64,000 nucleotides of DNA from Candidatus Lindowbacteria bacterium RIFCSPLOWO2_12_FULL_62_27 (GTDB lineage Bacteria > Lindowbacteria > 2-12-FULL-62-27). The stretch lies in NCBI GenBank assembly GCA_001784175.1, contig MFPR01000003.1, forward strand, positions 1 to 64,000, given 5' to 3'. Each line of letters starts with the position of its first letter. Within the stretch, counting starts at the first letter, position 1. The translations under genes and the position numbers were made by a program. Positions 1-64,000 of the stretch are shown piece by piece. Under the pieces are notes generated by a model. The model made no database searches. It saw nothing but the letters and a program-made list of their open reading frames with translations, and was not told where the DNA came from.

Positions 1-72
1 TTCATCAGCATGACCTCCTGTTTTTTGGTGTTGTCCTTCGTCAGTCAACACCTTAGCGAGGTCATGCATCAT
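1..72 (-). other. Possible 5' end of a leftward gene cut by the window edge
   Basis: Read leftward, a frame opens at tandem ATG codons (67-72) and stays open to the edge. Inside it a strong Shine-Dalgarno AGGAGG (14-19, complement) stands 8 nt before an ATG at 3-5. A gene, or two small overlapping genes, may therefore run out of the window to the left. Only 24 codons are visible and no family can be recognised. Confidence 0.2.
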
Positions 73-89
73 TTTTCAACTAATTTTAG

Positions 90-401
90 GACAAACTCAA
101 ATCAGGATTTGATGTTTCAACCGTATATGATGAGGGGTTGTCCGGAAAATTGGACGAAGACCTCTGGCCCATAGTCCAAAAAGAAAATCGATTTTTGATT
201 ACGGCAGATAAAGAATTTGGAGATATTCGAAAATATCCGCCGGGGACACACGCCGGTGTATTGATGCTACGTCCTGACAATGAAAGTATCCAAAACTATT
301 TGAGGCTATTGGAATCCGTTCTGAAAGAATCTCTATTGGAAAATCTTTCTAAGAAAACTGCTGTGGTAACAAACAGAGGTTTGAGGGTACGGACATCATG
401 A
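90..401 (+). pseudogene. 5'-truncated DUF5615 PIN-like toxin
   Basis: The readable frame matches the middle and end of DUF5615 (Mut7-C/PIN-like) toxins: a GFDV...YDEGLSG stretch, then FLITADKEFGDI, where the acidic residues align with the family's THDKDFGDL, then an IxxYLRLLE helix. DUF5615 proteins normally begin with an LLDEN(L) strand that supplies a metal-binding aspartate. Here the frame is closed by TAG at 87-89 and the first strand is absent in all three frames. Translation could only start at TTG 138. I read it as a decayed toxin gene without a visible partner. A functional short form is possible but less likely. Confidence 0.55.
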
Positions 402-718
402 GAAACCGGCCCGCTCCGGCCATCGTGGCCTACGCGGGGGCGGCTGACACGGCACTCACGGCGGTCGGGATCAGGCAACTTCTGTCGGAGGCACTCGTTA
501 CACAGCATTAAAGCGGTAATAGTCCCGGACGGCGGTCCTACCGAGCTTGAATGGGGGGGCGGGGCCGTGGGGGGGCGGGGCCGGGTATTGACTATCGTGA
601 CTTATTTAATTTGAGCAAAAGTCAATTAAGTCAATACCCGTCCCCCGGCTCACGGCTCACGTCCCATTGGGCCTATGCGCCCAGATATCTCAGGGTCCCT
701 TCGGCATTGACAAGTATG
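402..718. other. Non-coding stretch with a gene-tail remnant
   Basis: No convincing gene. Bases 513-552 match 1158-1197 (the end of the amylase gene) with only about four differences. Read on the minus strand they give FKLGRTAVRDYYRF, the tail of a CFI-box-like C-terminal domain, so this is probably the stub of another gene carrying that tail. A G-rich tract (554-582) leads into the hairpin repeat at 582-640. The open frame over 551-718 is low-complexity and resembles no protein. Confidence 0.4.
582..640. repeat. Palindromic repeat with 22-nt arms, third arm at 3682
   Basis: Arms 582-603 and 619-640 are inverted copies of a motif beginning cgggtattgact. The right arm, inverted, differs at a single position from 3682-3703 in the pullulanase signal-peptide region. 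The left arm differs from that copy at three positions. A 15-nt AT-rich loop (ttatttaatttgagc-type) separates the arms. This is the layout of a REP/MITE-like element. Confidence 0.6.
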
Positions 719-835
719 CAGTTCTTCGTATACATGGCCATGGCAAAACTTGAGAAGCTGGAAAAGGCGGGCCGTTACCATCGGCGGATTCTTGAGGATG
801 CCGTGAAAACCATCAAAGAAAGTGAGGTGTCGTGA
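719..835 (+). CDS. Small hypothetical protein before the UPF0175 gene
   Basis: A 38-residue charged frame (ATG 719; further ATGs at 734 and 740) ends one base before the ATG of the next gene, which suggests translational coupling. The end of this gene (GTGAGGTG) also supplies the next gene's ribosome site. The product would be a Lys/Glu-rich helix with a KTIKESE tail. No family is recognised, and no Shine-Dalgarno precedes it. It may be the stump of a longer gene. Confidence 0.25.
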   Translation, partial: QFFVYMAMAKLEKLEKAGRYHRRILEDAVKTIKESEVS

Positions 836-1135
836 ATGCCGCAGCATGTCATGAGTATTCGATTCAGTCCTGAGGAATTCAAAAAGATACGGCTGGCCGC
901 CGAACGGGAGGAAAAGGAAAAATCCCGAATGGCCCGGGAACTCATGCTGGATGGCCTGAAGTTCAAGATGCTTCTCGCCTACCGGGAGGGAAACGCCTCG
1001 CTCACGACGCTCGGCCAAACCCTCGGCATGTGTCTCAGCGAAACCATCGATTTTCTGGCCCTCTTCGGCATCCCCGCGCCCATCAGCTATGACGACCACC
1101 TTCAGGCGCTGGAAACCGCCCGGCGGTGTCTGTAA
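836..1135 (+). CDS. UPF0175/RHH-type antitoxin-like protein
   Basis: This 99-residue protein has an N-terminal ribbon-helix-helix-like segment (SIRFSPEEFKKIRLAAERE, residues 7-25). A UPF0175 C-terminal half follows: LLAYREGNASLTTLGQTLG, then a MCLSETIDFLALFGIP helix-turn. UPF0175 proteins usually act as antitoxins beside DUF3368 PIN toxins. No such toxin lies next to it here; the only PIN-like gene nearby is the headless one upstream. It is therefore probably an orphan. Its 3' end overlaps the convergent amylase gene by 53 bp. Confidence 0.65.
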   Translation: MPQHVMSIRFSPEEFKKIRLAAEREEKEKSRMARELMLDGLKFKMLLAYREGNASLTTLGQTLGMCLSETIDFLALFGIPAPISYDDHLQALETARRCL

Positions 1136-2921
1136 CCGGTTTGCGCCTTTGCGACCGGCGGTAATAGTCCTGCACGGCGGTCCTTCCGAGCTTGAATTGC
1201 ATGAAACAATCACGCGCCGCCCGCAGGAAACTCGCGATCGCCGGTGTGTGAAGGGTCCGGTTCAGAATGCATTCGGCCGGCAGTCTGAAGAGCGTGGCCG
1301 GCAGGCAGGCTTCGATTCTCGGGGTGTCCTTCGATGCGTAAATTTTTGCGCTCAGGCTGGAGACGGAAATGCTGATCTGGTTGGTCTCCGCCACGTTATT
1401 TCCGGTCAGGACCGTGTCGGCGACATCGAACAGGTTGTACAAGGTTGTCCCGCCCGGATAGGATGTCGAGATACCGGAATCACCGGATTTGGTTGATGAC
1501 GCGGTATTGAGCACGATCAACAACTCCGCGTCCGTGTCTTTGCGGCTGTAAGCGTAAATCCCGCTTCCGGCTGAATCGGTCCGCCGTTCGATCTGGTCGC
1601 CCCGCCGGAGCGCGGACCATTGCCGCCGGAGGGACGCGAGCTGCTGAGTATGGCAAAACAATTCGTGAGACTGATTGAAGTTGTCTCCATCGGATGGTCC
1701 GAAATCCCATGATCCGTCCCACATGTCCTCGCGATTATAGGGGTCGCTCCCGCCATCGAATCCCTGTTCGGTGCCGTAATAGAGCACAGGAACGCCGGCG
1801 GATGTCAGGAGAAACGTCACCGCGAGTTTCAAGTTGGAATGGTACGCGGCGGCGTTGCCGGCCGGGAGGAAGCGGGCCATGTCGTGGTTGTCGAGAAACG
1901 TGACCAGGCGGTCTCTGCTCGAAGTGTCGTAGAGCGACAGATTCCTGTAGGTGGCACTGATTTCGCTTGTGGCGGCGCTCTCTTTGAACACCCGTTTGAC
2001 CGTGTTCTGCATCGGAAAGTGGAGCATCGAATCGAACACAAACGTGTCGCCGGATACCTTTCCCGTATAGGATCCGATCTTTGTGTCATCATACTCGAAA
2101 TCCTCTCCAAACAGGAAAAACCGGGCCTTGCCGGCGGTCTGGGCCGCCTGGCGGAGGGCGGGGCAGAAGAACTGCCAGAACCCGTATTCGGCGTGTTTGA
2201 CCGTGTCGATGCGAAATCCGTCGGCGTCCGATTCCTGCATCCACCACGCATGCACCTGCAACAGCGCGTTGCGGACGGTCGAGGACTCCGTTTTCAGGTC
2301 ATCGAGTCCGGACAGTTCCCCGAAGATGAGCTGGCCGCTGTCACTGAAATTCTGAATGCCGCCGTGCGCGTGATAGAAATTCAGATTCGCGAACGTGTCG
2401 GGCTGATGCTGGTTGCCGGAATTATGATACTGGAGCGCATACGTGGCCGGGTATTGAAATGTGTACGTCCCGGCCGTGGTGCCGATGAGATCGGCCGTGT
2501 GATTGGCGACGATATCGAGAATCAGAACCATACTGCGGGCGTGCAAATCCGCCGACAGGTCCTTCAGATCCTGCAGGGTCCCCAGTTTGGGATCGATCGA
2601 CAGAAAGTCCTGCGCCGCATACCCATGATAGGCCTTGTAATTCTTGACGACCGGCGTGATCCAGACGCCGGTCGCGCCGAGCGCCTGAATATAGTCCAGT
2701 TGATTGCGGATGCCCTTGAGATCCCCGCCGTGAATTCCGGACCCGTTGGTCGGCTCGTAGGTCCCATTGGATTCATTGTTCGACGGATCCCCGTCGGAGA
2801 ACCGATCGGTCACGATGAAATAGATGAATTGGTCCCTCCAGTCCGCAGGCGAAGCTTGAAGGGCGGTTGACGCAGCCGAGGATCCGATCATAAAACACAG
2901 GCAAAGAATCAAATGGACCAT
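1083..2921 (-). CDS. Secreted alpha-amylase (GH13)
   Basis: A GH13 glycosidase that hydrolyses alpha-1,4-glucans outside the cytoplasm. The chosen ATG gives a signal peptide (MVHLILCLCFMIGSS); an ATG at 2990 would add 23 uncharged residues before it. The barrel shows all GH13 regions: I LILDIVANH (about 140), II DGFRIDTVKH with the nucleophile Asp (about 235), III FLFGEDF with the acid/base Glu (about 271), IV FLDNHDMARF (about 346). The tail (CLPATLFRLP... FLRAARDCFMQFKLGRTAVQDYYRR) resembles a degenerate CFI-box domain, a C-terminal module of exported proteins in several phyla. It is divergent from the Phd/VapC pair and lies near a second starch-degrading enzyme. Function is confident; exact specificity is not. 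Confidence 0.9.
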   Translation of the reverse strand: MVHLILCLCFMIGSSAASTALQASPADWRDQFIYFIVTDRFSDGDPSNNESNGTYEPTNGSGIHGGDLKGIRNQLDYIQALGATGVWITPVVKNYKAYHGYAAQDFLSIDPKLGTLQDLKDLSADLHARSMVLILDIVANHTADLIGTTAGTYTFQYPATYALQYHNSGNQHQPDTFANLNFYHAHGGIQNFSDSGQLIFGELSGLDDLKTESSTVRNALLQVHAWWMQESDADGFRIDTVKHAEYGFWQFFCPALRQAAQTAGKARFFLFGEDFEYDDTKIGSYTGKVSGDTFVFDSMLHFPMQNTVKRVFKESAATSEISATYRNLSLYDTSSRDRLVTFLDNHDMARFLPAGNAAAYHSNLKLAVTFLLTSAGVPVLYYGTEQGFDGGSDPYNREDMWDGSWDFGPSDGDNFNQSHELFCHTQQLASLRRQWSALRRGDQIERRTDSAGSGIYAYSRKDTDAELLIVLNTASSTKSGDSGISTSYPGGTTLYNLFDVADTVLTGNNVAETNQISISVSSLSAKIYASKDTPRIEACLPATLFRLPAECILNRTLHTPAIASFLRAARDCFMQFKLGRTAVQDYYRRSQRRKPVTDTAGRFPAPEGGRHS

Positions 2922-2983
2922 ACGCTGAAGGGCAGCATACCTTATTCGGGGCGCCCGGGGGCCGGGTTCATGGCCGAAAGCGT

Positions 2984-3012
2984 TTGACATGATCCAATTT
3001 ATAGTCTATTAT
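2984..3012 (+). promoter_or_regulatory. Strong sigma70-type promoter of the Phd/VapC operon
   Basis: TTGACA (2984-2989) and TATTAT (3007-3012) are separated by 17 bp, near the ideal. The first ATG of the antitoxin (3019) lies only 6 nt after the -10 box, at the expected transcription start. The message would be leaderless, or would use the second ATG at 3025 with almost no leader. Confidence 0.7.
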
Positions 3013-3018
3013 TTGACC

Positions 3019-3261
3019 ATGAAGATGATCAACATTGCCGAGTTCAAAACGCATGCGAGCAAGTATCTCGCGGCGGTTGAAAGGGGCGAGGAGGTTCTGA
3101 TCGCGAAACGGAACGTGCCGATCGCCAGGATTGTTCCCAACGGCCGGCCGGCGCATCGGAACCGTCCCAAGCCCGGGCTCATGGCCGGCACCGTTCGGAT
3201 TCGCGGGGACATCGTTTCGCCTGCCATCGACCTGTCCGAGTGGGACGTCATGAAGTCGTGA
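3019..3261 (+). CDS. Phd/YefM-family antitoxin
   Basis: An 80-residue antitoxin with the typical Phd start MINIAEFKTHASKYLAAVE, followed by EEVLIAKRNVPIARIVP, the DNA-binding dimer fold of type II antitoxins. The C-terminal part (AIDLSEWDVMKS) should wrap the toxin. Its TGA overlaps the toxin's GTG (GTGA), the usual coupling that keeps antitoxin in excess. Autorepression of the promoter just upstream is expected for the family. The start may be 3019 or 3025. Confidence 0.88.
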   Translation: MKMINIAEFKTHASKYLAAVERGEEVLIAKRNVPIARIVPNGRPAHRNRPKPGLMAGTVRIRGDIVSPAIDLSEWDVMKS

Positions 3262-3659
3262 CACGGGGTGCGCTACTCGACACGTGTGTCGTGATCTGGT
3301 GGGCAAACGGCAACACCCGAAAAATTTCAGTGGCCGCCGACCGGCTGCTGCGCAGTCCGGACACCGTCGTTTCGCTCGCCGCTTTCAGCATCGTGGAAAT
3401 AGCCGTATTGACGGAACGAAAACGGCTTACCTTGGACAAACATTGGAAACTCTGGGTCCGGCAGACCGTTTCCGTCTACGGATGGAGCGTCCTGCCGGCA
3501 ACGTGGGAGGTCATGGAGGAGGCATACAGTTTGCCAGGCGAGATGCACGGCGATCCCGCCGACCGGATTTTAGTTGCGACCGCGCGATTGAACGGTTTGA
3601 CTCTGGTGACCCCGGACGAAAAACTCCTCAATTATCCGCATGTCGAAACGCTCTGGTGA
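3258..3659 (+). CDS. vapC: VapC-like PIN-domain toxin
   Basis: A 133-residue PIN ribonuclease. Acidic catalytic positions are visible: Asp in ALLDTCVVIWW, Glu in FSIVEIAVL, and Asp in HGDPADRILVATA, with the final LVTPDEKLL strand. PIN toxins cleave RNA with Mg or Mn. GTG 3258 is chosen because it forms the four-base overlap with the antitoxin stop; an earlier ATG at 3240 would add six residues. Full length and all acidic residues suggest an active toxin. Confidence 0.88.
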   Translation: MTRGALLDTCVVIWWANGNTRKISVAADRLLRSPDTVVSLAAFSIVEIAVLTERKRLTLDKHWKLWVRQTVSVYGWSVLPATWEVMEEAYSLPGEMHGDPADRILVATARLNGLTLVTPDEKLLNYPHVETLW

Positions 3660-3666
3660 GGCCAGT

Positions 3667-6453
3667 ATGACCAGGTGGGGCCGGGTATTGACTTTATTGA
3701 CTTATTTCGTCGTCGCGAATGTCGCCGTTGCCGTCGAATTCAAAGTCCATTACCACCGCCCCGAGGCCGACTACGAGGGCTGGGCGCTCTGGAGCTGGAA
3801 CCCGGACACGCAGAAGAGTCAGGAAGTTTTGGCCGAGGCGGACACGGATGAGTTCGGGGCGGTGTATCGCATCGAGACCGATCCGTACGGCGACCTCGGC
3901 AAGATCGGGTTTCTCCCCAAGTTGCGGAACTGGGAGCAGAAAGACGGGCCGGACCGGTTCTGGACGCAGGACCTGGGGCAGGCGGTCTATATCGTCGCGG
4001 CCGACAAGAATCTCTATCAGAGCCCGCCGCCGCTTGTCCTTCGCGTGATTCAGGCCCACGTCGATGCGCCGGACCGGATGCGGATTGTGCTTTCGAAGAG
4101 CGTTCCGGAAGACAGCCTGAAAGCGGACCGCGTGGTTGTCTGGGATGGGCACGGCGGCGAGTTTCGCGCCAAATCCGTCAGCGCCGCCGGGTGGATACAA
4201 AAGCGGGTGAACATGCTCGACGCCGTCCTGGACGGGAACTTTCCGATCGAGTGCCTGTCCGAGGGCCGCGTGATGTACGGTGACTACCGTCCCGGCCCGC
4301 TGATCCCCGGAAAAATTCTGGATGATCCTTCATTCTATTCCGACGTTGAACTGGGCGCGATCTGGTCGGACGCGCGTACGGTTTTCCGGACATTCGCGCC
4401 GACGGCGCTCGAAGTGTCGGTGCGTCTGTATGAAGCGCCCACGGGCGGGGCGCCGAAGGAGTTCGCGATGGAGCGGATCGGCCACGGGATCTGGGAGGCG
4501 TCGGTCGAAGGGGATATGCGGAACGTATATTACAAATTTCACACGCGTCTTTCGGACGGCGAATTCGAAGTGGTCGACCCGTATTCGCGCAGCAACACCG
4601 CGCACAACGGCCGGTGCATGGTCGTGGCCGACGCGACGCCGGTCGCGCCGCCGCCGGCCTTCGCGCCGGAGGACGCCATCATCTACGAGCTTCACATCAG
4701 AGACTTCACGATCGACCCGGCCGCCGGCGTTTCCACGCAGCATCGCGGGAAATACCTGGGTCTGACCGAGGAGGGCACGCGGTTCTCGGAGGACCGGACG
4801 ATCCGGACTGCGCTTGACCATCTGAAGGAACTCGGCGTGAACGTCGTGCAGATCCTGCCGTTCCAGGACTTCGACAACAACGAGTCGTCGGAGGCCTACA
4901 ACTGGGGCTACATGCCCTACCATTTCAATTCGCCGGACGGCTGGTTCGCCACGCGCCGGGACGACGCGACGCGTGTGCGCGAGGTCAAGCGGATGGTCGG
5001 CGCGCTGCACCGCGCCGGCATCAAAGTCGTGATGGACGTCGTCTACAACCACACCGCCGAAGGCAGTCCGCAGGTGCGGATGAGTTTCAACGGCCTCGCG
5101 CCGAATTATTACTACCGCACCCGGCCGGACGGCTCGTATTGGAACGGGTCCGGCACCGGAAACGAATTTCGCTCCGAGGCGCCCATGGTCCGCAAGTACA
5201 TCGTCGACTCGCTGACCTACTGGGTGCGGGAATACGACATCGACGGATTCCGGTTTGACCTGATGGGACTCATTGATCTTGAGACCTGCAAGCAGGTCGT
5301 CGCGGAGGTCCGAAAGATCAAACCCGACGCGCTGATTTACGGCGAGCCTTGGGCCGCCGGGGAGACGCCGATCGACAAAACCGAAAAGGGTGATCAGCGG
5401 GGGCTGGGGTTCGGTGTGTTCAACGACCATTTCCGCGACGGCATTCGCGGCAGCACCTTCAACAAGAATCCGGGGTTCGCGCAGGGCTGGCCGGAAAACC
5501 AGCGCATCAAGAAAGGCGTGAAGGGCAGTATCACCGACTTCACGAAGGCGCCGATCGAAACGATCAATTACTGCGAGGCCCACGACAACCATACGTTCTG
5601 GGACCGGCTCCAGTTCACGACCGAACCGGCCTACGGCGTGACGCACGAGGAGAAGAAAAAAATGCAGAAACTGGCCGGCGCGCTGATCCTCACATCGCAG
5701 GGCGTGCCGTTCCTTCACGCCGGTCAGGAACTGCTCCGAACCAAGGACGGCGAGGACAACAGCTACAACAAGCCGGATGCCGTCAACCAGATTCACTGGC
5801 GCTGGAAAAAGGAGAACTGGGACGTGTTCGCGTATTACCGCGATCTCATTCACCTTCGTCGCCGCCACCCGATGTTCCGGATGAAGACCGCCGCGGAGAT
5901 CAAGGATCATTTGTTTTTGCTCGACGACGATCTCGGATACCCGGTGCCGTCCGCCGCCGTCGGATACGTTTTGAATCGCGGTACCAGCGGGGACAACTGG
6001 ACCGCGGCGGTGGTGCTGTTCAATGCCAAACCCACGCCGACCGAGTTTCAGGTTCCGGAGGCGTTCTGGACGCCGGTCGCGCTCGGCGAGCCGGATTCGC
6101 CGGTCTTTTCAAAACCCACCGGCGAGGCCGGCGTGATCCGCGTGCCGGGCCGGTCGGCGGCGATTTATTACAGCACGGACGAGACGGTGTTCGAAACCAA
6201 GATCAAGCCCCGGCTGGTGTTTCGAAAATCCAAAGTGCAAAAGTTCTCGGTCAAGGCCCCGAAAGCCGGCCGTGTCGCGGTTGCCGGGTCATTCAACGGA
6301 TGGCGCAAGGACGAACTTTTCATGGAAAAACATCCGGATGGCACTTGGACTGCCGAACTCGAGCTGGAATTCGGCGCTTACGAATTCAAGTATGTCGCCG
6401 ACGACAACTGGGAGACGCTCAACAAGGACAACCTGAAAATAGAAGTTCGCTGA
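3667..6453 (+). CDS. pulA: Secreted type I pullulanase
   Basis: A 928-residue debranching enzyme for alpha-1,6 bonds of pullulan, starch or glycogen. Order: signal peptide (1-22), CBM41-like starch-binding domain with FKVHYHRP...YEGWALWSW (24-120), CBM48-like module (about 225-330), GH13 barrel, and a second AMPK-type CBM48 at the end (VAVAGSFNGWR, about 875-928). The pullulanase signature is YNWGYMP (about 411; YNWGYDP in most relatives). Catalytic regions are VVMDVVYNHT, DGFRFDLMG (nucleophile Asp about 529), IYGEPWA (Glu about 559) and EAHDNHTFWD. ATG 3667 has GAGG six bases upstream. The DNA for residues 6-13 carries one arm of the hairpin repeat found at 582. It probably acts with the secreted amylase. 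Confidence 0.92.
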   Translation: MTRWGRVLTLLTYFVVANVAVAVEFKVHYHRPEADYEGWALWSWNPDTQKSQEVLAEADTDEFGAVYRIETDPYGDLGKIGFLPKLRNWEQKDGPDRFWTQDLGQAVYIVAADKNLYQSPPPLVLRVIQAHVDAPDRMRIVLSKSVPEDSLKADRVVVWDGHGGEFRAKSVSAAGWIQKRVNMLDAVLDGNFPIECLSEGRVMYGDYRPGPLIPGKILDDPSFYSDVELGAIWSDARTVFRTFAPTALEVSVRLYEAPTGGAPKEFAMERIGHGIWEASVEGDMRNVYYKFHTRLSDGEFEVVDPYSRSNTAHNGRCMVVADATPVAPPPAFAPEDAIIYELHIRDFTIDPAAGVSTQHRGKYLGLTEEGTRFSEDRTIRTALDHLKELGVNVVQILPFQDFDNNESSEAYNWGYMPYHFNSPDGWFATRRDDATRVREVKRMVGALHRAGIKVVMDVVYNHTAEGSPQVRMSFNGLAPNYYYRTRPDGSYWNGSGTGNEFRSEAPMVRKYIVDSLTYWVREYDIDGFRFDLMGLIDLETCKQVVAEVRKIKPDALIYGEPWAAGETPIDKTEKGDQRGLGFGVFNDHFRDGIRGSTFNKNPGFAQGWPENQRIKKGVKGSITDFTKAPIETINYCEAHDNHTFWDRLQFTTEPAYGVTHEEKKKMQKLAGALILTSQGVPFLHAGQELLRTKDGEDNSYNKPDAVNQIHWRWKKENWDVFAYYRDLIHLRRRHPMFRMKTAAEIKDHLFLLDDDLGYPVPSAAVGYVLNRGTSGDNWTAAVVLFNAKPTPTEFQVPEAFWTPVALGEPDSPVFSKPTGEAGVIRVPGRSAAIYYSTDETVFETKIKPRLVFRKSKVQKFSVKAPKAGRVAVAGSFNGWRKDELFMEKHPDGTWTAELELEFGAYEFKYVADDNWETLNKDNLKIEVR

Positions 6454-6455
6454 GG

Positions 6456-7400
6456 CTACATCCACACTTCCGGCCGGCCCAGCGCCATGCGGCGGCGGGC
6501 CATGCAGTAGAGGCGGATCCGGTACATGCGCCGCGCGTTTTTCAGGAGCGGCCCCAGCCCGATTTCATCCCGGCAGACCGTCCAGAGTTCACGGAATGTG
6601 AGCGTCGACCAGGAGCCGCAGAAGAGGGTGGCCAGTTCCAGCGGCGTGATGCCGGGCCTCGCTTTTTTGGCCCTCCCCATGATGTGCCGGCAGACTTCGA
6701 GGCCGAATCCGCACCGGCCGCCGAGAAGGTCCGTGTCGCTGACGCCGGGCCGCATGTCCCACACGAGGCCCTTCGCGTTCACCAGCGCGATGCGGTCGCC
6801 GGGCGCCAAAAACGGCAGCGCGGTCGCCTCCGGGAACCGGTCGTCGACAAAGGTTTCCGCCTCCAGCAGGAGTTTTTTCTCCGTGATCGTGCATCCGTGC
6901 AGGCTCCAGATGGGCGTGCTTGGAATGATGTCGAGAATTTCCTCCCGCGTCAGCGTCTTGTAGGTATCGACCTTCATCCGCCGGAGCACGGGCTGGTTGA
7001 TCTGGATGGTCGGCGCGCCGGGAATGCGGAGCGTCATGGACCCGACGGCCATGCGGATGCCCGGCGCCTCGTCGATCGGGCGCATCATACGTTCGAGATA
7101 ATCCTCGTCCTGAACGTGGTCGTTGCCGTCATGAACCATGATGTAGTCGCCCCGGCTGTCCTCGTGGAGGAGCTTGCGATACTGCGCGACGCGTTTGATG
7201 TTGGTCGCGTTGCGTTCGAATCGGATGCGGCTGTCGCGCTGCGCCCACTGGCGGACTTTGTCGGGCGTGTCATCGGTTGAAGCGTCGTCGCGGACGACGA
7301 ATTCAACGTTCCTGTATTTCTGGCGTGTGAGTTGCTCGAGACACTTGTCCACATACTCCCGGTCATTATGGACCGGGACCAGAACCGACAGGCGCGGCAT
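6456..7400 (-). CDS. Family 2 glycosyltransferase
   Basis: An inverting GT-A glycosyltransferase of 314 residues. The N-terminus PRLSVLVPVHNDREYV is the GT2 opening. DDASTDDTP carries the nucleotide-sugar aspartates, and IMVHDGNDHV sits at the DxD position. The second half is more variable and would set the acceptor. It is the last gene of a leftward operon with an epimerase and a methyltransferase, so it probably adds a sugar to a surface glycan. ATG 7400 is preferred; an upstream start would add only MGVNA. Confidence 0.85.
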   Translation of the reverse strand: MPRLSVLVPVHNDREYVDKCLEQLTRQKYRNVEFVVRDDASTDDTPDKVRQWAQRDSRIRFERNATNIKRVAQYRKLLHEDSRGDYIMVHDGNDHVQDEDYLERMMRPIDEAPGIRMAVGSMTLRIPGAPTIQINQPVLRRMKVDTYKTLTREEILDIIPSTPIWSLHGCTITEKKLLLEAETFVDDRFPEATALPFLAPGDRIALVNAKGLVWDMRPGVSDTDLLGGRCGFGLEVCRHIMGRAKKARPGITPLELATLFCGSWSTLTFRELWTVCRDEIGLGPLLKNARRMYRIRLYCMARRRMALGRPEVWM

Positions 7401-7425
7401 GGCGTTCACCCCCACCCCAGCGGTG

Positions 7426-8445
7426 CTAAAACAGCCGATCCTTCCACGTGGCCGGCGTCCGGTCGGTGATCAGTTCGAGCGGCAGGTGATACTCAAACGG
7501 TTTTGTCCCGCGCCGGCGGATCCATTCGACCATCTTGACGAGGCCGTCGTCGAGATTCGTGCTGGTGCGGTATCCAAGAAGCCGGCGCGCCTTCTCGGCC
7601 GAACAATACGCCATCTTGACTTCCATCGGCCGGTCGGCCACATAGACGGGTTTGAGATTTTTGAATCCGATGAGAACGGCGACCTTCCGCGCCAGTTCAT
7701 TGATGCTGACGCAGGTGTATTCCTCGTCCGGCCCGACGTTGATCGCCTCGCCGACGACGGAGCGGTCGAATCCCATCTTGAGGAGCGGATCGACGACGTC
7801 GTCGACGAAGGAAAACGCGCGTTTCTGCTCGCCGTCCCCGTAGATGATCGGCTGGCGGCCCTGGAGCATGAGGTTGATCATGATCGACGCGACGTTCCGG
7901 TAGGGGTCGTCGTATTTCTGGCGCGTGCCGATGATGTTGTGAGGGATCGCGTGCGTATATTCGATGCCGTGCGCCTTCGAGAGGCTCTGAATGGCCATCT
8001 CGGCCGCGTACTTGGCGATCCCGTAGGGATCGATCGGCAGGGGCGTCATGTCTTCGGTGAAGGGCAGTTTGGGCTGCTCGCCGTAGCGGGCCATGCTGGA
8101 GCAAAAGACGATGCGGCGCGCGCCGGCAAAAATGGCCGCGCTGGTCACCGCTACCGTGGAGTTATAGGTGTGCAGTGTGACGAGGTTGGGCGAGAAGACG
8201 GACAGCCCCTCGTGTGGCGACGCGGCGCAGTGGTAGACGACTTCCATTCCTTTCAGAAGCGTCTTCATCTTTTCGAAATCGCACGCGTCCGCCTCGTGGA
8301 ATTTGACGTCCGCCGGAACATTGTCCCGGTATCCGCCCAGAAAATTGTCGATCCCGACGACTTGGTGTCCCTGCCCGAGAAGCCGCTCGGAAAGGTGGCT
8401 GCCCAGAAAACCGGCGACGCCGGTTACAAAAACTTTTGCGCACAT
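7426..8445 (-). CDS. NAD-dependent sugar epimerase/dehydratase (extended SDR)
   Basis: A 339-residue extended short-chain dehydrogenase. Residues 4-16 show the Rossmann loop VTGVAGFLGSHL, VVGIDNF supplies the adenosine-ribose Asp, and FCSSMARYG and DPYGIAKYAAE hold the Ser and the Tyr-x-x-x-Lys pair. Close relatives convert UDP- or GDP-sugars (4-epimerases, decarboxylases, dehydratases); the substrate is not decided by sequence. It lies between a methyltransferase and a GT2 enzyme with short gaps, pointing to nucleotide-sugar supply for the same glycan. Confidence 0.85.
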   Translation of the reverse strand: MCAKVFVTGVAGFLGSHLSERLLGQGHQVVGIDNFLGGYRDNVPADVKFHEADACDFEKMKTLLKGMEVVYHCAASPHEGLSVFSPNLVTLHTYNSTVAVTSAAIFAGARRIVFCSSMARYGEQPKLPFTEDMTPLPIDPYGIAKYAAEMAIQSLSKAHGIEYTHAIPHNIIGTRQKYDDPYRNVASIMINLMLQGRQPIIYGDGEQKRAFSFVDDVVDPLLKMGFDRSVVGEAINVGPDEEYTCVSINELARKVAVLIGFKNLKPVYVADRPMEVKMAYCSAEKARRLLGYRTSTNLDDGLVKMVEWIRRRGTKPFEYHLPLELITDRTPATWKDRLF

Positions 8446-8464
8446 TCCGGCTTGTATATATTAC

Positions 8465-9475
8465 TCACGTCTTTTTGACAACGCCCACCGCCAGTATCTC
8501 CTCGCCGCAGTCCCGGAAGAGGCAGAGCAGGTGCTCGACACAATGGAAGAGTAAACCTTCGAACGCCGTCCAGAGGCCGCTCGACACGGGGCGGTCGAGC
8601 CGGTCGTTTCGAGACAGCCACCGGCTCGCCGTCCACGCAAGCCAGGCGGACCGGGGGGTCGACCGGAGAATCCGGATCTCGAATCCGGCCGGCGCGAGAA
8701 TTTTTCGGATCGATTCTGACGAATAGATGCGCAGATGGCGGGGAACTTCGAGCGCCTGCCAGTGGCGCCGGAATATCCGGAGGCCCAGACTGTCCGCGTT
8801 GGGCGTCAGGATGTGGATTCGCCCGCCGTCTTTCAGGATGCGGCGGCATTCCGCTAGCGTGCGCGCGGGGTCTGGCAGATGTTCGATCACATGGTGCAGT
8901 GTGACGACGTCGAACGACGAGTCCTCCAGCCGCGCATCCTCCAGCGATCCCGCAAACACCGGCGCGCCGCCGGCCTCTCGGGCGAGCCGGGCCGCTTCGG
9001 GATTGAACTCCACGCCCTCGACGGTCCACCCGAGAGATTTCATGGTTGCCAGAAACTCGCCGCTCCCGCAACCGACGTCGAGGAGGCGGCCTTTCCGGCT
9101 GCCGTCCACAAACTGAACTGTGCCGCCGATCACGTCCTTGACGGGCAGGGCGGCGGAAACCAGGTGCCAGAAACAGGATTCGGCGGCGCCTGCCCGTTCC
9201 CGGTATCCGTATGCGGCGGCCAGAACGCCGCGCCGCGCGGACTGCCAGAGGCTGCGCGCGAGCGTTTGCGGTTTGGGCTGAACGGGCGCGCAATAACCGG
9301 CGTAGAGCGCCGGCAGCGATTCGGGCGCGGGCTGCGGGTCCAGCCACATCAGCCGGCATCGCGCGCATCGGAGCATGCTCCAGGTGTCGGGTGTCCCGAG
9401 GCGCCGGTCTTTCAGATTTTCAGAGAAGAGTCCGGCCGGTGAGCCGCATGACGGGCAAGACGTCGAGGCTGTCAA
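8465..9475 (-). CDS. Zinc-ribbon class I SAM-dependent methyltransferase
   Basis: A 336-residue protein. Two CxxC pairs near the start (CPSCG and CARC) form a likely zinc ribbon. The methyltransferase domain begins at LLDVGCGSGEF (motif I), with DVVTLHHVIEHLPDP as motif II/III and LKDGGRIHILTPN as post-motif. This is the Methyltransf_11/12 family with an N-terminal ribbon, common in polysaccharide and secondary-metabolite clusters. It opens the leftward operon with epimerase and GT2, so methylation of a sugar or lipid-linked glycan is the likely job. The target is unknown. Confidence 0.85.
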   Translation of the reverse strand: MTASTSCPSCGSPAGLFSENLKDRRLGTPDTWSMLRCARCRLMWLDPQPAPESLPALYAGYCAPVQPKPQTLARSLWQSARRGVLAAAYGYRERAGAAESCFWHLVSAALPVKDVIGGTVQFVDGSRKGRLLDVGCGSGEFLATMKSLGWTVEGVEFNPEAARLAREAGGAPVFAGSLEDARLEDSSFDVVTLHHVIEHLPDPARTLAECRRILKDGGRIHILTPNADSLGLRIFRRHWQALEVPRHLRIYSSESIRKILAPAGFEIRILRSTPRSAWLAWTASRWLSRNDRLDRPVSSGLWTAFEGLLFHCVEHLLCLFRDCGEEILAVGVVKKT

Positions 9476-9516
9476 GATGAAGGGAATCCTCCTGTGAAAT
9501 GTTCAATATTCAATGC

Positions 9517-9555
9517 TCAATTCTCAATTTTCATCTTTCAAAAGTTGAGAATTGA
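9517..9555. repeat. AT-rich hairpin upstream of the methyltransferase
   Basis: TCAATTCTCAA and its complement TTGAGAATTGA form an 11-bp stem around a 17-nt loop. Adjacent AATATTCAA/TTGAATATT words extend the symmetry imperfectly. There is no T-run, so it is not a clear terminator. It separates the tRNA region from the methyltransferase operon. Confidence 0.5.
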
Positions 9556-9578
9556 ATATTGAGCCTTGATCCCTGATG

Positions 9579-9642
9579 TCCCTGCTGTTTGACCCGGAGT
9601 GTTTCGCCATCCATGGCGAAACTTTTACTGAGACAGCAGGGA
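9579..9642. repeat. 64-bp palindromic repeat, copy 1
   Basis: Outer arms TCCCTGCTGT (9579-9588) and ACAGCAGGGA (9633-9642) are perfect inverted repeats. In the middle GTTTCGCCAT and ATGGCGAAAC form a perfect 10-bp stem with two central bases (9601-9622). Copies lie at 9755-9818 and 35894-35956. It starts 15 nt after the 3' end of tRNA-Leu in the tRNA's direction. Confidence 0.8.
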
Positions 9643-9657
9643 CAATACATCCCTGTA

Positions 9658-9738
9658 TGGGCGCGAGAGGACTTGAACCCCTACCCCTTTCGGGACCAGG
9701 TCCTAAGCCTGGAGCGTCTGCCATTCCGCCACGCGCCC
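9658..9738 (-). tRNA. tRNA-Leu (anticodon UAG)
   Basis: The minus strand folds into a class II tRNA. The 7-bp acceptor pairs GGGCGCG with CGCGCCC. The anticodon stem CCAGG/CCTGG encloses CTTAGGA (anticodon TAG). A long variable arm follows (tcccgaaagggg-type), and the T-loop is GTTCAAG. The discriminator base is A. CCA is not encoded. Confidence 0.93.
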
Positions 9739-9754
9739 GTATACGGTCGTGCAG

Positions 9755-9818
9755 TCCCTGCTGTTGACCTCTGAGTGTTTTGCCATCCGTGGCAAAACTC
9801 TTGCTAAGACAGCAGGGA
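9755..9818. repeat. 64-bp palindromic repeat, copy 2
   Basis: Same length and outer arms as copy 1. The inner stem is GTTTTGCCAT/GTGGCAAAAC with one wobble pair (9777-9798). It follows tRNA-Lys at the same distance and with the same linker (tacagggatgtattg on the tRNA strand) as copy 1 follows tRNA-Leu. The linker plus palindrome are therefore duplicated as one unit. Confidence 0.8.
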
Positions 9819-9833
9819 CAATACATCCCTGTA

Positions 9834-9906
<73 letters not shown>

Positions 9907-9961
9907 GCGTTTCAATTTCTGCCGTGCGACGGAACAGATTACAGTGGTACGGCGACCCCCG

Positions 9962-10774
9962 TCAAGCGGGCCCGCGCCGCTGCCGAACGATCGCGGCGGC
10001 CAGGAGGGCCGCGCCCATCAGGGTGATGATCATCGGGCCGCTGGGCCGGTCATACGAGAGCCACAGTCCGAGGAGGCTGAGGGCGAAACTCAAAGACCAG
10101 CCGAAGAGGAGGCGGGTGCGGAACCGGTCGAAAAACAGAGACGAGATGAGCGCGGGGACGATGAGGAACGTGAAGACGAGCAGCACGCCGGCCACCTGCA
10201 CCGAGGAGGTGACGACGATGCCGAACGTTGCATAGAAGAGGAAATCCCACCAGCGGATTCGAAGTCCCCGCCGGCCGGCCTCGTCCGGCTGAAAGGTGAT
10301 CTCGAAGAACGGCCGGCGAAAGGCGAAGTGGATCAGGCTGATCGCAGCGTAAATGGCCGCGATTTTGATGACTTCGCCGCTTCGCACCCAGACGATGCTG
10401 CCTTCGAGCAGCTCCTTGAGATGCTCCGCGCCGTGCGGGGCCTTGTCCAGAACGAGAACGGCCGCAGCGCCGGCGACGACGAAGATGACGCCGATGAAGG
10501 CCTCCTGCGGCTGGCCGCTTTTTCTCATGCGGCTGAGCGCGAAGAGCGCAGCGCCGCCGACCGTGAACGCGAGCGACAGCGCGTACGCCTGGATACTGTG
10601 CGGATCGTATCCTTGCAGAAAGGCAACCGCATAGCCGAGGGCCGATATTTGCGCGAGCGCGAGGTCCACGAAGATCACGTTCCGGGCCAGCACGTGGATT
10701 CCGAGATACGCGTGAATGCCGGCCAGGACAAAACAGGCGGCGGCGGGGAGCAGCATGTAGTGGAGGGATTCCAT
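9962..10774 (-). CDS. Metal ABC transporter permease (ZnuB/MntB family)
   Basis: A 270-residue polytopic protein of the ABC-3 permease family, which moves zinc or manganese across the inner membrane with an ATPase and a binding protein. About eight hydrophobic segments are visible. ARNVIFVDLALAQISALG and FATFGIVVTSSVQVAGVLLVF are family-conserved stretches; the second lies near the ATPase-coupling loop. It ends the leftward operon after the binding protein, 4 nt away. No ATPase gene is present in the operon, so its ATPase must come from elsewhere. Confidence 0.88.
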   Translation of the reverse strand: MESLHYMLLPAAACFVLAGIHAYLGIHVLARNVIFVDLALAQISALGYAVAFLQGYDPHSIQAYALSLAFTVGGAALFALSRMRKSGQPQEAFIGVIFVVAGAAAVLVLDKAPHGAEHLKELLEGSIVWVRSGEVIKIAAIYAAISLIHFAFRRPFFEITFQPDEAGRRGLRIRWWDFLFYATFGIVVTSSVQVAGVLLVFTFLIVPALISSLFFDRFRTRLLFGWSLSFALSLLGLWLSYDRPSGPMIITLMGAALLAAAIVRQRRGPA

Positions 10775-10778
10775 GGCG

Positions 10779-11684
10779 CTATTCTCCCCTTCCCGGTGTT
10801 TCCTTCAGCAGGGTGGACAGGATGACGTCGAAGAGCGCGAAATAGTCGTTTACGCCCGGCGCTCCCTGAACGTTGGCCGGGATGACGATCGTTCGCGCGC
10901 CGGACAGCGCGGCCATCCGCTCGGTGATCCGGGTGACTTCAAATGGCGCCAGGATGATCCGATCGACGCCCTCGCGTTTCATTTGCGCCAGCAGGTGGTC
11001 CCGGTGCCCGGCGGCCGGCGGAATTCCCGGTTTCTCCTCGATGGTTCCGCGCACGTCAATCCCGAACGCTTGCGCGAAGTAGCTCCACTCGCGGTGGCCG
11101 CTCACGACTTTGAACCCACGCAACGGCACGGCCTGTTTCGTCCAGCCGTCCATCTTCGCGGTGAGACGATCCGAAAAGGATTTGAGGTTTTCGTGATAGT
11201 CTCCGGCGCGATCGGGGTCAACGCGCGAGAGGCCCGCCGCGATGTTTTCTGCGAGAAGAAGACCGTTCTGCGGATTCAGCCAAACATGTGGATTGCCCTC
11301 CGGATGGATGTCGCCCTCGGCCCGGCTCAGATGCTGGGGAACTTCGATCGGCGCGATGCCTTGCGAGGCATAGACGTGCCCTGCTCGGCCCGGCATGACG
11401 TTCGCGTTCCCGGCGACGTCCAGGAGCCGCTCCGTCCACAACTCGAACTGCAGGCCCAGCTCCACGAACAGGTCGGCCTGCGAAACCGCAGCGGCCAGGC
11501 TCGGACGCGGAATGACGTAATGCGGGTCCTCCGTGCCCTTGGCCAGCGCACGCACCGTCACGTTCGATCCGCCCACGTGGCGCGCGATGTCCGCCAGAAC
11601 GGGCAGCGTCGCCACGACGCGGACTTCGGCGCCCGCCGAAGTGGCGATCCACGAAAGCAAAAGACAGATGGATATCGGCCTCAT
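10779..11684 (-). CDS. Metal ABC transporter substrate-binding protein (ZnuA family)
   Basis: A 301-residue periplasmic cluster A-I binding protein for zinc or manganese. It has a signal peptide (ISICLLLSWIATSAGA), then VVATLPVLADIARHVGG. Metal-ligand regions are EDPHYVIPRPS (His), NPHVWLNP (His), SGHREWSYFAQAFG (His) and a C-terminal Asp in VNDYFALFD. The acidic/His-rich loop of ZnuA is short here (EGDIHPEGNPH). ATG 11684 has AGGTG six bases upstream. GTG 11693 and ATG 11690 are alternatives. It lies between a porin-like gene and the permease. Confidence 0.88.
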   Translation of the reverse strand: MRPISICLLLSWIATSAGAEVRVVATLPVLADIARHVGGSNVTVRALAKGTEDPHYVIPRPSLAAAVSQADLFVELGLQFELWTERLLDVAGNANVMPGRAGHVYASQGIAPIEVPQHLSRAEGDIHPEGNPHVWLNPQNGLLLAENIAAGLSRVDPDRAGDYHENLKSFSDRLTAKMDGWTKQAVPLRGFKVVSGHREWSYFAQAFGIDVRGTIEEKPGIPPAAGHRDHLLAQMKREGVDRIILAPFEVTRITERMAALSGARTIVIPANVQGAPGVNDYFALFDVILSTLLKETPGRGE

Positions 11685-11693
11685 GGTCATCAC

Positions 11694-12887
11694 CTACTTG
11701 CTGAACCAATACGGCTCGGCGGGATGCGCGCCGAACACGAATGTGATCTGGCCGTAAATCGTGGACTGGTCCGGCCCTGGCGTTCCGCCGATCTCCGGGC
11801 CCGCGGAATTCTGATACTCGTACCCGAGCCGCAGGCGCAGAAATTCTGTGGTATAGAACGAAACGTATCCGCCGATTTTCCTGTCCACGAGGGTTTTGTT
11901 GTTCAGCACCTGCGCCCTGTCGTACCGAACGCCGGCGAACCACCGTTGATACGGCTGAATCTGCAGAAGGCCGTAGGCGCCCGATGCGTTTCTCCGGTAG
12001 ATCGCGAGGGCGGGTTCCTCCCGGCTCATGTAGAAAAATTCGCCCTGGACCACCGTCGACCACAGGCCCTTCGGCTGATGCGCGCGCCACTTGTACATGA
12101 AGTCTCCGCCGAGGACCTCGTTGCGATGATGGACATTGTCGGTCACCCGCTTGCCGTTCATGTAACTCGTCCCAAGCTCCATGAAACTTTCGGGGTCCAG
12201 TTCCATATAATACTTGGCCCGGCCTAGATACGCCGGATCGCGCGAACTCACGCCGCCGAACTGGGTCGCGTTCTCCCCGTTGAACACCTCGCCCGTCAGG
12301 CTCAGCACATGGTCGGGATTTTTCTGCGGCATGATGTAATGAACCGACAGGCCCATCTCCGCCATCCCGTCTTCTCCCAGAAATGTCTGGATCGGCAGCG
12401 GCAGGGTCGATTGCGGAAGGTCGTGCAGGTGAAGCTGGTTTAAAATTCCGAACGCGTTCTTGAATTTCCCGGCTTTCGCGCTCACTCCGCGCGAAAGGGC
12501 CGTGAAAAGCACGTAGCCCTCCTCGATGGCGACCGATGCGGGTTGCAGCGGCCGCTCCTGCGACAGGGCCGTGATCAGCACGCCCTTGGCGTAGGGATCG
12601 ACGTCCGCGCGGAGGTCCAGCTCGACCTCGCGCATGTTAAAGCGGTCGGAAATCTCCTCGTTGTTCTCGTTCCGCACCGGCCCGTTGTCGATCCGGCCTG
12701 TGAAATCGCCGAACGCGGTGATTCGTGGATTGAACTCGTTGCCGCCCGACGCCCGCGGTTTGCCTGCCTGCCGCTCAAGCTCCGCGAGGCGCGCTTGGAG
12801 CGCGCGGATTTCCTCGCGGACCGATTCGTCCGCGGTGGATACCGTGGTCTGGAATAAAAATAGAATCAGCATGAACCCTCGTTTCAT
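11694..12887 (-). CDS. Porin-like outer-membrane beta-barrel in the metal-uptake operon
   Basis: A 397-residue exported protein. ATG 12887 has a good GGAGG eight bases upstream and gives a signal peptide (KRGFMLILFLFQTTVSTA). A short coiled coil follows (EEIRALQARLAELERQ), as in many trimeric porins. The rest alternates polar and aromatic residues in strands and ends ...TFVFGAHPAEPYWFSK. No TonB box is seen. Its stop abuts the binding-protein gene, so it may pass metal or a chelate across the outer membrane to that protein. The ligand is inferred from context only. Confidence 0.75.
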   Translation of the reverse strand: MKRGFMLILFLFQTTVSTADESVREEIRALQARLAELERQAGKPRASGGNEFNPRITAFGDFTGRIDNGPVRNENNEEISDRFNMREVELDLRADVDPYAKGVLITALSQERPLQPASVAIEEGYVLFTALSRGVSAKAGKFKNAFGILNQLHLHDLPQSTLPLPIQTFLGEDGMAEMGLSVHYIMPQKNPDHVLSLTGEVFNGENATQFGGVSSRDPAYLGRAKYYMELDPESFMELGTSYMNGKRVTDNVHHRNEVLGGDFMYKWRAHQPKGLWSTVVQGEFFYMSREEPALAIYRRNASGAYGLLQIQPYQRWFAGVRYDRAQVLNNKTLVDRKIGGYVSFYTTEFLRLRLGYEYQNSAGPEIGGTPGPDQSTIYGQITFVFGAHPAEPYWFSK

Positions 12888-12966
12888 GATGGATGCCTCC
12901 CGAACAAATTGAGATGTGGCGGCCTTCCAAGGCGCCTTGGGTACGACTGTCAGAACCGGGAAAAAA

Positions 12967-13335
12967 TCAGGAGAGCGAAACGGGAGGCGCGCGAATGTCC
13001 GCGGAGCGAGGGTGGAACCGCCCAAACGGGTGATCGGACAAAATCGTGGGTCCATCGCCGACACCGAGCACGGCGTCGGCGATCGCGGCGCCGGTCCACA
13101 TCTGGTCGGCGGCCGTGCGGCTCATCTGGCACAAGAGACACCCGTCGGACAGGACACTCACGGGGCCGGAGGCCGCAGGCCGGGAATTGTCGGAGAGGAT
13201 CGTCCGGGTGAAGGGTCCGGGATGTGAGTGATAGGGCAATATCCAGCAACCGAGCGTCACCGAAATCGTCAGCCACAGGGACAGCCATCTCTTCCACGAT
13301 CCCGGTCGCGCGCAGGGCATGAACACTTGTTTCAT
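12967..13335 (-). CDS. Small single-TM protein with CxxC, upstream of metal uptake genes
   Basis: A 122-residue protein with an N-terminal hydrophobic segment (WLSLWLTISVTLGCWILP) followed by YHSHPGPF and a CLLCQ motif. The layout (one TM, His cluster, CxxC) resembles the small DUF2946-type proteins found beside metal transport genes. The likeness is in pattern, not a firm family match. It precedes the porin-like gene with an 80-bp gap. A role in metal sensing or handling at the envelope is a guess. ATG 13335 is preferred because it places the TM at the start. Confidence 0.5.
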   Translation of the reverse strand: MKQVFMPCARPGSWKRWLSLWLTISVTLGCWILPYHSHPGPFTRTILSDNSRPAASGPVSVLSDGCLLCQMSRTAADQMWTGAAIADAVLGVGDGPTILSDHPFGRFHPRSADIRAPPVSLS

Positions 13336-13427
13336 TGCACGCACGTTAGGAAACCCCGCTGCATTCGTCAAGGGCGGCGGCTCACCGCAAGAGGCAAAGC
13401 CGATGTTTGCATACGGACTTTCCTCAT

Positions 13428-14723
13428 TCAGGATGCACCCAACAGCCATTTCCAAACCGGACGGACGGCGACTTTTTTCCCGTGAATCGTCTCCGTACCC
13501 TCTTCATTGTAAGTCAGGATCATTCCATTTCGAATGCCGAAGGACTCCATCGCCTCGGCCAGGCCGCGCAACTCCCGATCCCGGCTGCTCGCGTCGATCT
13601 GCCATGCGACCTGAACGGCCGTTCGCGGCCGGGCGCCGTCCAAGATGACAAAATCGCATTCGTATCGGTCGCGCGAGTAGAATTGCCGCTCGCGTCTTCT
13701 CATCAGCTCGATGGACACGATGTTCTCCAAAATCTTTCCTCGATTTTCGCCCGACGCCACGCCCAGCGTCCGGAATCCGACGTCGATCAGATAGGACTTT
13801 CGCGGGTTTGCCAGCCGGTTTTTCGGCGAAAATGAAAACTTCTCGTTCAGGATGACAAAAAACGCCTCGTCCAAATACCGGAGATAATTCGAAATCGTTC
13901 GCTTACTGACGGCGCCCAGATTTTGCTTCGCCTGCCGCTCAAACGACGAAATGGAAAACAGATCGGCATACGTATTGAGACAGTATCCCATCATCGATTC
14001 CAACAGCGCCTTCGCCTTGATGTTGTACTGCTCGATGATGTCCTTGTAGAAAATTGTGGTCAGATACGTCTGCAGAAGCTTGCGTTTTTCGGCGTTTGTC
14101 TCCCGCGCCGCCACCTCCGGATAGCCGCCCCATGCGCAATAGTCGTCAAACGCCCGGAGCAATTTCCCGCGGCCGTGGGTATGGAGCGTGGCCGCCGTGT
14201 AGGAAACATTCCTGTATCGGAGAAACTCCTCGAAGGAAAAAGGCAGAATCAGCGTGTCTGCATACCGGCCCCGAAGTTCCGTCGCGACTTCGCGGCCGAG
14301 CAGTCGCGAGTTGCTTCCGGAAACCACGATGCGATATCGCCGGCGATTGTGAAGCGTCCGAAGAACCCGGCTCCAGTGCGGCAGATGATGGACTTCGTCG
14401 AAAAACAGAACCTTCGGGTCCTTGCCGGCGATCTGCCGAAACGCGGTGAAGAGCGCGTCCATGTCGGCCGGCCCAAATCCGATCAGCCGGTAATCCTCAA
14501 AGTCCACGAACAGAATGTCGTCTTTGCGCAGGCCTTCAGCCAGAAGGTTGCCGATGTACTGATACATGAGATAGGTCTTCCCCGCGCGCCGCGGCCCCAC
14601 AATGGCCAGGATGTCCGACCGGCGGTTCAGGTCGAGCCGGCCGCCTGTTCGGGGCGTCAATTCCGGCACGCGCGTTTCTTCAAGCCATTCGGCGACAATC
14701 GGTTTAAGAGCGGTCTCGTTCAT
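13428..14723 (-). CDS. AAA_14/DUF4143 ATPase
   Basis: A 431-residue P-loop protein. Walker A is VGPRRAGKTYL (about 43) and Walker B is VLFFDEVHHLP (about 105). IVVSGSNSRLL is sensor 1, and LPFSFEEFLRYR is the AAA_14 hallmark. The C-terminal DUF4143 part (ISNYLRYLDEAFFV, then YECDFVIL) has a restriction-endonuclease-like look with a D/E pair. These stand-alone ATPases are scattered, often horizontally moved genes; DNA binding is proposed, but the role is unknown. No partner gene adjoins it. Confidence 0.85.
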   Translation of the reverse strand: MNETALKPIVAEWLEETRVPELTPRTGGRLDLNRRSDILAIVGPRRAGKTYLMYQYIGNLLAEGLRKDDILFVDFEDYRLIGFGPADMDALFTAFRQIAGKDPKVLFFDEVHHLPHWSRVLRTLHNRRRYRIVVSGSNSRLLGREVATELRGRYADTLILPFSFEEFLRYRNVSYTAATLHTHGRGKLLRAFDDYCAWGGYPEVAARETNAEKRKLLQTYLTTIFYKDIIEQYNIKAKALLESMMGYCLNTYADLFSISSFERQAKQNLGAVSKRTISNYLRYLDEAFFVILNEKFSFSPKNRLANPRKSYLIDVGFRTLGVASGENRGKILENIVSIELMRRRERQFYSRDRYECDFVILDGARPRTAVQVAWQIDASSRDRELRGLAEAMESFGIRNGMILTYNEEGTETIHGKKVAVRPVWKWLLGAS

Positions 14724-15386
14724 TGCGTTTTCTCAAGTAAACAATTTTGCATAAAAGCGTTTACTTTGCAACCACTCTTGCCCCTCGGCGCTTGCGCGGG
14801 GAGTTTCAGGTGGAAGCGGACGGGGTTGATCTGGAGGTGTGAGGACATGCGGGAAGAGTGTCGAGCGGCCGGTGGCCGGCCGGTCAGCCCTGGGAGATAT
14901 GTTCACCCCAAGGCAGGTCATCCAGAAATGGTTCGGCCGATGTCGGGGACATCGGCACTTGGGGCGTCGGAGACGCTGATCCGGCGCAGACAGTTGGAGT
15001 TTGCGGCGCGGATGTCAACCGGTCAGCGGGGCAGATGCACGACACGATTTCTGACCTCCCGCCTTCCATATTCCCCCCATCTCACTTCTAAGTTTCAGCA
15101 GAGCGATCAGCATCAGCCCGATACGTTCGCCAGGGAGTTTATCCGGCCAGCAGCCAAACGCCGCTGGCGAAAATAATGCCGCCGCTCACCACGGGCATCC
15201 ACAGCGCGGCTTTGTCCGTGAGCACGAATTTTTCGGCCAGTTTCCCGCCCTGGACTGCAAGGAGAGAATGGAAGATATTCGCGGGCTTCAGAACAAAGAA
15301 TAAAAGACACTGCCCTTTTTCTGCCCTTTTGGTTTCATTTTTTCCCGATTTTGGGGTTTGCCCGACCGTTTCCCCTCGATCCCGCA
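14724..15386. other. 663-bp stretch without a clear gene
   Basis: It holds a perfect hairpin (CCGATGTC-ggg-GACATCGG, 14937-14955) and a GGCCGG-rich palindrome (14868-14885). Frames over 14858-15091 (+) and 14884-15069 (-) are open, but neither shows a family motif nor a ribosome site. The compact structure raised the thought of a structured RNA. No tmRNA, SRP or RNase P core motif could be found. Confidence 0.4.
15139..15330 (-). pseudogene. Possible remnant of a small membrane protein
   Basis: A frame without a normal start codon near its N-terminus reads KLAEKFVLTDKAALWMPVVS, then GGIIFASGVWLLAG. It resembles the C-terminal transmembrane helix of a small membrane protein. Upstream the frame becomes Lys-rich low-complexity sequence. 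It may be the 3' stub of a lost gene; chance is not excluded. Confidence 0.2.
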
Positions 15387-15460
15387 TGGGCGGTGACGGG
15401 CTCGAACCGCCGACCTCCTCCTTGTAAGGGAGGCGCTCTGACCAGCTGAGCTAACCGCCC
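15387..15460 (-). tRNA. tRNA-Val (anticodon UAC)
   Basis: The minus strand forms a 74-nt cloverleaf. The acceptor GGGCGGT pairs with ACCGCCC. The anticodon stem CCTCC/GGAGG encloses CTTACAA (anticodon TAC), and the T-loop is GTTCGAG. The discriminator is A, and CCA is not encoded. No 64-bp palindrome follows this tRNA. Confidence 0.93.
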
Positions 15461-15497
15461 GGGACTTTCGGGAGCATACTACCATATGTACAGGAGG

Positions 15498-16307
15498 TCA
15501 CAATTTGTGACCCCCTCCGGATTCCAATCGTCCCAGGAGCCGCAAGAGGCCGTCGAGGATCGTCAGCGGGTGCGGGGGGCAGCCGGGAATGTAGAGATCG
15601 ACGGGGAGGGGGTCCGCCGCGGCGGGTGGGTTGTCCGCGCCCACCAGGACCGCCGGACTTCCCCGGAACGGGCCCCCGCTGATGGCGCAGGCGCCGACGG
15701 CAATGACGAGCCGGGGCTGCGGAATGGCGTCGTACGTTTTCTGAAGGGCCAGCTTCATGTTTTTCGTGACGGGGCCGGTCAAGAGAATCCCGTCCGCGTG
15801 CCGGGGCGAGGCGACGAACTGAATGCCGAACCGGCCAAGGTCGAACACCACGTTGTTCAGCGCCTGAAGCTCCAATGCGCATCCGCTGCAATCTCCCGCC
15901 GCGACCTGCCGGAGTTTGAGCGACCGGCCGAAGAGGCTTTTCATTTTTGCGTCAAGCGCCGCCGCAAGCCGCATCTCAGCGCCGTTTCCCGCGAGGACCA
16001 GGTCCTCCCGGTTCCGGGCCGCCATCCGGTGATCCGCCGTGTAGCGAATCGCGCCTTCCGGACATGCGTTCACACATTCGGCGCAGAAGAGGCACCGGCC
16101 AAGATCGAGCCGGATGCCCGGGTCGAATCGGATCGCCTGCGTCGGGCAGGATTTCTCGCAGTCGTCACAGCCCTCCGGGCACTTCGTGCCGTCGATGGCG
16201 GGCCGCCCGCGGAACCGATCGGGAAACGTCGGCGCCTCCTCGGGCCATGCGGTCGTGCGGTGTCCCTGCCTCAGCCGGGTTTTCAGGACGTTCCATGCGT
16301 TGATCAT
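15498..16307 (-). CDS. Fused ferredoxin / NuoB-like small subunit of the Ehr-type complex
   Basis: A 269-residue iron-sulfur protein. The N-terminus carries two 4Fe-4S sites (Cys 43, 47, 50, 54 and 72, 75, 78, 82; CLFCAECVNACP), like HyfH/HycF. The C-terminal half is the HyfI/HycG/NuoB small subunit with its proximal cluster intact: CSGC (140, 143), VGAC (207) and PGCPP (243). Separate genes usually encode these two parts, so this is a fusion. It would pass electrons between a soluble carrier and the membrane complex. ATG 16307 lies 5 nt after the large-subunit stop. It is the last gene of the operon. Confidence 0.88.
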   Translation of the reverse strand: MINAWNVLKTRLRQGHRTTAWPEEAPTFPDRFRGRPAIDGTKCPEGCDDCEKSCPTQAIRFDPGIRLDLGRCLFCAECVNACPEGAIRYTADHRMAARNREDLVLAGNGAEMRLAAALDAKMKSLFGRSLKLRQVAAGDCSGCALELQALNNVVFDLGRFGIQFVASPRHADGILLTGPVTKNMKLALQKTYDAIPQPRLVIAVGACAISGGPFRGSPAVLVGADNPPAAADPLPVDLYIPGCPPHPLTILDGLLRLLGRLESGGGHKL

Positions 16308-16312
16308 CCGGG

Positions 16313-17767
16313 CTAGAGGTCGTGTCCGGCGTAGGAGAGGTTGAAACTTTTGTTGCACAGCGGGAAATCCGAAATCGGAGTTTCGCGCAATGCGAGCGAA
16401 AGAGCCGTCCAGTTGTGAAAGGACGGGTCCTTGATTTTGTATCGTTGAATTTCCCCGGCCTCGCCTGTGCTCGCCACGTGCGTGATCTCTCCGCGCCAGC
16501 CTTCCACCAGCGACACGGCCATCCGGCGCGGGGGCCGGGCGCCGCAGGTGTTTCTCAGGTCCTGCGATCCTTCCGGCAGGTCCCGGACCTGGGATTCGAG
16601 AAAATGAATGCTGCGTTCGATCTCGAGCCTTCTCACCATCGCCCGCGCGTACACGTCGCCGCCGGACACCGTGGAAACCGGAATGTGCGCAAATCGATAC
16701 GCGCCGTGAGGGTGATCCGAGCGCACATCGATCGTCCATCCGCAGGCGCGGGCCGCGGGGCCGACCAGTCCGAGATCGCGGCAGGCCCACTCCGAAACGG
16801 TCCCCGCACCCTCCAACCGGGCCAGCACGGAAGGCGTCTCGAACATGAGATCCGCCGCCGAATGGATTTCCCTGCCGGCGCGGTTCAATGTCGACAGGAA
16901 GTCATCGGCCATCCGCGGGTGCAAATCAAAGAGGACGCCGCCGGGCCGGATCAGCGACCGCCCATAGCGGTTCCCGGACAGATCCATCAGCATGTTCAGA
17001 AACTCTCCGCGCAACCGCCCGAAGTAGGCCGCGGACGGGAGGAATCCCACGTCGGCGCACAGCGCGCCCAGATCCCCCACGTGATTCGCCAGGCGCTCCA
17101 GTTCCAGCGCGACGGCCCGCAGGGCGTGGGCGCGCGGAGAAACCGCGCAGGCCGACAGCGCCTCGGTGACATTGCAATATGCTGTCGCGTGGCCGATCAC
17201 GGTATCGCCGGCGATCGATTCCGCCACGACCATCGCTCTATGCGCGGGCGCGGTTTCGAGGAGCGTTTCGGCGCCGCGGTGCTGGTAGCCGAGCTGGATC
17301 TCGAGATGCAGGACGTTTTCTCCCTGACACTGGAACCGGAAATGTCCCGGCTCGATGATTCCCGCATGGACCGGACCGACCGCCACCTCGTGCAGTTCCT
17401 CGCCGCGCGCGGAAAAAAATGGCGTGCCGCCGGGATAGCGGACGGGCTTGAGCCACGGATGGCCGGCGGGAACCACCTCGAATTGCTCGGCGATCTCGCG
17501 CTCGAAAAGATGCGCCTGCGGGCAATCCGGCGTGAGCGATTCGAACCGGCCGGTGACGGCGGTCGACAGGACCGACAGCTTATTTTCGGCGTCGTGGGCA
17601 AGGACGCAGAAGAGGCCTATGGTTCGGTTTTCCTGTTGTATCCCGAACAACGCGGATATCCTCAGTCCCCTCCCGACGCCGTCCAGAATCTCCTGCCGGA
17701 ATTTCGACGGCGGCAGGCGCGGAACATCGCCGATCTTGAACGATTCGCCGTTTTGGGCCGTGAGCAT
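16313..17767 (-). CDS. HyfG/NuoCD-like large subunit lacking nickel ligands (Ehr type)
   Basis: A 484-residue protein. An N-terminal NuoC-like part (LFEREIAEQFEVVPAGHPWL) is fused to a NuoD/HycE-like part (HLEIQLGYQHRGAETLLE). Group 4 NiFe hydrogenases bind the metal through RxCGxC and DPCxxC. Here the first site reads ESIAGDTVIGHATAYC and the last reads ISDFPLCNKSFNLSY, so all four nickel cysteines are missing. This defines Ehr (energy-converting hydrogenase related) complexes, whose substrate is unknown. It is therefore not a hydrogenase. ATG 17767 follows GGTGG; a GTG at 17779 overlapping the previous stop would add four residues. Confidence 0.85.
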   Translation of the reverse strand: MLTAQNGESFKIGDVPRLPPSKFRQEILDGVGRGLRISALFGIQQENRTIGLFCVLAHDAENKLSVLSTAVTGRFESLTPDCPQAHLFEREIAEQFEVVPAGHPWLKPVRYPGGTPFFSARGEELHEVAVGPVHAGIIEPGHFRFQCQGENVLHLEIQLGYQHRGAETLLETAPAHRAMVVAESIAGDTVIGHATAYCNVTEALSACAVSPRAHALRAVALELERLANHVGDLGALCADVGFLPSAAYFGRLRGEFLNMLMDLSGNRYGRSLIRPGGVLFDLHPRMADDFLSTLNRAGREIHSAADLMFETPSVLARLEGAGTVSEWACRDLGLVGPAARACGWTIDVRSDHPHGAYRFAHIPVSTVSGGDVYARAMVRRLEIERSIHFLESQVRDLPEGSQDLRNTCGARPPRRMAVSLVEGWRGEITHVASTGEAGEIQRYKIKDPSFHNWTALSLALRETPISDFPLCNKSFNLSYAGHDL

Positions 17768-17775
17768 TTCCACCG

Positions 17776-19245
17776 TCACGGCCCCGCGATCAGGCGCGCG
17801 GCCCGTTCGAACACCGCCGACAGGCCGGCCGGAATCCAGACGCCGGTGAGGATGAGCCACGCCGTCATGGACGCCGCCAGCGCGCGCGCGCCGGAAGTCT
17901 CCGGGCGTGGCGCCTCCAATCGCGCAGGAGGATCTCCGGACGCCATGTCGATGGCGTGTTTGAGCGCGCCGCAGAAGACAACGGCGACCGCCGCGAGAAA
18001 AACGGCGCTTGCGGCGAAATGCCCGCCTGAAATCCCCGCGCGGACGATCAGAAACTCGCTCATGAAAATCGCGCCCGGCGCGCAGCCGATCAGGACGAGG
18101 AGCGAGGCGAACAGGCCGGTTCCCCAGACGGGGCACGCGGCGGCGCTGCCGGAAATCGATTCCATATTTCTGGTTCCATACCGCTGCCCGACCCGGCCCG
18201 CGCAAAAGAACGCCAGGGATTTGCAGACGGAATGATTGAGCGTGTGATAGAGGGCCGCAACACAGCCGGCGGGCCCGAACCCCAGGCCGACCGTGATGAT
18301 GCCCATGTGTTCCACGCTGTGGTAGGCGAGCAGGCGCTTGACGTCCCGCTGGATCAGGATGAACACTCCGGCCACGGCCATCGAAGCCAGGCCGAATCCC
18401 ACGAGAATCCGCCGGCCCCATTCGGGCGTTCCGGTGGCCGCTGAGACAATCGGAAGAAACCGGCAGATGCAGTAGGAGGCGCAATTGAGCAGAACGCCGG
18501 AAAAGACGGCCGACACGGGCGTCGGCGCCTGGCTGTGCGCGTCAGGCAACCACGTGTGCATCGGCGCAAGGCCCATTTTGGTCCCGTAGCCGACCACCAT
18601 CAGCACGAATCCGATCTTGACCAGCGCCGGATTCATCCCGCCCGCGCGGGCGACGAGGTCCGGCCAGCGCAGGGCGCCCTCTCCGGCCGCGCCCGGCGAG
18701 GGCGATGCGCCGTGGATGAAGACGGTGCCCAACAGTCCGAGGACGAGTCCGGCCGAACAGATGATGAGATATTTCCAGGCGGCTTCGATGGACAGCCGGT
18801 CGGAATGGGTGCAAATCAGAAACGCGGACGCCAGCGTTGTCGATTCCATTGCGACCCACATCAGGCCTACGTTGCTGAACAGGAGCACGCCCGCCATGGA
18901 CCCGAGGAACGAAAACCACAACGCGCCGAATCTCCGGGCCTGCCGGTCGTCCAGTGACTGCGCGGCCGGCTCGTGATTGAAATAGTCGCGGGCATAGATG
19001 GACGAAAAAAGAAAAATCCCCGTCACCAGGCAGAGATGAAATGCCGACAGCGCGTCCAGCGCCAGATGGCCGAAACAGGCGTCGATGGCGCCGCGGCGGT
19101 ACACGACCGCGCCCGCGGCCGCAGCGATCGTGGCCTCGAGGGCGGACCCGGCGATGAGGCACGCGAAAACCGCCGTCCGGCGTCGGATCAGGAGGCACAA
19201 GATCGCGCCCGCCACAGGCACGGCCGCCAGCGCCCACAGAATCAT
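17776..19245 (-). CDS. HyfF/NuoN-like antiporter-type membrane subunit
   Basis: A 489-residue protein with about 13-14 hydrophobic segments of the proton-translocating Mrp/NuoLMN family. The key helix region holds MVVGYGTKMGLAPMHTWLPDAHSQAPTPVSAVFSGVLLN, written here in two parts: the lysine-bearing TM7 (GYGTKMGLAP) and TM8 (PVSAVFSGVL). ...RDVKRLLAYHSVEHMGI is the conserved TM9-10 loop, and the TM5 glutamate is in WVAMESTTLAS. Ion pumping linked to the Fe-S arm is the family role. It follows the HyfE-like gene by 7 nt. Confidence 0.88.
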   Translation of the reverse strand: MILWALAAVPVAGAILCLLIRRRTAVFACLIAGSALEATIAAAAGAVVYRRGAIDACFGHLALDALSAFHLCLVTGIFLFSSIYARDYFNHEPAAQSLDDRQARRFGALWFSFLGSMAGVLLFSNVGLMWVAMESTTLASAFLICTHSDRLSIEAAWKYLIICSAGLVLGLLGTVFIHGASPSPGAAGEGALRWPDLVARAGGMNPALVKIGFVLMVVGYGTKMGLAPMHTWLPDAHSQAPTPVSAVFSGVLLNCASYCICRFLPIVSAATGTPEWGRRILVGFGLASMAVAGVFILIQRDVKRLLAYHSVEHMGIITVGLGFGPAGCVAALYHTLNHSVCKSLAFFCAGRVGQRYGTRNMESISGSAAACPVWGTGLFASLLVLIGCAPGAIFMSEFLIVRAGISGGHFAASAVFLAAVAVVFCGALKHAIDMASGDPPARLEAPRPETSGARALAASMTAWLILTGVWIPAGLSAVFERAARLIAGP

Positions 19246-19252
19246 GTGTCCG

Positions 19253-19894
19253 CTATCCTTTCAGTTTCCGCATGCGGCTGACGTCCGTGTGCGCGAACGT
19301 TTCATGAACGCTCTGAATGAACCCGCCGAAAATCATGGCGGCCAGAAGGACGTCGAACAGAACGGCCATCTCGATCACAAACGGCAGGCCCCGACTGATC
19401 CGGAGCGACAGAATCAGAATTCCGTTTTCGAGAATCAGAAATCCGATCACCTGGCCCACGGCCTTCCGCCGGTTGACCATGATCAGCATGCCCGTCAGGA
19501 TCGTCGCCAGCCCCACGGCGCCCATGAGACCGTCGTGCGGCCGGAGCGGCGCGGGAATGAGCGCGCCGGCCCGGAAGGCGGCGGCGAGGATGGCGAATCC
19601 GACGAGGACCGACGCCACGGGTCCGAGAAAGGGCTGGGCCACGCGAAATTCGTCGGTCGACCGGATCACGCGGATCAAAATGAGCGGCATGAGTATCCCT
19701 TTCACGATCAGGGTCCCCGCTGACAGAAACAACGCCTGCGGCGATCCCGCGAGCGCCTCGGGCAGAGGCAGGACCGCCAGGAGACATCCCTGCAGGGCGA
19801 TCGAGCGGACGCTGTTGACGTACCGGCCCGTGTTGAGGATGTAAAAATTGGTGATCACGACGAGGACAAGGACCGCCGGAAATTCCCCCGTCAT
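19253..19894 (-). CDS. HyfE-like membrane subunit
   Basis: A 213-residue protein with six to seven hydrophobic segments. It resembles HyfE (an extended NuoK-like subunit): GTLIVKGILMPLILIRVI, then QVIGFLILENGILILSL with the NuoK-type membrane glutamate. ATG 19894 overlaps the preceding stop as ATGA. Hydrogenase-4-like and Ehr operons keep this gene between the HyfC and HyfF homologues, as here. Confidence 0.85.
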   Translation of the reverse strand: MTGEFPAVLVLVVITNFYILNTGRYVNSVRSIALQGCLLAVLPLPEALAGSPQALFLSAGTLIVKGILMPLILIRVIRSTDEFRVAQPFLGPVASVLVGFAILAAAFRAGALIPAPLRPHDGLMGAVGLATILTGMLIMVNRRKAVGQVIGFLILENGILILSLRISRGLPFVIEMAVLFDVLLAAMIFGGFIQSVHETFAHTDVSRMRKLKG

Positions 19895-20832
19895 GAGCCG
19901 GCCGCCAGCGTCAGGATCACGCCGAATCCGGAAAGAACAAACGAGAGCGCCAGAAGCTGCGGGATGCGCGACAGGCGCAGCCGTGCCATCGTCGATTCTA
20001 TGACGCCGACGAGAACCGACAGCGCCGCAAGGCCAATCACCAGCGCGGCCCCGCCCTCCCAGAATCCCCCGCTGCGGATGGGACACACGATCCGGACGAG
20101 GAGTGCGCCGAGCGCAAAGAATTTGACGGCCGATCCGTATTCGATCAGCGCGAGGTCCGGCCCGCCGTGATCGAGGACCATGACTTCGTGGATCATCGTC
20201 AATTCCAGATGGGTGTTCGGATCATCCACCGGAATCCGGGAATTCTCCGTCAGAAAGACGACGAGAAACGCCGCCGTGACCAGACAGAGCGCCGGCGCGT
20301 GAATCGACCAGATACGGATCAGCCCCACGCTCAGCACATCGCTCATCGAAAAACTTCCCGCTTCGCGCGCCAGCGCCAGAAGACCCAATAGAAGCGCCGG
20401 TTCCGCCAGGCACGAGAACGCCGCCTCGCGGCTTGCGCCCATGCCCTCGAAGGCCGAGCCCGTGTCGAGCGCCGCCGTCATCGTGAAAAAGCGCGACAGG
20501 CCCCAGAGGTAGGCGAAGAGAATCAGGTCGCCCTGAAACGTCAGCGGCGATTCCATCCCGCCCAGCGGAATGATCAGCGTCGCCGCCAGGGCCGCTGAAA
20601 ACGAAACCACGGGACCGGCCCGAAACAGCCACGTCGTCGTGCGGCTGTACACCGCGCCCTTGCGAAAGAGTTTGAAAATGTCCCGGTAGGGCTGCAGGAG
20701 CGGCGGGCCCCGCCGGCCCGCAAACCATGCCTTGGTTTTGGCGACGATCCCGGGCAGGATCGGCGAAACGGCGAGAACGAAGGCCCACTGCCGGACGATT
20801 TCCCGCGCGGTATCCATCAGATCGGTCATCAT
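19891..20832 (-). CDS. HyfC/NuoH-like membrane anchor subunit
   Basis: A 313-residue NuoH/HyfC homologue that ties the Fe-S arm to the membrane. LLQPYRDIFKLFRKGAVYS is the family-conserved first cytoplasmic loop. FVVFLTENSRIPVDDPNTHLE, split as LTENSRIPVDDPNTH and LELTMIHEVMVLDHGG, holds the acidic quinone-chamber-like residues. Its stop and start both form ATGA overlaps with neighbours. Start 20832 is the first of two adjacent ATGs. Confidence 0.88.
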   Translation of the reverse strand: MMTDLMDTAREIVRQWAFVLAVSPILPGIVAKTKAWFAGRRGPPLLQPYRDIFKLFRKGAVYSRTTTWLFRAGPVVSFSAALAATLIIPLGGMESPLTFQGDLILFAYLWGLSRFFTMTAALDTGSAFEGMGASREAAFSCLAEPALLLGLLALAREAGSFSMSDVLSVGLIRIWSIHAPALCLVTAAFLVVFLTENSRIPVDDPNTHLELTMIHEVMVLDHGGPDLALIEYGSAVKFFALGALLVRIVCPIRSGGFWEGGAALVIGLAALSVLVGVIESTMARLRLSRIPQLLALSFVLSGFGVILTLAAGS

Positions 20833-22799
20833 CGGAACGCCTGAAACGACAGAATCGCCGCGAGTGTGACGAAAACATAGAGAAGATAGGTCTGCACGCG
20901 ACCCTGCTGAACCCACTGCAATTTTTCTGCGGCGCCTTGAATCCAACCGAAAAGAGGCCCAAATACGCGGCGAGTCGCCAGATCGCCGGTGTGAGATTCG
21001 TAGGAGGCCTCCTTGGGAAAGTATCCGGCCGGCGGCCGGCGATGTTCCTGCGGCTGGAGAATCGCTTGAAAGAGATCCATGAAAGGCTGAACAAACGAGC
21101 CGGCGGTGTACTGCATCCTGGGGGTCGGCGCGGCATAGCCGCAGTCCCACGTGACGGTTTGTCCCGCAGGCCGCCCGGCCAGCATCCACCGTCGCACGAT
21201 CGCGATGAGAATCATCAGCGCGACCAGCGCGCCGATGCAAAGATTCGCCCACTGGAGCGTCCCCGCCAGCGTCAGCAGACTCTCTGCGCCGGCGTCCGAA
21301 ACGACGCCGGCCGATAACAGAACCGCCGTCGCCCATCCCCGGCAGGCGGCGGCCGGAAACACGCCGATCAGAACACAGGCGGCGGCCAGCGCCGCCATCG
21401 GCGTGGCCATGGAAAACGGCGTGGCATGGGCGCCGGTCGGACCTCTCGGCTCGCCCAGGAAGACGACGCCGAACACCTTCACGAAACAGGCGCTCGCGAG
21501 TCCGCCGATAAGCGCGAGGCCCGCAATGGCGGCCGCGGCCGCCGCGCCGCCGGCGGCGGAACCCAGGGCCAGTTTGAAAAAGCAGACGTAAATCAGAAAT
21601 TCGCTGACAAACCCGTTCAGCGGCGGCAGGCCGCTGATGGCGGCGGCGCCGATGAGAAACGTCGTGCCGGTCAGCGGCATTTTTTTCAGAAGGCCGCCCA
21701 ATTTCTCGATGTCCCGCGTGCCCGTCGCGTGCAGGACGCTTCCCGCGCCCATAAAGAGCAGGCCCTTGAAGAGCGCATGGTTGATGACGTGCAGAATGGC
21801 CCCGGCCCATCCAAACACCGCCGCCGTTTCCATTCCGTACGACATGCCGAGAAGCCCGCCGCCCAGACCGATCGCGATAATGCCGATGTTTTCCACGCTG
21901 TGATAGGCCAGAAGCCGTTTGATGTCATGCTGGGCGAGCGCGAACAGAACGCCGAGAACCCCGGACGTGAGGCCGATCAAGAGCAGCGTCAGTCCCCACC
22001 ACGCCGGCGGCGGGCCGATCACCGTCACGATCCGGATCAGCCCGTAGATCCCCGTTTTGATCATGACGCCGGACATCACGGCCGAAACGTGGCTCGGCGC
22101 CGCCGGGTGCGCCTCCGGAAGCCACACATGAAGCGGCCAGAATCCCGCCTTGGCGCCAAAGCCGATCAGCGCAAGGATGAACCACGCCGAGGCAAGGTGC
22201 GGCCATGTCCGGGATATGCCCTGCCACCGGTCGAAATCGAAACTCCCGGCCGCGCTTCCCATCCACGCAAACAGGAGGACGATGAAGGCCGTGCCGAGAT
22301 GGGTGGCCACGAGGTACATCCAGCCGGCGCGCCGCACGCCGGTCTCGCGGGAGTCGAGCATGACGAGGAAAAAGGACGAGAGCGCCATGACTTCCCATGC
22401 CAGCAGGAACAGCACGGCGTTTTTCGCGGCGACCACCACGCACATGGAGATTGCGAGGAGATGGAAGAAAAAGATGACCTGTCCGATTTGGCGGTTCTCG
22501 CGGCCGTTCAGATATCCCACGCTGTAGACGGAGGCCAGCGCGCTGAGGAGCAGAATCGGAATGAGAAAAATCGCCGAGAGAGGATCCAGCGCGAGATGGA
22601 TCTCGGCGCCGGGCATCTGCCAGCCGGCCCGATACACGGCGCCGCCGCCCGTCACGAGAACCTTTGCGGCCGCCACGAGGCCCAGCGCGGCGCCCGCAAC
22701 CGCCGCGGCCGACGAAACGGCCGGCATGCGCCGGTTGCCGGCAAGTCCGGCGAGGCCGCCGAGCGCCCACAGGCCGAGGCAGAGGAGAAAGAGCGTCAT
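20829..22799 (-). CDS. HyfB/NuoL-like antiporter-type membrane subunit
   Basis: A 656-residue member of the NuoL/MrpA family with about 15-16 hydrophobic segments. LLAWEVMALSSFFLV has the TM5 Glu. FGAKAGFWPLHVWLPEAHPA has the TM7 Lys. SAVMSGVMIKTGIYGLIR and HDIKRLLAYHSVENIGI are typical. The C-terminus has a long soluble stretch (QPQEHRRPPAGYFPKEASYE) and a last helix, as in HyfB. It is the first membrane subunit of the operon and overlaps the EIIA gene as ATGA. Confidence 0.9.
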   Translation of the reverse strand: MTLFLLCLGLWALGGLAGLAGNRRMPAVSSAAAVAGAALGLVAAAKVLVTGGGAVYRAGWQMPGAEIHLALDPLSAIFLIPILLLSALASVYSVGYLNGRENRQIGQVIFFFHLLAISMCVVVAAKNAVLFLLAWEVMALSSFFLVMLDSRETGVRRAGWMYLVATHLGTAFIVLLFAWMGSAAGSFDFDRWQGISRTWPHLASAWFILALIGFGAKAGFWPLHVWLPEAHPAAPSHVSAVMSGVMIKTGIYGLIRIVTVIGPPPAWWGLTLLLIGLTSGVLGVLFALAQHDIKRLLAYHSVENIGIIAIGLGGGLLGMSYGMETAAVFGWAGAILHVINHALFKGLLFMGAGSVLHATGTRDIEKLGGLLKKMPLTGTTFLIGAAAISGLPPLNGFVSEFLIYVCFFKLALGSAAGGAAAAAAIAGLALIGGLASACFVKVFGVVFLGEPRGPTGAHATPFSMATPMAALAAACVLIGVFPAAACRGWATAVLLSAGVVSDAGAESLLTLAGTLQWANLCIGALVALMILIAIVRRWMLAGRPAGQTVTWDCGYAAPTPRMQYTAGSFVQPFMDLFQAILQPQEHRRPPAGYFPKEASYESHTGDLATRRVFGPLFGWIQGAAEKLQWVQQGRVQTYLLYVFVTLAAILSFQAFR

Positions 22800-23509
22800 C
22801 GGGCGCGGCCGGCACGGCCGGCGCGGCCGCCCGCTGCGATCACCTGCGCCTCGGCCCTCTCGATCGCGGAAAAAATTTCCTCCCGCGTTTCCCGTTTCTC
22901 AAGAACTTTTCGAACGCGCGCGTCTCTCAAGACAAAGGCCAGCCGGGACAGGAGGTGAAGGTGGGCCCGGACGGTGGGGCTGATCATGATGAAGAGCGTC
23001 GACACGGGCTTTCCATCCAGCGCGCCGAACTCGATCGGATGCTCCAGGAACGCGAGCGTGATGGAAGGCCGGGTGACGTGAAGGACGATGGGATTGCGGA
23101 CATGAGGAATCGCGATGCCGTCTCCGATGCCGGTGGACCCCAGCGCTTCGCGCGCCATGAGCACTTTCAGAAGAAAATTGAGATTGACCTCCTCGGGAAG
23201 ACGCAGATGTTCGACGACGCTCGACAGGACCCGCGACTTGTCCCGGCCCTCGATGCGGTACAGAACCCCGCCGTTCCGGAGCGCCTCCGAAACCGCGGGA
23301 AGCGGAATTCCGCCGGACTCCGGCTCGGACAGGATGCCGGGGTCGAGCGGGATCTTTCTCGACGTCGCCCATTCCAGAAGCTCCACGCGGTTGAACCGAA
23401 GGGTCTCGTGGAGCCGGTAGGCGGGGACCCCGCCCTGTTTGATCCAGCGGTAGAGCGTCTTTTCCGACACGTTCAAGAGTGCGGCGGCATCTTTGACGGA
23501 TAAGTTCAT
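22796..23509 (-). CDS. HTH - PTS EIIA (fructose/Ntr-type) regulator of the Ehr operon
   Basis: A 237-residue two-part protein. Residues 1-50 form an excisionase/MerR-like helix-turn-helix (MNLSVKDAAALLNVSEKTL, then RWIKQGGVPAYRL). Residues about 85-225 form an EIIA domain of the mannitol/fructose/Ntr class. The phosphorylatable His is 136, in GIGDGIAIPHVRNP. No other PTS component is nearby. As first gene of the operon, overlapping hyfB, it most likely regulates the complex by phosphorylation state or DNA binding rather than moving sugar. The start has no Shine-Dalgarno; TGAGACA repeats lie directly upstream. Confidence 0.85.
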   Translation of the reverse strand: MNLSVKDAAALLNVSEKTLYRWIKQGGVPAYRLHETLRFNRVELLEWATSRKIPLDPGILSEPESGGIPLPAVSEALRNGGVLYRIEGRDKSRVLSSVVEHLRLPEEVNLNFLLKVLMAREALGSTGIGDGIAIPHVRNPIVLHVTRPSITLAFLEHPIEFGALDGKPVSTLFIMISPTVRAHLHLLSRLAFVLRDARVRKVLEKRETREEIFSAIERAEAQVIAAGGRAGRAGRAR

Positions 23510-23510
23510 A

Positions 23511-23552
23511 TGTCTCAGTTTGTCTCATATTTCTCACGGCGCCGGATGTCAA
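23511..23552 (-). promoter_or_regulatory. Promoter and TGAGACA direct repeats before the Ehr operon
   Basis: On the minus strand TTGACA (23547-23552) and TATGAG (23524-23529) are 17 bp apart. Two exact TGAGACA words (23521-23527 and 23511-23517) and a third, weaker GTGAGAA (23531-23537) recur every 10 bp, one helical turn. They overlap the -10 box and the start of transcription. This suits an operator for the HTH of the first gene (inference). Confidence 0.5.
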
Positions 23553-23562
23553 GCGGCAAGCC

Positions 23563-23592
23563 TTGTCAGAATTTGCCGCGACCAGTTACAAT
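23563..23592 (+). promoter_or_regulatory. Likely promoter of cysC-cysH
   Basis: TTGTCA (23563-23568) and TACAAT (23587-23592), each five of six to consensus, lie 18 bp apart. The AGGAGG ribosome site of cysC (23611-23616) follows. It is divergent from the Ehr promoter. Confidence 0.5.
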
Positions 23593-23622
23593 GCGCGCAC
23601 AGAACAACAAAGGAGGATGTCC

Positions 23623-24234
23623 ATGGGCACAGAAGTCAGAGCGACCAACATTACGTGGCACGGCGGCGAGGTGACGTCCGAGATGCGGCAGGACCGGATG
23701 CGGCAGCGCGGCGCGACGGTTTGGCTGACCGGGCTTTCGGCGTCGGGCAAATCGACGATCGCGCGCGATCTGGAACGGAAACTTCACGAGGGCGGGCGCA
23801 TCTCTTATGTCCTCGACGGCGACAACATCCGGCACGGGCTCAACAAGGACCTCGGGTTTTCGCCGAAGGACCGGGAGGAAAATATCCGGCGGATCGGAGA
23901 AGTCGCGGCGCTCTTCACCGACGCCAATCTCATCGTCATCACGGCCTTCATCTCGCCCTACCGCCAGGACCGGGACAACGTCCGAAAGCTCATGAAGGAG
24001 GGCCAGTTTATCGAAGTCCACGTGGACTGCGATGTCGACACGTGTGAGAAGCGAGACCCGAAGGGGCTGTATCAGAAGGCGAAGGCAGGGCAGATCCCCG
24101 AGTTTACCGGGATTTCCGCGCCGTATGAGGCGCCTCTCAAACCCGAGATCGTCATTCCGTCCGCGCGGATGAGCGTCGACGAGGCCGCCGGCCTTCTGAT
24201 GACGTACCTGCGGAAGAACCGGTTTTTGCTCTGA
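23623..24234 (+). CDS. cysC: Adenylyl-sulfate kinase
   Basis: A 203-residue APS kinase that makes PAPS from APS and ATP in the cytoplasm. The P-loop is LTGLSASGKSTIA (37-45). DGDNIRHGLNKDLGFS and DREENIRRIGEVA are CysC-specific, and AFISPYRQDRD and CDVDTCEKRDPKGLY follow. ATG 23623 stands six bases after AGGAGG; the ATG at 23617 overlaps that site and is unlikely. Its stop overlaps the next start by one base, linking it to cysH. No ATP sulfurylase gene is in the window. Confidence 0.95.
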   Translation: MGTEVRATNITWHGGEVTSEMRQDRMRQRGATVWLTGLSASGKSTIARDLERKLHEGGRISYVLDGDNIRHGLNKDLGFSPKDREENIRRIGEVAALFTDANLIVITAFISPYRQDRDNVRKLMKEGQFIEVHVDCDVDTCEKRDPKGLYQKAKAGQIPEFTGISAPYEAPLKPEIVIPSARMSVDEAAGLLMTYLRKNRFLL

Positions 24235-24974
24235 TGCAATTTCAAAGTCACGACCTCGCGGCTCTCGATGGACTGGACGTCGATGGCCGGCTGAAATGGG
24301 CGTCGGACCGGTTCCCCGGCCGGGCCGGGATCGGCACCAGCTTTCAGCACAATGGGATGCTCCTGATCGATATCCGCTGCCGCCGCAATCTCACCGGCCT
24401 CCGCATTTACACCATCGACACCGAACGGCTCCTGCCCGAAACGTACGACTTCATCAAGACGATCGAAGCGCAGTACGGCATTCGGATCGAGGTCCACCGG
24501 CCCGACCCGGCGGAAATCCGGAAGATGGTCGACGAGCACGGTCTCTACCTGTTTTTTGACAGCAAGGAGAAGCAGGAGTATTGCTGTTATCTTCGGAAGG
24601 TCAAACCCCACGACCGCGTGTTGGACGGCCTCGACGTGTGGATCACGGGCCTGCGGCGCGTGCAGTCCGAACACCGCCAGCGCGTGCCGCTGTACGAGAT
24701 CATCGACCGCAAAGGCCGGCAGATTCTAAAACTGAATCCGCTGTTCGACTGGACGGACGAGCGGATCGAGGCGGAGGTCAAACGCCGAAACGTCCCCGTC
24801 CACCCGCTCTATTCGCAGGGATTCCCGAGTTTCGGCTGCGTCATCTGCACCACGCCGATCAGGCCGGGCGAGGACAAGCGCGCCGGTCGATGGCGGTGGC
24901 GCACAGGGCGCGCCGCGGTCGACGACAAGAAGGAGTGCGGACTGCACATCGAAAAAGGCGCGGACGCCGATTAA
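24234..24974 (+). CDS. cysH: APS/PAPS reductase, 4Fe-4S type
   Basis: A 246-residue reductase giving sulfite from activated sulfate. It has the PP-loop-like start (GIGTSFQHNGMLL), CCYLRKVKP (Cys 117-118), ITGLRRVQSEHR, CVICTTP (Cys 202, 205) and the redox tail KKECGLHIE (Cys 235). The CC plus CxxC pattern binds a 4Fe-4S cluster and marks the APS-reducing branch rather than the cluster-free PAPS reductases. Being coupled to an APS kinase is then somewhat redundant. Its end overlaps the convergent LON-domain gene by 4 bp. Confidence 0.9.
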   Translation: MQFQSHDLAALDGLDVDGRLKWASDRFPGRAGIGTSFQHNGMLLIDIRCRRNLTGLRIYTIDTERLLPETYDFIKTIEAQYGIRIEVHRPDPAEIRKMVDEHGLYLFFDSKEKQEYCCYLRKVKPHDRVLDGLDVWITGLRRVQSEHRQRVPLYEIIDRKGRQILKLNPLFDWTDERIEAEVKRRNVPVHPLYSQGFPSFGCVICTTPIRPGEDKRAGRWRWRTGRAAVDDKKECGLHIEKGADAD

Positions 24975-25636
24975 TTGAGGCTCGGGTCGCCGGTGGTGTG
25001 TTTCCTTTCCAGATAAACTTTTTTCATCTGAAGCATGCCGACCATCTTGTGGTACAGGAGGTCGGCGCGTTCCGACACGCGCGTTTCCTCCAGGATCGGC
25101 TGTTTCTCGTACGGATCGATCGACAGATAGTAGGAGAGCGTATCGATGATGGTGGCCAGCGGCGCCGTGAAATCGACGGGGACCCGGTTGAGCCGCATTT
25201 TGTTGTAGACGAAAAACTCGGGAATCGACAGCGCCGCCCCGCGCAGCTTCTCCCGGGTCCGTTCCGTTTCCGATTCAGTCACGTTCTCGATCCGGTCCGG
25301 CAGGAGGCTGATTTTCGCCTCGCGGTAAGGCTCGGGCTGGACGATCTTGGACACGCTGAACCGGCTGATGCCTTTGAGCAGAATATTGAACCGCCCGTCG
25401 GGGAACCGCTCCTGGTCGACGATCTCGCCCATGCACCCGACCGGATAGATGTCGGGGTTCTCGTAGTATTTTTCCTCCCATCCCTTTTTGAGCAGCACCA
25501 TCCCGATCCGTTTCGGGCCCTGCAGCGCCGACTCGACCATCAGGCGGTAGCGGGGTTCAAAGATATGGAGAGGCAAAATCACGTCCGGGAACAGGACAAC
25601 GTTGGGCAACGGGAACAGCGGAATTTTTTCTCGCAT
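24971..25636 (-). CDS. LON substrate-binding (N-terminal) domain protein
   Basis: A 221-residue stand-alone LON N-domain. IPLFPLPNVVLFPDVILPLHIFE (given here as IPLFPLPNVVLFP plus LPLHIFEPRYRLM) is the family start. IGMVLLKKG, YPVGCMGEIVD and RFNILLKGISRF are the following strands, and a helical tail ends the protein. There is no ATPase or protease part. Such proteins are thought to bind unfolded protein, but the role is not established. ATG 25636 is preferred to TTG 25642. Confidence 0.88.
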   Translation of the reverse strand: MREKIPLFPLPNVVLFPDVILPLHIFEPRYRLMVESALQGPKRIGMVLLKKGWEEKYYENPDIYPVGCMGEIVDQERFPDGRFNILLKGISRFSVSKIVQPEPYREAKISLLPDRIENVTESETERTREKLRGAALSIPEFFVYNKMRLNRVPVDFTAPLATIIDTLSYYLSIDPYEKQPILEETRVSERADLLYHKMVGMLQMKKVYLERKHTTGDPSLN

Positions 25637-25667
25637 GGTCAAATCTTATGGTGTCGGCACGGGCTTG

Positions 25668-26117
25668 TCAATCCGGCGCGGGCGCCATGTCGCTGCCGTC
25701 ATACGGCGGCGTGAAGGTCGCGAGGGCGGCCGCCGGCCGAGGGCCGGCATTGACGAAATAGTGCCGCGTGCCCCGTTCGATCTCGAAGACCGATCCGACG
25801 CCCGCACGGATTTTCCTGTGGCCGATCACCAGCGTCCCCCGGCCGCGGAGGACGACCACGCGAAGGTCGTGGTTGGCATGGACATGGGGGGCCTCGGAAT
25901 CCCGCACTTGCACGACATGGACGCTCGACGTTTCCCCGGTTCCGATCAGGTCCACCCGGATGTTTTGCTGCGGCGCGAGCGGATGGTCCTTCAAAAATCG
26001 CCCGAGGTCGATGACCTGCCCGCCGAGATGCAGATTGAGCGCGGCCGTGGTTGTGGCGCAGGCGGCCAGCACAAGCAACACCGAAACGGCGATCCACCTC
26101 GTCCGGAACCCGTCCAT
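25668..26117 (-). CDS. Cupin-domain lipoprotein
   Basis: A 149-residue exported protein. ATG 26117 gives a lipoprotein signal (WIAVSVLLVLAACATT, lipobox LAAC), so it should be anchored to a membrane. The rest is a cupin_2 barrel: HVHANHDLRVVVLRGRGTLVIG supplies the metal-type His/Asp positions (HxH...), and ERGTRHYFVNAGPRP the second motif. The ligand or substrate is unknown. It is divergent from ileS. Confidence 0.75.
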   Translation of the reverse strand: MDGFRTRWIAVSVLLVLAACATTTAALNLHLGGQVIDLGRFLKDHPLAPQQNIRVDLIGTGETSSVHVVQVRDSEAPHVHANHDLRVVVLRGRGTLVIGHRKIRAGVGSVFEIERGTRHYFVNAGPRPAAALATFTPPYDGSDMAPAPD

Positions 26118-26204
26118 GCTGTCACCCAATCTCGCGTGGACCGGTTCGTCAAGGCCGGGGTTCATGCTTGAGTTGTGCGCGGCGTTGGGTTACGATCCAC
26201 GCTT

Positions 26205-28973
26205 ATGGCTGAATCAAAATTGTCAGGATCGGTCCTGCTGCCGAAAACGAGTTTCGCCATGCGGGGCCAACTGTCGAAACAGGAGCCGGCGCGGCTCAAG
26301 GCGTGGGTCGAGGGAAAATTGTACGAGGAGGCCCGGAAGGCGCGCCGGACTGCGCGCGCGTTTCATTTTCACGACGGGCCGCCGTACGCCAACGGCCATA
26401 TCCACATGGGCACCGCGCTCAACAAAATCCTCAAGGACATCGTCGTCCGCTACAAGCTCCTGAGGGGGTTCGACGCGCCGTATGTCCACGGATGGGACTG
26501 CCACGGCCTGCCGATCGAACTCAAGGCGCTCGAAAACGATCCGTCCATCGCCGCCGCGGCCCGGTCGGGCAACGATCCCGAGACGAAATTGCGCGTCCGT
26601 AAGGCGTGCCGGGCCTATGCGGAGAAATATCTTGACGTGCAGCGCGGGGAATTTCGGAGGCTCGGGGTCCTCGGCGACCTCGACCGTCCCTACATCACCA
26701 TGGATCCGGCCTATCAGGCCGACATTCTCGAGGGGCTGGCGCGGCTCGTGGAGGAGGGGTACGTGCGGCGCGCGGAGAAGCCGGTGTTGTGGTGCGCGAA
26801 GTGCCGGACGGCGCTGGCTGACGCGGAGGTCGAATACGAAGAGTCGACGTCGCCGGCCATCACGGTCAAGTTCCCGCTGGAATCGGATCCGAAGTCGTAC
26901 CTGCTCATCTGGACCACCACGCCCTGGACGTTGCCGGCCAATCTCGCCGTCGCCGTCAAACCCGACGCGACGTATCTTCGGGCGAAGGTCGGCGAAGAAG
27001 TGTGGATTGCCGCCGAGACGCGGGCGGCGTCTTCGGGCGTTCCCGCCGGCGCGCCGGCCGAGCGCGTGCCCGGCAAGGACCTCGTGGGTCTCGTCTACCG
27101 CCATCCGTTCGCGGGCCGGACGGGCAAGGTCTATCCCGCCGGTTTTGTGACGATGGACACCGGAACCGGACTGGTGCACATCGCGCCGGGCCACGGCGAG
27201 GAGGACTTTCAGCTTGGGCAAAAATATCAGATCCCGACCTTGTCGCCGGTGGATGGCGCCGGCCGCTTCACGCGAGACGGCGGAGAATTTGCCGGCCAGT
27301 TTGTGTTTGACGCCAATCCGCATGTTGTCGACCGACTCCGCTTGGCCGGCGCGCTCGTCAAGTCCGAGGAAATTCTGCACACGTATCCGCACTGCTGGCG
27401 CTGCAAGAAACCCGTGATTTTCCGCGCCACGCCCCAGTGGTTTGTCTCGGTCGACCACCAGGGGCTGCGGAAAAAAATGCTCGACGCGATCGGCCAGGTC
27501 CGGTGGGTTCCGGCCGTCGGTGAAAACCGGATTCGGGGGATGGTCGAATCCCGGCCGGACTGGTGCATTTCCCGGCAGAGGATTTGGGGCGTGCCGATCC
27601 CGGCGGTTCACTGCCGGTCGTGCGGCTGCGCGCATCTGGACGCGTCGATTGTGCGGCGCGTTTCTCAGGCGGTGCGGGCGCGGTCCGCCGACGTGTGGTT
27701 TTCCGAACCTCCCGCGTCCTTTCTGCCGCCGGGCTGGTCGTGTCCCTCGTGCGGCTCGGCCGATTTCAAGCGCGAGGAGGACATCCTGGATGTCTGGTTC
27801 GATTCGGGCATGTCGCACATCGCGGCCTTTGAGCGGCGCCACGAAACCTGGCCCGCCGATCTCTATCTGGAAGGCTCCGACCAGCATCGCGGCTGGTTTC
27901 AGGTGTCTCTGCTTTTGGGCGTGGCCCTGAAGGGCCGGCCGCCGTTCAGGCAGGTGCTCACGCACGGATTCATCTGCGACGCCGGCGGCCGCAAGATGTC
28001 CAAATCGCTCGGCAACGCGGTGGCGCCGCAGGAAGTGGTGGACAAGCACGGCGCGGACGTCCTCCGGTTGTGGGTGGCCGGCAGCGACTACACGAGCGAC
28101 ATCCGGATCGGAGAAACCATTCTGTCCGAAACGGTGGACACGTACCGCCGGATCCGGAACACGATCCGCTTTCTTCTCGGCAACCTGCACGATTTCGATC
28201 CCGGCGCGGCCGTCGCGTTTGACGAGATGGACGCGCTCGACCGATTCATGCTCCAGCGCATGTCCAGGCTGGCCGCGGAGACGCTGGAGGCGTACGACGC
28301 GTACGATTTTTCGACCGTGGTCCGGCGCGTGCGGGATTTCTGTTCGGAGGATCTGTCCGGATTCTATCTGGACGTTCTCAAGGACCGTCTCTATTGCGAT
28401 GCGCGGGACGGCCGGTCCCGCCGGTCCGGCCAGACCGTGCTCCATCATCTGGCGGAGCAGGTCCTGTTCCTGATTTCGCCCATCCTGCCCTTTACGGCGG
28501 ACGAGGCGTGGGAGGCGATGCCGTACCGTCCAGGAAGCCGGGAAAGCCGACCGGCGATTCCCGAGTATCGGCCGCTGCATGTGCCTCTGGCCATGAGCGA
28601 TTCGCCGGCGCAACAGGTATTCGAGCAGGTTCTCCGGCTCCGAAAAGAAGTCAACGGGACGATCGAAAAGGTCCGGCAGGCCGGGCAGATCGGAAGTTCC
28701 CTCGAAGCGCAGGTGTCGATCCGGGCCTCCGGCGCCGAATACGCGCAGCTTTCATCCGTCGCGGACCGGCTCGCCGAGTGGTTCATCGTGTCGGCGTGCA
28801 AGCTGGAGGAATCGCCGGCGGGCCCGCGGGAAATCCGCGTGGACCGCGCGGCCGGCGAGAAGTGCGACCGGTGCTGGAAATATGTTCCTGTCCGTCATCC
28901 GGTCGACCAGGGCGCGGTCTGCCCGCGATGCGCGGACGTTCTTCGAGGTCTCGCCCTGAGTTCGCGTTCGTAG
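26205..28973 (+). CDS. ileS: Isoleucyl-tRNA synthetase
   Basis: A 922-residue class I synthetase charging tRNA-Ile. The HIGH motif appears as PPYANGHIHMG (about 49-59) and KMSKSLGN as the KMSKS loop (about 596). The CP1 editing domain includes TTTPWTLPANLAVAV, and GWDCHGLPIE and SDQHRGWFQ are IleS-typical. The C-terminal zinc finger is CDRCWKY...CPRCADVL, so this is the bacterial type 1 form. ATG 26205 is chosen since the family begins near this point. The lspA gene follows 13 nt later, a common pairing. Confidence 0.96.
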   Translation: MAESKLSGSVLLPKTSFAMRGQLSKQEPARLKAWVEGKLYEEARKARRTARAFHFHDGPPYANGHIHMGTALNKILKDIVVRYKLLRGFDAPYVHGWDCHGLPIELKALENDPSIAAAARSGNDPETKLRVRKACRAYAEKYLDVQRGEFRRLGVLGDLDRPYITMDPAYQADILEGLARLVEEGYVRRAEKPVLWCAKCRTALADAEVEYEESTSPAITVKFPLESDPKSYLLIWTTTPWTLPANLAVAVKPDATYLRAKVGEEVWIAAETRAASSGVPAGAPAERVPGKDLVGLVYRHPFAGRTGKVYPAGFVTMDTGTGLVHIAPGHGEEDFQLGQKYQIPTLSPVDGAGRFTRDGGEFAGQFVFDANPHVVDRLRLAGALVKSEEILHTYPHCWRCKKPVIFRATPQWFVSVDHQGLRKKMLDAIGQVRWVPAVGENRIRGMVESRPDWCISRQRIWGVPIPAVHCRSCGCAHLDASIVRRVSQAVRARSADVWFSEPPASFLPPGWSCPSCGSADFKREEDILDVWFDSGMSHIAAFERRHETWPADLYLEGSDQHRGWFQVSLLLGVALKGRPPFRQVLTHGFICDAGGRKMSKSLGNAVAPQEVVDKHGADVLRLWVAGSDYTSDIRIGETILSETVDTYRRIRNTIRFLLGNLHDFDPGAAVAFDEMDALDRFMLQRMSRLAAETLEAYDAYDFSTVVRRVRDFCSEDLSGFYLDVLKDRLYCDARDGRSRRSGQTVLHHLAEQVLFLISPILPFTADEAWEAMPYRPGSRESRPAIPEYRPLHVPLAMSDSPAQQVFEQVLRLRKEVNGTIEKVRQAGQIGSSLEAQVSIRASGAEYAQLSSVADRLAEWFIVSACKLEESPAGPREIRVDRAAGEKCDRCWKYVPVRHPVDQGAVCPRCADVLRGLALSSRS

Positions 28974-28986
28974 TTTCCGCCTGTTG

Positions 28987-29454
28987 ATGTCTCCTCTCCT
29001 GATATTTGTGTCGTCCGTCGTCCTGATGCTGGATCAACTGACCAAATGGCTGATCCGGACACACTTTCTGTTCGGCGAAACCCGGCCGGTCCTCGGCGGG
29101 GTCTTTCATCTGACCTATTATCAAAATACCGGCATGGCCTTCGGACTCATGCAGGGCTATTCCGCCGTCATCGCGGTTTTTAGCGTGCTGGCCATCGGAT
29201 TTCTGATTTATCTCTCGCGCCACTGGAGCGCCGGCGGGCCGCATGCGCGGCTCGTGCAGGTCAGCCTCGGCCTGATCGTCGGCGGCGCGTCCGGAAATCT
29301 CGTGGATCGCGTGGTGCTCTCGAGCGTGGTCGATTTCCTGGACTTCGGGATCGGCGAGTATCGCTGGCCGGCCTTTAATGTCGCCGACATCTGCATTTCG
29401 ACGGGCGTCGGGATGCTGGTGCTGTTTTCGGCCCAAAAAAAGGATCTTCCCTGA
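28987..29454 (+). CDS. lspA: Lipoprotein signal peptidase
   Basis: A 155-residue inner-membrane aspartyl protease (signal peptidase II) with four hydrophobic segments. MLDQLTKWLIR and YYQNTGMAFGL are conserved. The catalytic pair is Asp107 in GNLVDRV and Asp134 in FNVADICIS. It would mature lipoproteins such as the cupin protein nearby. The gene ends over a run of seven A followed by G (29435-29442) that forms the heptamer A AAA AAG in its reading frame. A -1 slip there enters the rluD frame. Confidence 0.94.
   Translation: MSPLLIFVSSVVLMLDQLTKWLIRTHFLFGETRPVLGGVFHLTYYQNTGMAFGLMQGYSAVIAVFSVLAIGFLIYLSRHWSAGGPHARLVQVSLGLIVGGASGNLVDRVVLSSVVDFLDFGIGEYRWPAFNVADICISTGVGMLVLFSAQKKDLP
29436..29442 (+). 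promoter_or_regulatory. A AAA AAG slippery heptamer at the end of lspA
   Basis: In the lspA frame the codons are CAA AAA AAG, the heptamer used for -1 frameshifting in E. coli dnaX. A -1 slip reads GGA TCT TCC CTG and continues without a stop into the pseudouridine synthase. The following 60 bases contain a CCCTGCAGGG palindrome (29500-29515 region) that could stall ribosomes. Use in vivo is unproven. Confidence 0.35.
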
Positions 29455-30389
29455 CACAGCCTGCTGCCGATGATGCGGCGATTCCCCGGACAGTCTCCCT
29501 GCAGGGCGGGGAGCGCCTGGACAAGGAACTCTGCCAGGCGCTCGGGATTTCGCGCGAAGCCGCCAAACGACTGATCCTGTCGGGCCGCATTCGGATCGGG
29601 GGTTCGACCAAACATCATCCTGCGCGGCGGCTGGGCGGCCGGACCGACGCCGAAATTCTGCCGCCGCCGTCGCCGGCCGATCAGCCGCGCGCGCCGGCGC
29701 GCACGTTTCAGATCGAAGTCCTTTATGAAGATCACGATCTCCTCGCCATCAGCAAACCGGCGGGGCTCGCGGTCCATCCGGGCGCTGGCCGCGAACCCGT
29801 GACGCTGGTCGATCTTTTGCGGTCCAAGAACGTGCCGTTGGCCGACCTCTCGGATTCCTCCCGCGCGGGGCTGGTGCACCGCTTGGACAAGGAAACCAGC
29901 GGGATTCTCCTGATCGCAAAACACAATGCCGCCGCCGAGCATCTCATGCTCCAGTTTGCCGAACGCAAAATCTTGAAGGAGTACCGCGCCGCGGTCCGGG
30001 GACGGTTGCCGCGTCAAAAGATGACGATTGTCGGCGCCATCGGCCGCAGCCCGACCGACCGGAGAAAATTCGGGATCCGGCATGGCGGCCGGGACGCCGT
30101 GACGGAGATCGAGGCGATCGGCGTCTGCCCCACGGCGACGCTGGTCAAGGTCGTTCCCAAAACCGGCCGGACGCACCAGATCCGCGTGCATCTCAGGCAC
30201 GCCGGATTTCCGATTCTCGGCGATCCCGTCTACGGCGCCCGCGCGGAGGGCGTCGAACGGATGCTCCTGCACGCCTACCGGATCGTTTTCACGCATCCCG
30301 CCACGGGCGCGCGGATCCAGGCGATCGCGCCGCTGCCGAAAGATTTCGTCCTCGGTCTCATCCGTCTGGGATTTCCCGGATTTGATTGA
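29451..30389 (+). CDS. rluD: RluD-family pseudouridine synthase with no canonical start codon
   Basis: The product modifies uridines in large-subunit rRNA. An S4 RNA-binding domain (GERLDKELCQALGISREAA) is followed by the catalytic RluA/RluD fold: LAISKPAGLAVHP, then HRLDKETSGILLIAK with the catalytic Asp, and KTGRTHQIRVHLRH. From the last in-frame stop (29376) to GTG 29799 the frame has no ATG, GTG or TTG, yet the S4 domain and first catalytic strands lie in this part. Translation must begin at CTG 29451 (overlapping the lspA stop) or ATT 29481, or arise by frameshift from lspA. A one-base assembly error is the dull alternative. Confidence 0.85.
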   Translation: MTQPAADDAAIPRTVSLQGGERLDKELCQALGISREAAKRLILSGRIRIGGSTKHHPARRLGGRTDAEILPPPSPADQPRAPARTFQIEVLYEDHDLLAISKPAGLAVHPGAGREPVTLVDLLRSKNVPLADLSDSSRAGLVHRLDKETSGILLIAKHNAAAEHLMLQFAERKILKEYRAAVRGRLPRQKMTIVGAIGRSPTDRRKFGIRHGGRDAVTEIEAIGVCPTATLVKVVPKTGRTHQIRVHLRHAGFPILGDPVYGARAEGVERMLLHAYRIVFTHPATGARIQAIAPLPKDFVLGLIRLGFPGFD

Positions 30390-30435
30390 TGTTCAGTTGC
30401 GTATTTCCGCGAGGACGTAGTAAAGTCGGCGCTCT

Positions 30436-31209
30436 ATGGAATTGAAGACCGTGAAAGACCAGATGCGGACGGATGGCCGGGCGTGCGATGAGATGCGGCC
30501 CATCCAGATCCATCTCGGATATCAGGACGCGGGCGAAGGATCCGTGTTGATCGAGCAGGGCCGAACCCGCGTGCTCTGCACGGCCTCCGTCGAGCACACG
30601 CAGCCGCCGCATTTGAAGGGAACCGACCGGGGATGGGTGACTGCGGAGTATGGGATGCTGCCGCGGGCCAACCCTCATCGGCGCGCGCCCCGCGAGGCGG
30701 TCACAGGATACCGGAAGGGCCGCACGTACGAGATCGAGCGGATGATCGGCCGGGCGCTGCGGTCGGTGACGGACCTGAAAGCCGTGGGGCCGAGGACCGT
30801 CCATGTCGATTGCGATGTGCTCCAGGCGGATGGCGGAACGCGGACGGCCTCCATCATCGGCGGATTCATGGCCCTGGCGCAGGCGTTCCAGCGCGGCCGC
30901 GCGTCCGGCGTATTCAAGCGCCTGCCGGTCCGCGCCTACGTCGCCGCCGTGTCGGTGGGTCTGTCCGGCCGCGGCGCCATGCCGCGCCGGCCGATGATTG
31001 ATCTGACGTTTGAGGAGGATTCCAAAGCGGAGGTTGACATGAACGTCGTATGGACGTCCGAAGGCCGGCTCGCGGAAGTGGACGCGGCCGGCGAGGGATG
31101 CGCGTTTGACGAGCCGGATCTGGCGCAGCTTTTGGCGCTGTCGAAAACCGGCGCGGCGGCGCTCTTCGCGCTCGAACGAAAACTTCTGCCGCTCGAATTT
31201 CCCTCATGA
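30436..31209 (+). CDS. rph: Ribonuclease PH
   Basis: A 257-residue phosphorolytic 3'-5' exoribonuclease that trims tRNA precursors. This matters here since none of the four tRNAs encodes CCA. RTDGRACDEMRPIQI, VLCTASVE, GWVTAEYGMLPRA, the RKGRTYEIERMIGRALR helix with phosphate-binding Arg, and the VDCDVLQADGGTRTASI strand are all RNase PH signatures. It overlaps rdgB by the usual ATGA, forming an rph-rdgB pair seen in many bacteria. Confidence 0.95.
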   Translation: MELKTVKDQMRTDGRACDEMRPIQIHLGYQDAGEGSVLIEQGRTRVLCTASVEHTQPPHLKGTDRGWVTAEYGMLPRANPHRRAPREAVTGYRKGRTYEIERMIGRALRSVTDLKAVGPRTVHVDCDVLQADGGTRTASIIGGFMALAQAFQRGRASGVFKRLPVRAYVAAVSVGLSGRGAMPRRPMIDLTFEEDSKAEVDMNVVWTSEGRLAEVDAAGEGCAFDEPDLAQLLALSKTGAAALFALERKLLPLEFPS

Positions 31210-31781
31210 TCAAACTGGTGCTTGCCACGCGCAATCGGGGCAAGCTGTCCGAGTTCGCCGCGCTCCTGGCGCCGCTTCAAGTGGAACTCGAGCTCATGCC
31301 GGACGGAATCGTTGTCGCGGAGGACGGGAAAACATATTTGGAGAACGCAACCCGCAAGGCCTCCGAAGTCGCCCGCCGGACGGGCCTTCAGGCGGTGGCG
31401 GACGATTCCGGGATCGAAGTGGACGCCCTCGACGGCGAGCCGGGGATTCATTCGGCGCGATTTCTCAACGGCGCGCCGGACGGGGAGAAATGCGCGCGGA
31501 TTCTGGAACTTCTGAGCGGCTCGGACCGGCGCGGCGCCCGCTTCGTCATCTCGCTGGTGCTGGCGGATCCCGACCGGATCCGGTTCAGCGTCACCGCTCA
31601 TGTTTCCGGCCGGATCGCCGACCAGCCGAGGGGGACCAACGGATTCGGGTACGATCCAATCTTTGTTCCGGAGGGCCACGACGAGACGATGGCGGAGCTT
31701 TCTCCGGCTGAAAAACACAGGATCTCCCACCGCGGGCAGGCCGCCCGGGCGCTGATCCGGTATTTGAAAGACGCAGCGTGA
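31206..31781 (+). CDS. rdgB: Non-canonical purine NTP pyrophosphatase
   Basis: A 191-residue HAM1/RdgB enzyme that removes ITP, dITP and XTP from the nucleotide pool. LVLATRNRGKLSEF is the nucleotide-binding start. YLENATRKA, VADDSGIEVDALDGEPGIHS (the metal-binding acidic loop) and TNGFGYDPIF with the final HRISHRGQAAR are diagnostic. It overlaps both neighbours by four bases. Confidence 0.95.
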   Translation: MIKLVLATRNRGKLSEFAALLAPLQVELELMPDGIVVAEDGKTYLENATRKASEVARRTGLQAVADDSGIEVDALDGEPGIHSARFLNGAPDGEKCARILELLSGSDRRGARFVISLVLADPDRIRFSVTAHVSGRIADQPRGTNGFGYDPIFVPEGHDETMAELSPAEKHRISHRGQAARALIRYLKDAA

Positions 31782-33099
31782 AAATCGCCGTCGTTGGAAC
31801 CGGGTATGTCGGCCTCGTGACCGGCGTGTGTTTCGCAGATCTCGGCAACACGGTCATCGGCGTCGATTCGGACGAATCCAAAATCCGCCGGCTGCTGGCC
31901 GGCGAGTCGATCATCTTTGAGCCGGGCCTGGCCGAGATGCTGGCCACCAACATCAAACGCAAGCGCATCCGGTTCACGACGAACCTTCAGGAGGCGGTCG
32001 ACGCGTGCGAAGTCATTTTTATCGCAGTCGGCACGCCCCAGGATAAAAAGACCGGCGAGGCCGATCTGCGCTATGTCTGGCAGGTCGCCCGCGAACTCGG
32101 GCAGACGCTCCGGCCGGGCGCCACGCGGCGGATCGTCGTCAAGAGCACCGTGCCCGTGGGCACCACGGAATCGCTTGAGCGGCGGATCCGGGACACGCTG
32201 CGCCGCCGGCGCGTGAAGGCTGCGGTGACGGCCGCCTCGAACCCCGAGTTTCTGCGGGAAGGCAGCGCCGTCCGGGATTTCATGGAGCCGGACCGCGTGG
32301 TGATCGGGACGCGGGACACGAAAACCGCGTCGATCCTGACGGCGCTCTACAAACCGCTCGGCGCGCCCATCGTTTCGACGGATCCGCGAAGCTCCGAGAT
32401 GATCAAGTATGCGTCCAATGCGCTCCTGGCCGCCAGGATTTCGTTCATCAACGAGATCGCCAACATCTGCGAGTGCGTCGGCGCCAACATCCAGGAAGTG
32501 GCGGCCGGCGTCGGGATGGACAAGCGGATCGGCTCGCATTTCCTGGCGGCCGGCATCGGCTACGGCGGGTCATGTTTTCCGAAGGACACGGAAGCGCTCG
32601 TCTACATCGCGGGCCAGGGCAGCGTGCGGTCCCGGATCCTCGAATCGGTCGTCGCCGTCAACAAGGCCCAGCGCGTCCGGTTCCTCGATAAGATCCTGCA
32701 TTATTATCGCGGTCATGTGAAAGGCCGGCGGTTCGCCATCCTCGGGCTGGCCTTCAAGCCCAACACCGACGACATGCGGGAGGCGCCGTCGATCGACATC
32801 GTGCGCGGCCTCATCCGGCGCGGCGCGCGCGTGGCCGCCTACGATCCCGTCGCGATTTCCATCGCGCGGCCCCTGATGCCGGCCGGCGTGGAGTATGCGT
32901 CCGATCCTTACGGCGCCGCCAAGGGCGCGCAGGCTGCGGTGATTCTCACGGAGTGGAACGAGTTCAAGGAGCTCGACCTGCGCCGGCTGAAGCGCCTCCT
33001 GAAAACCCCGGTCGTCTTTGACGGCCGCAACATTTTTCCCCTGGAGAACATGCAGAAACTCGGGTTCCGGTACATTTCCGTCGGCCGCCGCGAAGTCTA

Positions 33100-33100
<1 letters not shown>
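31778..33100 (+). CDS. ugd: UDP-glucose 6-dehydrogenase
   Basis: A 440-residue NAD-dependent enzyme oxidising UDP-glucose to UDP-glucuronate. The Rossmann start is [33 protein letters not shown] and [13 protein letters not shown] follow. The catalytic Cys is in [14 protein letters not shown] (about 264). [17 protein letters not shown] belongs to the UDP-binding half. GTG 31778 overlaps the rdgB stop (GTGA). The next gene converts its product, so the two form a UDP-xylose route. Confidence 0.95.
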
Positions 33101-34029
<929 letters not shown>

Positions 34030-34106
34030 GCCCCGCCCGGCCACTCCGGGCGCCCTTCACTTGCCCCACCCGCCTCTCCATATTATATATAGGGCTTCGA
34101 ACTCGG

Positions 34107-34179
34107 GGCGCCATCGTCTAGGGGCCTAGGACGGAGCCCTCTCAAGGCTCAAACACGGGTTCAAATCCCGTTGGCGCTA
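34107..34179 (+). tRNA. tRNA-Glu (anticodon CUC)
   Basis: A 73-nt cloverleaf. The acceptor GGCGCCA pairs with TGGCGCT. The D-region TCGTCTAGGGGCCTAGGAC is typical of tRNA-Glu. The anticodon stem GAGCC/GGCTC encloses CTCTCAA (anticodon CTC), and the T-arm is ACGGG TTCAAAT CCCGT. An AT-rich TATTATATATAG box (34081-34092) lies 15 bp upstream as a likely -10 region. An inverted repeat CAAATCtGGG/CCCGATTTG (34182-34220) follows it. Confidence 0.93.
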
Positions 34180-34258
34180 TTCAAATCTGGGCAATCGAAT
34201 CGCGGCCTTCCCGATTTGGCCTCTTGCGATTCGTCCCGGCTCTTGATTCCATGCCCCT

Positions 34259-34867
34259 ATGCAAAATCAAAATTCCTTACAGCCACTGGCGGCTTGCCTG
34301 AATTGGTTTGCCGCGGCGGAATTGGCTTCGTATGCGCCTGAAGTTTCGGAGAGCAGAGACGTGTTTCAAGGCAGGCTGGAGCGGGTGGTGGCCGATCCCG
34401 GCGTTGCCCGGATGGACACGCAATCTCTTTCGCTCATTCTGGCCGTCACGGGGGAAATCGGCAATAACTGCTTCGACCACAACCTCGGACAATGGCGGGA
34501 TCAGCCGGGATGCTGGTTCGGCCTGTCCAGTACCGCCGAATCCGTCGTCATCTGGGTTGCGGACCGGGGGCAGGGGTTTTGCTCGACGCTTCGCCGGGTT
34601 CTTCCGGATATCGGGAGCGACCAGAACGCGATAGAGATCGCGTACGAGCAAGTTATTTCCGGCCGGTATCCCGAACGCCGCGGCAATGGCCTGAAGTTCG
34701 TCCGGAATGTGATTAACGGAAATCCGGATAAGGGATTGTACTGCTGTTCGGGGAGCGGGCGGCTTGGGTTCGGCGGGGCATGTGGTGAATTGGAGACGCT
34801 GGCCGCAGGCTCCGGATTGTCCGCGGGATTGGGCGTGTTCACCGTCCTCCAGTGGAGGTTTCCATGA
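34259..34867 (+). CDS. GHKL-type ATP-binding protein (anti-sigma-like)
   Basis: A 202-residue protein with a histidine-kinase-type ATPase fold but no phospho-acceptor domain. The N box is TGEIGNNCFDHNLG (65-77), the G1 box is VADRGQGF (100-107), and the G2 box is RRGNGLKFVRNVI (about 155). Such proteins act as anti-sigma kinases or partner-switching ATPases. The following gene, overlapping as ATGA, encodes a STAS-like DUF4325 protein, a frequent partner. The target sigma factor or process is unknown. Confidence 0.78.
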   Translation: MQNQNSLQPLAACLNWFAAAELASYAPEVSESRDVFQGRLERVVADPGVARMDTQSLSLILAVTGEIGNNCFDHNLGQWRDQPGCWFGLSSTAESVVIWVADRGQGFCSTLRRVLPDIGSDQNAIEIAYEQVISGRYPERRGNGLKFVRNVINGNPDKGLYCCSGSGRLGFGGACGELETLAAGSGLSAGLGVFTVLQWRFP

Positions 34868-35127
34868 GGATCCGCATCGAGAAGTTTGGCAAGGTGCTTG
34901 TATCCCGCCCCGCGGGCCGGGAGGCTCTCCTTGTGATGCTGTCCGCATTCCGGCCGGCCGGCGACACTGAACCGCTAGAACTGGATTTCTCCGATTGTCT
35001 CTCCATCGCCCCGTCATGGCTGGACGAAGTCTTGACCGGCCTGAAAAAGGAGTACGGCGAGCGCGTCGTGGTTCTTCCCTCCGCCAACCGCTCGCTTGTG
35101 GAGTCGTTGCGGATGATCGGGACGTAG
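34864..35127 (+). CDS. STAS-like DUF4325 protein
   Basis: An 87-residue STAS-like protein: strand LELDFSDCLSIAPSWLDEVLTGL, whose D-F-S and S-W-L-D-E core matches the DUF4325 pattern (DFsgv..spSF.DEl), then VVVLPSANRSLVESLRMIG. DUF4325 domains are found beside or fused to GHKL ATPases and are thought to resemble anti-anti-sigma proteins. The serine in IAPSW is at the usual phospho-site region. The start ATG overlaps the ATPase stop. Confidence 0.75.
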   Translation: MRIRIEKFGKVLVSRPAGREALLVMLSAFRPAGDTEPLELDFSDCLSIAPSWLDEVLTGLKKEYGERVVVLPSANRSLVESLRMIGT

Positions 35128-35218
35128 TTTCGGGACTAAACGCTATCGAGGCGGGCTACCCAAAGTTCCTCTTCAAATCCTATTGGACAAATAGTTACAA
35201 ATTTGATACGGTTATGTC

Positions 35219-35410
35219 GTGGGCAAAATACGGAGAGGCAATTGCATCTTCGTGAGCTGGGTGGGAGATCACGGCCATCACGTTCACGTCTATCGGGATG
35301 GGAAACTCGTTTTGAAATGGGACTTGGATGAAAACCGTGCGATCAAAGGCCGGATCACAGGTAAACTAAGAAAGCTGATCGACCAGCTTCGAAAGGAAGG
35401 ACTCTTATGA
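35219..35410 (+). CDS. DUF4160-like small protein (copy 1)
   Basis: A 63-residue basic protein. GDHGHHVHVYRDGKLVLKWDLDEN fits the DUF4160 core (a PHVHV-type motif plus a following strand); GHHVHVY is the visible signature. DUF4160 genes are often paired with DUF2442 genes in a toxin-antitoxin-like layout, as here (ATGA overlap with the next gene). Start GTG 35219; the preceding ATG at 35214 is out of frame. The function of the family is not known. Confidence 0.7.
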   Translation: MGKIRRGNCIFVSWVGDHGHHVHVYRDGKLVLKWDLDENRAIKGRITGKLRKLIDQLRKEGLL

Positions 35411-35874
35411 AAATCAGAAAGGTTGAGGTGAATAACCGCAAGAAATGTTTTGAACTCGTCACGTCGGATGGCCGCGTGCTGGAATATCCTTATTCCAGGC
35501 TTCGGATCAAGCCGTCGGCGAACGACAGAATCGCGGATGTTCGGGTGGACCCGGAAGTCGGCGGTGAGGGATTCACCTACGTCCTGGGATCTGGCAAGGA
35601 GGATACGATTGTCTTGGATCAGGTACTCGAATACAACAAGGATACCGATTACCTGCGGGACATGCTCCTCTACAAACTTTCCCTGAAGGCCCAAAAATTG
35701 GTGCGTGAGCGTGGCGTCAGCAAACGCGAGATCGCCCGCCGGCTCCACACGTCACCCGTCCAGCTCTACCGCCTCCTGGATCAGACATTCGCGGGAAAGA
35801 CCCTCGACCAGTTGGTGCGCCTGCTCGCCGCGCTGGATTGCCCGGTGGACGTGGTTTTCAAGAAGGCGGCCTGA
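35407..35874 (+). CDS. DUF2442-like/HTH protein (copy 1)
   Basis: A 155-residue protein. The N-terminal half (RVLEYPYSRLRIKPSANDRI, then VDPEVGGEGFTYVLGSG) looks like DUF2442. The C-terminal half is a helix-turn-helix: VSKREIARRLHTSPVQLYRL, followed by KTLDQLVRLLAALDCPVDV, as in XRE-type antitoxins. It should bind DNA and probably autoregulates the pair. Copy 2 at 42169 is nearly identical, so both are likely under selection. Confidence 0.72.
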   Translation: MKIRKVEVNNRKKCFELVTSDGRVLEYPYSRLRIKPSANDRIADVRVDPEVGGEGFTYVLGSGKEDTIVLDQVLEYNKDTDYLRDMLLYKLSLKAQKLVRERGVSKREIARRLHTSPVQLYRLLDQTFAGKTLDQLVRLLAALDCPVDVVFKKAA

Positions 35875-35893
35875 TTTCAGCGATTCTCATCGC

Positions 35894-35956
35894 TCCCTGT
35901 CACGCCAAATCAGGATTTGCCATGGATGGCAAATCGACCAGCACAAGCAACAGGGA
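35894..35956. repeat. 63-bp palindromic repeat, copy 3
   Basis: Outer arms TCCCTGT and ACAGGGA and a perfect inner stem GATTTGCCAT-gg-ATGGCAAATC (35914-35935) give the same length and layout as the tRNA-linked copies at 9579 and 9755. It lies just past the left 697-bp repeat. No gene is seen in 35879-36012. Confidence 0.7.
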
Positions 35957-36012
35957 CCAAATGAGACTCGCCCTCTGAAACCGGCTTTAAGTACTCGAAT
36001 ACACAGGCTGCC

Positions 36013-36210
36013 TCAAACAGCAATTTTTTCAATCAGCGCGCCTTTAGGTGGTTGAGCATTCAATGCCAGCAAATCCTGGGCGCCGATTTTCAGGGATTCG
36101 ACCAATTTTTCCTTGGTTCGCTCCTGCGCGTTGACGCCGGGAATATCCATCAGCCAGCCGACCCACCAGCCGCCCTTTTTCAGAACAACCGCGCGATATT
36201 CCATCGTCAT
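36013..36210 (-). CDS. hicB: HicB-like antitoxin (system 1)
   Basis: A 65-residue protein with the partial RNase H-like HicB fold: MEYRAVVLKKGGWWVGWLMD, then IPGVNAQERTKEKLVESL. It neutralises the HicA toxin. It lies downstream of hicA with an ATGA overlap. AGGAGGGG precedes ATG 36210. It lacks a C-terminal DNA-binding domain, as in many short HicB proteins, so who represses the operon is unclear. Confidence 0.85.
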   Translation of the reverse strand: MTMEYRAVVLKKGGWWVGWLMDIPGVNAQERTKEKLVESLKIGAQDLLALNAQPPKGALIEKIAV

Positions 36211-36392
36211 CCCCTCCTGAATGGAATTTGCAGATCCTTGCAAATTTTCTTCGCGAGGATGTCAACGATTTCGCGATGCCGGGGAACCTCCGTAAATCGA
36301 TTCTCTTTCCGGTATATCGTGTGCCGCCTTCCCTCCCGTACGAACTCGGCCCCGTTTTCACGCAGCCATTTGATCAGTCCAGCACGCTTCAC
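36207..36392 (-). CDS. hicA: HicA mRNA interferase toxin (system 1)
   Basis: A 61-residue double-stranded-RNA-binding-like toxin. LIKWLRENGAEFVREGRRHT contains the catalytic-type His (24) after the Gly-rich turn, and VPRHREIVDILAKKICKDL is the standard end. Start GTG 36392 with GAGG nine bases upstream. Gene order is hicA-hicB. It is divergent from the hybrid kinase gene. Confidence 0.87.
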   Translation of the reverse strand: MKRAGLIKWLRENGAEFVREGRRHTIYRKENRFTEVPRHREIVDILAKKICKDLQIPFRRG

Positions 36393-36493
36393 CTGTCCAT
36401 CCTCGTCTTAAGTATACCTGATATTTTTCGTGTGGCAATTACAGCGGACATCCGGTCTTCCACGCTATCCTCCATCATGATACTTTCCCGCTT

Positions 36494-39400
36494 ATGAACT
36501 CAACCCCCCGGAAGAAATCATTCATGATCGTCGCGGCCTTCTCCGCCGCCGGCGCCGTCGTGGGCCTCTTGCTGTTTGCGTCCATCCGGAATATCGAAAG
36601 GCGCAACACGCAGGACCGCTTTTCGATACTGGCGGATGACCGACACGACGCGGTCCGGAAAAAACTCGAAGTCAGCCTCGATTTTCTCCGGGGTCTGGCG
36701 AGTTTCTTTTACGCCAGCGAGCGCGTCACCGCCGGTGAATTCAATACCTACGCCCGGGAGATCGTATCCCGGCGGGATGAGATCACCAGCATGGAATGGA
36801 TTCCCCGCGTCGCCGGCGCCGACCGCGCGGCCTTCGAGAAAGAGGCGCAACAGGAGGGCGGGGACTTTCAGATCTTCGAATTGAAATCCGAAGGCGGGGT
36901 GGCGACCGCCGGAAAACGCTATGAATACTATCCCCTGCGCTACGTCGAGCCCTTTGAGGAAAATCGGAGCGTCTGGGGAATGGACTACGCCGCCCGCGCG
37001 ATCCGGTGGTCGACCATGCAGGCCTCGCGCGACGCCGGCGAACCGATGATGACGCCACGACTGACGCTCCAGAAACATTTCGTCGATCGGGCTGACAGGA
37101 CCGGGATTCTGGTCTTTCAGCCGCTTTACAGTTCGAGGGATCCGCAGACACCGGATGAACGCCGCCGGACTATCCGCGGGTTTGTCGCGGCTGTCTATCT
37201 GATGGATGAGATCGTGCTGTCCACCTTTCCGGGCATGGAAGACCGGGATATGGACATCTATCTTTACGAGGACACGCCCGATACCGGCCCGTTCACGTTC
37301 CGATACTATGGCCCGGCCGACCGGAAAATCGCGGCTACCGACACCGGAGACCTTCGCTCGGCCGTGGACGAGGATATTTCCTGGAAGGGATCGATCGAAA
37401 TGGCGGGCCGCCGGTGGGCGCTTCTCTACAGAGCCACGCCCTCCTTTATGGAAAGTCACCGCTCCTGGCTGCCATACATGGCGATGCTCGTGTGTTTCAT
37501 CGGGTTTTTTCTTCTCGGCGCCTACATCGCATCACTTCAATCCCGGGCGGCGCTCATCGAGCAAACGGTCCAGATTCGGACGCGGGAACTTCAGGATGAG
37601 ATCAAGACACGCATGCGAGTGGAGGAGAAACTCAAGGAGGCCAAAGCCTCGGCGGAATCGGCGAACCGCGCCAAGAGCCAGTTTCTGGCGAACATGAGCC
37701 ACGAAATCCGCACGCCCATGAACGCGATCATCGGGATGACCGAGTTGGCGCTCGACACCGACCTGACGCCCATCCAGCGCGATTATCTCGATTCCGTGAA
37801 AGTATCGGCGGCGGCGCTCCTCAACGTCATCAACAATATTCTCGACTTCTCCAAGATCGAGGCCGGGAAGCTGGAACTCGATAACGAGGAATTCGACCTC
37901 TACGAAGTCGTCGGGCATGCCGTGAAACTTCTGTCTCACCGCGCCCACCAGAAAAAACTGGAACTGGTCTGCCGGATTTCGCCCGACGTTCCGCAGCGAA
38001 CCGTCGGCGACGCCATGCGCCTCCGGCAGATCCTCATCAATCTTCTCGGAAACGCCGTCAAATTCACCGACCACGGGGAAATCATCCTGTCCGTTTCGCC
38101 CGAATCGTCGCCGGACCGCCGCGTGTCGCTTCATTTCTCCGTATCCGACACCGGCGTCGGCATTCCGCCCGAAAAACAGCGGGCGGTGTTCGAAGCCTTC
38201 GCGCAGGCCGACATGACGTCCACCCGCCGGTTCGAAGGCACGGGGCTTGGTCTCGCCATCTGCCGGAGTCTTGTCAATCTCATGGAGGGACGCATCTGGG
38301 TGGAAAGCGCGGCCGGCAAGGGCAGTGTCTTTCATTTTACGGCGCGGTTCGGGCCGGCCGGCGAAAAGCAGGAACTTCTTCCCGGGCCCGTCGAAAATCT
38401 TTCGGTCCTCGTGGTGGACGACAACGTCACGAATTGCCGGATCCTCATGGAGTGGCTGACCAGTTGGAAAATGAATCCCAAGGCCGTGTACTCGGGCGCG
38501 ATGGCGCTGGAGGAACTGCGAAGCGCTGCGCGGTCCGGCAAGAAATACGACCTTCTTCTGATCGACGTCCAAATGCCGGACATGGATGGATTGACGCTGG
38601 TGGAACGGATTCAGCATGACCCGGCGCATTCCGGCATGCTGATCATGATGCTTTCCTCCATCGACCAGTCCGACGTCGTCCGCCGATGCCGGGAACTTCA
38701 GGTGGCCTCGTATCTTGTCAAACCCATCACGCCTTCCGATTTGCTCAATGCCTTGACCGCGGTTGTCCGCCGGCCGAATATCGTTCCGGCCGCCGCCGGG
38801 CAGTCCTTGTCCGCCTTGAACGCCGCACCCCGCCGCAAGCTTCGCGTCCTTGTCGGCGAGGACAATCCCATGAATCAGAAATTGCTTTCGGAACTTCTGA
38901 AAAAAAGGGGGCACACGTTCGTCCTCGCCGATGATGGCGATGCCGTCTTGTCGACATATCAGTCCGAATCCTTTGACGTCATTCTCATGGACATCCAGAT
39001 GCCCGGCATGGACGGATTTCAGGCCACCGCAGCCATCCGCGAGATCGAACGCCAAACTGGCCGGCGCGTGCCGATCGTCGCCCAGACCGCGCACGCGATC
39101 AAAGGTGACCGGGAACGGTGTCTGGCCGCGGGCATGGACGAGTACGTGTCAAAACCAATCGACCCCAGGCAATTTCTGTCACTCGTCGAGCGCGTCGCGG
39201 GTGAGAAGCCGGGTCCGACCGTCCGGCCCGCCGTGGATGTCGAAAAAATCGTGGCCGGCCTTGATGGAGACCGGAAACTCTTTTCGGAATTGGTTGACCT
39301 GTTTTTTACGAATTGCCCGTTACAGATGGCGGCAATCGAGTCGGCGGTTCGGGATGGCGATGCCGCCGGACTTCGAAAGGCCGCGCACAAACTGAAAGGC

Positions 39401-39604
39401 ACGGTCGGGACGTTCAAGGACGAGGAATCGGCCGCATCCGCGTTGCGCCTCGAACAAATTGGCGCGTCCGGAGACCTGGCAGACGCCCGCGCGCCGCTGG
39501 ATGGCCTTCGCTCGGCGGTTGACCGCCTGACGCGCGAGCTTATACCCTATCGCTCGTCGGAGACATGGGGAGGCCACGAACCAGATGAAAATTCTATTTC
39601 TTGA
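36494..39604 (+). CDS. CHASE-domain hybrid sensor histidine kinase
   Basis: A 1036-residue membrane sensor. Order: TM helix (about 10-28), periplasmic CHASE domain (about 60-290, [10 protein letters not shown] and YYPLRYVEP), TM helix (about 325-345), coiled coil, HisKA with [12 protein letters not shown] (His about 403), HATPase ([27 protein letters not shown]), receiver 1 (Asp in [12 protein letters not shown]), receiver 2 (Asp in [12 protein letters not shown]) and a C-terminal HPt ([12 protein letters not shown], His about 964). This is a full phosphorelay in one chain; CHASE domains sense small extracellular molecules. Its 3' end overlaps the next kinase gene by 20 bp, so the two are co-expressed. 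Confidence 0.93.
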
Positions 39605-40646
39605 AGACAACCCGCTGGACTCCCGGAGGATTTCGGGACTGCTGGCGAAAGAATCCGCCGACGTCGATGTGGATGCCGTCGAGACTCTTGCCGATGCGGT
39701 GTCGCGCTTGCGGCAAGTCCAATACGACGCCATCCTGACGGACCTCAATGTCCCCGATTCGGAGGGACTCGATACGTTTCTAAAATTCCAGGAATCGGCT
39801 CCCCGGATGCCGATTGTGGTTCTGACCGGCCAACACCAGGACGAGTCGACGGCGATGGACGCCGTTCACCGCGGCGCCCAGGATTTTCTGACCAAGGACG
39901 ACCTGTCGGGGAAAGTCCTCCGGCGAACCTTGAAATACGCGATCGAGCGCAAACAGATGGAAAATCTCCGCCAGTCCTTCGTGTCCATCGTCACGCACGA
40001 GCTGAACACGCCGATTTCGGTCATCCACGGCGCCGTCGACAATCTGAAAGAGGGGTTTCTGGGAGCGCTGAACGAAGCGCAGCAAAAGTATCTTGACATG
40101 ATCGGCAGCAACGCGAAACGCCTGCACCGCCTGTCGAACGACATCCACGATCTGACAAAACTGGAGGGTGGCCGGTTCCATCTGAACGTGGGCGAAATCG
40201 ATCTGTGTCTGCCCCTGCGAAACGTCTGCGATTCGCTTGAGGGATTGTCCCGACAGCGGGGCGTGCGCATTGAACCGAATCTTCCCGGTACCGTTCGTAT
40301 TTCCGCGGACGAGGAGCGGATCGAGCAGGTATTCACAAACGTCATCAAAAACGCCGTGCGGTTCGCCGATGCCCGCGTCGATGTGAATATCGAGGCCGAT
40401 GAAACCCAGGTCCGCGTGGCCGTGGAGGACGACGGTCCCGGATTGGATCCGGTGGATCTGCCGATGTTGTTTCAGCCCTTCTATCAGGGCAAGCAGAAAA
40501 AGGCGGCGGACGGGGGAAGCGGCCTCGGGCTGGCGATCGTCCGGGGGATCGTTATGGCGCACGGCGGAACGATTGAGGCGTCCAACCGTCCGGACCGGCG
40601 CGGCGCGCGGTTCGTTGTGACCCTGCCAAAATCCAAAGGAGGTTGA
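39585..40646 (+). CDS. Receiver-histidine kinase (soluble)
   Basis: A 353-residue protein. An N-terminal receiver (ILFLEDN acid pair, Asp53 in [12 protein letters not shown], Lys in FLTKDDL) is followed by HisKA ([12 protein letters not shown], His about 138) and HATPase ([29 protein letters not shown]). There is no TM, so it should take its signal from its receiver, likely from the HPt of the overlapping hybrid kinase. The single receiver encoded 3 nt downstream is the probable output. Confidence 0.9.
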
Positions 40647-40649
40647 CAG

Positions 40650-41018
40650 ATGGCCAAACGCATTCTGATGATCGATGACGAGCCGAACACGATTGAGGTG
40701 GTCGGAGACCGTCTGAAGGAGATGGGATACGAATTCGAGGGCCGGTCGAATCCGAAGGAAGGCCAGTGGGCCACGTCCAAGACCCGGCCGGACCTCATCG
40801 TCCTCGACATCAACATGCCGGGCTGGAACGACGGCATCGGGTTTCTGGACAGCATCCGGCATCATCCCAATCTGCTCGGCATTCCCATCGTCATCTACAC
40901 GTCGTTGAACATCCGGGAGCTTCGCCGTGGCGCGGAGGAGGCGGGGGCGTCCGGGTATTACCAAAAATTGTCGGAAGACAAGGCGTTTTACGACAAGATC
41001 GAAAAATTGCTCGGTTGA
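40650..41018 (+). CDS. Single-domain response regulator
   Basis: A 122-residue receiver: ILMIDDEPNT acidic pair, Asp53 in LIVLDINMPGW, Thr/Ser at VIYTSLN, and Lys in YYQKLSED. The motif NMPGWNDG is a little unusual after the phospho-Asp. It has no output domain, so it would act by protein contact. GGAGG precedes it, 3 nt after the kinase stop. Confidence 0.88.
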   Translation: MAKRILMIDDEPNTIEVVGDRLKEMGYEFEGRSNPKEGQWATSKTRPDLIVLDINMPGWNDGIGFLDSIRHHPNLLGIPIVIYTSLNIRELRRGAEEAGASGYYQKLSEDKAFYDKIEKLLG

Positions 41019-41048
41019 TTCGGCGTCGGCGAAGGACTTCCCGCGCCG

Positions 41049-41780
41049 CTATTTTTTGGGACGAAACTTGCCGGTGGTTCTGGAGCGATCCAAAAACGAA
41101 TCGTGCAGTTTCCGGCCGATGGCCGTCTCCCGGAGCGCCGTGAAATGGGTGAGTTCGATGCCGCCGGCGTCGTCGAGGATGCTTTCACGAATTTCTGAAA
41201 GAATGGGCACCGCCGCGGCCGCCAGATCCTTGACCTCGCCAAAATCCAGCTCGATCCGGATCGGCTGAAGCGGCCGCAGGGCTTCAAACAGCCGCGCCAG
41301 ATCCTTCGCCGAATCGAGCGTGACCGCCGCCGACAGATGCACCCGGAGCGCGTCGAGCTTGGATGTCAGGCGATAGGCCAAATTCTCGTAAATCGGCTTG
41401 TCCGAATCGACCTTGTGTGCCGTGACCTTGTCGATTTTCTCCGTGACCTTTTCAATGTCGTCGATGGGCTTGACGATATACTCCTGCGCCCCGCACTGGA
41501 TGGCCTCGATAACCTTGTCTTTGGTGTTCATGGCCGTGAGCATGATGATGGGAATATCCCGGAGGGCGTCGATTTTTCTGAAAACCGAAACCGCCGTCAG
41601 GCCGTCGACGTTGGGCATGAGAATATCCATGAGCACCACGTGGGGCCGCCAGGTCAACGCCGTCAAAATGGCGTTTTTCCCGTCCGGGGCGATCTCGATT
41701 TCGAATCCTCTTTTCTTGAGCAACGTCGAGACCAAGTGCCTGACAACTTCGTCATCCTCGGCCAGAAGCACGCGCGGCAT
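41049..41780 (-). CDS. Receiver-STAS-like response regulator
   Basis: A 243-residue protein. The receiver has AEDDEVVR, Asp52 in VVLMDILMPNVDG, Thr in MLTAMN and Lys in YIVKPIDD. The C-terminal part is STAS-like: a VHLSAAVTLDSAKDLARLFE strand-helix, then IELDFGEVKDLAAAAVPILSEI. That is the fold of anti-anti-sigma factors, so phosphorylation may steer a partner-switching module such as the ATPase/DUF4325 pair at 34259. It is convergent with the single receiver gene. Confidence 0.78.
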   Translation of the reverse strand: MPRVLLAEDDEVVRHLVSTLLKKRGFEIEIAPDGKNAILTALTWRPHVVLMDILMPNVDGLTAVSVFRKIDALRDIPIIMLTAMNTKDKVIEAIQCGAQEYIVKPIDDIEKVTEKIDKVTAHKVDSDKPIYENLAYRLTSKLDALRVHLSAAVTLDSAKDLARLFEALRPLQPIRIELDFGEVKDLAAAAVPILSEIRESILDDAGGIELTHFTALRETAIGRKLHDSFLDRSRTTGKFRPKK

Positions 41781-41980
41781 GCGGAATGTTTATATGACGG
41801 ATGTCGGTGCTGTCAATTCTCCGCGGCCGGAGTGTATGGAACTTTGGGAACAACAATCAAACGCGGTATTAAAATAGAATCGCGAATGTCCGGGTGGATC
41901 CTGATTTCGGCAATTCTCATCTCCCGCTCATCTCCCCTGTCACATTGGACAAATAGTTACAAATTTGATACGGTTATGTC

Positions 41981-42172
41981 GTGGGCAAGATACGGAGAGG
42001 CAATTACATCTTCGTGAGCTGGGTGGGAGATCACGGCCATCACGTTCACGTCTATCGGGATGGGAAACTCGTTTTGAAATGGGACTTGGATGAAAACCGT
42101 GCGATCAAAGGCCGGATCACAGGTAAACTAAGAAAGCTGATCAACCAGCTTCGAAAGGAAGGGCTGTTATGA
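41981..42172 (+). CDS. DUF4160-like small protein (copy 2)
   Basis: A 63-residue protein differing from copy 1 at only a few residues (for example Asn for Asp in KLINQLRKEG). The GHHVHVYRDGK core is unchanged, as are the GTG start and the ATGA overlap with its partner. The function is unknown; see copy 1 for the family reasoning. Confidence 0.7.
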   Translation: MGKIRRGNYIFVSWVGDHGHHVHVYRDGKLVLKWDLDENRAIKGRITGKLRKLINQLRKEGLL

Positions 42173-42636
42173 AAATCAGAAAGATTGAGGCGAATAACCG
42201 CAAGAAATGTTTTGAACTCGTCGCGTCAGATGGCCGCGCGCTGGAATATCCTTATTCCAGGCTTCGGATCAGGCCGTCGGCAAACGACAGAATCACGGAT
42301 GTTCGGGTGGATCCGGAAGTCGGCGGTGAGGGATTCACCTACGTCTTGGGATCCGGAAAAGAGGATACGATCGTCCTGGATCAGGTACTCGAATACAACA
42401 AAGATACCGATTACCTGCGGGACATGCTCCTCTATAAACTGTCCCTGAAGGCCCAAAAATTGGTACAGGACCGCGGCGTCAGCAAACGCGAGATCGCCCG
42501 CCGTCTCCGCACCTCCCCCGTCCAGCTCTACCGACTCCTGGATCAGACATTCGCGGGAAAGACCCTCGACCAGATGGTGCGCCTGCTCGCCGCGCTGGAT
42601 TGCCCGGTGGACGTGGTTTTCAAGAAGGCGGCCTGA
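42169..42636 (+). CDS. DUF2442-like/HTH protein (copy 2)
   Basis: A 155-residue near-twin of the protein at 35407. Changes cluster just before and in the helix-turn-helix (LVQDRGVSKREIARRLRTSP here against LVRERGVSKREIARRLHTSP), so DNA preference may differ slightly. The rest differs mostly by silent substitutions. The frame and length are intact. Confidence 0.72.
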   Translation: MKIRKIEANNRKKCFELVASDGRALEYPYSRLRIRPSANDRITDVRVDPEVGGEGFTYVLGSGKEDTIVLDQVLEYNKDTDYLRDMLLYKLSLKAQKLVQDRGVSKREIARRLRTSPVQLYRLLDQTFAGKTLDQMVRLLAALDCPVDVVFKKAA

Positions 42637-42649
42637 TTTCTTGGGCCGT

Positions 42650-44200
42650 TTATGCGTTGGCGTCAAACGAGGCCTTGATCTCTCCTTGATCGACGGACAG
42701 ACGGATGGCGGCGTCGCGGGTGCGGTTTTCGCGCAGGATCGCCGCCGCGACGGCCGACGAGATGTCCTCCCGGATGACGCGTTTCAGAAACCTCGCGCCG
42801 TAGACCGGCTCGAACCCCTTTTTCGCCAGATGCGTCAGGACTCCATCGTCGATCTTGAGTTTCAGACGGCGGTGGCTGAGACCGTCGCGGTCTTCGAGTT
42901 CTCTGATTTCCCGCTCGGCAATCCGGCGGATGGTGTGTGGGTCGAGCGGCCGGAAAAAGACGATTTTGTCGAATCGGTTGAGAAAGTCAACCCGAAACCG
43001 CTTGCGCAGCGCCTGCTCCAGCATCGGTCCCGGCCCTGATTGCCGCGTCTCACCCGAAAATCCGATGGCCTCCTCCTCGTAGACTTCCGCTCCGGTCGGA
43101 TCCCCGAAGATGATCTCGGACGCCCGGTCCTCCTGGAAGTCGGCCATGTTCAGGCGAATGAAATGATCGCGGCTGCCGAAAAGAAATTCGGCCAGTAATT
43201 TTGCCGCGAGCGTCTTGCCGACGCCGGTCGGCCCCGCGAACAAAAACACCCCGAACGCCCGGTGGACGTCCGTGAGCTGCGCCATGATGATGCGGATGGC
43301 GTTCATGATCGTCCGCACCGCGTCGGCCTGGCCCAGGACCTCTTCGCCGAATCTTGCCTCCGCCATGTCAAAGTCAATTTGAAAATCCGGATCCACGAGA
43401 AATCTTGGAACCCGGTACGTCTTGCAGAAACGGTCCAAAATCCCGTCCGGTCCGATCACGCTTCCATGGGCGGCCATGCACATCGAATCCCGGATAAGGT
43501 CCAGGACTTTGCGCGGGTGATTTTTCCGGCCCGGAAACCTGTACGAAAGGGACATCGCCTCGCTCTGGGCCTCGGGCGAGACGGCCACGCCCGTGGCCCG
43601 GTTTTTATCCTCGCACCACAACCGGACGATCTTCCGGACGCGCCCGGCGTCCGGGGGACGGCAGGAAACGACAACGAAATAGTCCTGAAGCTCCGGCTCG
43701 TACTCAAACATCGAATTCAACTGGTTGGACCGGCCTTCGCATAAAAAGGGGCCGTTAAACACGACGGCGAAGCGTTCGATCAAAGACTCGAGCGACAGGT
43801 CATACACCCGGTGAAAATCGGAAAAAAACGGCACGATGGCGTCTTTCTGCGCGCACAGCAGATTGAAGAACTCTTCCGCGGCCGGCCGGATTTTTTCGCA
43901 CTGGTCGCACGCGGAAATCCGCCGCCGAAAGGAGAACTGCAGAATACGCTTGCCCCTGAACGCCGCCGGCTCTCCCGTTTTTTGCAAGTTCAGAACCAGC
44001 TGATAAATCGACGCGGTTTTCCCCACGCCCGGTTCGCCGGAAAGAACGGGAGATAGACCCGCCGCGACGATGTCATGAACTTGATCCAGCGTTTCCGACA
44101 CCTCGTAGGCGGGCGCAAGTTCCCCCCGATCCGCCGCGGCCGTAAGGTCCTTCTCAAGCCATAATTCGATGGTTTCTTTCTGCCTCTTTTTCGCAGACAT
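42650..44200 (-). CDS. ClpA/ClpB-like double AAA protein with degraded ATPase motifs
   Basis: A 516-residue protein with two AAA+ modules. Module 1 has Walker A SGEPGVGKTAS (55-62), but its Walker B reads IVPFFSDFH (123-130) without the catalytic Glu of FIDEIH. Module 2 has Walker A AGPTGVGKTLAAK (323-330). It then runs from MADFQEDRASEIIFGDP straight into TGAEVYEEEAIGF and the FLNRFDKIVFF region. The stretch that should hold Walker B (LLDEIEKAH) and sensor 1 is missing, apparently about 50 residues lost in frame near 43098. It may bind ATP yet hydrolyse it poorly. ATG 44200 lies 5 nt after the zinc-ribbon gene. Confidence 0.75.
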   Translation of the reverse strand: MSAKKRQKETIELWLEKDLTAAADRGELAPAYEVSETLDQVHDIVAAGLSPVLSGEPGVGKTASIYQLVLNLQKTGEPAAFRGKRILQFSFRRRISACDQCEKIRPAAEEFFNLLCAQKDAIVPFFSDFHRVYDLSLESLIERFAVVFNGPFLCEGRSNQLNSMFEYEPELQDYFVVVSCRPPDAGRVRKIVRLWCEDKNRATGVAVSPEAQSEAMSLSYRFPGRKNHPRKVLDLIRDSMCMAAHGSVIGPDGILDRFCKTYRVPRFLVDPDFQIDFDMAEARFGEEVLGQADAVRTIMNAIRIIMAQLTDVHRAFGVFLFAGPTGVGKTLAAKLLAEFLFGSRDHFIRLNMADFQEDRASEIIFGDPTGAEVYEEEAIGFSGETRQSGPGPMLEQALRKRFRVDFLNRFDKIVFFRPLDPHTIRRIAEREIRELEDRDGLSHRRLKLKIDDGVLTHLAKKGFEPVYGARFLKRVIREDISSAVAAAILRENRTRDAAIRLSVDQGEIKASFDANA

Positions 44201-44205
44201 ATCTA

Positions 44206-44412
44206 TTATCCGGTAAGGCCGGACACAGCTTCGCCGCGATAGCGCTTCTGATAGGCCTTCATGTATCCCGGGTGCCGGGCGCGCCAGAGCGCGTCGTACC
44301 CGCGTTTGTAGACCATGCGGGCCTGATGCCTGCATGGAACCGAGCAGAACTTCTGCCCGCGTGTGTACTTGGAAGGGACGAAGGTCCTTCCGCAAACAAA
44401 ACAATTCGACAT
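44206..44412 (-). CDS. Small zinc-ribbon-like protein
   Basis: A 68-residue basic protein with a CxxC...CxxxC pattern (Cys 4, 7, 23, 27: CFVCGRTFVPSKYTRGQ, KFCSVPC), which looks like a treble-clef or zinc ribbon. A Tyr/Arg-rich tail follows (YKRGYDALWRARHPGYMKAY). GGAGG stands nine bases before ATG 44412. It is directly upstream of the ClpB-like gene, so both are probably one transcript. No function can be assigned. Confidence 0.6.
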   Translation of the reverse strand: MSNCFVCGRTFVPSKYTRGQKFCSVPCRHQARMVYKRGYDALWRARHPGYMKAYQKRYRGEAVSGLTG

Positions 44413-44767
44413 ACGAATTGCCTCCGTGAGTTTTTTCGCCGAAGACAATTCACGTGACGTTCCGGCACAGGCAGGCTTGGGTCTGTTCCGGAAAGCGCTC
44501 ACCAGGAAGTCCGGGCGTGGACCCGTCGTTCCTGTGTCTTCGGCCACTACATGAGATGACCGATTGTTTGGTTCACAAAAGTTCCTCCATTGCATAGGAT
44601 TGACACGATCGACGATCGATCGGTTTTTTTGCTGTAATTTGTACTGTAATTTTCGGTTTATACACCCACCGCATGTTGAAAGCAAGTGTCTTTTTTACGC
44701 ATTGATTCAAAAGCATTTGCTGTTTCCCGCCACCTGACAGCGCGGTTCCAACCTGCGGACATTATCG
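44413..44767. other. Intergenic region upstream of the zinc-ribbon gene
   Basis: No gene seen. It contains a direct repeat CTGTAATTTGTACTGTAATTTT (44633-44654, split as CTGTAATTT and CTGTAATTTT with 12-bp spacing). It also has overlapping CGATCG palindromes (44608-44622) followed by seven T. These could be an operator and a weak terminator; neither is certain. Confidence 0.3.
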
Positions 44768-47700
44768 CTACTTTCCACCGGACTCGTTTCTTTTCAGCAT
44801 AAAGTAGAGCACAGGCACGGCGATGCGCGAGATGAGTGTCGAGGCGATTTCGCCGGCCATCAGAGACACGGCCAGTCCCTGAAAAATGGGATCGAACAGG
44901 ATGACGGATGTGCCGACGATGACGGCGGCGGCGGTGAGCAGCATCGGGCGGAATCGCACGGCGCCGGCATCGACGACCGCGTCCGACAGGGACATCCCCT
45001 GACGCAGGCGAAGCTCGATGAAATCGACAAGGATGATCGAATTTCTCACCACGATACCGGCGCCGGCAATAAAACCGATCATCGACGGCGCTGAAAATTT
45101 TGCGCCGAGGAGGGCGTGCGCGGGGAGAATCCCGATCAGCGCCAGCGGGATCGGAGCCATGATGACGAGCGGCACGGCAAAGGACTGAAACCACGCGACG
45201 ATGAGAATGTAGATCAAAACCAGCACGGCGGCGAAGGCGATTCCGAGATCCCGGAATACATCGGCCGTGACGTCGATCTCGCCGTCCCAGTTCACGGCGT
45301 ATCGATCCGGAACATCGGCCGCGCCGGCCACAAATTGCCGAACCGACGTGCCGTCCGGCGCCTTCAGGCTGTCGATCTCATCCCGCAGGGCAAGCATCGG
45401 ATACACGGGACTCTCGAGTCTGCCTTGCACGTCCGCCACCACATAGACGACGCGTTTCATATTCTTGTGATAAATTGGCTGATCGGCCAGAGTTTTTTCC
45501 CGGCGGGTCAGATAGGAAACCGGTATGAGATTTCCGTTCGGCGACAGGAATCGAATCGATTCGGCTGAATCGAGTTTCGCGCGCAGCGCATCCGGCAATC
45601 GCATCCACACGTCAACCGGCTCGGGCTCGGCCGGAAGATGCGCGAGGCCCAATGACGTTCCGTTCAATGCCACGCGCAGAGTCTGGGCCACCGCATCAGC
45701 CGGAATTCCGTTCAAGCTCGACTTGACGCGGTCCACCGTCAATCGTTCCAGCGGTTGCGTGTCGGAATAATAATAATCGACATCCGTTACCATAGGAGAT
45801 TTCAAAAGAACGCCGCGCAACTGCCGGGCCAGCTCGATTTGACCGGCGTGGTCCGGGCCGTACACCTCCAATACGAGCGTCGAAAGCACCGGCGGGCCCG
45901 GCGGAACTTCGGCAACTTGCACCCGGCCGCCGTATCGACCGATGATGCGATGTATTTCATCCCGGATGGAGACGGCGATCTGATGGCTGCTTCGTTTTCG
46001 GCCGTGTTTTCCGACAAGGTTGACCTGCAAATCCGCCTGATGGGGGCTTTGGCGCAGGAAGTAGTGCCGGACAAGTCCGTTGAAATTGTAGGGAGCGCTT
46101 GTGCCGGCATATATTTCAATGTCGCGAACTTCCGGCACGACCGATTCGATGTATCGCGCCGACTCGTCAGCCGCGCGGCGGGTTTCGGACAGCGCTGTTC
46201 CCTCGGGCATGTTGATCACGACTTGAAACTCGCTCTTGTTGTCAAACGGCAGCATCTTGACGACGACTTGTTTCAGCGGGACAAGCGCCACCGCGGCCGA
46301 GAACAGGACGACCACGACTCCAAAAAAAACGGCGTGCGCACGGCCGCGCGAAAGAAGCGGCGTCATCCATCTGCGATAGAGCCGCGTGAGCCACCCTTCC
46401 GGCTCGACGGACGGGTCGTGCTCGGCCCGCGGGGGCCGCAAGAAGATTCGGGCGGCCCACGGCGTCGCGATGAACGCGACGAGCAGGGAAAAAATCATGG
46501 CGGCGGATGAGCCGATGGGAATGGCCCGCATGTATTCGCCCATGAGGCCGGTCACGAATGCCATCGGCAAAATCGCCGCGATCACTGTCCACGTCGCCAG
46601 CACGGTGGGATTGCCGACTTCCGCCACCGCCTCCACGGCGACCTCCCGAAGCGGCCGGCCCGTATTGGATTTGAGATGCGCGTGGCGTTCGATGTTCTCG
46701 ACCACCACGATCGCGTCGTCGACTAAAATTCCGATGGAGAAAATCAGCGCAAAGAGCGTGATGCGGTTCAGGGTAAAGCCGTACAGATAGAAGAAGAGGA
46801 GCGTGAGCGCCAGCGTCGCCGGAACCGCAAGACCCACGACTGTCGCCCCGCGCCATCCCATCGCCAGCCAGATGAGGAGGATGACCGACACCGTCGCGAT
46901 CATCATGTGATAGAGAAGTTCATTCGATTTTTCGGATGCCGTGCGGCCGTAGTCGCGCGTCACGGTAACGTTCACGCCATCCGGAATCAGCCGCCTCTTG
47001 AGCGCGTCGACTTTTTTCATCACGTCCCGCACGATCCAGACCGCGTTTGATCCGGGACGCTTGGAGATGGAAAGCGTCACGGCCGGATACTCCGCGCCGC
47101 CCGCCGCCTTCGGCCGGATGCTCACGCTCTGCTCGCTTTCGTCCGCGCCATCCTCAAGCCGCGCCACGTCCTTGAGCTGGACCGCCCGGCCGCCGCTCAC
47201 GCCCACGACGATCGATTCGAGGTCGGCCAGCGTCCGGATGAACGATTCCGTCTCGATCTCAAGAAAGCGCCGGTCGCCGGAAAGATGCCCCGCCGGAAGC
47301 CGCGTGTTGAATGCCGAGATGCGCGCGGCCACGTCCAGCGGGGTGATGTGCGCCTCGGCCAGCCTGTCGGGATCAAAAAAGATTTTAAACGTCCGACGAT
47401 GTCCGCCGATCAAAAGCGTTTCGGAAATATTTTCGAGCGTGTTGATTTCCCGGCGGACTTCCGCGGCGATTCGCCGAAGCGCCACGTCGTCGAGGTCATC
47501 GCGGGCTGTCCAGAACGTGAGCGCCAGGATCGGCACGTCGTCGATGCTCCGGGGTTTGATGAGCGGCATCGCCGCGCCCGGCGGTACGAAATCCGCGTTG
47601 GACTGAACTTTCGCAAACAGTTTCGCCAGGCTCTCCGCCGGGTCGGATCCGACTTTGAACCGGACGATGATCATTCCGAGATTCGGCGCGGAGGTGGAGT

Positions 47701-47968
47701 AGACGTATTCGACCCCGGGGATCTCCCAGAGCTTGCGCTCGCCGAGGTCCGCGATGCGTTTCTCGACCTCCTCCGCGCTCGAGCCGGGCATCGGCACGAA
47801 GATGTCGAAGAAGGGCACGCGGATCTGCGGCTCCTCTTCACGCGGCAGTTGGTACACGGCGAAAAGGCCGAGCAGAATCGAAGCGATCAGGATGAGGGGT
47901 GTGAGTTTCGAATCGACGAATGCGTTCGCCGTTAATCCGGCGAATCCCAGGCGTTCTTTGTCCGGCAT
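44768..47968 (-). CDS. RND efflux pump, multidrug-type (HAE)
   Basis: A 1066-residue inner-membrane proton antiporter with two halves of six TM helices. LPREEEPQIRVPFFDIFVPM opens the pore domain after TM1. The TM4 proton relay GILVDDAIVVVENIE has the adjacent Asp pair typical of drug-type RND pumps. TM10 includes IGFIAGAGIVVRNSIILVDF. Such pumps need an outer-membrane channel and a periplasmic adaptor. The channel gene precedes it by 17 nt, but no adaptor gene is present. The substrate is unknown. Confidence 0.9.
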   Translation of the reverse strand: MPDKERLGFAGLTANAFVDSKLTPLILIASILLGLFAVYQLPREEEPQIRVPFFDIFVPMPGSSAEEVEKRIADLGERKLWEIPGVEYVYSTSAPNLGMIIVRFKVGSDPAESLAKLFAKVQSNADFVPPGAAMPLIKPRSIDDVPILALTFWTARDDLDDVALRRIAAEVRREINTLENISETLLIGGHRRTFKIFFDPDRLAEAHITPLDVAARISAFNTRLPAGHLSGDRRFLEIETESFIRTLADLESIVVGVSGGRAVQLKDVARLEDGADESEQSVSIRPKAAGGAEYPAVTLSISKRPGSNAVWIVRDVMKKVDALKRRLIPDGVNVTVTRDYGRTASEKSNELLYHMMIATVSVILLIWLAMGWRGATVVGLAVPATLALTLLFFYLYGFTLNRITLFALIFSIGILVDDAIVVVENIERHAHLKSNTGRPLREVAVEAVAEVGNPTVLATWTVIAAILPMAFVTGLMGEYMRAIPIGSSAAMIFSLLVAFIATPWAARIFLRPPRAEHDPSVEPEGWLTRLYRRWMTPLLSRGRAHAVFFGVVVVLFSAAVALVPLKQVVVKMLPFDNKSEFQVVINMPEGTALSETRRAADESARYIESVVPEVRDIEIYAGTSAPYNFNGLVRHYFLRQSPHQADLQVNLVGKHGRKRSSHQIAVSIRDEIHRIIGRYGGRVQVAEVPPGPPVLSTLVLEVYGPDHAGQIELARQLRGVLLKSPMVTDVDYYYSDTQPLERLTVDRVKSSLNGIPADAVAQTLRVALNGTSLGLAHLPAEPEPVDVWMRLPDALRAKLDSAESIRFLSPNGNLIPVSYLTRREKTLADQPIYHKNMKRVVYVVADVQGRLESPVYPMLALRDEIDSLKAPDGTSVRQFVAGAADVPDRYAVNWDGEIDVTADVFRDLGIAFAAVLVLIYILIVAWFQSFAVPLVIMAPIPLALIGILPAHALLGAKFSAPSMIGFIAGAGIVVRNSIILVDFIELRLRQGMSLSDAVVDAGAVRFRPMLLTAAAVIVGTSVILFDPIFQGLAVSLMAGEIASTLISRIAVPVLYFMLKRNESGGK

Positions 47969-47985
47969 CGGAAGAGAATTCGCGG

Positions 47986-49329
47986 CTATTTCAGCTCGGC
48001 CGGCACAGATTCCAATTTGCCGGCCGACAAAAGGAGCCGCGCGTAGGCCGTCCGAAATTCGAAATAGGTCCGGTTGAGATTGGCGTGGCTTTGGTAGAGC
48101 GCTTGTTCCGCCTGCAGAACGTCCGCGATGCTCTGCTTGCCGCTTTTGTATAGTTTGCGGAACATCGCCAGCGCCTCTTTTGACTCGGAAAGCGTCTGCC
48201 GGGCAACGGGGATTTCCTCGCGGAGGGAATCATACTCGTGAAGCCGGCGCTCGAAATCGAGTTCCGTTTCATCTTTTACGGAATCGGCCTGCGCTTCGAC
48301 CTGTTTGAGTTCCGCTTTGCGCAGTCCCTCCCGCGCATGGTCCGAAGGATCAAAGATCGGCGAGGTGAGCCGCAGGCCGATCGAATAATTATTGGAGTGC
48401 TGATCCGCCGAACGGGCGTTCTCCTCCATCTGTCCGAATCCGGTGATGACCGGCCGGCCAAACTTGGACTCGGCGTCGAGCGTTCGCTTCGCCGCCGCGG
48501 TCCGCTCCCGCGTCGCCCGCCGCGCCGGACGGCGGTCCAGCGATTCCAGAAGGATTGCCGGATTGGATATCGGCGGACTGTCCATGTCGAGCCGTCCCGT
48601 GGGTTCCAGAGCCTGCGCCGGCGGCTGGCCCATTGTGATGTTGAGCGCGGCGCTCGCGGTCTTGATCCGGGATTTCGCCCGGACATGCGCTTGTTTCATC
48701 TGCCCCAAGATGGCGCGCGCAAAATGATAGTCGGATCCGAGGACAAGCCCCTGATTTTTCAGCGCGAGCGCGTCGCGAATCTCGTCGTCGGATTCATCGA
48801 TTCGCGCTTGAATCACAAGCGCGTCCGCCCGGGCCAGGATGAGCGAATAGAACTGCTCGATGGTTTGGTACAGGACGTCCTGCGTGACCGAGCGCAGATT
48901 CTCCTCCGCCGAACGCACCTGTGCCCGCGCGGCCTCCATCCGGTCGGCGCGCTGAGGATCATGAACGGAGAGATTAAGCGCCAGCCGGCCTTGAACGTTC
49001 TGATATGCGCGCGGGTCCTGCAATTGATCAGGCTGAAGGTCTCGCGTCGTCGCACGAGACTGGAGGAGTTTGACACCAAGCCCCTCTTGCGGGTTGTCGC
49101 CCTGAACGGCGCCGCCGGAGAGCGTCAGGGACGGTTCATACCCGGCCTCGACGGCTTTCAGCCCGGCCTTCGCCACCTCCACCCGCGCCTTCGCTTCGGC
49201 GATGGCCGGATGGCGGGCCAGCGACTCGCGCGCGGCTTCGTCGAGCGTGACGGCGGAGGCCGGGTGGATGAAGAACCCCGGTGCGGAAATAAACGTCAGA
49301 AGAAACCACGCCTTATTGGCGGGTGACAT
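47986..49329 (-). CDS. TolC-family outer-membrane efflux protein
   Basis: A 447-residue exported channel protein: signal peptide (AWFLLTFISAPGFFIHPASA), then LDEAARESLARHPAIAEAKAR and a second structural repeat near LDRRPARRATRERTAAAKR, with long amphipathic helices (ETELDFERRLHEYDSLREEI) that form the periplasmic tunnel. Ending EFRTAYARLLLSAGKLESVP is usual. It lies upstream of the RND pump. Its start overlaps the amidotransferase gene by 17 bp. Confidence 0.9.
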   Translation of the reverse strand: MSPANKAWFLLTFISAPGFFIHPASAVTLDEAARESLARHPAIAEAKARVEVAKAGLKAVEAGYEPSLTLSGGAVQGDNPQEGLGVKLLQSRATTRDLQPDQLQDPRAYQNVQGRLALNLSVHDPQRADRMEAARAQVRSAEENLRSVTQDVLYQTIEQFYSLILARADALVIQARIDESDDEIRDALALKNQGLVLGSDYHFARAILGQMKQAHVRAKSRIKTASAALNITMGQPPAQALEPTGRLDMDSPPISNPAILLESLDRRPARRATRERTAAAKRTLDAESKFGRPVITGFGQMEENARSADQHSNNYSIGLRLTSPIFDPSDHAREGLRKAELKQVEAQADSVKDETELDFERRLHEYDSLREEIPVARQTLSESKEALAMFRKLYKSGKQSIADVLQAEQALYQSHANLNRTYFEFRTAYARLLLSAGKLESVPAELK

Positions 49330-49999
49330 AGTTCAACACCTCGGTCATGATATCGTGGATGCGGGCATATGACTCGGCCGGCGCTTTGCGCATCGCCGAC
49401 TCGGTTTGAATGAAGTCGTCATCAACCAATTCAGACTGGCAGTGAGAAATGAGCGCGTCAAGACTCTGCGGAGTTGTTTCAAGATGGAACTGAAGGCCGA
49501 TGACATTCGAGCCGATCTGAAAGGCCTGATTGTCGCACCCGTCGCTCCGGGCCAGCCGCGCGGCGCCATCCGGCAGGTCGAAGGTTTCGCCATGCCAGTG
49601 AAAGACGGTGGCCGTTTCCGGAAACCGGAAAAGACCGGGTTGGTCCGACGTTCCGTGGATGTCAAACCATCCGATTTCCTTGCAACGCCCGGGATAAACG
49701 CGCGAGCCGAGCGCTGCGGCGATAAGTTGCGCCCCGAGACAAATGCCAAGCACCGCTTTGCCCGCGCGAATGGCGCCTGAAACGAACCGCTTCTCATCCC
49801 GGAGCCACGGCAGCGTTGACTCGTCGTTGACGCTCATAGGTCCGCCCATGACGAGAATAAGATCGAGATCCGCCACGTCCGGCAACGCGGGTGATTCGTA
49901 GAAGCGCGTGTATCCGACGGCCGCGCCGCGTTCGGACAACCATGATTCGATGCTTCCGATCCCCTCAAAGGGGGCGTGCTGCAGCACGTGAATATTCAT
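49313..49999 (-). CDS. Class I glutamine amidotransferase-like protein
   Basis: A 228-residue GATase1 domain. LILVMGGPMSVND is the oxyanion region, GICLGAQLIAAALG holds the nucleophile Cys, and GLQFHLETTPQS holds the His and Glu of the triad. It resembles the stand-alone GuaA-like amidotransferases (YP_ family 'glutamine amidotransferase'), whose substrate is usually unknown. GAGG precedes ATG 49999; GTG 50005 is an alternative. It overlaps the tolC gene, so it may share its transcript, though a link with efflux is not evident. Confidence 0.87.
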   Translation of the reverse strand: MNIHVLQHAPFEGIGSIESWLSERGAAVGYTRFYESPALPDVADLDLILVMGGPMSVNDESTLPWLRDEKRFVSGAIRAGKAVLGICLGAQLIAAALGSRVYPGRCKEIGWFDIHGTSDQPGLFRFPETATVFHWHGETFDLPDGAARLARSDGCDNQAFQIGSNVIGLQFHLETTPQSLDALISHCQSELVDDDFIQTESAMRKAPAESYARIHDIMTEVLNYVTRQ

Positions 50000-50291
50000 T
50001 CGCACCTCGATTCGAGCAGGACGCGTCTCCGATCACTCATCTCGCCGCCGAACCTTCACTCCCATCGTTTTCTTCTTCATCGTCCGCCACTCCCGCCGCA
50101 TCTGGCGTATACATTTCTATTTCACTATATAGCGTTATCTCCATGCTTGCAATAAGCGTGTAGGACATCGGGGCTATTGATTCCAAGTGAACTTGGGTCA
50201 GTCCGGGCGTTGGTGAATATACCAGACCCGACAATGAGGGGTTTGTTGGGATCATTTACAACCTATTCGCCGTATGGCAATCTTCCGGACA
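50000..50291. other. Divergent intergenic region
   Basis: No supported gene. An AT-rich patch (TTTCTATTTCACTATATAGCG, about 50114-50133) may hold promoters for the amidotransferase operon on one side and the metal-efflux operon on the other. A clear operator was not found. Confidence 0.3.
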
Positions 50292-50552
50292 ATGAAACCT
50301 GCGGTTTTAGTGCTTCTGTTTCTTTTCACATTCGGCGTCGGTCTCGACAGCGTGGATTTGGATTGCGCCGGTCTCGGGGCCGGCCAGTCGTGTCATTCGT
50401 GCGTGTGTCAGCTCCATGGAACAGGACCGGCCACTATGGCCGCTGCACCCACGGTTCTGCCCGCCGCCATCCTTTTCCCCGCTCCCGACGTTTCTGCCCG
50501 AGATTTTATTTTTGTGAAAGGAATTTTTCGGCCACCCGCAATTCCCGCCTGA
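50292..50552 (+). CDS. Small exported Cys-rich protein before the metal efflux genes
   Basis: An 86-residue protein with a signal-type start (KPAVLVLLFLFTFGVG), then DLDCAGLGAGQSCHSCVCQL, where three Cys and a His are packed in CHSCVC. Small periplasmic proteins of this build (CzcI/CopL-like in layout) commonly lead heavy-metal efflux operons, where they may bind the metal. Family identity is not proven. The outer-membrane gene starts 88 nt downstream. ATG 50292 is preferred to 50274 for the signal peptide. Confidence 0.55.
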   Translation: MKPAVLVLLFLFTFGVGLDSVDLDCAGLGAGQSCHSCVCQLHGTGPATMAAAPTVLPAAILFPAPDVSARDFIFVKGIFRPPAIPA

Positions 50553-50640
50553 TTCGCTCCAACGTTCGCCCCGTGTCTCTTTTGATTTTGTAATTTTGTA
50601 ACTAGCGGCGTTCGTCCGCCGTTATCATAAGGAGGATTCC

Positions 50641-51880
50641 ATGCGTCTTTTGTCATTTTTCATCATCTTTGCACTATGGCCCGCGGTAACATCCGCGCAG
50701 GAGCCGCTTGCATTATCCGATCTCATCCGGCTCGCGATCGATCAAAACGAACAGATCGCGGCGTTCAAAGCCCGCGCGGAACAAAAACGCCTGGAGGCCG
50801 GGCAGGCCAAAACCATGCCCAACCCCGAGGTCGAATTCAGAACCGGCCGCCGGGAAGTTAATCCCAGAAGCGGCCCCCTGCGTGAAATCTCCGTTGCCCA
50901 GCCGATCCTCTATCCCGGCAAGCAGGCGCTTCGTGCGGCCGTGTTGGAGACCGAGGCCGAAGAGGAGTGCGTGAGGCAACACCAGACCGAACATGCCGTC
51001 GCCCTTGAGACCGTTCGCGCCTCCTATGAATATGGTCTGGCCCGGCGCAAGGCGGACGCCGTCGTCGAAAAACTCCGGCATTTTGAGTCTGTGCGCGCCT
51101 TCCTTTCCGGGCGCGTGTTCGCTTCGCCTCAAAAAAAAGCCGAGGCGCAAATCGTCGAAAGCCGCTTGCACAATCACACGTCCGTCAGCTTCAGCGCCAC
51201 GGCGGAGGCGCGGGCGGCATTCGAGAAACTCAATTTTCTGGTCCAGCTCCCGGGCGACACGAATCCAACCGTTCGTCTCATCTGGTTCACCGGCCGAACG
51301 CCTCTGGACGAACAAGGTCTTCTGGCGCAGGCACGGTTGAAAAATCCTTCACTGCTCACGCAAGAGCTGGAAGTTACCGGAGCGCGAACGGAGGCCGACA
51401 TGGCCGCCGTCGAGATCATGCCCGATTTTTCCGTCTCGGCGTTCGCCCAGCGGGGACGCGCGGTTGAAACCGAACGAAATCGGGGCGTCGGCGTGGGCCT
51501 GTCGATTCCGATTTTCAATCTCAACAAAAAAGGCGTTGCCGCGGCCAAAGCGCGGGTGAAGGCGGAGGAAGCGGCGCTGTCACACGCCCGGCGGCGGCTG
51601 GAAAGCGAACTGCGGCGGCGGTTCGCGGAATTTGAAAACGCCCGGCAGTTGGCCGCCCGTTATCCGGAATCGCGGCTCGACGACATGCACAAGGATTTTG
51701 AGAAGGTCGAGGAGGAATTTCGAAAGGGCCGCGTGGACCTGCTGATTTTTTTGGAGGTCGAAGAGGAAATTGCTTCTACAGTTGACTCTTGCCGCCCAGA
51801 TGTCCATGGCCACCGCCGCCATTGAGATTTTCGCCCTGTCCGGCGAAACGGAATTTCTACCCCGGTTGGAGTCGTTTTAA
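50641..51880 (+). pseudogene. czcC: CzcC-like outer-membrane efflux protein, frameshifted near its end
   Basis: TolC/CzcC family: signal peptide (LLSFFIIFALWPAVTSA), LSDLIRLAIDQNEQIAAFKAR, REISVAQPILYPGKQALRA, and helices typical of the channel. The main frame stops at 51825 after FLEVEEEIASTVDSCRPD, an unlikely tail. Removing one A at about 51770 (GAGGAAATT) restores LLLQLTLAAQMSMATAAIEI, then FALSGETEFLPRLESF, ending at 51880, just before the RND start at 51890. So there is a one-base insertion or an assembly error; the altered part is only the last 35 residues. AAGGAGG precedes the start. Confidence 0.8.
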
Positions 51881-51889
51881 CAGCGCGCC

Positions 51890-54800
51890 ATGCTGAACGC
51901 CATCGTCCAAAAAGTCCTGAAGCGGCCGTATACGACCATTCTATTTTTCGTGGCCTTCGCCGCCGCCAGTGTCTTTCTCATTCCGCTCATTCCCATTGAC
52001 GCCACGCCCGACATTACGAACGTCCAGGTCCTCGTCAATACGCTTACCGGCGGCCTCGACCCGGAACAGATCGAAAAAAGCGTCACCACGCCCATCGAGT
52101 CTGAAATGGGCGGCATCGCCGGCGTGAAGGAAGTCCGGTCGCTCTCCAAAAACGGCCTCTCGCAAGTGGTGGTCGTCTTCGAGGACGGAGCCGACATCTA
52201 CTGGGCGCGCCAGCAGGTTTCCGAACGGCTCCAGGCCATCCGCGAAAATCTGCCGGACGGCCTTTCACCGGAACTTGCGCCCATCTCGACGGGCTTGGGC
52301 GAAGTGCTCATGTACGTCGTCCTGGCCAAACCTGAAACGCCGCTCGCGCAAAAAAACGAGATCGACCGGCTTCTCTATCTTCGCACGATTCAGGATTTCG
52401 TCATCCGCCGCTACATCAAGGCGAACTGCGCCGATATCGCCGAGGTGGACGCCACCGGCGGATTCAAAAAAGAAATTCACGTCAACGTCGATCCGGCCCG
52501 GCTCGAGGATCAAGGGCTTGGGATCGAAGACATCGTCCGGAAACTGGAGACGGTGGGCGAAAGTTTCGGCGGCGGATACATTCAGCATGAGGGGAGGCAG
52601 GTCATCGTCCGCACCGCGGGATCCCCCAATCTGGACCGGATTCGCCGGATCGCCGTCAAGCTCGATGTGCGCGGCCGCCCGGTTTTTTTGAGCGAGGTCG
52701 CCGACGTGTGGGAAGGATTCGTTCAGCGCCAGGGCGCGGCGACGTACGCCGGCGAGGAAACGGTGCTGGGCATCGTTCTCATGCGAAGCGGCGCCAATTC
52801 CCGAAGGGTTTCAATCGACGCCGAACGGGCGCTGGCGGAAATTCCCCTGCCCGGCGATGTCGAAGTCAAGATCCTCTATTCGAGGCGGTATCTGGTGGAC
52901 GCGACCATCCACACCGTCGCCAAGAATCTGGCCGAGGGCGCGGTTCTGGTCGTCCTCGTGCTCCTCCTCATCCTCGGCAATTTCCGGGCCGCCCTGATCG
53001 TGTCCCTGGCGATTCCGCTCTCGATGCTCTTCGCCGCCGCGGGCATGAAATATTTCGGGATTTCGGCCAACCTCATGAGTCTCGGCGCCATCGATTTCGG
53101 GCTCCTCGTGGACGCGTCGGTCGTCCTCATCGAAAACATTTTAAGGCGCATGTCCCAAAAATCCGGCGACCGCCTGAATCTCGTTCTCGATTCGGTGAAA
53201 GAGGTGTTGTTGCCTGTGACGATCGGACTTCTTCTCATCATGGCCGTCTACGTCCCGATTTTGGCGCTGGAGGGCATCGAGGGGAAACTTTTCAAGCCGA
53301 TGGCGCTGACGGTGCTCATGGCGCTGGCGTCGTCCTTGGCCGTCGCGGTCGCGCTCATGCCGGTTTTGGCGTATCTGGTGTTGCGACCGCCGGCGCGCGA
53401 ACATAAGGAAACGGCGTTGTTCAACCTTGCGCAAAAAATGTACCGGCCCCTCCTCAATTTTGCGTTGAACCACCGGGCGGTTCTGTTCATCGGCGTTGCG
53501 ATTCTCGCCGGAGCGTCCCTTTTTGTCTTCAGCCGAATGGGCGCCGACTTTATGCCGCCGCTTGACGAAGGCGATCTGGTCGTGAATCTGACGCGGGACA
53601 GCGGCATCGCGCTCGACGAATCGGTGAGGATCCAGAAAATGTCGGATCGCATCATCGCCGGGTTCCCCGAGGTCGAACACGTCTTTTCCCGCACCGGAAC
53701 TCCGGAGTCGGCCACCGACCCCATGGGCGTGCATTTGTCCGACGTGTTCGTCATTCTGAATAAGACAGGCAAGGGGCGAACAAAGGAGGAACTGTTCGAA
53801 GCAATCCGAGAGGCGATCGAGCGGGAGGCGCCCGGGCAGGAGGTGATGGCGAATCAGCCCATCGAGATGCGTTTTTCCGAAATCCTCGAAGGCACCCGCG
53901 CCGACGTGTCGCTTCGCATCTACGGGCCTGAACTCGAAACGCTCATGGAGCTCCTGGAAACGTCCAAGGCAACCCTCGAAACGATCCGGGGCGCGTCGGA
54001 AGTGGAACTCGACGGCCTCACGGCGCTTCGAAAAAGTTCCGTCTTGAGCGTCCGGCCCGACGACGAAAAATTGGCGCGTTACGGCGTCGATCTTGGCCGG
54101 GTCAACTGGCTTCTCGAAACCGCCATGGCCGGCCGCCCGGTCGGCAGTTACTACGAAAACCAGTGGCGGTTTCCGATCGTCGTCCGGCTGGATGACCGCT
54201 ATCGTAAAAACCCGGGTGAAATCGCGCGCCTGCCCGTGGGTCTGCCCGATGGCGGCTCCGTGCCTCTCTCGGCGCTGGCCGATATTGACCGGCAAGATCA
54301 CGTGACGACCATCGCGCACGATCAAGGCGAGCGATACGCCGCCGTCGCCATCAATCTATCGACCGACCGCGACATCCAGAGTTTTGTGGCCGATGCGAAA
54401 GAGACCCTGGCGTCGAATCTCGCCCTGCCGGCGGGCTACCGGCTGTCGTGGGGCGGACAGTTCAAAAATCTGGAGCGGGCGTCGGCGCGTCTCCGGGTGA
54501 TTGTCCCGCTGATATTGCTGGTGATTTTTCTCGCGCTCGTCAGCCAGTTCGGCCGCGTCCGTCAGGCGCTGATCGTCTATTTGAGCATCCCGTTCGCGAT
54601 GACGGGCGGCGTGTTCTCTCTATATTTAAGAGACATCCCCTTCAGCATCTCGGCCGCCGTCGGATTCATCGCCCTCACCGGCATCGCGATTCTGAACGCG
54701 ATGGTCCTCGTCACGTTTTTCAATCAGCTCCGACAATCCGGCATGCCTCTGGATCAAGCGGTAACCGAAGGCGCCGAAACGCGCCTGCGCCCCGTGCTGA

Positions 54801-55009
54801 TGACCGCGCTGGTCGCCAGCCTGGGGTTTCTCCCGATGGCCCTCAACACCGGCATCGGCGCCGAAGTTCAGCGGCCGCTCGCGACGGTCGTCATCGGCGG
54901 CATCCTCTCTTCGACCCTTCTTACCCTCCTGGTTGTTCCGATGCTCTACGCCTGGATCGAGCCGATGAGGTTGCCGTCGATTTCGGGGAGGTTGAAACGA
55001 GCGGGGTGA
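51890..55009 (+). CDS. czcA: Heavy-metal RND efflux pump (CzcA-like)
   Basis: A 1039-residue HME-RND antiporter that exports divalent cations from the periplasm or cytoplasm. IDATPDITNVQVLVNT and TTPIESEMGGIAGVKEVRS are HME hallmarks. The TM4 motif DFGLLVDASVVLIEN (about residues 402-416) has the Asp, Asp and Glu found in Zn/Co/Cd-type pumps (CzcA: DFG...D...EN), not in the Cu/Ag type. The CzcC-like gene is just upstream, but the CzcB adaptor normally between them is absent. Three pieces of this gene recur in a mosaic at 57115. Confidence 0.92.
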   Translation: MLNAIVQKVLKRPYTTILFFVAFAAASVFLIPLIPIDATPDITNVQVLVNTLTGGLDPEQIEKSVTTPIESEMGGIAGVKEVRSLSKNGLSQVVVVFEDGADIYWARQQVSERLQAIRENLPDGLSPELAPISTGLGEVLMYVVLAKPETPLAQKNEIDRLLYLRTIQDFVIRRYIKANCADIAEVDATGGFKKEIHVNVDPARLEDQGLGIEDIVRKLETVGESFGGGYIQHEGRQVIVRTAGSPNLDRIRRIAVKLDVRGRPVFLSEVADVWEGFVQRQGAATYAGEETVLGIVLMRSGANSRRVSIDAERALAEIPLPGDVEVKILYSRRYLVDATIHTVAKNLAEGAVLVVLVLLLILGNFRAALIVSLAIPLSMLFAAAGMKYFGISANLMSLGAIDFGLLVDASVVLIENILRRMSQKSGDRLNLVLDSVKEVLLPVTIGLLLIMAVYVPILALEGIEGKLFKPMALTVLMALASSLAVAVALMPVLAYLVLRPPAREHKETALFNLAQKMYRPLLNFALNHRAVLFIGVAILAGASLFVFSRMGADFMPPLDEGDLVVNLTRDSGIALDESVRIQKMSDRIIAGFPEVEHVFSRTGTPESATDPMGVHLSDVFVILNKTGKGRTKEELFEAIREAIEREAPGQEVMANQPIEMRFSEILEGTRADVSLRIYGPELETLMELLETSKATLETIRGASEVELDGLTALRKSSVLSVRPDDEKLARYGVDLGRVNWLLETAMAGRPVGSYYENQWRFPIVVRLDDRYRKNPGEIARLPVGLPDGGSVPLSALADIDRQDHVTTIAHDQGERYAAVAINLSTDRDIQSFVADAKETLASNLALPAGYRLSWGGQFKNLERASARLRVIVPLILLVIFLALVSQFGRVRQALIVYLSIPFAMTGGVFSLYLRDIPFSISAAVGFIALTGIAILNAMVLVTFFNQLRQSGMPLDQAVTEGAETRLRPVLMTALVASLGFLPMALNTGIGAEVQRPLATVVIGGILSSTLLTLLVVPMLYAWIEPMRLPSISGRLKRAG

Positions 55010-55277
55010 ATACCGACCCGCCTCGGACCATATCCCGGATGGTTGTGTGATTTTTGTAGTGCGATGGCCAAGCTGGAAAGCAATTCCCTGTGCGTTTATC
55101 GATTGTCGCAGACTCCGCATGTCGAAGAAGCCCGGCATAGAATCCGGACTTTGCCCATCGTGGATACCTGAGTTGTAAATATTACTTCCGCGCTCTAAAT
55201 GCCCGGCGCCGATTCGATCGGCCAAATCCGCGACGAATGTGTAAATGTGTCAACCTGACACTATGACTCAATTTCCT
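55010..55277. other. Intergenic region between czcA and the AbiE system
   Basis: No gene seen in 268 bp. It includes AT-rich words (TTGTAAATATTACTT, 55172-55186) and two TGTGTAAATGTGTCAA-type repeats (55239-55254). It separates convergent genes. A terminator hairpin with a T-run was not recognised. Confidence 0.3.
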
Positions 55278-56153
55278 CTATGGAAGTAAAGACCGGGCGA
55301 GGGGTTTGAGTTGGTGTCTCCTGGCGTCGGCAATCAGACGCCTCTCGCCGTCGGAGAGATCGAGAAGGAATCGATACCGGTTCTCGCAAACGGAGATCAG
55401 TTTCTCCGGGCTTATTTTTTCGCTTCTGCGGACAAGTTGCCGGAGATCGTCCCAATCGTATTTTGCCGAACGCAGGCGCTTGATAAAACGACCGGAGTCG
55501 AATGGATCCCTGACGTTCCAGCATTTGACCACCGTAAGCGCCCTGATGAGCGACGCCTTGAGAGGTTTCTCGGCCGCTTTGGCCAGGTCGTAGAGATCCC
55601 GGGAGCGGACCCGTTGTGAGGAGGCGCGAATCTTCTCGGCCAACAGTTCCTCGAACCGGAGTGCCGGAACGGAGAATGGCTTGAATTCGAGATGCTTGAA
55701 ATAGGATTGAGGTTTCAGAGGCATTTCCACCGGCGCGAGAGAGGGTGATTCCCGGAGACTGACCTCCAGTTTGAATTTGCCCGAGTTCCAATCGTGCCCG
55801 TACTGGATGTTCGCCCCGCACGACTTCTTATCGTCCGTCACATAGAAATCCTTGGAGTCCACATCAAAGGAGATGCCGCAGGCCGGTTTCCCCAAAGTCC
55901 CAAGCATCGCAATGATGACATCATCCGCCTTCTGACTGCTGGTGTTGGTAAAGTCCAAGTCGATGGAAAAGCGGGTCTCTTTGCCATAGACGCATTTGCG
56001 GAGGCACGTACCGCCCTTGAAGGCCAACGTGTCGAGGATTCCCGCATCGTGGAATATCTTGAGGACATAGGTCAGGACGATCTCACGCTCGGCCACCTCT
56101 ATCCCAACGTGTGCGCCCTGGGCGAAGAGGTCGGCGTATCGTTGTTCAATCAT
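55278..56153 (-). CDS. abiEii: AbiEii-type nucleotidyltransferase toxin
   Basis: A 291-residue nucleotidyltransferase-like toxin. LAFKGGTCLRK (GGT at 47-49) and RFSIDLDFTN (Ser63, Asp65, Asp67) are the catalytic motifs, and LRFEELLAEKIRAS and SRDLYDLAK are AbiEii/AbiGii motifs. The system is type IV toxin-antitoxin and phage abortive infection; the toxin is thought to modify nucleic acids or tRNA ends. The ATG overlaps the AbiEi stop by four bases, as is usual. Confidence 0.9.
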   Translation of the reverse strand: MIEQRYADLFAQGAHVGIEVAEREIVLTYVLKIFHDAGILDTLAFKGGTCLRKCVYGKETRFSIDLDFTNTSSQKADDVIIAMLGTLGKPACGISFDVDSKDFYVTDDKKSCGANIQYGHDWNSGKFKLEVSLRESPSLAPVEMPLKPQSYFKHLEFKPFSVPALRFEELLAEKIRASSQRVRSRDLYDLAKAAEKPLKASLIRALTVVKCWNVRDPFDSGRFIKRLRSAKYDWDDLRQLVRRSEKISPEKLISVCENRYRFLLDLSDGERRLIADARRHQLKPLARSLLP

Positions 56154-56971
56154 CCGATTCGCACCTCACCCAGTAGATCCTCCTTCGGCACATTTAGAAT
56201 GAGGTTCCACCGCGCATCCAGTTTCCCCTTCGTACCCCATCTTCGAGGAGACCCAAGCAGCGCCGGATTTTTTTTCACCTGGCCGGCGAGATAGGATTTC
56301 AGTCTGGCTGGCAGAGCAATACGCAACAGTTCGCACAGGTAAGCGAAACGACGGGCCAGAGCGCTGTCATCGAATCGTTGAAGATAGTCCAGTACCTTGG
56401 TCACGTCCATCTTCCGACCCGCATGGAATAACGCCTGCGCTCCGGCCTCAATGCCTCCGACAAGATCGGGACGGTCGAGTGCGTCCAAGATCGACCGTTC
56501 CACGTCCGATACGTTGATCTTCTCACCCATGATCATGGCTTCCTTGTAGCCGAAGAATCGTTTGGCCGACAGCTCGACAAACTGGAATCGGACATTCTTG
56601 AGATCCATCGGCCGCTTGGGACGCCGCACCGCGATATGAATGACGCGTGGAATTTGCGTCAACAACCCATGATGGGCGCACGCGAACCGGTAGGCAAAGA
56701 AGTGGGATTTTGGGAGCAGGCGCGCCATCAAGTAGGGATTCATTTCCGGCACACCCTTCGGTCCCCTTGCGACCCCCACCAGGAGATAGTGGCCTTTTGT
56801 CAGCATTTCCAACCAGCCCTTTTTTCTGAGAACGTGCGCCATTTTGCGGGCATAGCCATTGGAGCAGCGCATGCGTTTCATAATATCGCCGATTGAGATC
56901 AGGCGCTGCTTTTCCCATTCCCATGCCAAGACAATATCGGCTTCCCGTTTGGAGAGGCTTCTTTGAGTCAT
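56150..56971 (-). CDS. abiEi: AbiEi-type antitoxin/repressor
   Basis: A 273-residue regulator. An N-terminal winged helix (SIGDIMKRMRCSNGYARKMA, then HVLRKKGWLEML) is followed by the AbiEi antitoxin fold with YRFACAHHGL, VERSILDALDRPDLVGG and a long helical tail. AbiEi neutralises AbiEii and represses the operon by binding inverted repeats. A suitable palindrome lies 17 bp upstream. ATG 56971 (MTQRSLSKRE) is chosen; the upstream extension would cross promoter sequence. Confidence 0.85.
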   Translation of the reverse strand: MTQRSLSKREADIVLAWEWEKQRLISIGDIMKRMRCSNGYARKMAHVLRKKGWLEMLTKGHYLLVGVARGPKGVPEMNPYLMARLLPKSHFFAYRFACAHHGLLTQIPRVIHIAVRRPKRPMDLKNVRFQFVELSAKRFFGYKEAMIMGEKINVSDVERSILDALDRPDLVGGIEAGAQALFHAGRKMDVTKVLDYLQRFDDSALARRFAYLCELLRIALPARLKSYLAGQVKKNPALLGSPRRWGTKGKLDARWNLILNVPKEDLLGEVRIG

Positions 56972-56987
56972 ATTATCTGTCCTTTTG

Positions 56988-57036
56988 AATGTTACTGAAT
57001 TTGTAACATTGTCGTGTATAAATATCGTCATGTCAA
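56988..57036 (-). promoter_or_regulatory. abiE promoter with AATGTTAC/GTAACATT operator
   Basis: A perfect 8-bp inverted repeat (56988-56995 and 57003-57010, 7-bp spacer) overlaps the likely -10 (GACAAT on the minus strand, 57008-57013). That box is paired with TTGACA (57031-57036) at 17-bp spacing. AbiEi proteins are known to autorepress through such repeats; binding here is inferred. Confidence 0.6.
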
Positions 57037-58364
57037 GTTCGAAAGCACCCAAAAAAGGGAAAAGGGGTCATTTTTCCTTATTCCTTTTTCTCCTTTTCTT
57101 CTTTCTTCTCAACGCGATTCGGGGCGCGTCGGAAGTGGAACTCGACGGCCTCACGGCGCTTCGAAAGAGTTCCGTCTTGAGCGTCCGGCTGGATGACCGC
57201 TATCGTAAAAACCCGGCTGAAATCGCGCGCCTGCCGGTGGGTCTGCCCGATGGCGGCTCCGTGCCTCTCTCGGCACTGGCCGATATTGAGCATCCCGTTC
57301 GCAATGACGGGCGGCGTGTTCTCTCTATATTTAACTTTGTGCTACCTATCGCCGCCCCAGCGGGAACTTATCGAATCAGAGTCGCTCTTCGTAGCCCTTT
57401 TTCCAAAAAACCGTTCTATAGACACAAGAATGGTGAGCCGATGGACATCTTCAAGGTGTCCGGTCGGAAGTTCGAGCCGGTTATTGTGGACGCGGGGACG
57501 ATGAAGATGACGGGTCGGAGGTTCGAGCCGGTTATTGTGGACGCGGGGACGATAAAAATGACGGGGCAGGCAGGATTCGAGCCCATAACCGTGCGGACAG
57601 ATGAGATCAAGGTGACCGGGGTGAAGTTCGACCCAGTCACCGTCCGTACGGATGAGTTGAGCATGACCGGTCGTAGATTCGATCCTGTAACGCTCCGTAC
57701 GGACGAGCTGACCATGACAGGCCGGCGCTTCGATCCCGTGAGTTTCCGTGCGTCCGAGGAAATGACGATGACAGGCCGGCGCTTCGATCCCATGAGTTTC
57801 CGTGCGTCCGAGGAAATGATGATGACCGGGCAGAGGACCGACCAGACAACGCCAGCAGCGTCAAAAACGGGCAATACGGATTTTTCGAAATCGACCGTGG
57901 AGAAAGAGAAATCGGTTCCCGAATTCAAACGCCCATCGGGTCTTCCGGCAAAAACAGGACTGGACCCGGCGGAGTTTTCCTTTAGAACCAGTGGGAATGT
58001 CAAAGCATCATTCAACGGCCAGACTCTCCACGTTCATGCTCCCGGTCTCGACGCGGGATGGAAGCTCAATTTTAATTTACCGCCCGAAGAGAAGGCGGCC
58101 TTTACGGTCAGCGTCGGGCAACCCTTCAAATTCAAATTGAATCTCGCGGAATCCCCGCTAAATATCGTAGCATCCGGATCGGTGATGCTTGTGGCCCCGG
58201 GCACGGCGAAGGTGGAGTTCTCTTCCCTGATGGTGGCGTTCGATGGAGAGGAGAGTATGGATGTGGTGGAGCTTCCGGTGGCGGTCACGGCCGTCGGATC
58301 TGCGCAGGTGCCAGTGGGGACGTTGAAGATTTCTGTGTCGCCGGGTGAGGAGGTCGAGGAGTGA
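57030..58364 (+). CDS. Chimeric open frame: new signal-like start, czcA scraps, truncated repeat protein
   Basis: A 444-residue frame. Residues 1-28 look like a signal peptide (KKGKRGHFSLFLFLLFFFLL) coded by a pyrimidine tract. Residues about 29-101 come from czcA pieces (RGASEVELDGLTALRKSS). From about 107 it matches the exported protein at 58838: AGTYRIRVALRSPFSKKPFY resembles GTYRARAALRSPFSSKPFY there. Then come seven 17-18-residue repeats (consensus GRRFDPVTxRTDELTMT), a linker and a beta-rich tail (FSFRTSGNVKASFNGQTL). The parent protein has lost its N-terminus. Whether the chimera is expressed is unknown. The start and AbiE operator overlap head-to-head. Confidence 0.5.
   Translation: MSSSKAPKKGKRGHFSLFLFLLFFFLLNAIRGASEVELDGLTALRKSSVLSVRLDDRYRKNPAEIARLPVGLPDGGSVPLSALADIEHPVRNDGRRVLSIFNFVLPIAAPAGTYRIRVALRSPFSKKPFYRHKNGEPMDIFKVSGRKFEPVIVDAGTMKMTGRRFEPVIVDAGTIKMTGQAGFEPITVRTDEIKVTGVKFDPVTVRTDELSMTGRRFDPVTLRTDELTMTGRRFDPVSFRASEEMTMTGRRFDPMSFRASEEMMMTGQRTDQTTPAASKTGNTDFSKSTVEKEKSVPEFKRPSGLPAKTGLDPAEFSFRTSGNVKASFNGQTLHVHAPGLDAGWKLNFNLPPEEKAAFTVSVGQPFKFKLNLAESPLNIVASGSVMLVAPGTAKVEFSSLMVAFDGEESMDVVELPVAVTAVGSAQVPVGTLKISVSPGEEVEE
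57115..57334 (+). pseudogene. Mosaic remnant of czcA made of three joined fragments
   Basis: 57115-57188 matches 53982-54055, 57189-57289 matches 54188-54288, and 57290-57334 matches 54585-54629. By eye only about six of 220 bases differ. The first junction falls at CGTCCGG, present at both breakpoints in czcA; the second falls at TTGA, also present at both. So two internal deletions by microhomology removed 132 and 296 bp. The first two pieces keep the czcA frame, the third does not. Confidence 0.9.
57462..57827 (+). repeat. Seven tandem 51-54-bp coding repeats
   Basis: Units begin at 57462, 57513, 57564, 57618, 57669, 57720 and 57774, with a broken eighth. Each encodes a 17-18-residue strand pair of the form GRRFEPVIVDAGTMKMT. 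Adjacent units 1-2 and 6-7 are almost identical at DNA level, showing recent slippage or unequal exchange. The alternation suggests a beta-solenoid or stacked beta structure. Confidence 0.85.
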
Positions 58365-58396
58365 GTTCCATGGTCTTTGGCGCCGATCAGTCGACC

Positions 58397-58591
58397 TTAC
58401 GCCTTCCAAGGATGAGGAATCCCAAGGTCTCTGCAGATTTTCTGGACCATTCGATTGGACAATTCCCGGTGTCGGGGAATGCTCGAGGTTCTAAGTGTTT
58501 GCGGATGGTAATAAATCGTGTGGCGGGTACCTTCCCGGAAGAGGCGGCACCCGCGAGTTTCCAGATGCCGGATCGCCTCGCCTCTTTTCAT
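58397..58591 (-). CDS. hicA: HicA mRNA interferase toxin (system 2)
   Basis: A 64-residue HicA: AIRHLETRGCRLFREGTRHT with the catalytic-type His, then IPRHRELSNRMVQKICRDLG. It lies downstream of hicB with an ATGA overlap, the reverse order to the pair at 36013. The Gly of the usual GxxH turn region is kept. It is convergent with the chimeric frame at 57030. Confidence 0.87.
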   Translation of the reverse strand: MKRGEAIRHLETRGCRLFREGTRHTIYYHPQTLRTSSIPRHRELSNRMVQKICRDLGIPHPWKA

Positions 58592-58812
58592 GCCGCGCGA
58601 ATTTCGAGGGCTTCCCGGATCACCTCTCTATCTCGGACGAAGCGCCGGGCCAGTTCACGGTTGGCCTCCATGACCAACTTGACGGCTTCTTTCAAATTCC
58701 GCCGGGCTTCTGGAAGCGTCCGGCCCTGGGTGTTGGCGCCCGGCAGTTCCTCGACAAATCCGATCCACCATTTACCGTCTTTTTCAAAAACCGCAGTGAA
58801 TTTACGTTTCAT
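58588..58812 (-). CDS. hicB: HicB-like antitoxin (system 2)
   Basis: A 74-residue HicB-fold protein: KFTAVFEKDGKWWIGFVEEL, then PGANTQGRTLPEARRNLKEA, then a basic helical tail (ANRELARRFVRDREV). This N-terminal half (F..D...W.g...elPGa.tqG.tleeA..nl) is the HicB signature. There is no separate HTH domain. It sits between two parts of the repeat-protein locus and is divergent from the beta-helix gene, with only 25 bp between starts. Confidence 0.86.
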   Translation of the reverse strand: MKRKFTAVFEKDGKWWIGFVEELPGANTQGRTLPEARRNLKEAVKLVMEANRELARRFVRDREVIREALEIRAA

Positions 58813-58837
58813 ATGCAGAGATTACCGCCGGCGGGTG

Positions 58838-61416
58838 ATGAAGTCAACTCGAATCGTTGGGCTGCTCGTTGGGCTGCTGTCGGCGTGTCTGGCCGGATTT
58901 CTATTGGCATGGGCTAGCCCCGCAAACGCCGTTCAGGTGGACGGTCCTGTGGCCGCCAGGGAAACTTACAGCCCGGGCGACGCAGTCGAAGTTTCGATCA
59001 AGGTCGTCAACGACGGCGCCAAAAAATAATATTTATCCCGCTTCTGGACATCGACGGGCCGAATGGCGAGCCGGTTTACCGCGGTGCGCAGGACCGGCTC
59101 ATGAGAAAGAAAAAGGTCCGGCTTGTGGCGGGGAAATCCGAGACGGTCAGGTTCAGATTTGACCTCTCTCGCGATGCCCCGCAAGGGACCTACCGCGCCC
59201 GCGCGGCGCTTCGAAGTCCCTTCTCATCAAAACCTTTTTACCGTCATCGTAACGGGGAACTGATGGACGTGTTCATGGTTGCCGGGGGCGCCTCGGCTCC
59301 GGAAACCACGCCTATTTCGGCCGTCCCCGCGGTCCCTGAAATCCCGCCATTGCCCGCGCCCGAATTGGCCGGACCGCCGGATGAGCAGGCCAAAAATATT
59401 CTCCGGCTCATCCAGGACGCTTATGCGCGCAAGGACCTCGACGGTATCGTGCAGTATCTTTCTCCGACCGCGGTCATCGCCCTCCCCTCCGGCCGGCAGG
59501 ATGTTTCTACCTATCGGCGGACACTTGGATCGCTGTTCATGGCGCTGGACAATCCGCGGTGGGAATATGAAATCGTCTCCGTCAGCCCGGACCCCAAGAG
59601 CGGCGCGATCCGCGTCAGGGTTCAATCCACCTATTCCGCAAATCTGATTGAGTTGATCGGCGTCAATCCCGCGGCGCTGGAACGGGCCGGTGAGCCGCCG
59701 GCCCTGCAGTCGCGGGTTCTCGAATCGTTTAAGGCCTCTGCGGGGGAAATATTCGAATTCCGGCCGGATGTCTCCGGGCAGATGCGGATCGTCGAACTGG
59801 CATCGGTCCTGCGGCTCGATCCAACGATTGCAGACCAGATCGCGGAGCTGACGGCCACGTGGGAGTCCAAGGTCGCCATTGTTTCACTTTTTTTCTATCT
59901 TGAGGAGAAAGAGGTGGACAAGTTCGCCTCCCTCATCCACGAGAAATTCATCAACAATGACGACAACTCCTTCAACCACGGCAGGACCGAATTCCTTGAA
60001 TCGGTCCGCGCCGACCTCGATCATCTCTCCAATTTCGACCACGGCGTCCGGGTGGAGTCGATCCTGTTCAACAGCGACCGTTCGGAGGCGCGCGTGCCGG
60101 TCACGTGGGACCGCCGCGCGCGTATCGGCAACACCAAGTCGGAGTGGACGGTCAAGGACAGAAAAACCGTTTTCACCTTGAAGCGCGGGTCCGGATTCAA
60201 ACTCGCTCAAATCGAGGGCAGTCCCTTGTTCGGCAATTCGAGTTTTCTCACACGCAAGACGCTGATCAACGCGGGCGAGGTCGACGCTGCGAAAGTGACG
60301 AAGGCGATCGTGGTGGACGACAAACGTGAGACAGCCGCCGCATCGAGCGCGGATGTGCCTGAACTTCCCGCGGAACAGCTTTCCAGCCTCAGCGTGAGTT
60401 CGGAAGTGACAGGCAGTATTTCGTCCAGCCCGACAACGGATCAGACATGGACAGGCAATGTCGCCTTGATGACCAGCATGACCATCCCGGCCAGCGTCAC
60501 GATTACCATCAAGGCGGCAACCGTGACAGTGGCGAATAACGTAGCGATCACAGTGGAAGGCACGGTTGACGCCACCTCGGCGTCAACTACATTCAGCATG
60601 GGTACGGGTTCCAGTATCACAATTAATGGGATATTTAATGCAACCTCCGCGACGTTCAAGAAATCATCCGGGGCTGATACATGGAGTGGGATAACGACAG
60701 GATCGGCCGCCACTGTCACCCTTTCTTCCTGCACACTCCAGGATGCGGACACGTTGGTTACCGTCAACGGCGGGTCACCCACATTTCAGAACGGGACGGT
60801 CAAACCCGGGTTTTGCGCTTTCTATATAAAGGGCGGGTCTCCGAGCATCTCGAATATTACATTTACGTCGAATACAGGGGCCGCCGCCACCGCATATGCG
60901 ATGATTATCAGCGCGGGTACAACCATCACATTCAGTGATAATACAATCTCTAACCTGACCGGCCCTGTTATCAACGGATTCAGAAGAGCTGTTCAGATCA
61001 ACAGCACTTTTTCGGGTACATATAATTCCTCTAGAAACGTCTTCGATGGTAATGCCCACTACGCCAACACCCCAGTGGGTGTCATGGCAAGCACCAGCAA
61101 TGCAACATTAAATTTTACTAATGATGTTTACAAAAACTGGTCGAATGGAATTCGAAGTGCGGGAGCCAACGAAGTCGATGAAGATGACGATGGCTCCCGG
61201 ATGACCGTCACCAACTGCGATTTTTCTCGCGGCCCTCTTGTCGGCGGAAACGGCACTGGAGACGGGACGCCCAGCAACGTCTTAAACGGCTGTTATTTCG
61301 ATAATTCCGGCAACGGAACCAGCGTAGATACGGGAACAACTGTGCCGGATTCTGCCTCTTTTTCCTATGAAGATGTGTCGAGTGTCAGCAATCCACGCTC
61401 GACGAAAAACAACTGA
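58838..61416 (+). CDS. Exported beta-helix protein with NTF2-like domains, interrupted by a frameshift
   Basis: Signal peptide (IVGLLVGLLSACLAGFLLAW), then a beta-sandwich start (YSPGDAVEVSIKVVNDGAKK) that meets TAA at 59027. A -1 shift on the A6 run (59021-59026) reads on as IIFIPLLDIDGPNGEPVYRG and joins the long second frame (ATG 59101). That part has GTYRARAALRSPFSSKPFY, two NTF2/SnoaL-like domains (ILRLIQDAYARKDLDGIVQ; VDKFASLIHEKFINNDDNSF) and a Ser/Thr/Asn-rich right-handed beta-helix (about the last 330 residues). Either programmed frameshifting, transcript slippage, a mutation or an assembly error explains the break. It is probably a surface or periplasmic protein, of unknown function. 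Confidence 0.7.
59021..59029 (+). promoter_or_regulatory. A6 slip site before a stop codon
   Basis: GCC AAA AAA TAA in the first frame. A -1 slip on the two AAA codons gives ATA ATA TTT ATC and continues for 795 codons in a frame whose content is the natural continuation of the domain. Ribosomal or polymerase slippage could yield the full protein. A simple one-base change is equally possible. Confidence 0.35.
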
Positions 61417-61417
61417 A

Positions 61418-63847
61418 ATGGGCTGTTCCACGATCCTGTTCGGTCTTGTGATTCCAAGAGATGACTTGAAGACCATCCGCCGGTCGGCGTTTCCATTAGA
61501 CCTGCAGGCAGGTCACTTGGATGGGCGTTTTGTTGGGGGGATCGATGCGGTGGCGGAGATTGGCAGGCGGTCCGTCTGCTGTCCATCCCGGTGCCCGGCC
61601 GGCATCCGGATTCTGTCGGCTCTCTGGATAGTTGCCTGTTTCTTTGGGTCGACTCCCTGTTTTGCCCTCAGCGTCATGTTCCCGGGCGAGGGCATCAAAG
61701 TCGTGACGGCGCGCGCGGGCAAGGAGATCCAGAAGGTCCGGGAGATGGACAACGACGTGGGCCGCGCGGTGGACGGGGGCCTTCGGCTGATCGACCCCAA
61801 TACGTGGGGCGTGAATTTCGATCAATTTAATTTTGCGATGACGGCGGCGGGCTACAAAAAAAGCGTGGACGGCAACAAGTCCCGTTCTTTTTTCGACCGG
61901 GGGACGCATGAGGAGGCGTCGTTCAAATTGGACGGCAAGAAGCGATATCTCCAGCTCGGCGGCGGCGAATTCAGCACGAACGCAAGCGTGCGATTCACGG
62001 ACGACCGCCAAGTCCAGCCCAAAAAACGGTGGCTCATGCAAGGCGTATATGGAACGTTCGAACGCGCCGACCGCTACAGCCTGCGTCTGGGAAATGTCAG
62101 CGGAAGCTTTTCGTCCTACTCCCTTTCGGCAAGCTCCAACGTCGGCATTCACTACACCAACAAATTCCTCGGCGACCAGTCGCCCGCGCAGGAATTCCAG
62201 ATGTATCTGGCCCGGCCCACCCGGGCCCTCGCCGCCACGTCCTTCGACCGGTTCGTCTATGGGTTTCGCCTGGGCGGTATCGGAAAATCGCGCTGGAAAT
62301 CCATCCAGCAGTTGGGCCTAAGTTACGCGAAGACAAAGGATCAGGTGGACAGTATCGAGGACACCAACGCCCGCCCGGCCAACGCGGTCGAAAATGACGT
62401 CTACGCGGTTGACGCGGATCTCAATGTGACTCCGAAACTCAACGTGAAAGCCGAGGCGGCCTATTCCCGTTTCGATCCCAACACGCAGTCCGATCCAACG
62501 GATCGCATATTCGGCTATGCATACAAGTTCAACACATCCTATCAGTCGCCTGCTCGGTGGATGTTTGACCCGGCGCGCTGGAGCCTCGGTTTCGAACACG
62601 TCGATCCGACCTACCGCGCGACTTCCGGCGGTGGGTCGGCCGACGCCCAGCGGTTCAACGGCGGCGTCTCCACGGCCCTGAAGTCCGCCTTGGATTTGCC
62701 TGACGCCCAGATCGGCTATACGTTTTCCGGGAATAAAAATAATCTCGACGGCCAGCTCGCGAGGCGGACGACCACGGAGATTCATTCGGCGAATGCGAGT
62801 TTCAAACCGTTTCAGAAATACGCGCTGGAGAAAAGCGGCGCGCGGATCAAAGAGATCGCCAAAAACATGAGCGCGTCCGCCGCCGTTCAGCAGAACAAGA
62901 ACTGGACCAGCGATAATACGACGCATACAACCACCAACAACCAGAATTATCAGCTCAATACTTCGACCGGGAGTCACACGCTTTCGACGTTCTTCCGATA
63001 TCAGATCACGACGGAGAAAACGGCGGCGACGGGAAACCGGCGGAACGAAAGCAAAGGGTTGACCTACGGATACAGGGACTTTGCGTGGCGCTTTTTCCCC
63101 GCCGCGCGTCTCCTGCCGGAACACGAGTTTAAAACCGACCTGTCTTTGAACGCAACGCAGACGCTCGACAAAACCATGGACGCGGCCGGCCGGTCGCACA
63201 ACCGGCAGTACGGCGTGACCGCGCAAACGGATGTGCGGGACGACGAGCGGCTGGACGTCAATTACTCGCTTGGGTTGACCGACAATCTCAACGAAAACAG
63301 CGATATCCGGACGACGAACTGGAAGTTCGCCTACGTGATTGAAAAATTCATCCATGCGGATGGAGAACTGGGGCTCTCGTACACGCAGAATAGGACGAGG
63401 GAAGAGATCAAGACACAGGACTACAGGGAGGAACTCTGGCGGGTGGACGCGAATTTGAAATGGGGCGGGCCGCCGGCGGAAGTGGCCGAGCTTCGCCAGC
63501 AGGTTGAGTTTGCGGTGCAGGAAATCCTGAAGACATTCGCGTCGGAGGATTATCTTGGGTTTGTGAAGCTCGTCAGCGACAATTTCAAGGCGAACCGTGA
63601 GGAACTCCTGATCAACATCCAGAATCAACTGAATATGGTGGACACGATCAAATACGACGGCGTCTGGATCAGCCGGACGGTGCCGGGGGAAGGCGGAGCT
63701 GAAGTGACATTCCTATGGCAACGCCGGTTGCGCGTAACGGCCACAGGCGCCGAGGAGCGCCAAACCGGTACGGCTTTATTTCGTCTGGAAAAATCGGGTG
63801 ATCTATTTCTCCTTCAGGAAATCCGTGAGGCCAATCCATTTTTTTGA
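61418..63847 (+). CDS. Outer-membrane beta-barrel protein with C-terminal NTF2-like domain
   Basis: A protein of up to 809 residues. A hydrophobic export signal (IRILSALWIVACFFGSTPCF) lies about 65 residues into the ATG 61418 frame, so GTG 61550 may be the true start. A short helical part follows (KVREMDNDVGRAVDGGLRLI), then about 550 residues of alternating polar/aromatic strands (YSLRLGNVSGSFSSYSLSAS; RDFAWRFFPAARLLPEHEF) as in large outer-membrane barrels. The last 110 residues (EILKTFASEDYLGFVKLVSD) form an NTF2-like domain resembling the one in the preceding gene, one base upstream. The two are likely coexpressed partners at the cell surface. No TonB plug is seen. Confidence 0.7.
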   Translation: MGCSTILFGLVIPRDDLKTIRRSAFPLDLQAGHLDGRFVGGIDAVAEIGRRSVCCPSRCPAGIRILSALWIVACFFGSTPCFALSVMFPGEGIKVVTARAGKEIQKVREMDNDVGRAVDGGLRLIDPNTWGVNFDQFNFAMTAAGYKKSVDGNKSRSFFDRGTHEEASFKLDGKKRYLQLGGGEFSTNASVRFTDDRQVQPKKRWLMQGVYGTFERADRYSLRLGNVSGSFSSYSLSASSNVGIHYTNKFLGDQSPAQEFQMYLARPTRALAATSFDRFVYGFRLGGIGKSRWKSIQQLGLSYAKTKDQVDSIEDTNARPANAVENDVYAVDADLNVTPKLNVKAEAAYSRFDPNTQSDPTDRIFGYAYKFNTSYQSPARWMFDPARWSLGFEHVDPTYRATSGGGSADAQRFNGGVSTALKSALDLPDAQIGYTFSGNKNNLDGQLARRTTTEIHSANASFKPFQKYALEKSGARIKEIAKNMSASAAVQQNKNWTSDNTTHTTTNNQNYQLNTSTGSHTLSTFFRYQITTEKTAATGNRRNESKGLTYGYRDFAWRFFPAARLLPEHEFKTDLSLNATQTLDKTMDAAGRSHNRQYGVTAQTDVRDDERLDVNYSLGLTDNLNENSDIRTTNWKFAYVIEKFIHADGELGLSYTQNRTREEIKTQDYREELWRVDANLKWGGPPAEVAELRQQVEFAVQEILKTFASEDYLGFVKLVSDNFKANREELLINIQNQLNMVDTIKYDGVWISRTVPGEGGAEVTFLWQRRLRVTATGAEERQTGTALFRLEKSGDLFLLQEIREANPFF

Positions 63848-64000
63848 TTTTGCCGCCCCTTTCCGATTCCCGCGGTGTTTCGCTCGGCCGGTGTCGGGCT
63901 TGGATTGCATCCGTTCCTCGGCCGGGATGAGAAATTTTGATGTGCTTCTTAAGACACATCCGGCCCGGCCCGGAACGCAGGCCGTATCGAGCAGCAGGCA
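63848..64000. other. Right edge without a recognised gene
   Basis: No supported feature. A frame opens at ATG 63940 (MCFLRHIRPGPERRPYRAAG) and runs off the edge, but lacks a ribosome site or any motif. Confidence 0.2.

Follow-up and report, generated by a model that had tools for sequence, protein, structure and literature searches.

The question raised by this locus is why a gene for a protein that joins a DNA-binding domain to a phosphotransferase (PTS) EIIA domain should head an operon for a hydrogenase-like membrane complex, and what that complex does. In the window, meaning the whole 64,000-nucleotide stretch of DNA that was analysed, the locus encodes an Ehr complex, an oxidoreductase of the group-4-hydrogenase/complex-I type without a NiFe centre, together with a BldC-like EIIA-HTH protein that could be phosphorylated by the PTS and probably controls its own operon. 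Complexes of the Ehr kind occur widely and show high conservation, and the literature describes their function as unknown or uninvestigated. The complex is of an already known kind, and the new part is its regulator.

The seven genes lie on the minus strand at 15498-23509, and each overlaps its neighbour or lies within 7 nt of it. Three junctions overlap by 4 nt and two others leave 5 and 7 nt between genes, which bears out the compact arrangement described in the sequence-only reading; the fourth junction also overlaps by 4 nt if the HyfG gene starts at GTG (16313-17779), with an alternative ATG at 17767. The EIIA-HTH gene comes first (22796-23509, 237 aa; PF12728, E 2.7e-15; PF00359, E 1.9e-26), followed by genes for a HyfB/NuoL-like antiporter-type subunit (20829-22799, 656 aa; PF00361, E 3e-54), a HyfC/HycD/NuoH-like subunit (19891-20832, 313 aa; PF00146, E 5.2e-34) that was aligned with E. 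coli HyfC, HycD and NuoH, a HyfE-like membrane subunit (19253-19894, 213 aa; NF008556, E 1.4e-18, under the curated cut-off of the model), a HyfF/NuoM-like antiporter-type subunit (17776-19245, 489 aa; PF00361, E 9.9e-47; NF005044, E 5.6e-115), the HyfG/NuoCD-like large subunit EhrL (PF00346, E 8.6e-38) and the small subunit EhrS, a HyfH/HyfI fusion (15498-16307; PF01058, E 1e-29, and Fer4 models). Pfam and NCBIfam matches of the window genes back these identities, and NuoH-like, HyfE-like and Mrp/NuoL-type antiporter subunits occur here in one operon, as in Ehr systems. With 503 relatives in a species-level genome collection, the locus is more than a chance arrangement. The earlier assignment to Ehr was right on protein families, and also on the alignment and tree described below.

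The same subunits, including an EhrL without nickel ligands, EhrS, and HyfE-like and NuoL-like proteins, have been described in Geobacter (GSU0739-0745; PMC7894505, PMC6349859, PMC10284858). A Geobacter MAG is among the relatives of the large subunit, and Desulfuromonadales loci fall in the same clade; the window differs from the Geobacter-type loci found, which have no EIIA-HTH gene, in that a regulator heads the operon and the small subunit carries a fused ferredoxin domain of the HyfH type. The formate hydrogenlyase (FHL) and hydrogenase-4 systems of E. coli (Hyc, Hyf) provide the closest solved large-subunit fold, and hyf has the gene order B-C-E-F-G-H-I in common with the window, whereas the window operon is without the nickel cysteines, the C-terminal extension, HyfA/HycB, HyfD and a maturation protease gene. 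The hyc locus of Mycobacterium tuberculosis (Rv0082-Rv0087), whose genes are named in published papers and which is likened here by its general description only, has a similar subunit set, and its adjacent regulator, Rv0081, is of the ArsR type and not an EIIA-HTH protein.

The EIIA-HTH protein consists of an HTH_17/BldC-like winged HTH at residues 3-51, which also matches the MerR/excisionase-type model TIGR01764 (E 9.7e-12), and a PTS EIIA-2 domain at residues 82-218. Its predicted structure (pLDDT 90.9) has PtsN 3urr as best fold match (TM to target 0.81). The EIIA-2 fold is accompanied by both active-site histidines, the phospho-acceptor His136 and His183, each of which is invariant in 78/78 EIIA-HTH proteins. 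While this fold and histidine pair are shared with EIIA-Ntr (PtsN), the protein differs in its N-terminal winged HTH and in being dedicated to one operon; the HTH domain, kept in almost all members, is of the same type as in the MerR-like BldC family, although BldC is a free domain of 68 residues with 9 bp sites, and the window regulator is fused to EIIA with a repeat of period 10. The sequence-only reading had stated that no PTS is nearby, which holds within the window, but a full set with EI, HPr and HPr kinase genes is present elsewhere in the genome, as is a separate HTH-free PtsN. EIIA-HTH looks able to read a phosphotransferase signal.

Since the phylum of the window comprises only three genomes in the collection, statistics on the linkage of EIIA-HTH to Ehr were drawn from other phyla. 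Among 285 Omnitrophota genomes, 30 encode both, one EIIA-HTH only, one Ehr only and 253 neither (p=2.8e-38), and in 24 of 31 pairs the two genes share a contig and a strand and are no more than 6.6 kb apart, while the members of the other pairs are on different contigs. In 782 Verrucomicrobiota and Bacteroidota genomes, where EIIA-HTH genes were picked by EIIA score alone, hyfB is directly downstream in 39 of the 43 loci inspected. Across a set of 80 loci, the linkage recurs under 11 or more phylum-level names. The expectation that EIIA-HTH would always adjoin Ehr did not hold in this survey, as EIIA-HTH is missing from the Ehr loci of Desulfobacterota, from locus L036 and from that of L007, a near relative, and a small number of EIIA-HTH genes are solitary. 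The link itself is strongly supported by conserved adjacency, the invariant phospho-histidine and a cognate direct-repeat candidate site. No mention of it was found in the literature covered, which consisted mostly of open-access papers.

The candidate operator, AGACAaactgAGACA, is a GACA direct repeat of period 10 on the minus strand at 23511-23525, which places it 2-16 nt 5' of the start codon of the EIIA gene, and this is the only exact copy in the window. The motif is also enriched in other phyla: GACA-N6-GACA is found upstream of 25/78 EIIA-HTH genes, as opposed to 2/296 controls, and a scan of periods gave a sharp peak at 10, with every other period at no more than 4/78. In the first set of loci, where the repeat was noticed post hoc, it occurs in 5/37 (controls 2/296); by the same criterion, it was found in 10 of 41 independent loci, where 0.66 would be expected (Fisher test with the controls, 1.4e-8), and in 4/15 Omnitrophota loci without an upstream SulP gene (p=5e-5). 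The presence of the repeat tracks HTH residues Y20, R38 and R41 (25/25 each), in an association that ignores kinship. The nearest relative having EIIA matches the repeat only with one mismatch, and the repeat is missing 5' of many Omnitrophota EIIA genes and of all Ignavibacteria-type ones. Upstream of SulP-led operons it was not found, except for one site in locus L015, 97 nt upstream of a malic enzyme gene that heads the operon. BldC has been shown to line up head to tail on direct repeats, each subunit taking up roughly one turn of the helix (PMC5859096), and the enrichment of direct repeats at these promoters is in keeping with a BldC-like mode of binding. A sigma-70 promoter scan gave no match above chance. 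By eye, a promoter of the form TTGACA-17-TATGAG can be read upstream of the EIIA gene.

In the proposed mechanism, EIIA-HTH would regulate transcription of the operon that it heads, with the BldC-like winged HTH sitting head to tail on GACA-N6-GACA repeats over its own promoter. The EI and HPr proteins, whose genes are in other parts of the genome, would phosphorylate His136 and thereby modulate DNA binding, and the PEP:pyruvate ratio or a nitrogen signal of the PTS-Ntr type would therefore set Ehr expression; in this way Ehr may come under the control of carbon or nitrogen status, as the sequence-only reading had suggested. Repression may be slightly more likely than activation because the repeat in the window overlaps the presumed -10/start region.

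A different role for the same protein would be that EIIA binds to the Ehr complex, as PtsN does to KdpD or TrkA, and switches its activity according to phosphorylation state, with DNA binding being only autoregulatory. A post-translational role would fit the close linkage, with translational coupling, to genes for a membrane complex, the precedent of PtsN-type EIIA proteins that regulate K+ systems (PMC9239096) and the Ignavibacteria-type members, which have no operator yet keep the linkage and both histidines. However, the HTH is retained nearly everywhere and carriers of Y20, R38 and R41 often have the repeat at the promoter, which argues that transcription comes first and leaves direct gating unlikely, if still a serious contender.

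Alignment with E. coli HycE and HyfG shows that the nickel cysteines of EhrL are replaced (CGIC by AGDT, DPCYSC by NLSYAG), and the four-cysteine set is present in 0/38 Ehr family members. The hydrogenase maturation-cleavage position corresponds to the C-terminal end of all 38 Ehr large subunits, whereas HycE runs 32 residues past the cleavage site. The predicted EhrL structure (pLDDT 88.8) has HycE (7z0s_E) as best fold match (TM 0.89), and in the tree the Ehr proteins form a clade of their own (support 100/100), outside FHL, Nuo and Ech. Neither of the two outcomes that the sequence-only reading had named as refuting it, four cysteines at the nickel positions or a place inside formate-hydrogenlyase clades, was found, and membership in FHL is ruled out by tree position and motifs. 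Cys475 (FPLCNKS), taken as invariant and considered as a new metal ligand, was rejected on its absence from L012, L016, L067, L079 and L083.

The complex could instead be a quinone-reducing ferredoxin dehydrogenase, in effect a short complex I, as fold and sequence match NuoCD, NuoB, NuoH and NuoL/M, and complex I genes occur in the genome together with a pair resembling Rieske and cytochrome b proteins (the latter recognized by eye), which would make quinone use likely. Nonetheless, the quinone head-group residues are not kept: in alignments read by eye, Nqo4 Tyr87 corresponds to Gly in EhrL and the Nqo4 His38 segment is of the hydrogenase type, and the L1 motif reads AGDT, which sets it apart from the aligned complex I sequences. 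A scan of the operon and of flanking genes found no NuoE/F/G-type NADH module. Tree and motifs rule out membership in complex I proper, and quinone reduction is a doubtful function for the complex.

EhrS consists of a NuoB-like part with a two-cluster ferredoxin domain fused at its N-terminus, and the N2 cysteines C140, C143, C207 and C243 are invariant in 68/68 small subunits, so the intact Fe-S cysteines noted previously are borne out. The antiporter-type residues, Glu in TM5 and Lys in TM7 and TM12, are conserved in both HyfB and HyfF; the lysines reported earlier thus stand for TM7 and TM12 in both subunits, and the TM8 Lys is conserved in HyfB only, HyfF lacking it as does E. coli HyfF. 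Under the mechanism that we favour, a low-potential donor, probably ferredoxin, would feed the fused HyfH domain with its two [4Fe-4S] clusters, from which electrons would pass via N2 to a non-proton acceptor in the former NiFe/quinone cavity, and ion transport by HyfB and HyfF would be driven by conformational coupling through HyfC. Electron flow driving ion pumping is plausible in the window's genome.

Alternatively, EhrL may be a structural relay in what would chiefly be an ion channel or antiporter (Mrp-like) that senses redox state or is otherwise regulated, with N2 as sensor rather than as part of an electron path. The N2 set is invariant in 68/68, yet the ferredoxin-domain cysteines are lost in Omnitrophota members, and no conserved redox partner enzyme adjoins the Ehr operon. 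DabA-like or formate dehydrogenase partners were also considered and rejected, the large neighbours read by sequence or Pfam being unrelated, e.g. a UvrA-like protein. The sole recurrent partner directly before EIIA-Ehr operons, in Omnitrophota only, is a SulP anion transporter (about ten of 80 loci and 11/26 further Omnitrophota regions), which also speaks for this reading. Against this, the ferredoxin domain retains its full set of eight cysteines both in the window and in the majority of Bacteroidota loci, as electron delivery would require, and formate as electron donor raises Geobacter Ehr subunits (PMC7894505), making a channel or antiporter quite improbable. That Ehr is still a hydrogenase with other metal ligands, which its group-4 ancestry and the hydrogenase-like segment GPVHAGIIEPGHFRF might suggest, is rejected on the alignment as extremely improbable, since the four-cysteine nickel-ligand set is missing in 38/38 and there is no C-terminal maturation extension.

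Returning to the favoured mechanism, its wider form stands at about an even chance: a one-component family of BldC-like HTH-EIIA proteins, dedicated to Ehr operons in at least 11 phyla, would read the PEP phosphorelay, act on GACA-N6-GACA and tie a nickel-free ion pump to PEP:pyruvate or nitrogen state, with ferredoxin wiring lost in Omnitrophota. Because of that loss, electron supply from ferredoxin does not extend to every family member and Ehr is not simply a ferredoxin oxidoreductase everywhere, which limits models of its electron source. A dedicated regulator with a likely PTS input and a candidate operator would offer a handle on the carbon or nitrogen state that induces Ehr, and the repeat may be used for finding further targets of the regulator. 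If true, this would be an unusual design, in which EIIA fused to a BldC-like DNA-binding domain controls a respiratory-type complex.

The operon, at 15498-23509 of the window, consists of seven co-directional genes on the minus strand, which, as the sequence-only reading had noted, overlap or nearly touch, most neighbours overlapping by 4 nt and no gap exceeding 7 nt. They encode EIIA-HTH (22796-23509), HyfB (20829-22799), HyfC (19891-20832), HyfE (19253-19894), HyfF (17776-19245), HyfG (16313-17779 with a GTG start, or from an alternative ATG at 17767) and a fused HyfH/HyfI (15498-16307), each recognized by Pfam and NCBIfam except HyfE, which was matched by NCBIfam only, under the model's curated cut-off. 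A tRNA-Val lies downstream. An AAA_14/DUF4143 ATPase (13428-14723, minus strand) adjoins a ZnuA-like/ABC-3 metal ABC transporter and a protein with no Pfam family (11694-12887). Upstream and divergent are cysC (APS kinase) and cysH (PAPS/APS reductase) at 23563-24974 (+), which share with the operon the intergenic region holding the candidate operator; a search of the 80 relatives turned up no cysC/cysH close to Ehr.

The large subunit was proposed to be unable to bind nickel, and alignment with E. coli HycE and HyfG (NC_000913) agrees: CGIC is replaced by AGDT and DPCYSC by NLSYAG, and the four-cysteine set occurs in 0 of 38 family members. All 38 proteins end exactly at the cleavage position of the HycE maturation protease, as does NuoD, while HycE extends 32 residues beyond it. 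By eye, glycine stands at the equivalent of the complex I quinone-site Tyr87, and the segment of His38 follows the hydrogenase type. The structure model (pLDDT 88.8) finds its closest fold match in HycE (7z0s_E, TM 0.89), followed by NuoCD, and in a tree of 51 sequences the 38 proteins form a single clade (100/100) apart from formate hydrogenlyase, where placement would have spoken against the reading, and from complex I and Ech-type hydrogenases. Given the missing cysteines, the fold, the C-terminal end and the separate clade, the complex is an Ehr, a known kind reported from Geobacter, from Margulisbacteria relatives and from Nitrospira (for the latter two as missing the NiFe ligands), with its function given as unknown or uninvestigated (PMC7894505, PMC6349859, PMC10284858). 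A second Ehr-like group in Omnitrophota (L097-L101), also without the nickel cysteine set, branches beside the main clade, with no EIIA in the stretches read. The window's genome has two further complex I-type gene sets (L091 and L092; C17:173k-183k and C6:237k-244k) and, by eye, a NiFe hydrogenase with hyp-like genes (L093, on C37).

The small-subunit Fe-S cysteines are intact as reported, all four N2 ligands being invariant in 68/68 relatives, and the antiporter-type lysines (TM7 and TM12) are likewise retained, with the TM5 glutamate, in both HyfB and HyfF. Of the fused ferredoxin domain's eight cysteines, the window and most loci from Bacteroidota retain the full set, Desulfobacterota have lost some and Omnitrophota almost all; in the latter, HyfI of L008-L027 has nearly no N-terminal [4Fe-4S] cysteines and still keeps N2. 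A ferredoxin-to-N2 wire is plausible in the window's genome, and across the family the donor must differ or be a separate protein. Geobacter Ehr subunits reach higher abundance with formate than under hydrogen-containing conditions (PMC7894505).

EIIA-HTH joins an excisionase/BldC-like HTH to a PtsN-like EIIA domain (Pfam, NCBIfam and fold match), whose two active-site histidines are invariant in 78/78 proteins. Whether such genes always adjoin Ehr had been asked, and they do not: EIIA-HTH directly precedes hyfB in 35 of 80 loci (absence was not scored at the ends of the short MAG contigs) and is missing in Desulfobacterota operons, L036 and the near relative L007. Going by their record titles, the 35 loci span Lindowbacteria, Omnitrophota, Elusimicrobia, Planctomycetota, Eisenbacteria, Gemmatimonadetes, Anaeromyxobacter (Myxococcota), Verrucomicrobia, Bacteroidetes/Ignavibacteria, Spirochaetes, Cloacimonetes and Acidobacteria. 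Among 285 Omnitrophota genomes, a high-scoring EIIA-HTH occurs in 31 and this Ehr likewise in 31, with 30 genomes carrying the two together (Fisher p=2.8e-38); of the 31 EIIA genes in those 30, 24 lie on the same contig and strand as Ehr within 6.6 kb and seven on a different contig. When 782 Verrucomicrobiota and Bacteroidota genomes were searched with EIIA-HTH alone, hyfB was immediately 3' on the same strand in 39/43 inspected loci. One genome carries two EIIA-Ehr operons in tandem (L151; G285 contig C100:625-15998). In Desulfobacterota L062 (~14.4 kb) and L084 (~11.8 kb), a related EIIA-HTH gene located separately from Ehr precedes a ClC-type channel-like gene (cluster c10, by eye).

Upstream of EIIA, an exact RGACA-N5-RGACA repeat was observed post hoc in 5/37 loci of a first set, versus 2/296 control upstream regions, and the identical criterion was therefore rerun on 41 independent loci. 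A simple script supplied the gene calls for the related loci, and the controls were derived from these calls. Ten matched exactly, against 0.66 expected from random segments (highest of 300 draws, 4) and with Fisher p=1.4e-8 versus controls, uncorrected for relatedness like the tests that follow; loci inside one phylum are not wholly independent. Across 78 regions, 25 carry the repeat at period 10 (controls 2/296), and none of the other periods between 6 and 24 gives more than four. All 25 motif-positive genes have HTH Tyr20, Arg38 and Arg41, compared with 19-23 of 53 motif-negative genes (kinship uncorrected); in a third set of 26 Omnitrophota regions, the four matches all belong to Tyr20/Arg38/Arg41-type genes, none behind SulP. 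In the window this candidate operator occurs once (23511-23525), 2-16 nt ahead of the EIIA start codon. Judged by eye, it sits on or immediately beyond the -10 of a TTGACA-17-TATGAG promoter, which would suit repression. BldC, a regulator of the same HTH type, binds to direct repeats in a head-to-tail arrangement (PMC5859096).

The observation that no PTS is nearby stands for the window but not for the genome, in which rpoN, ptsN, HPr kinase, rapZ, mannose-type EIIA/B/C/D, HPr and EI lie together on one other contig, so a phosphate donor is available. In Omnitrophota, roughly ten of the 80 loci have a SulP anion transporter (PF00916 plus STAS) immediately ahead of EIIA, as do 11/26 further regions (some maybe from the same genomes), at times with an ArsR-type regulator gene between it and EIIA-Ehr; examples lie in L008, L009, L013, L014, L018, L019, L022, L024, L025, L027 and L149-L164. 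Five Omnitrophota loci (L008, L013/L149, L015, L148, L150) also encode, farther upstream and in the orientation of SulP-EIIA-Ehr, an ACT-domain malic enzyme; in L015 its gene overlaps EIIA and is preceded, at a distance of 97 nt, by a GACA repeat. Malic enzyme yields pyruvate and EI responds to PEP:pyruvate, which fits a pyruvate-node signal, although this is only suggestive.

Ehr itself is already known, and literature searches did not find an EIIA-HTH/Ehr link with its own candidate operator. The new part is this conserved, dedicated EIIA-HTH with its candidate operator, and it is the part worth following.
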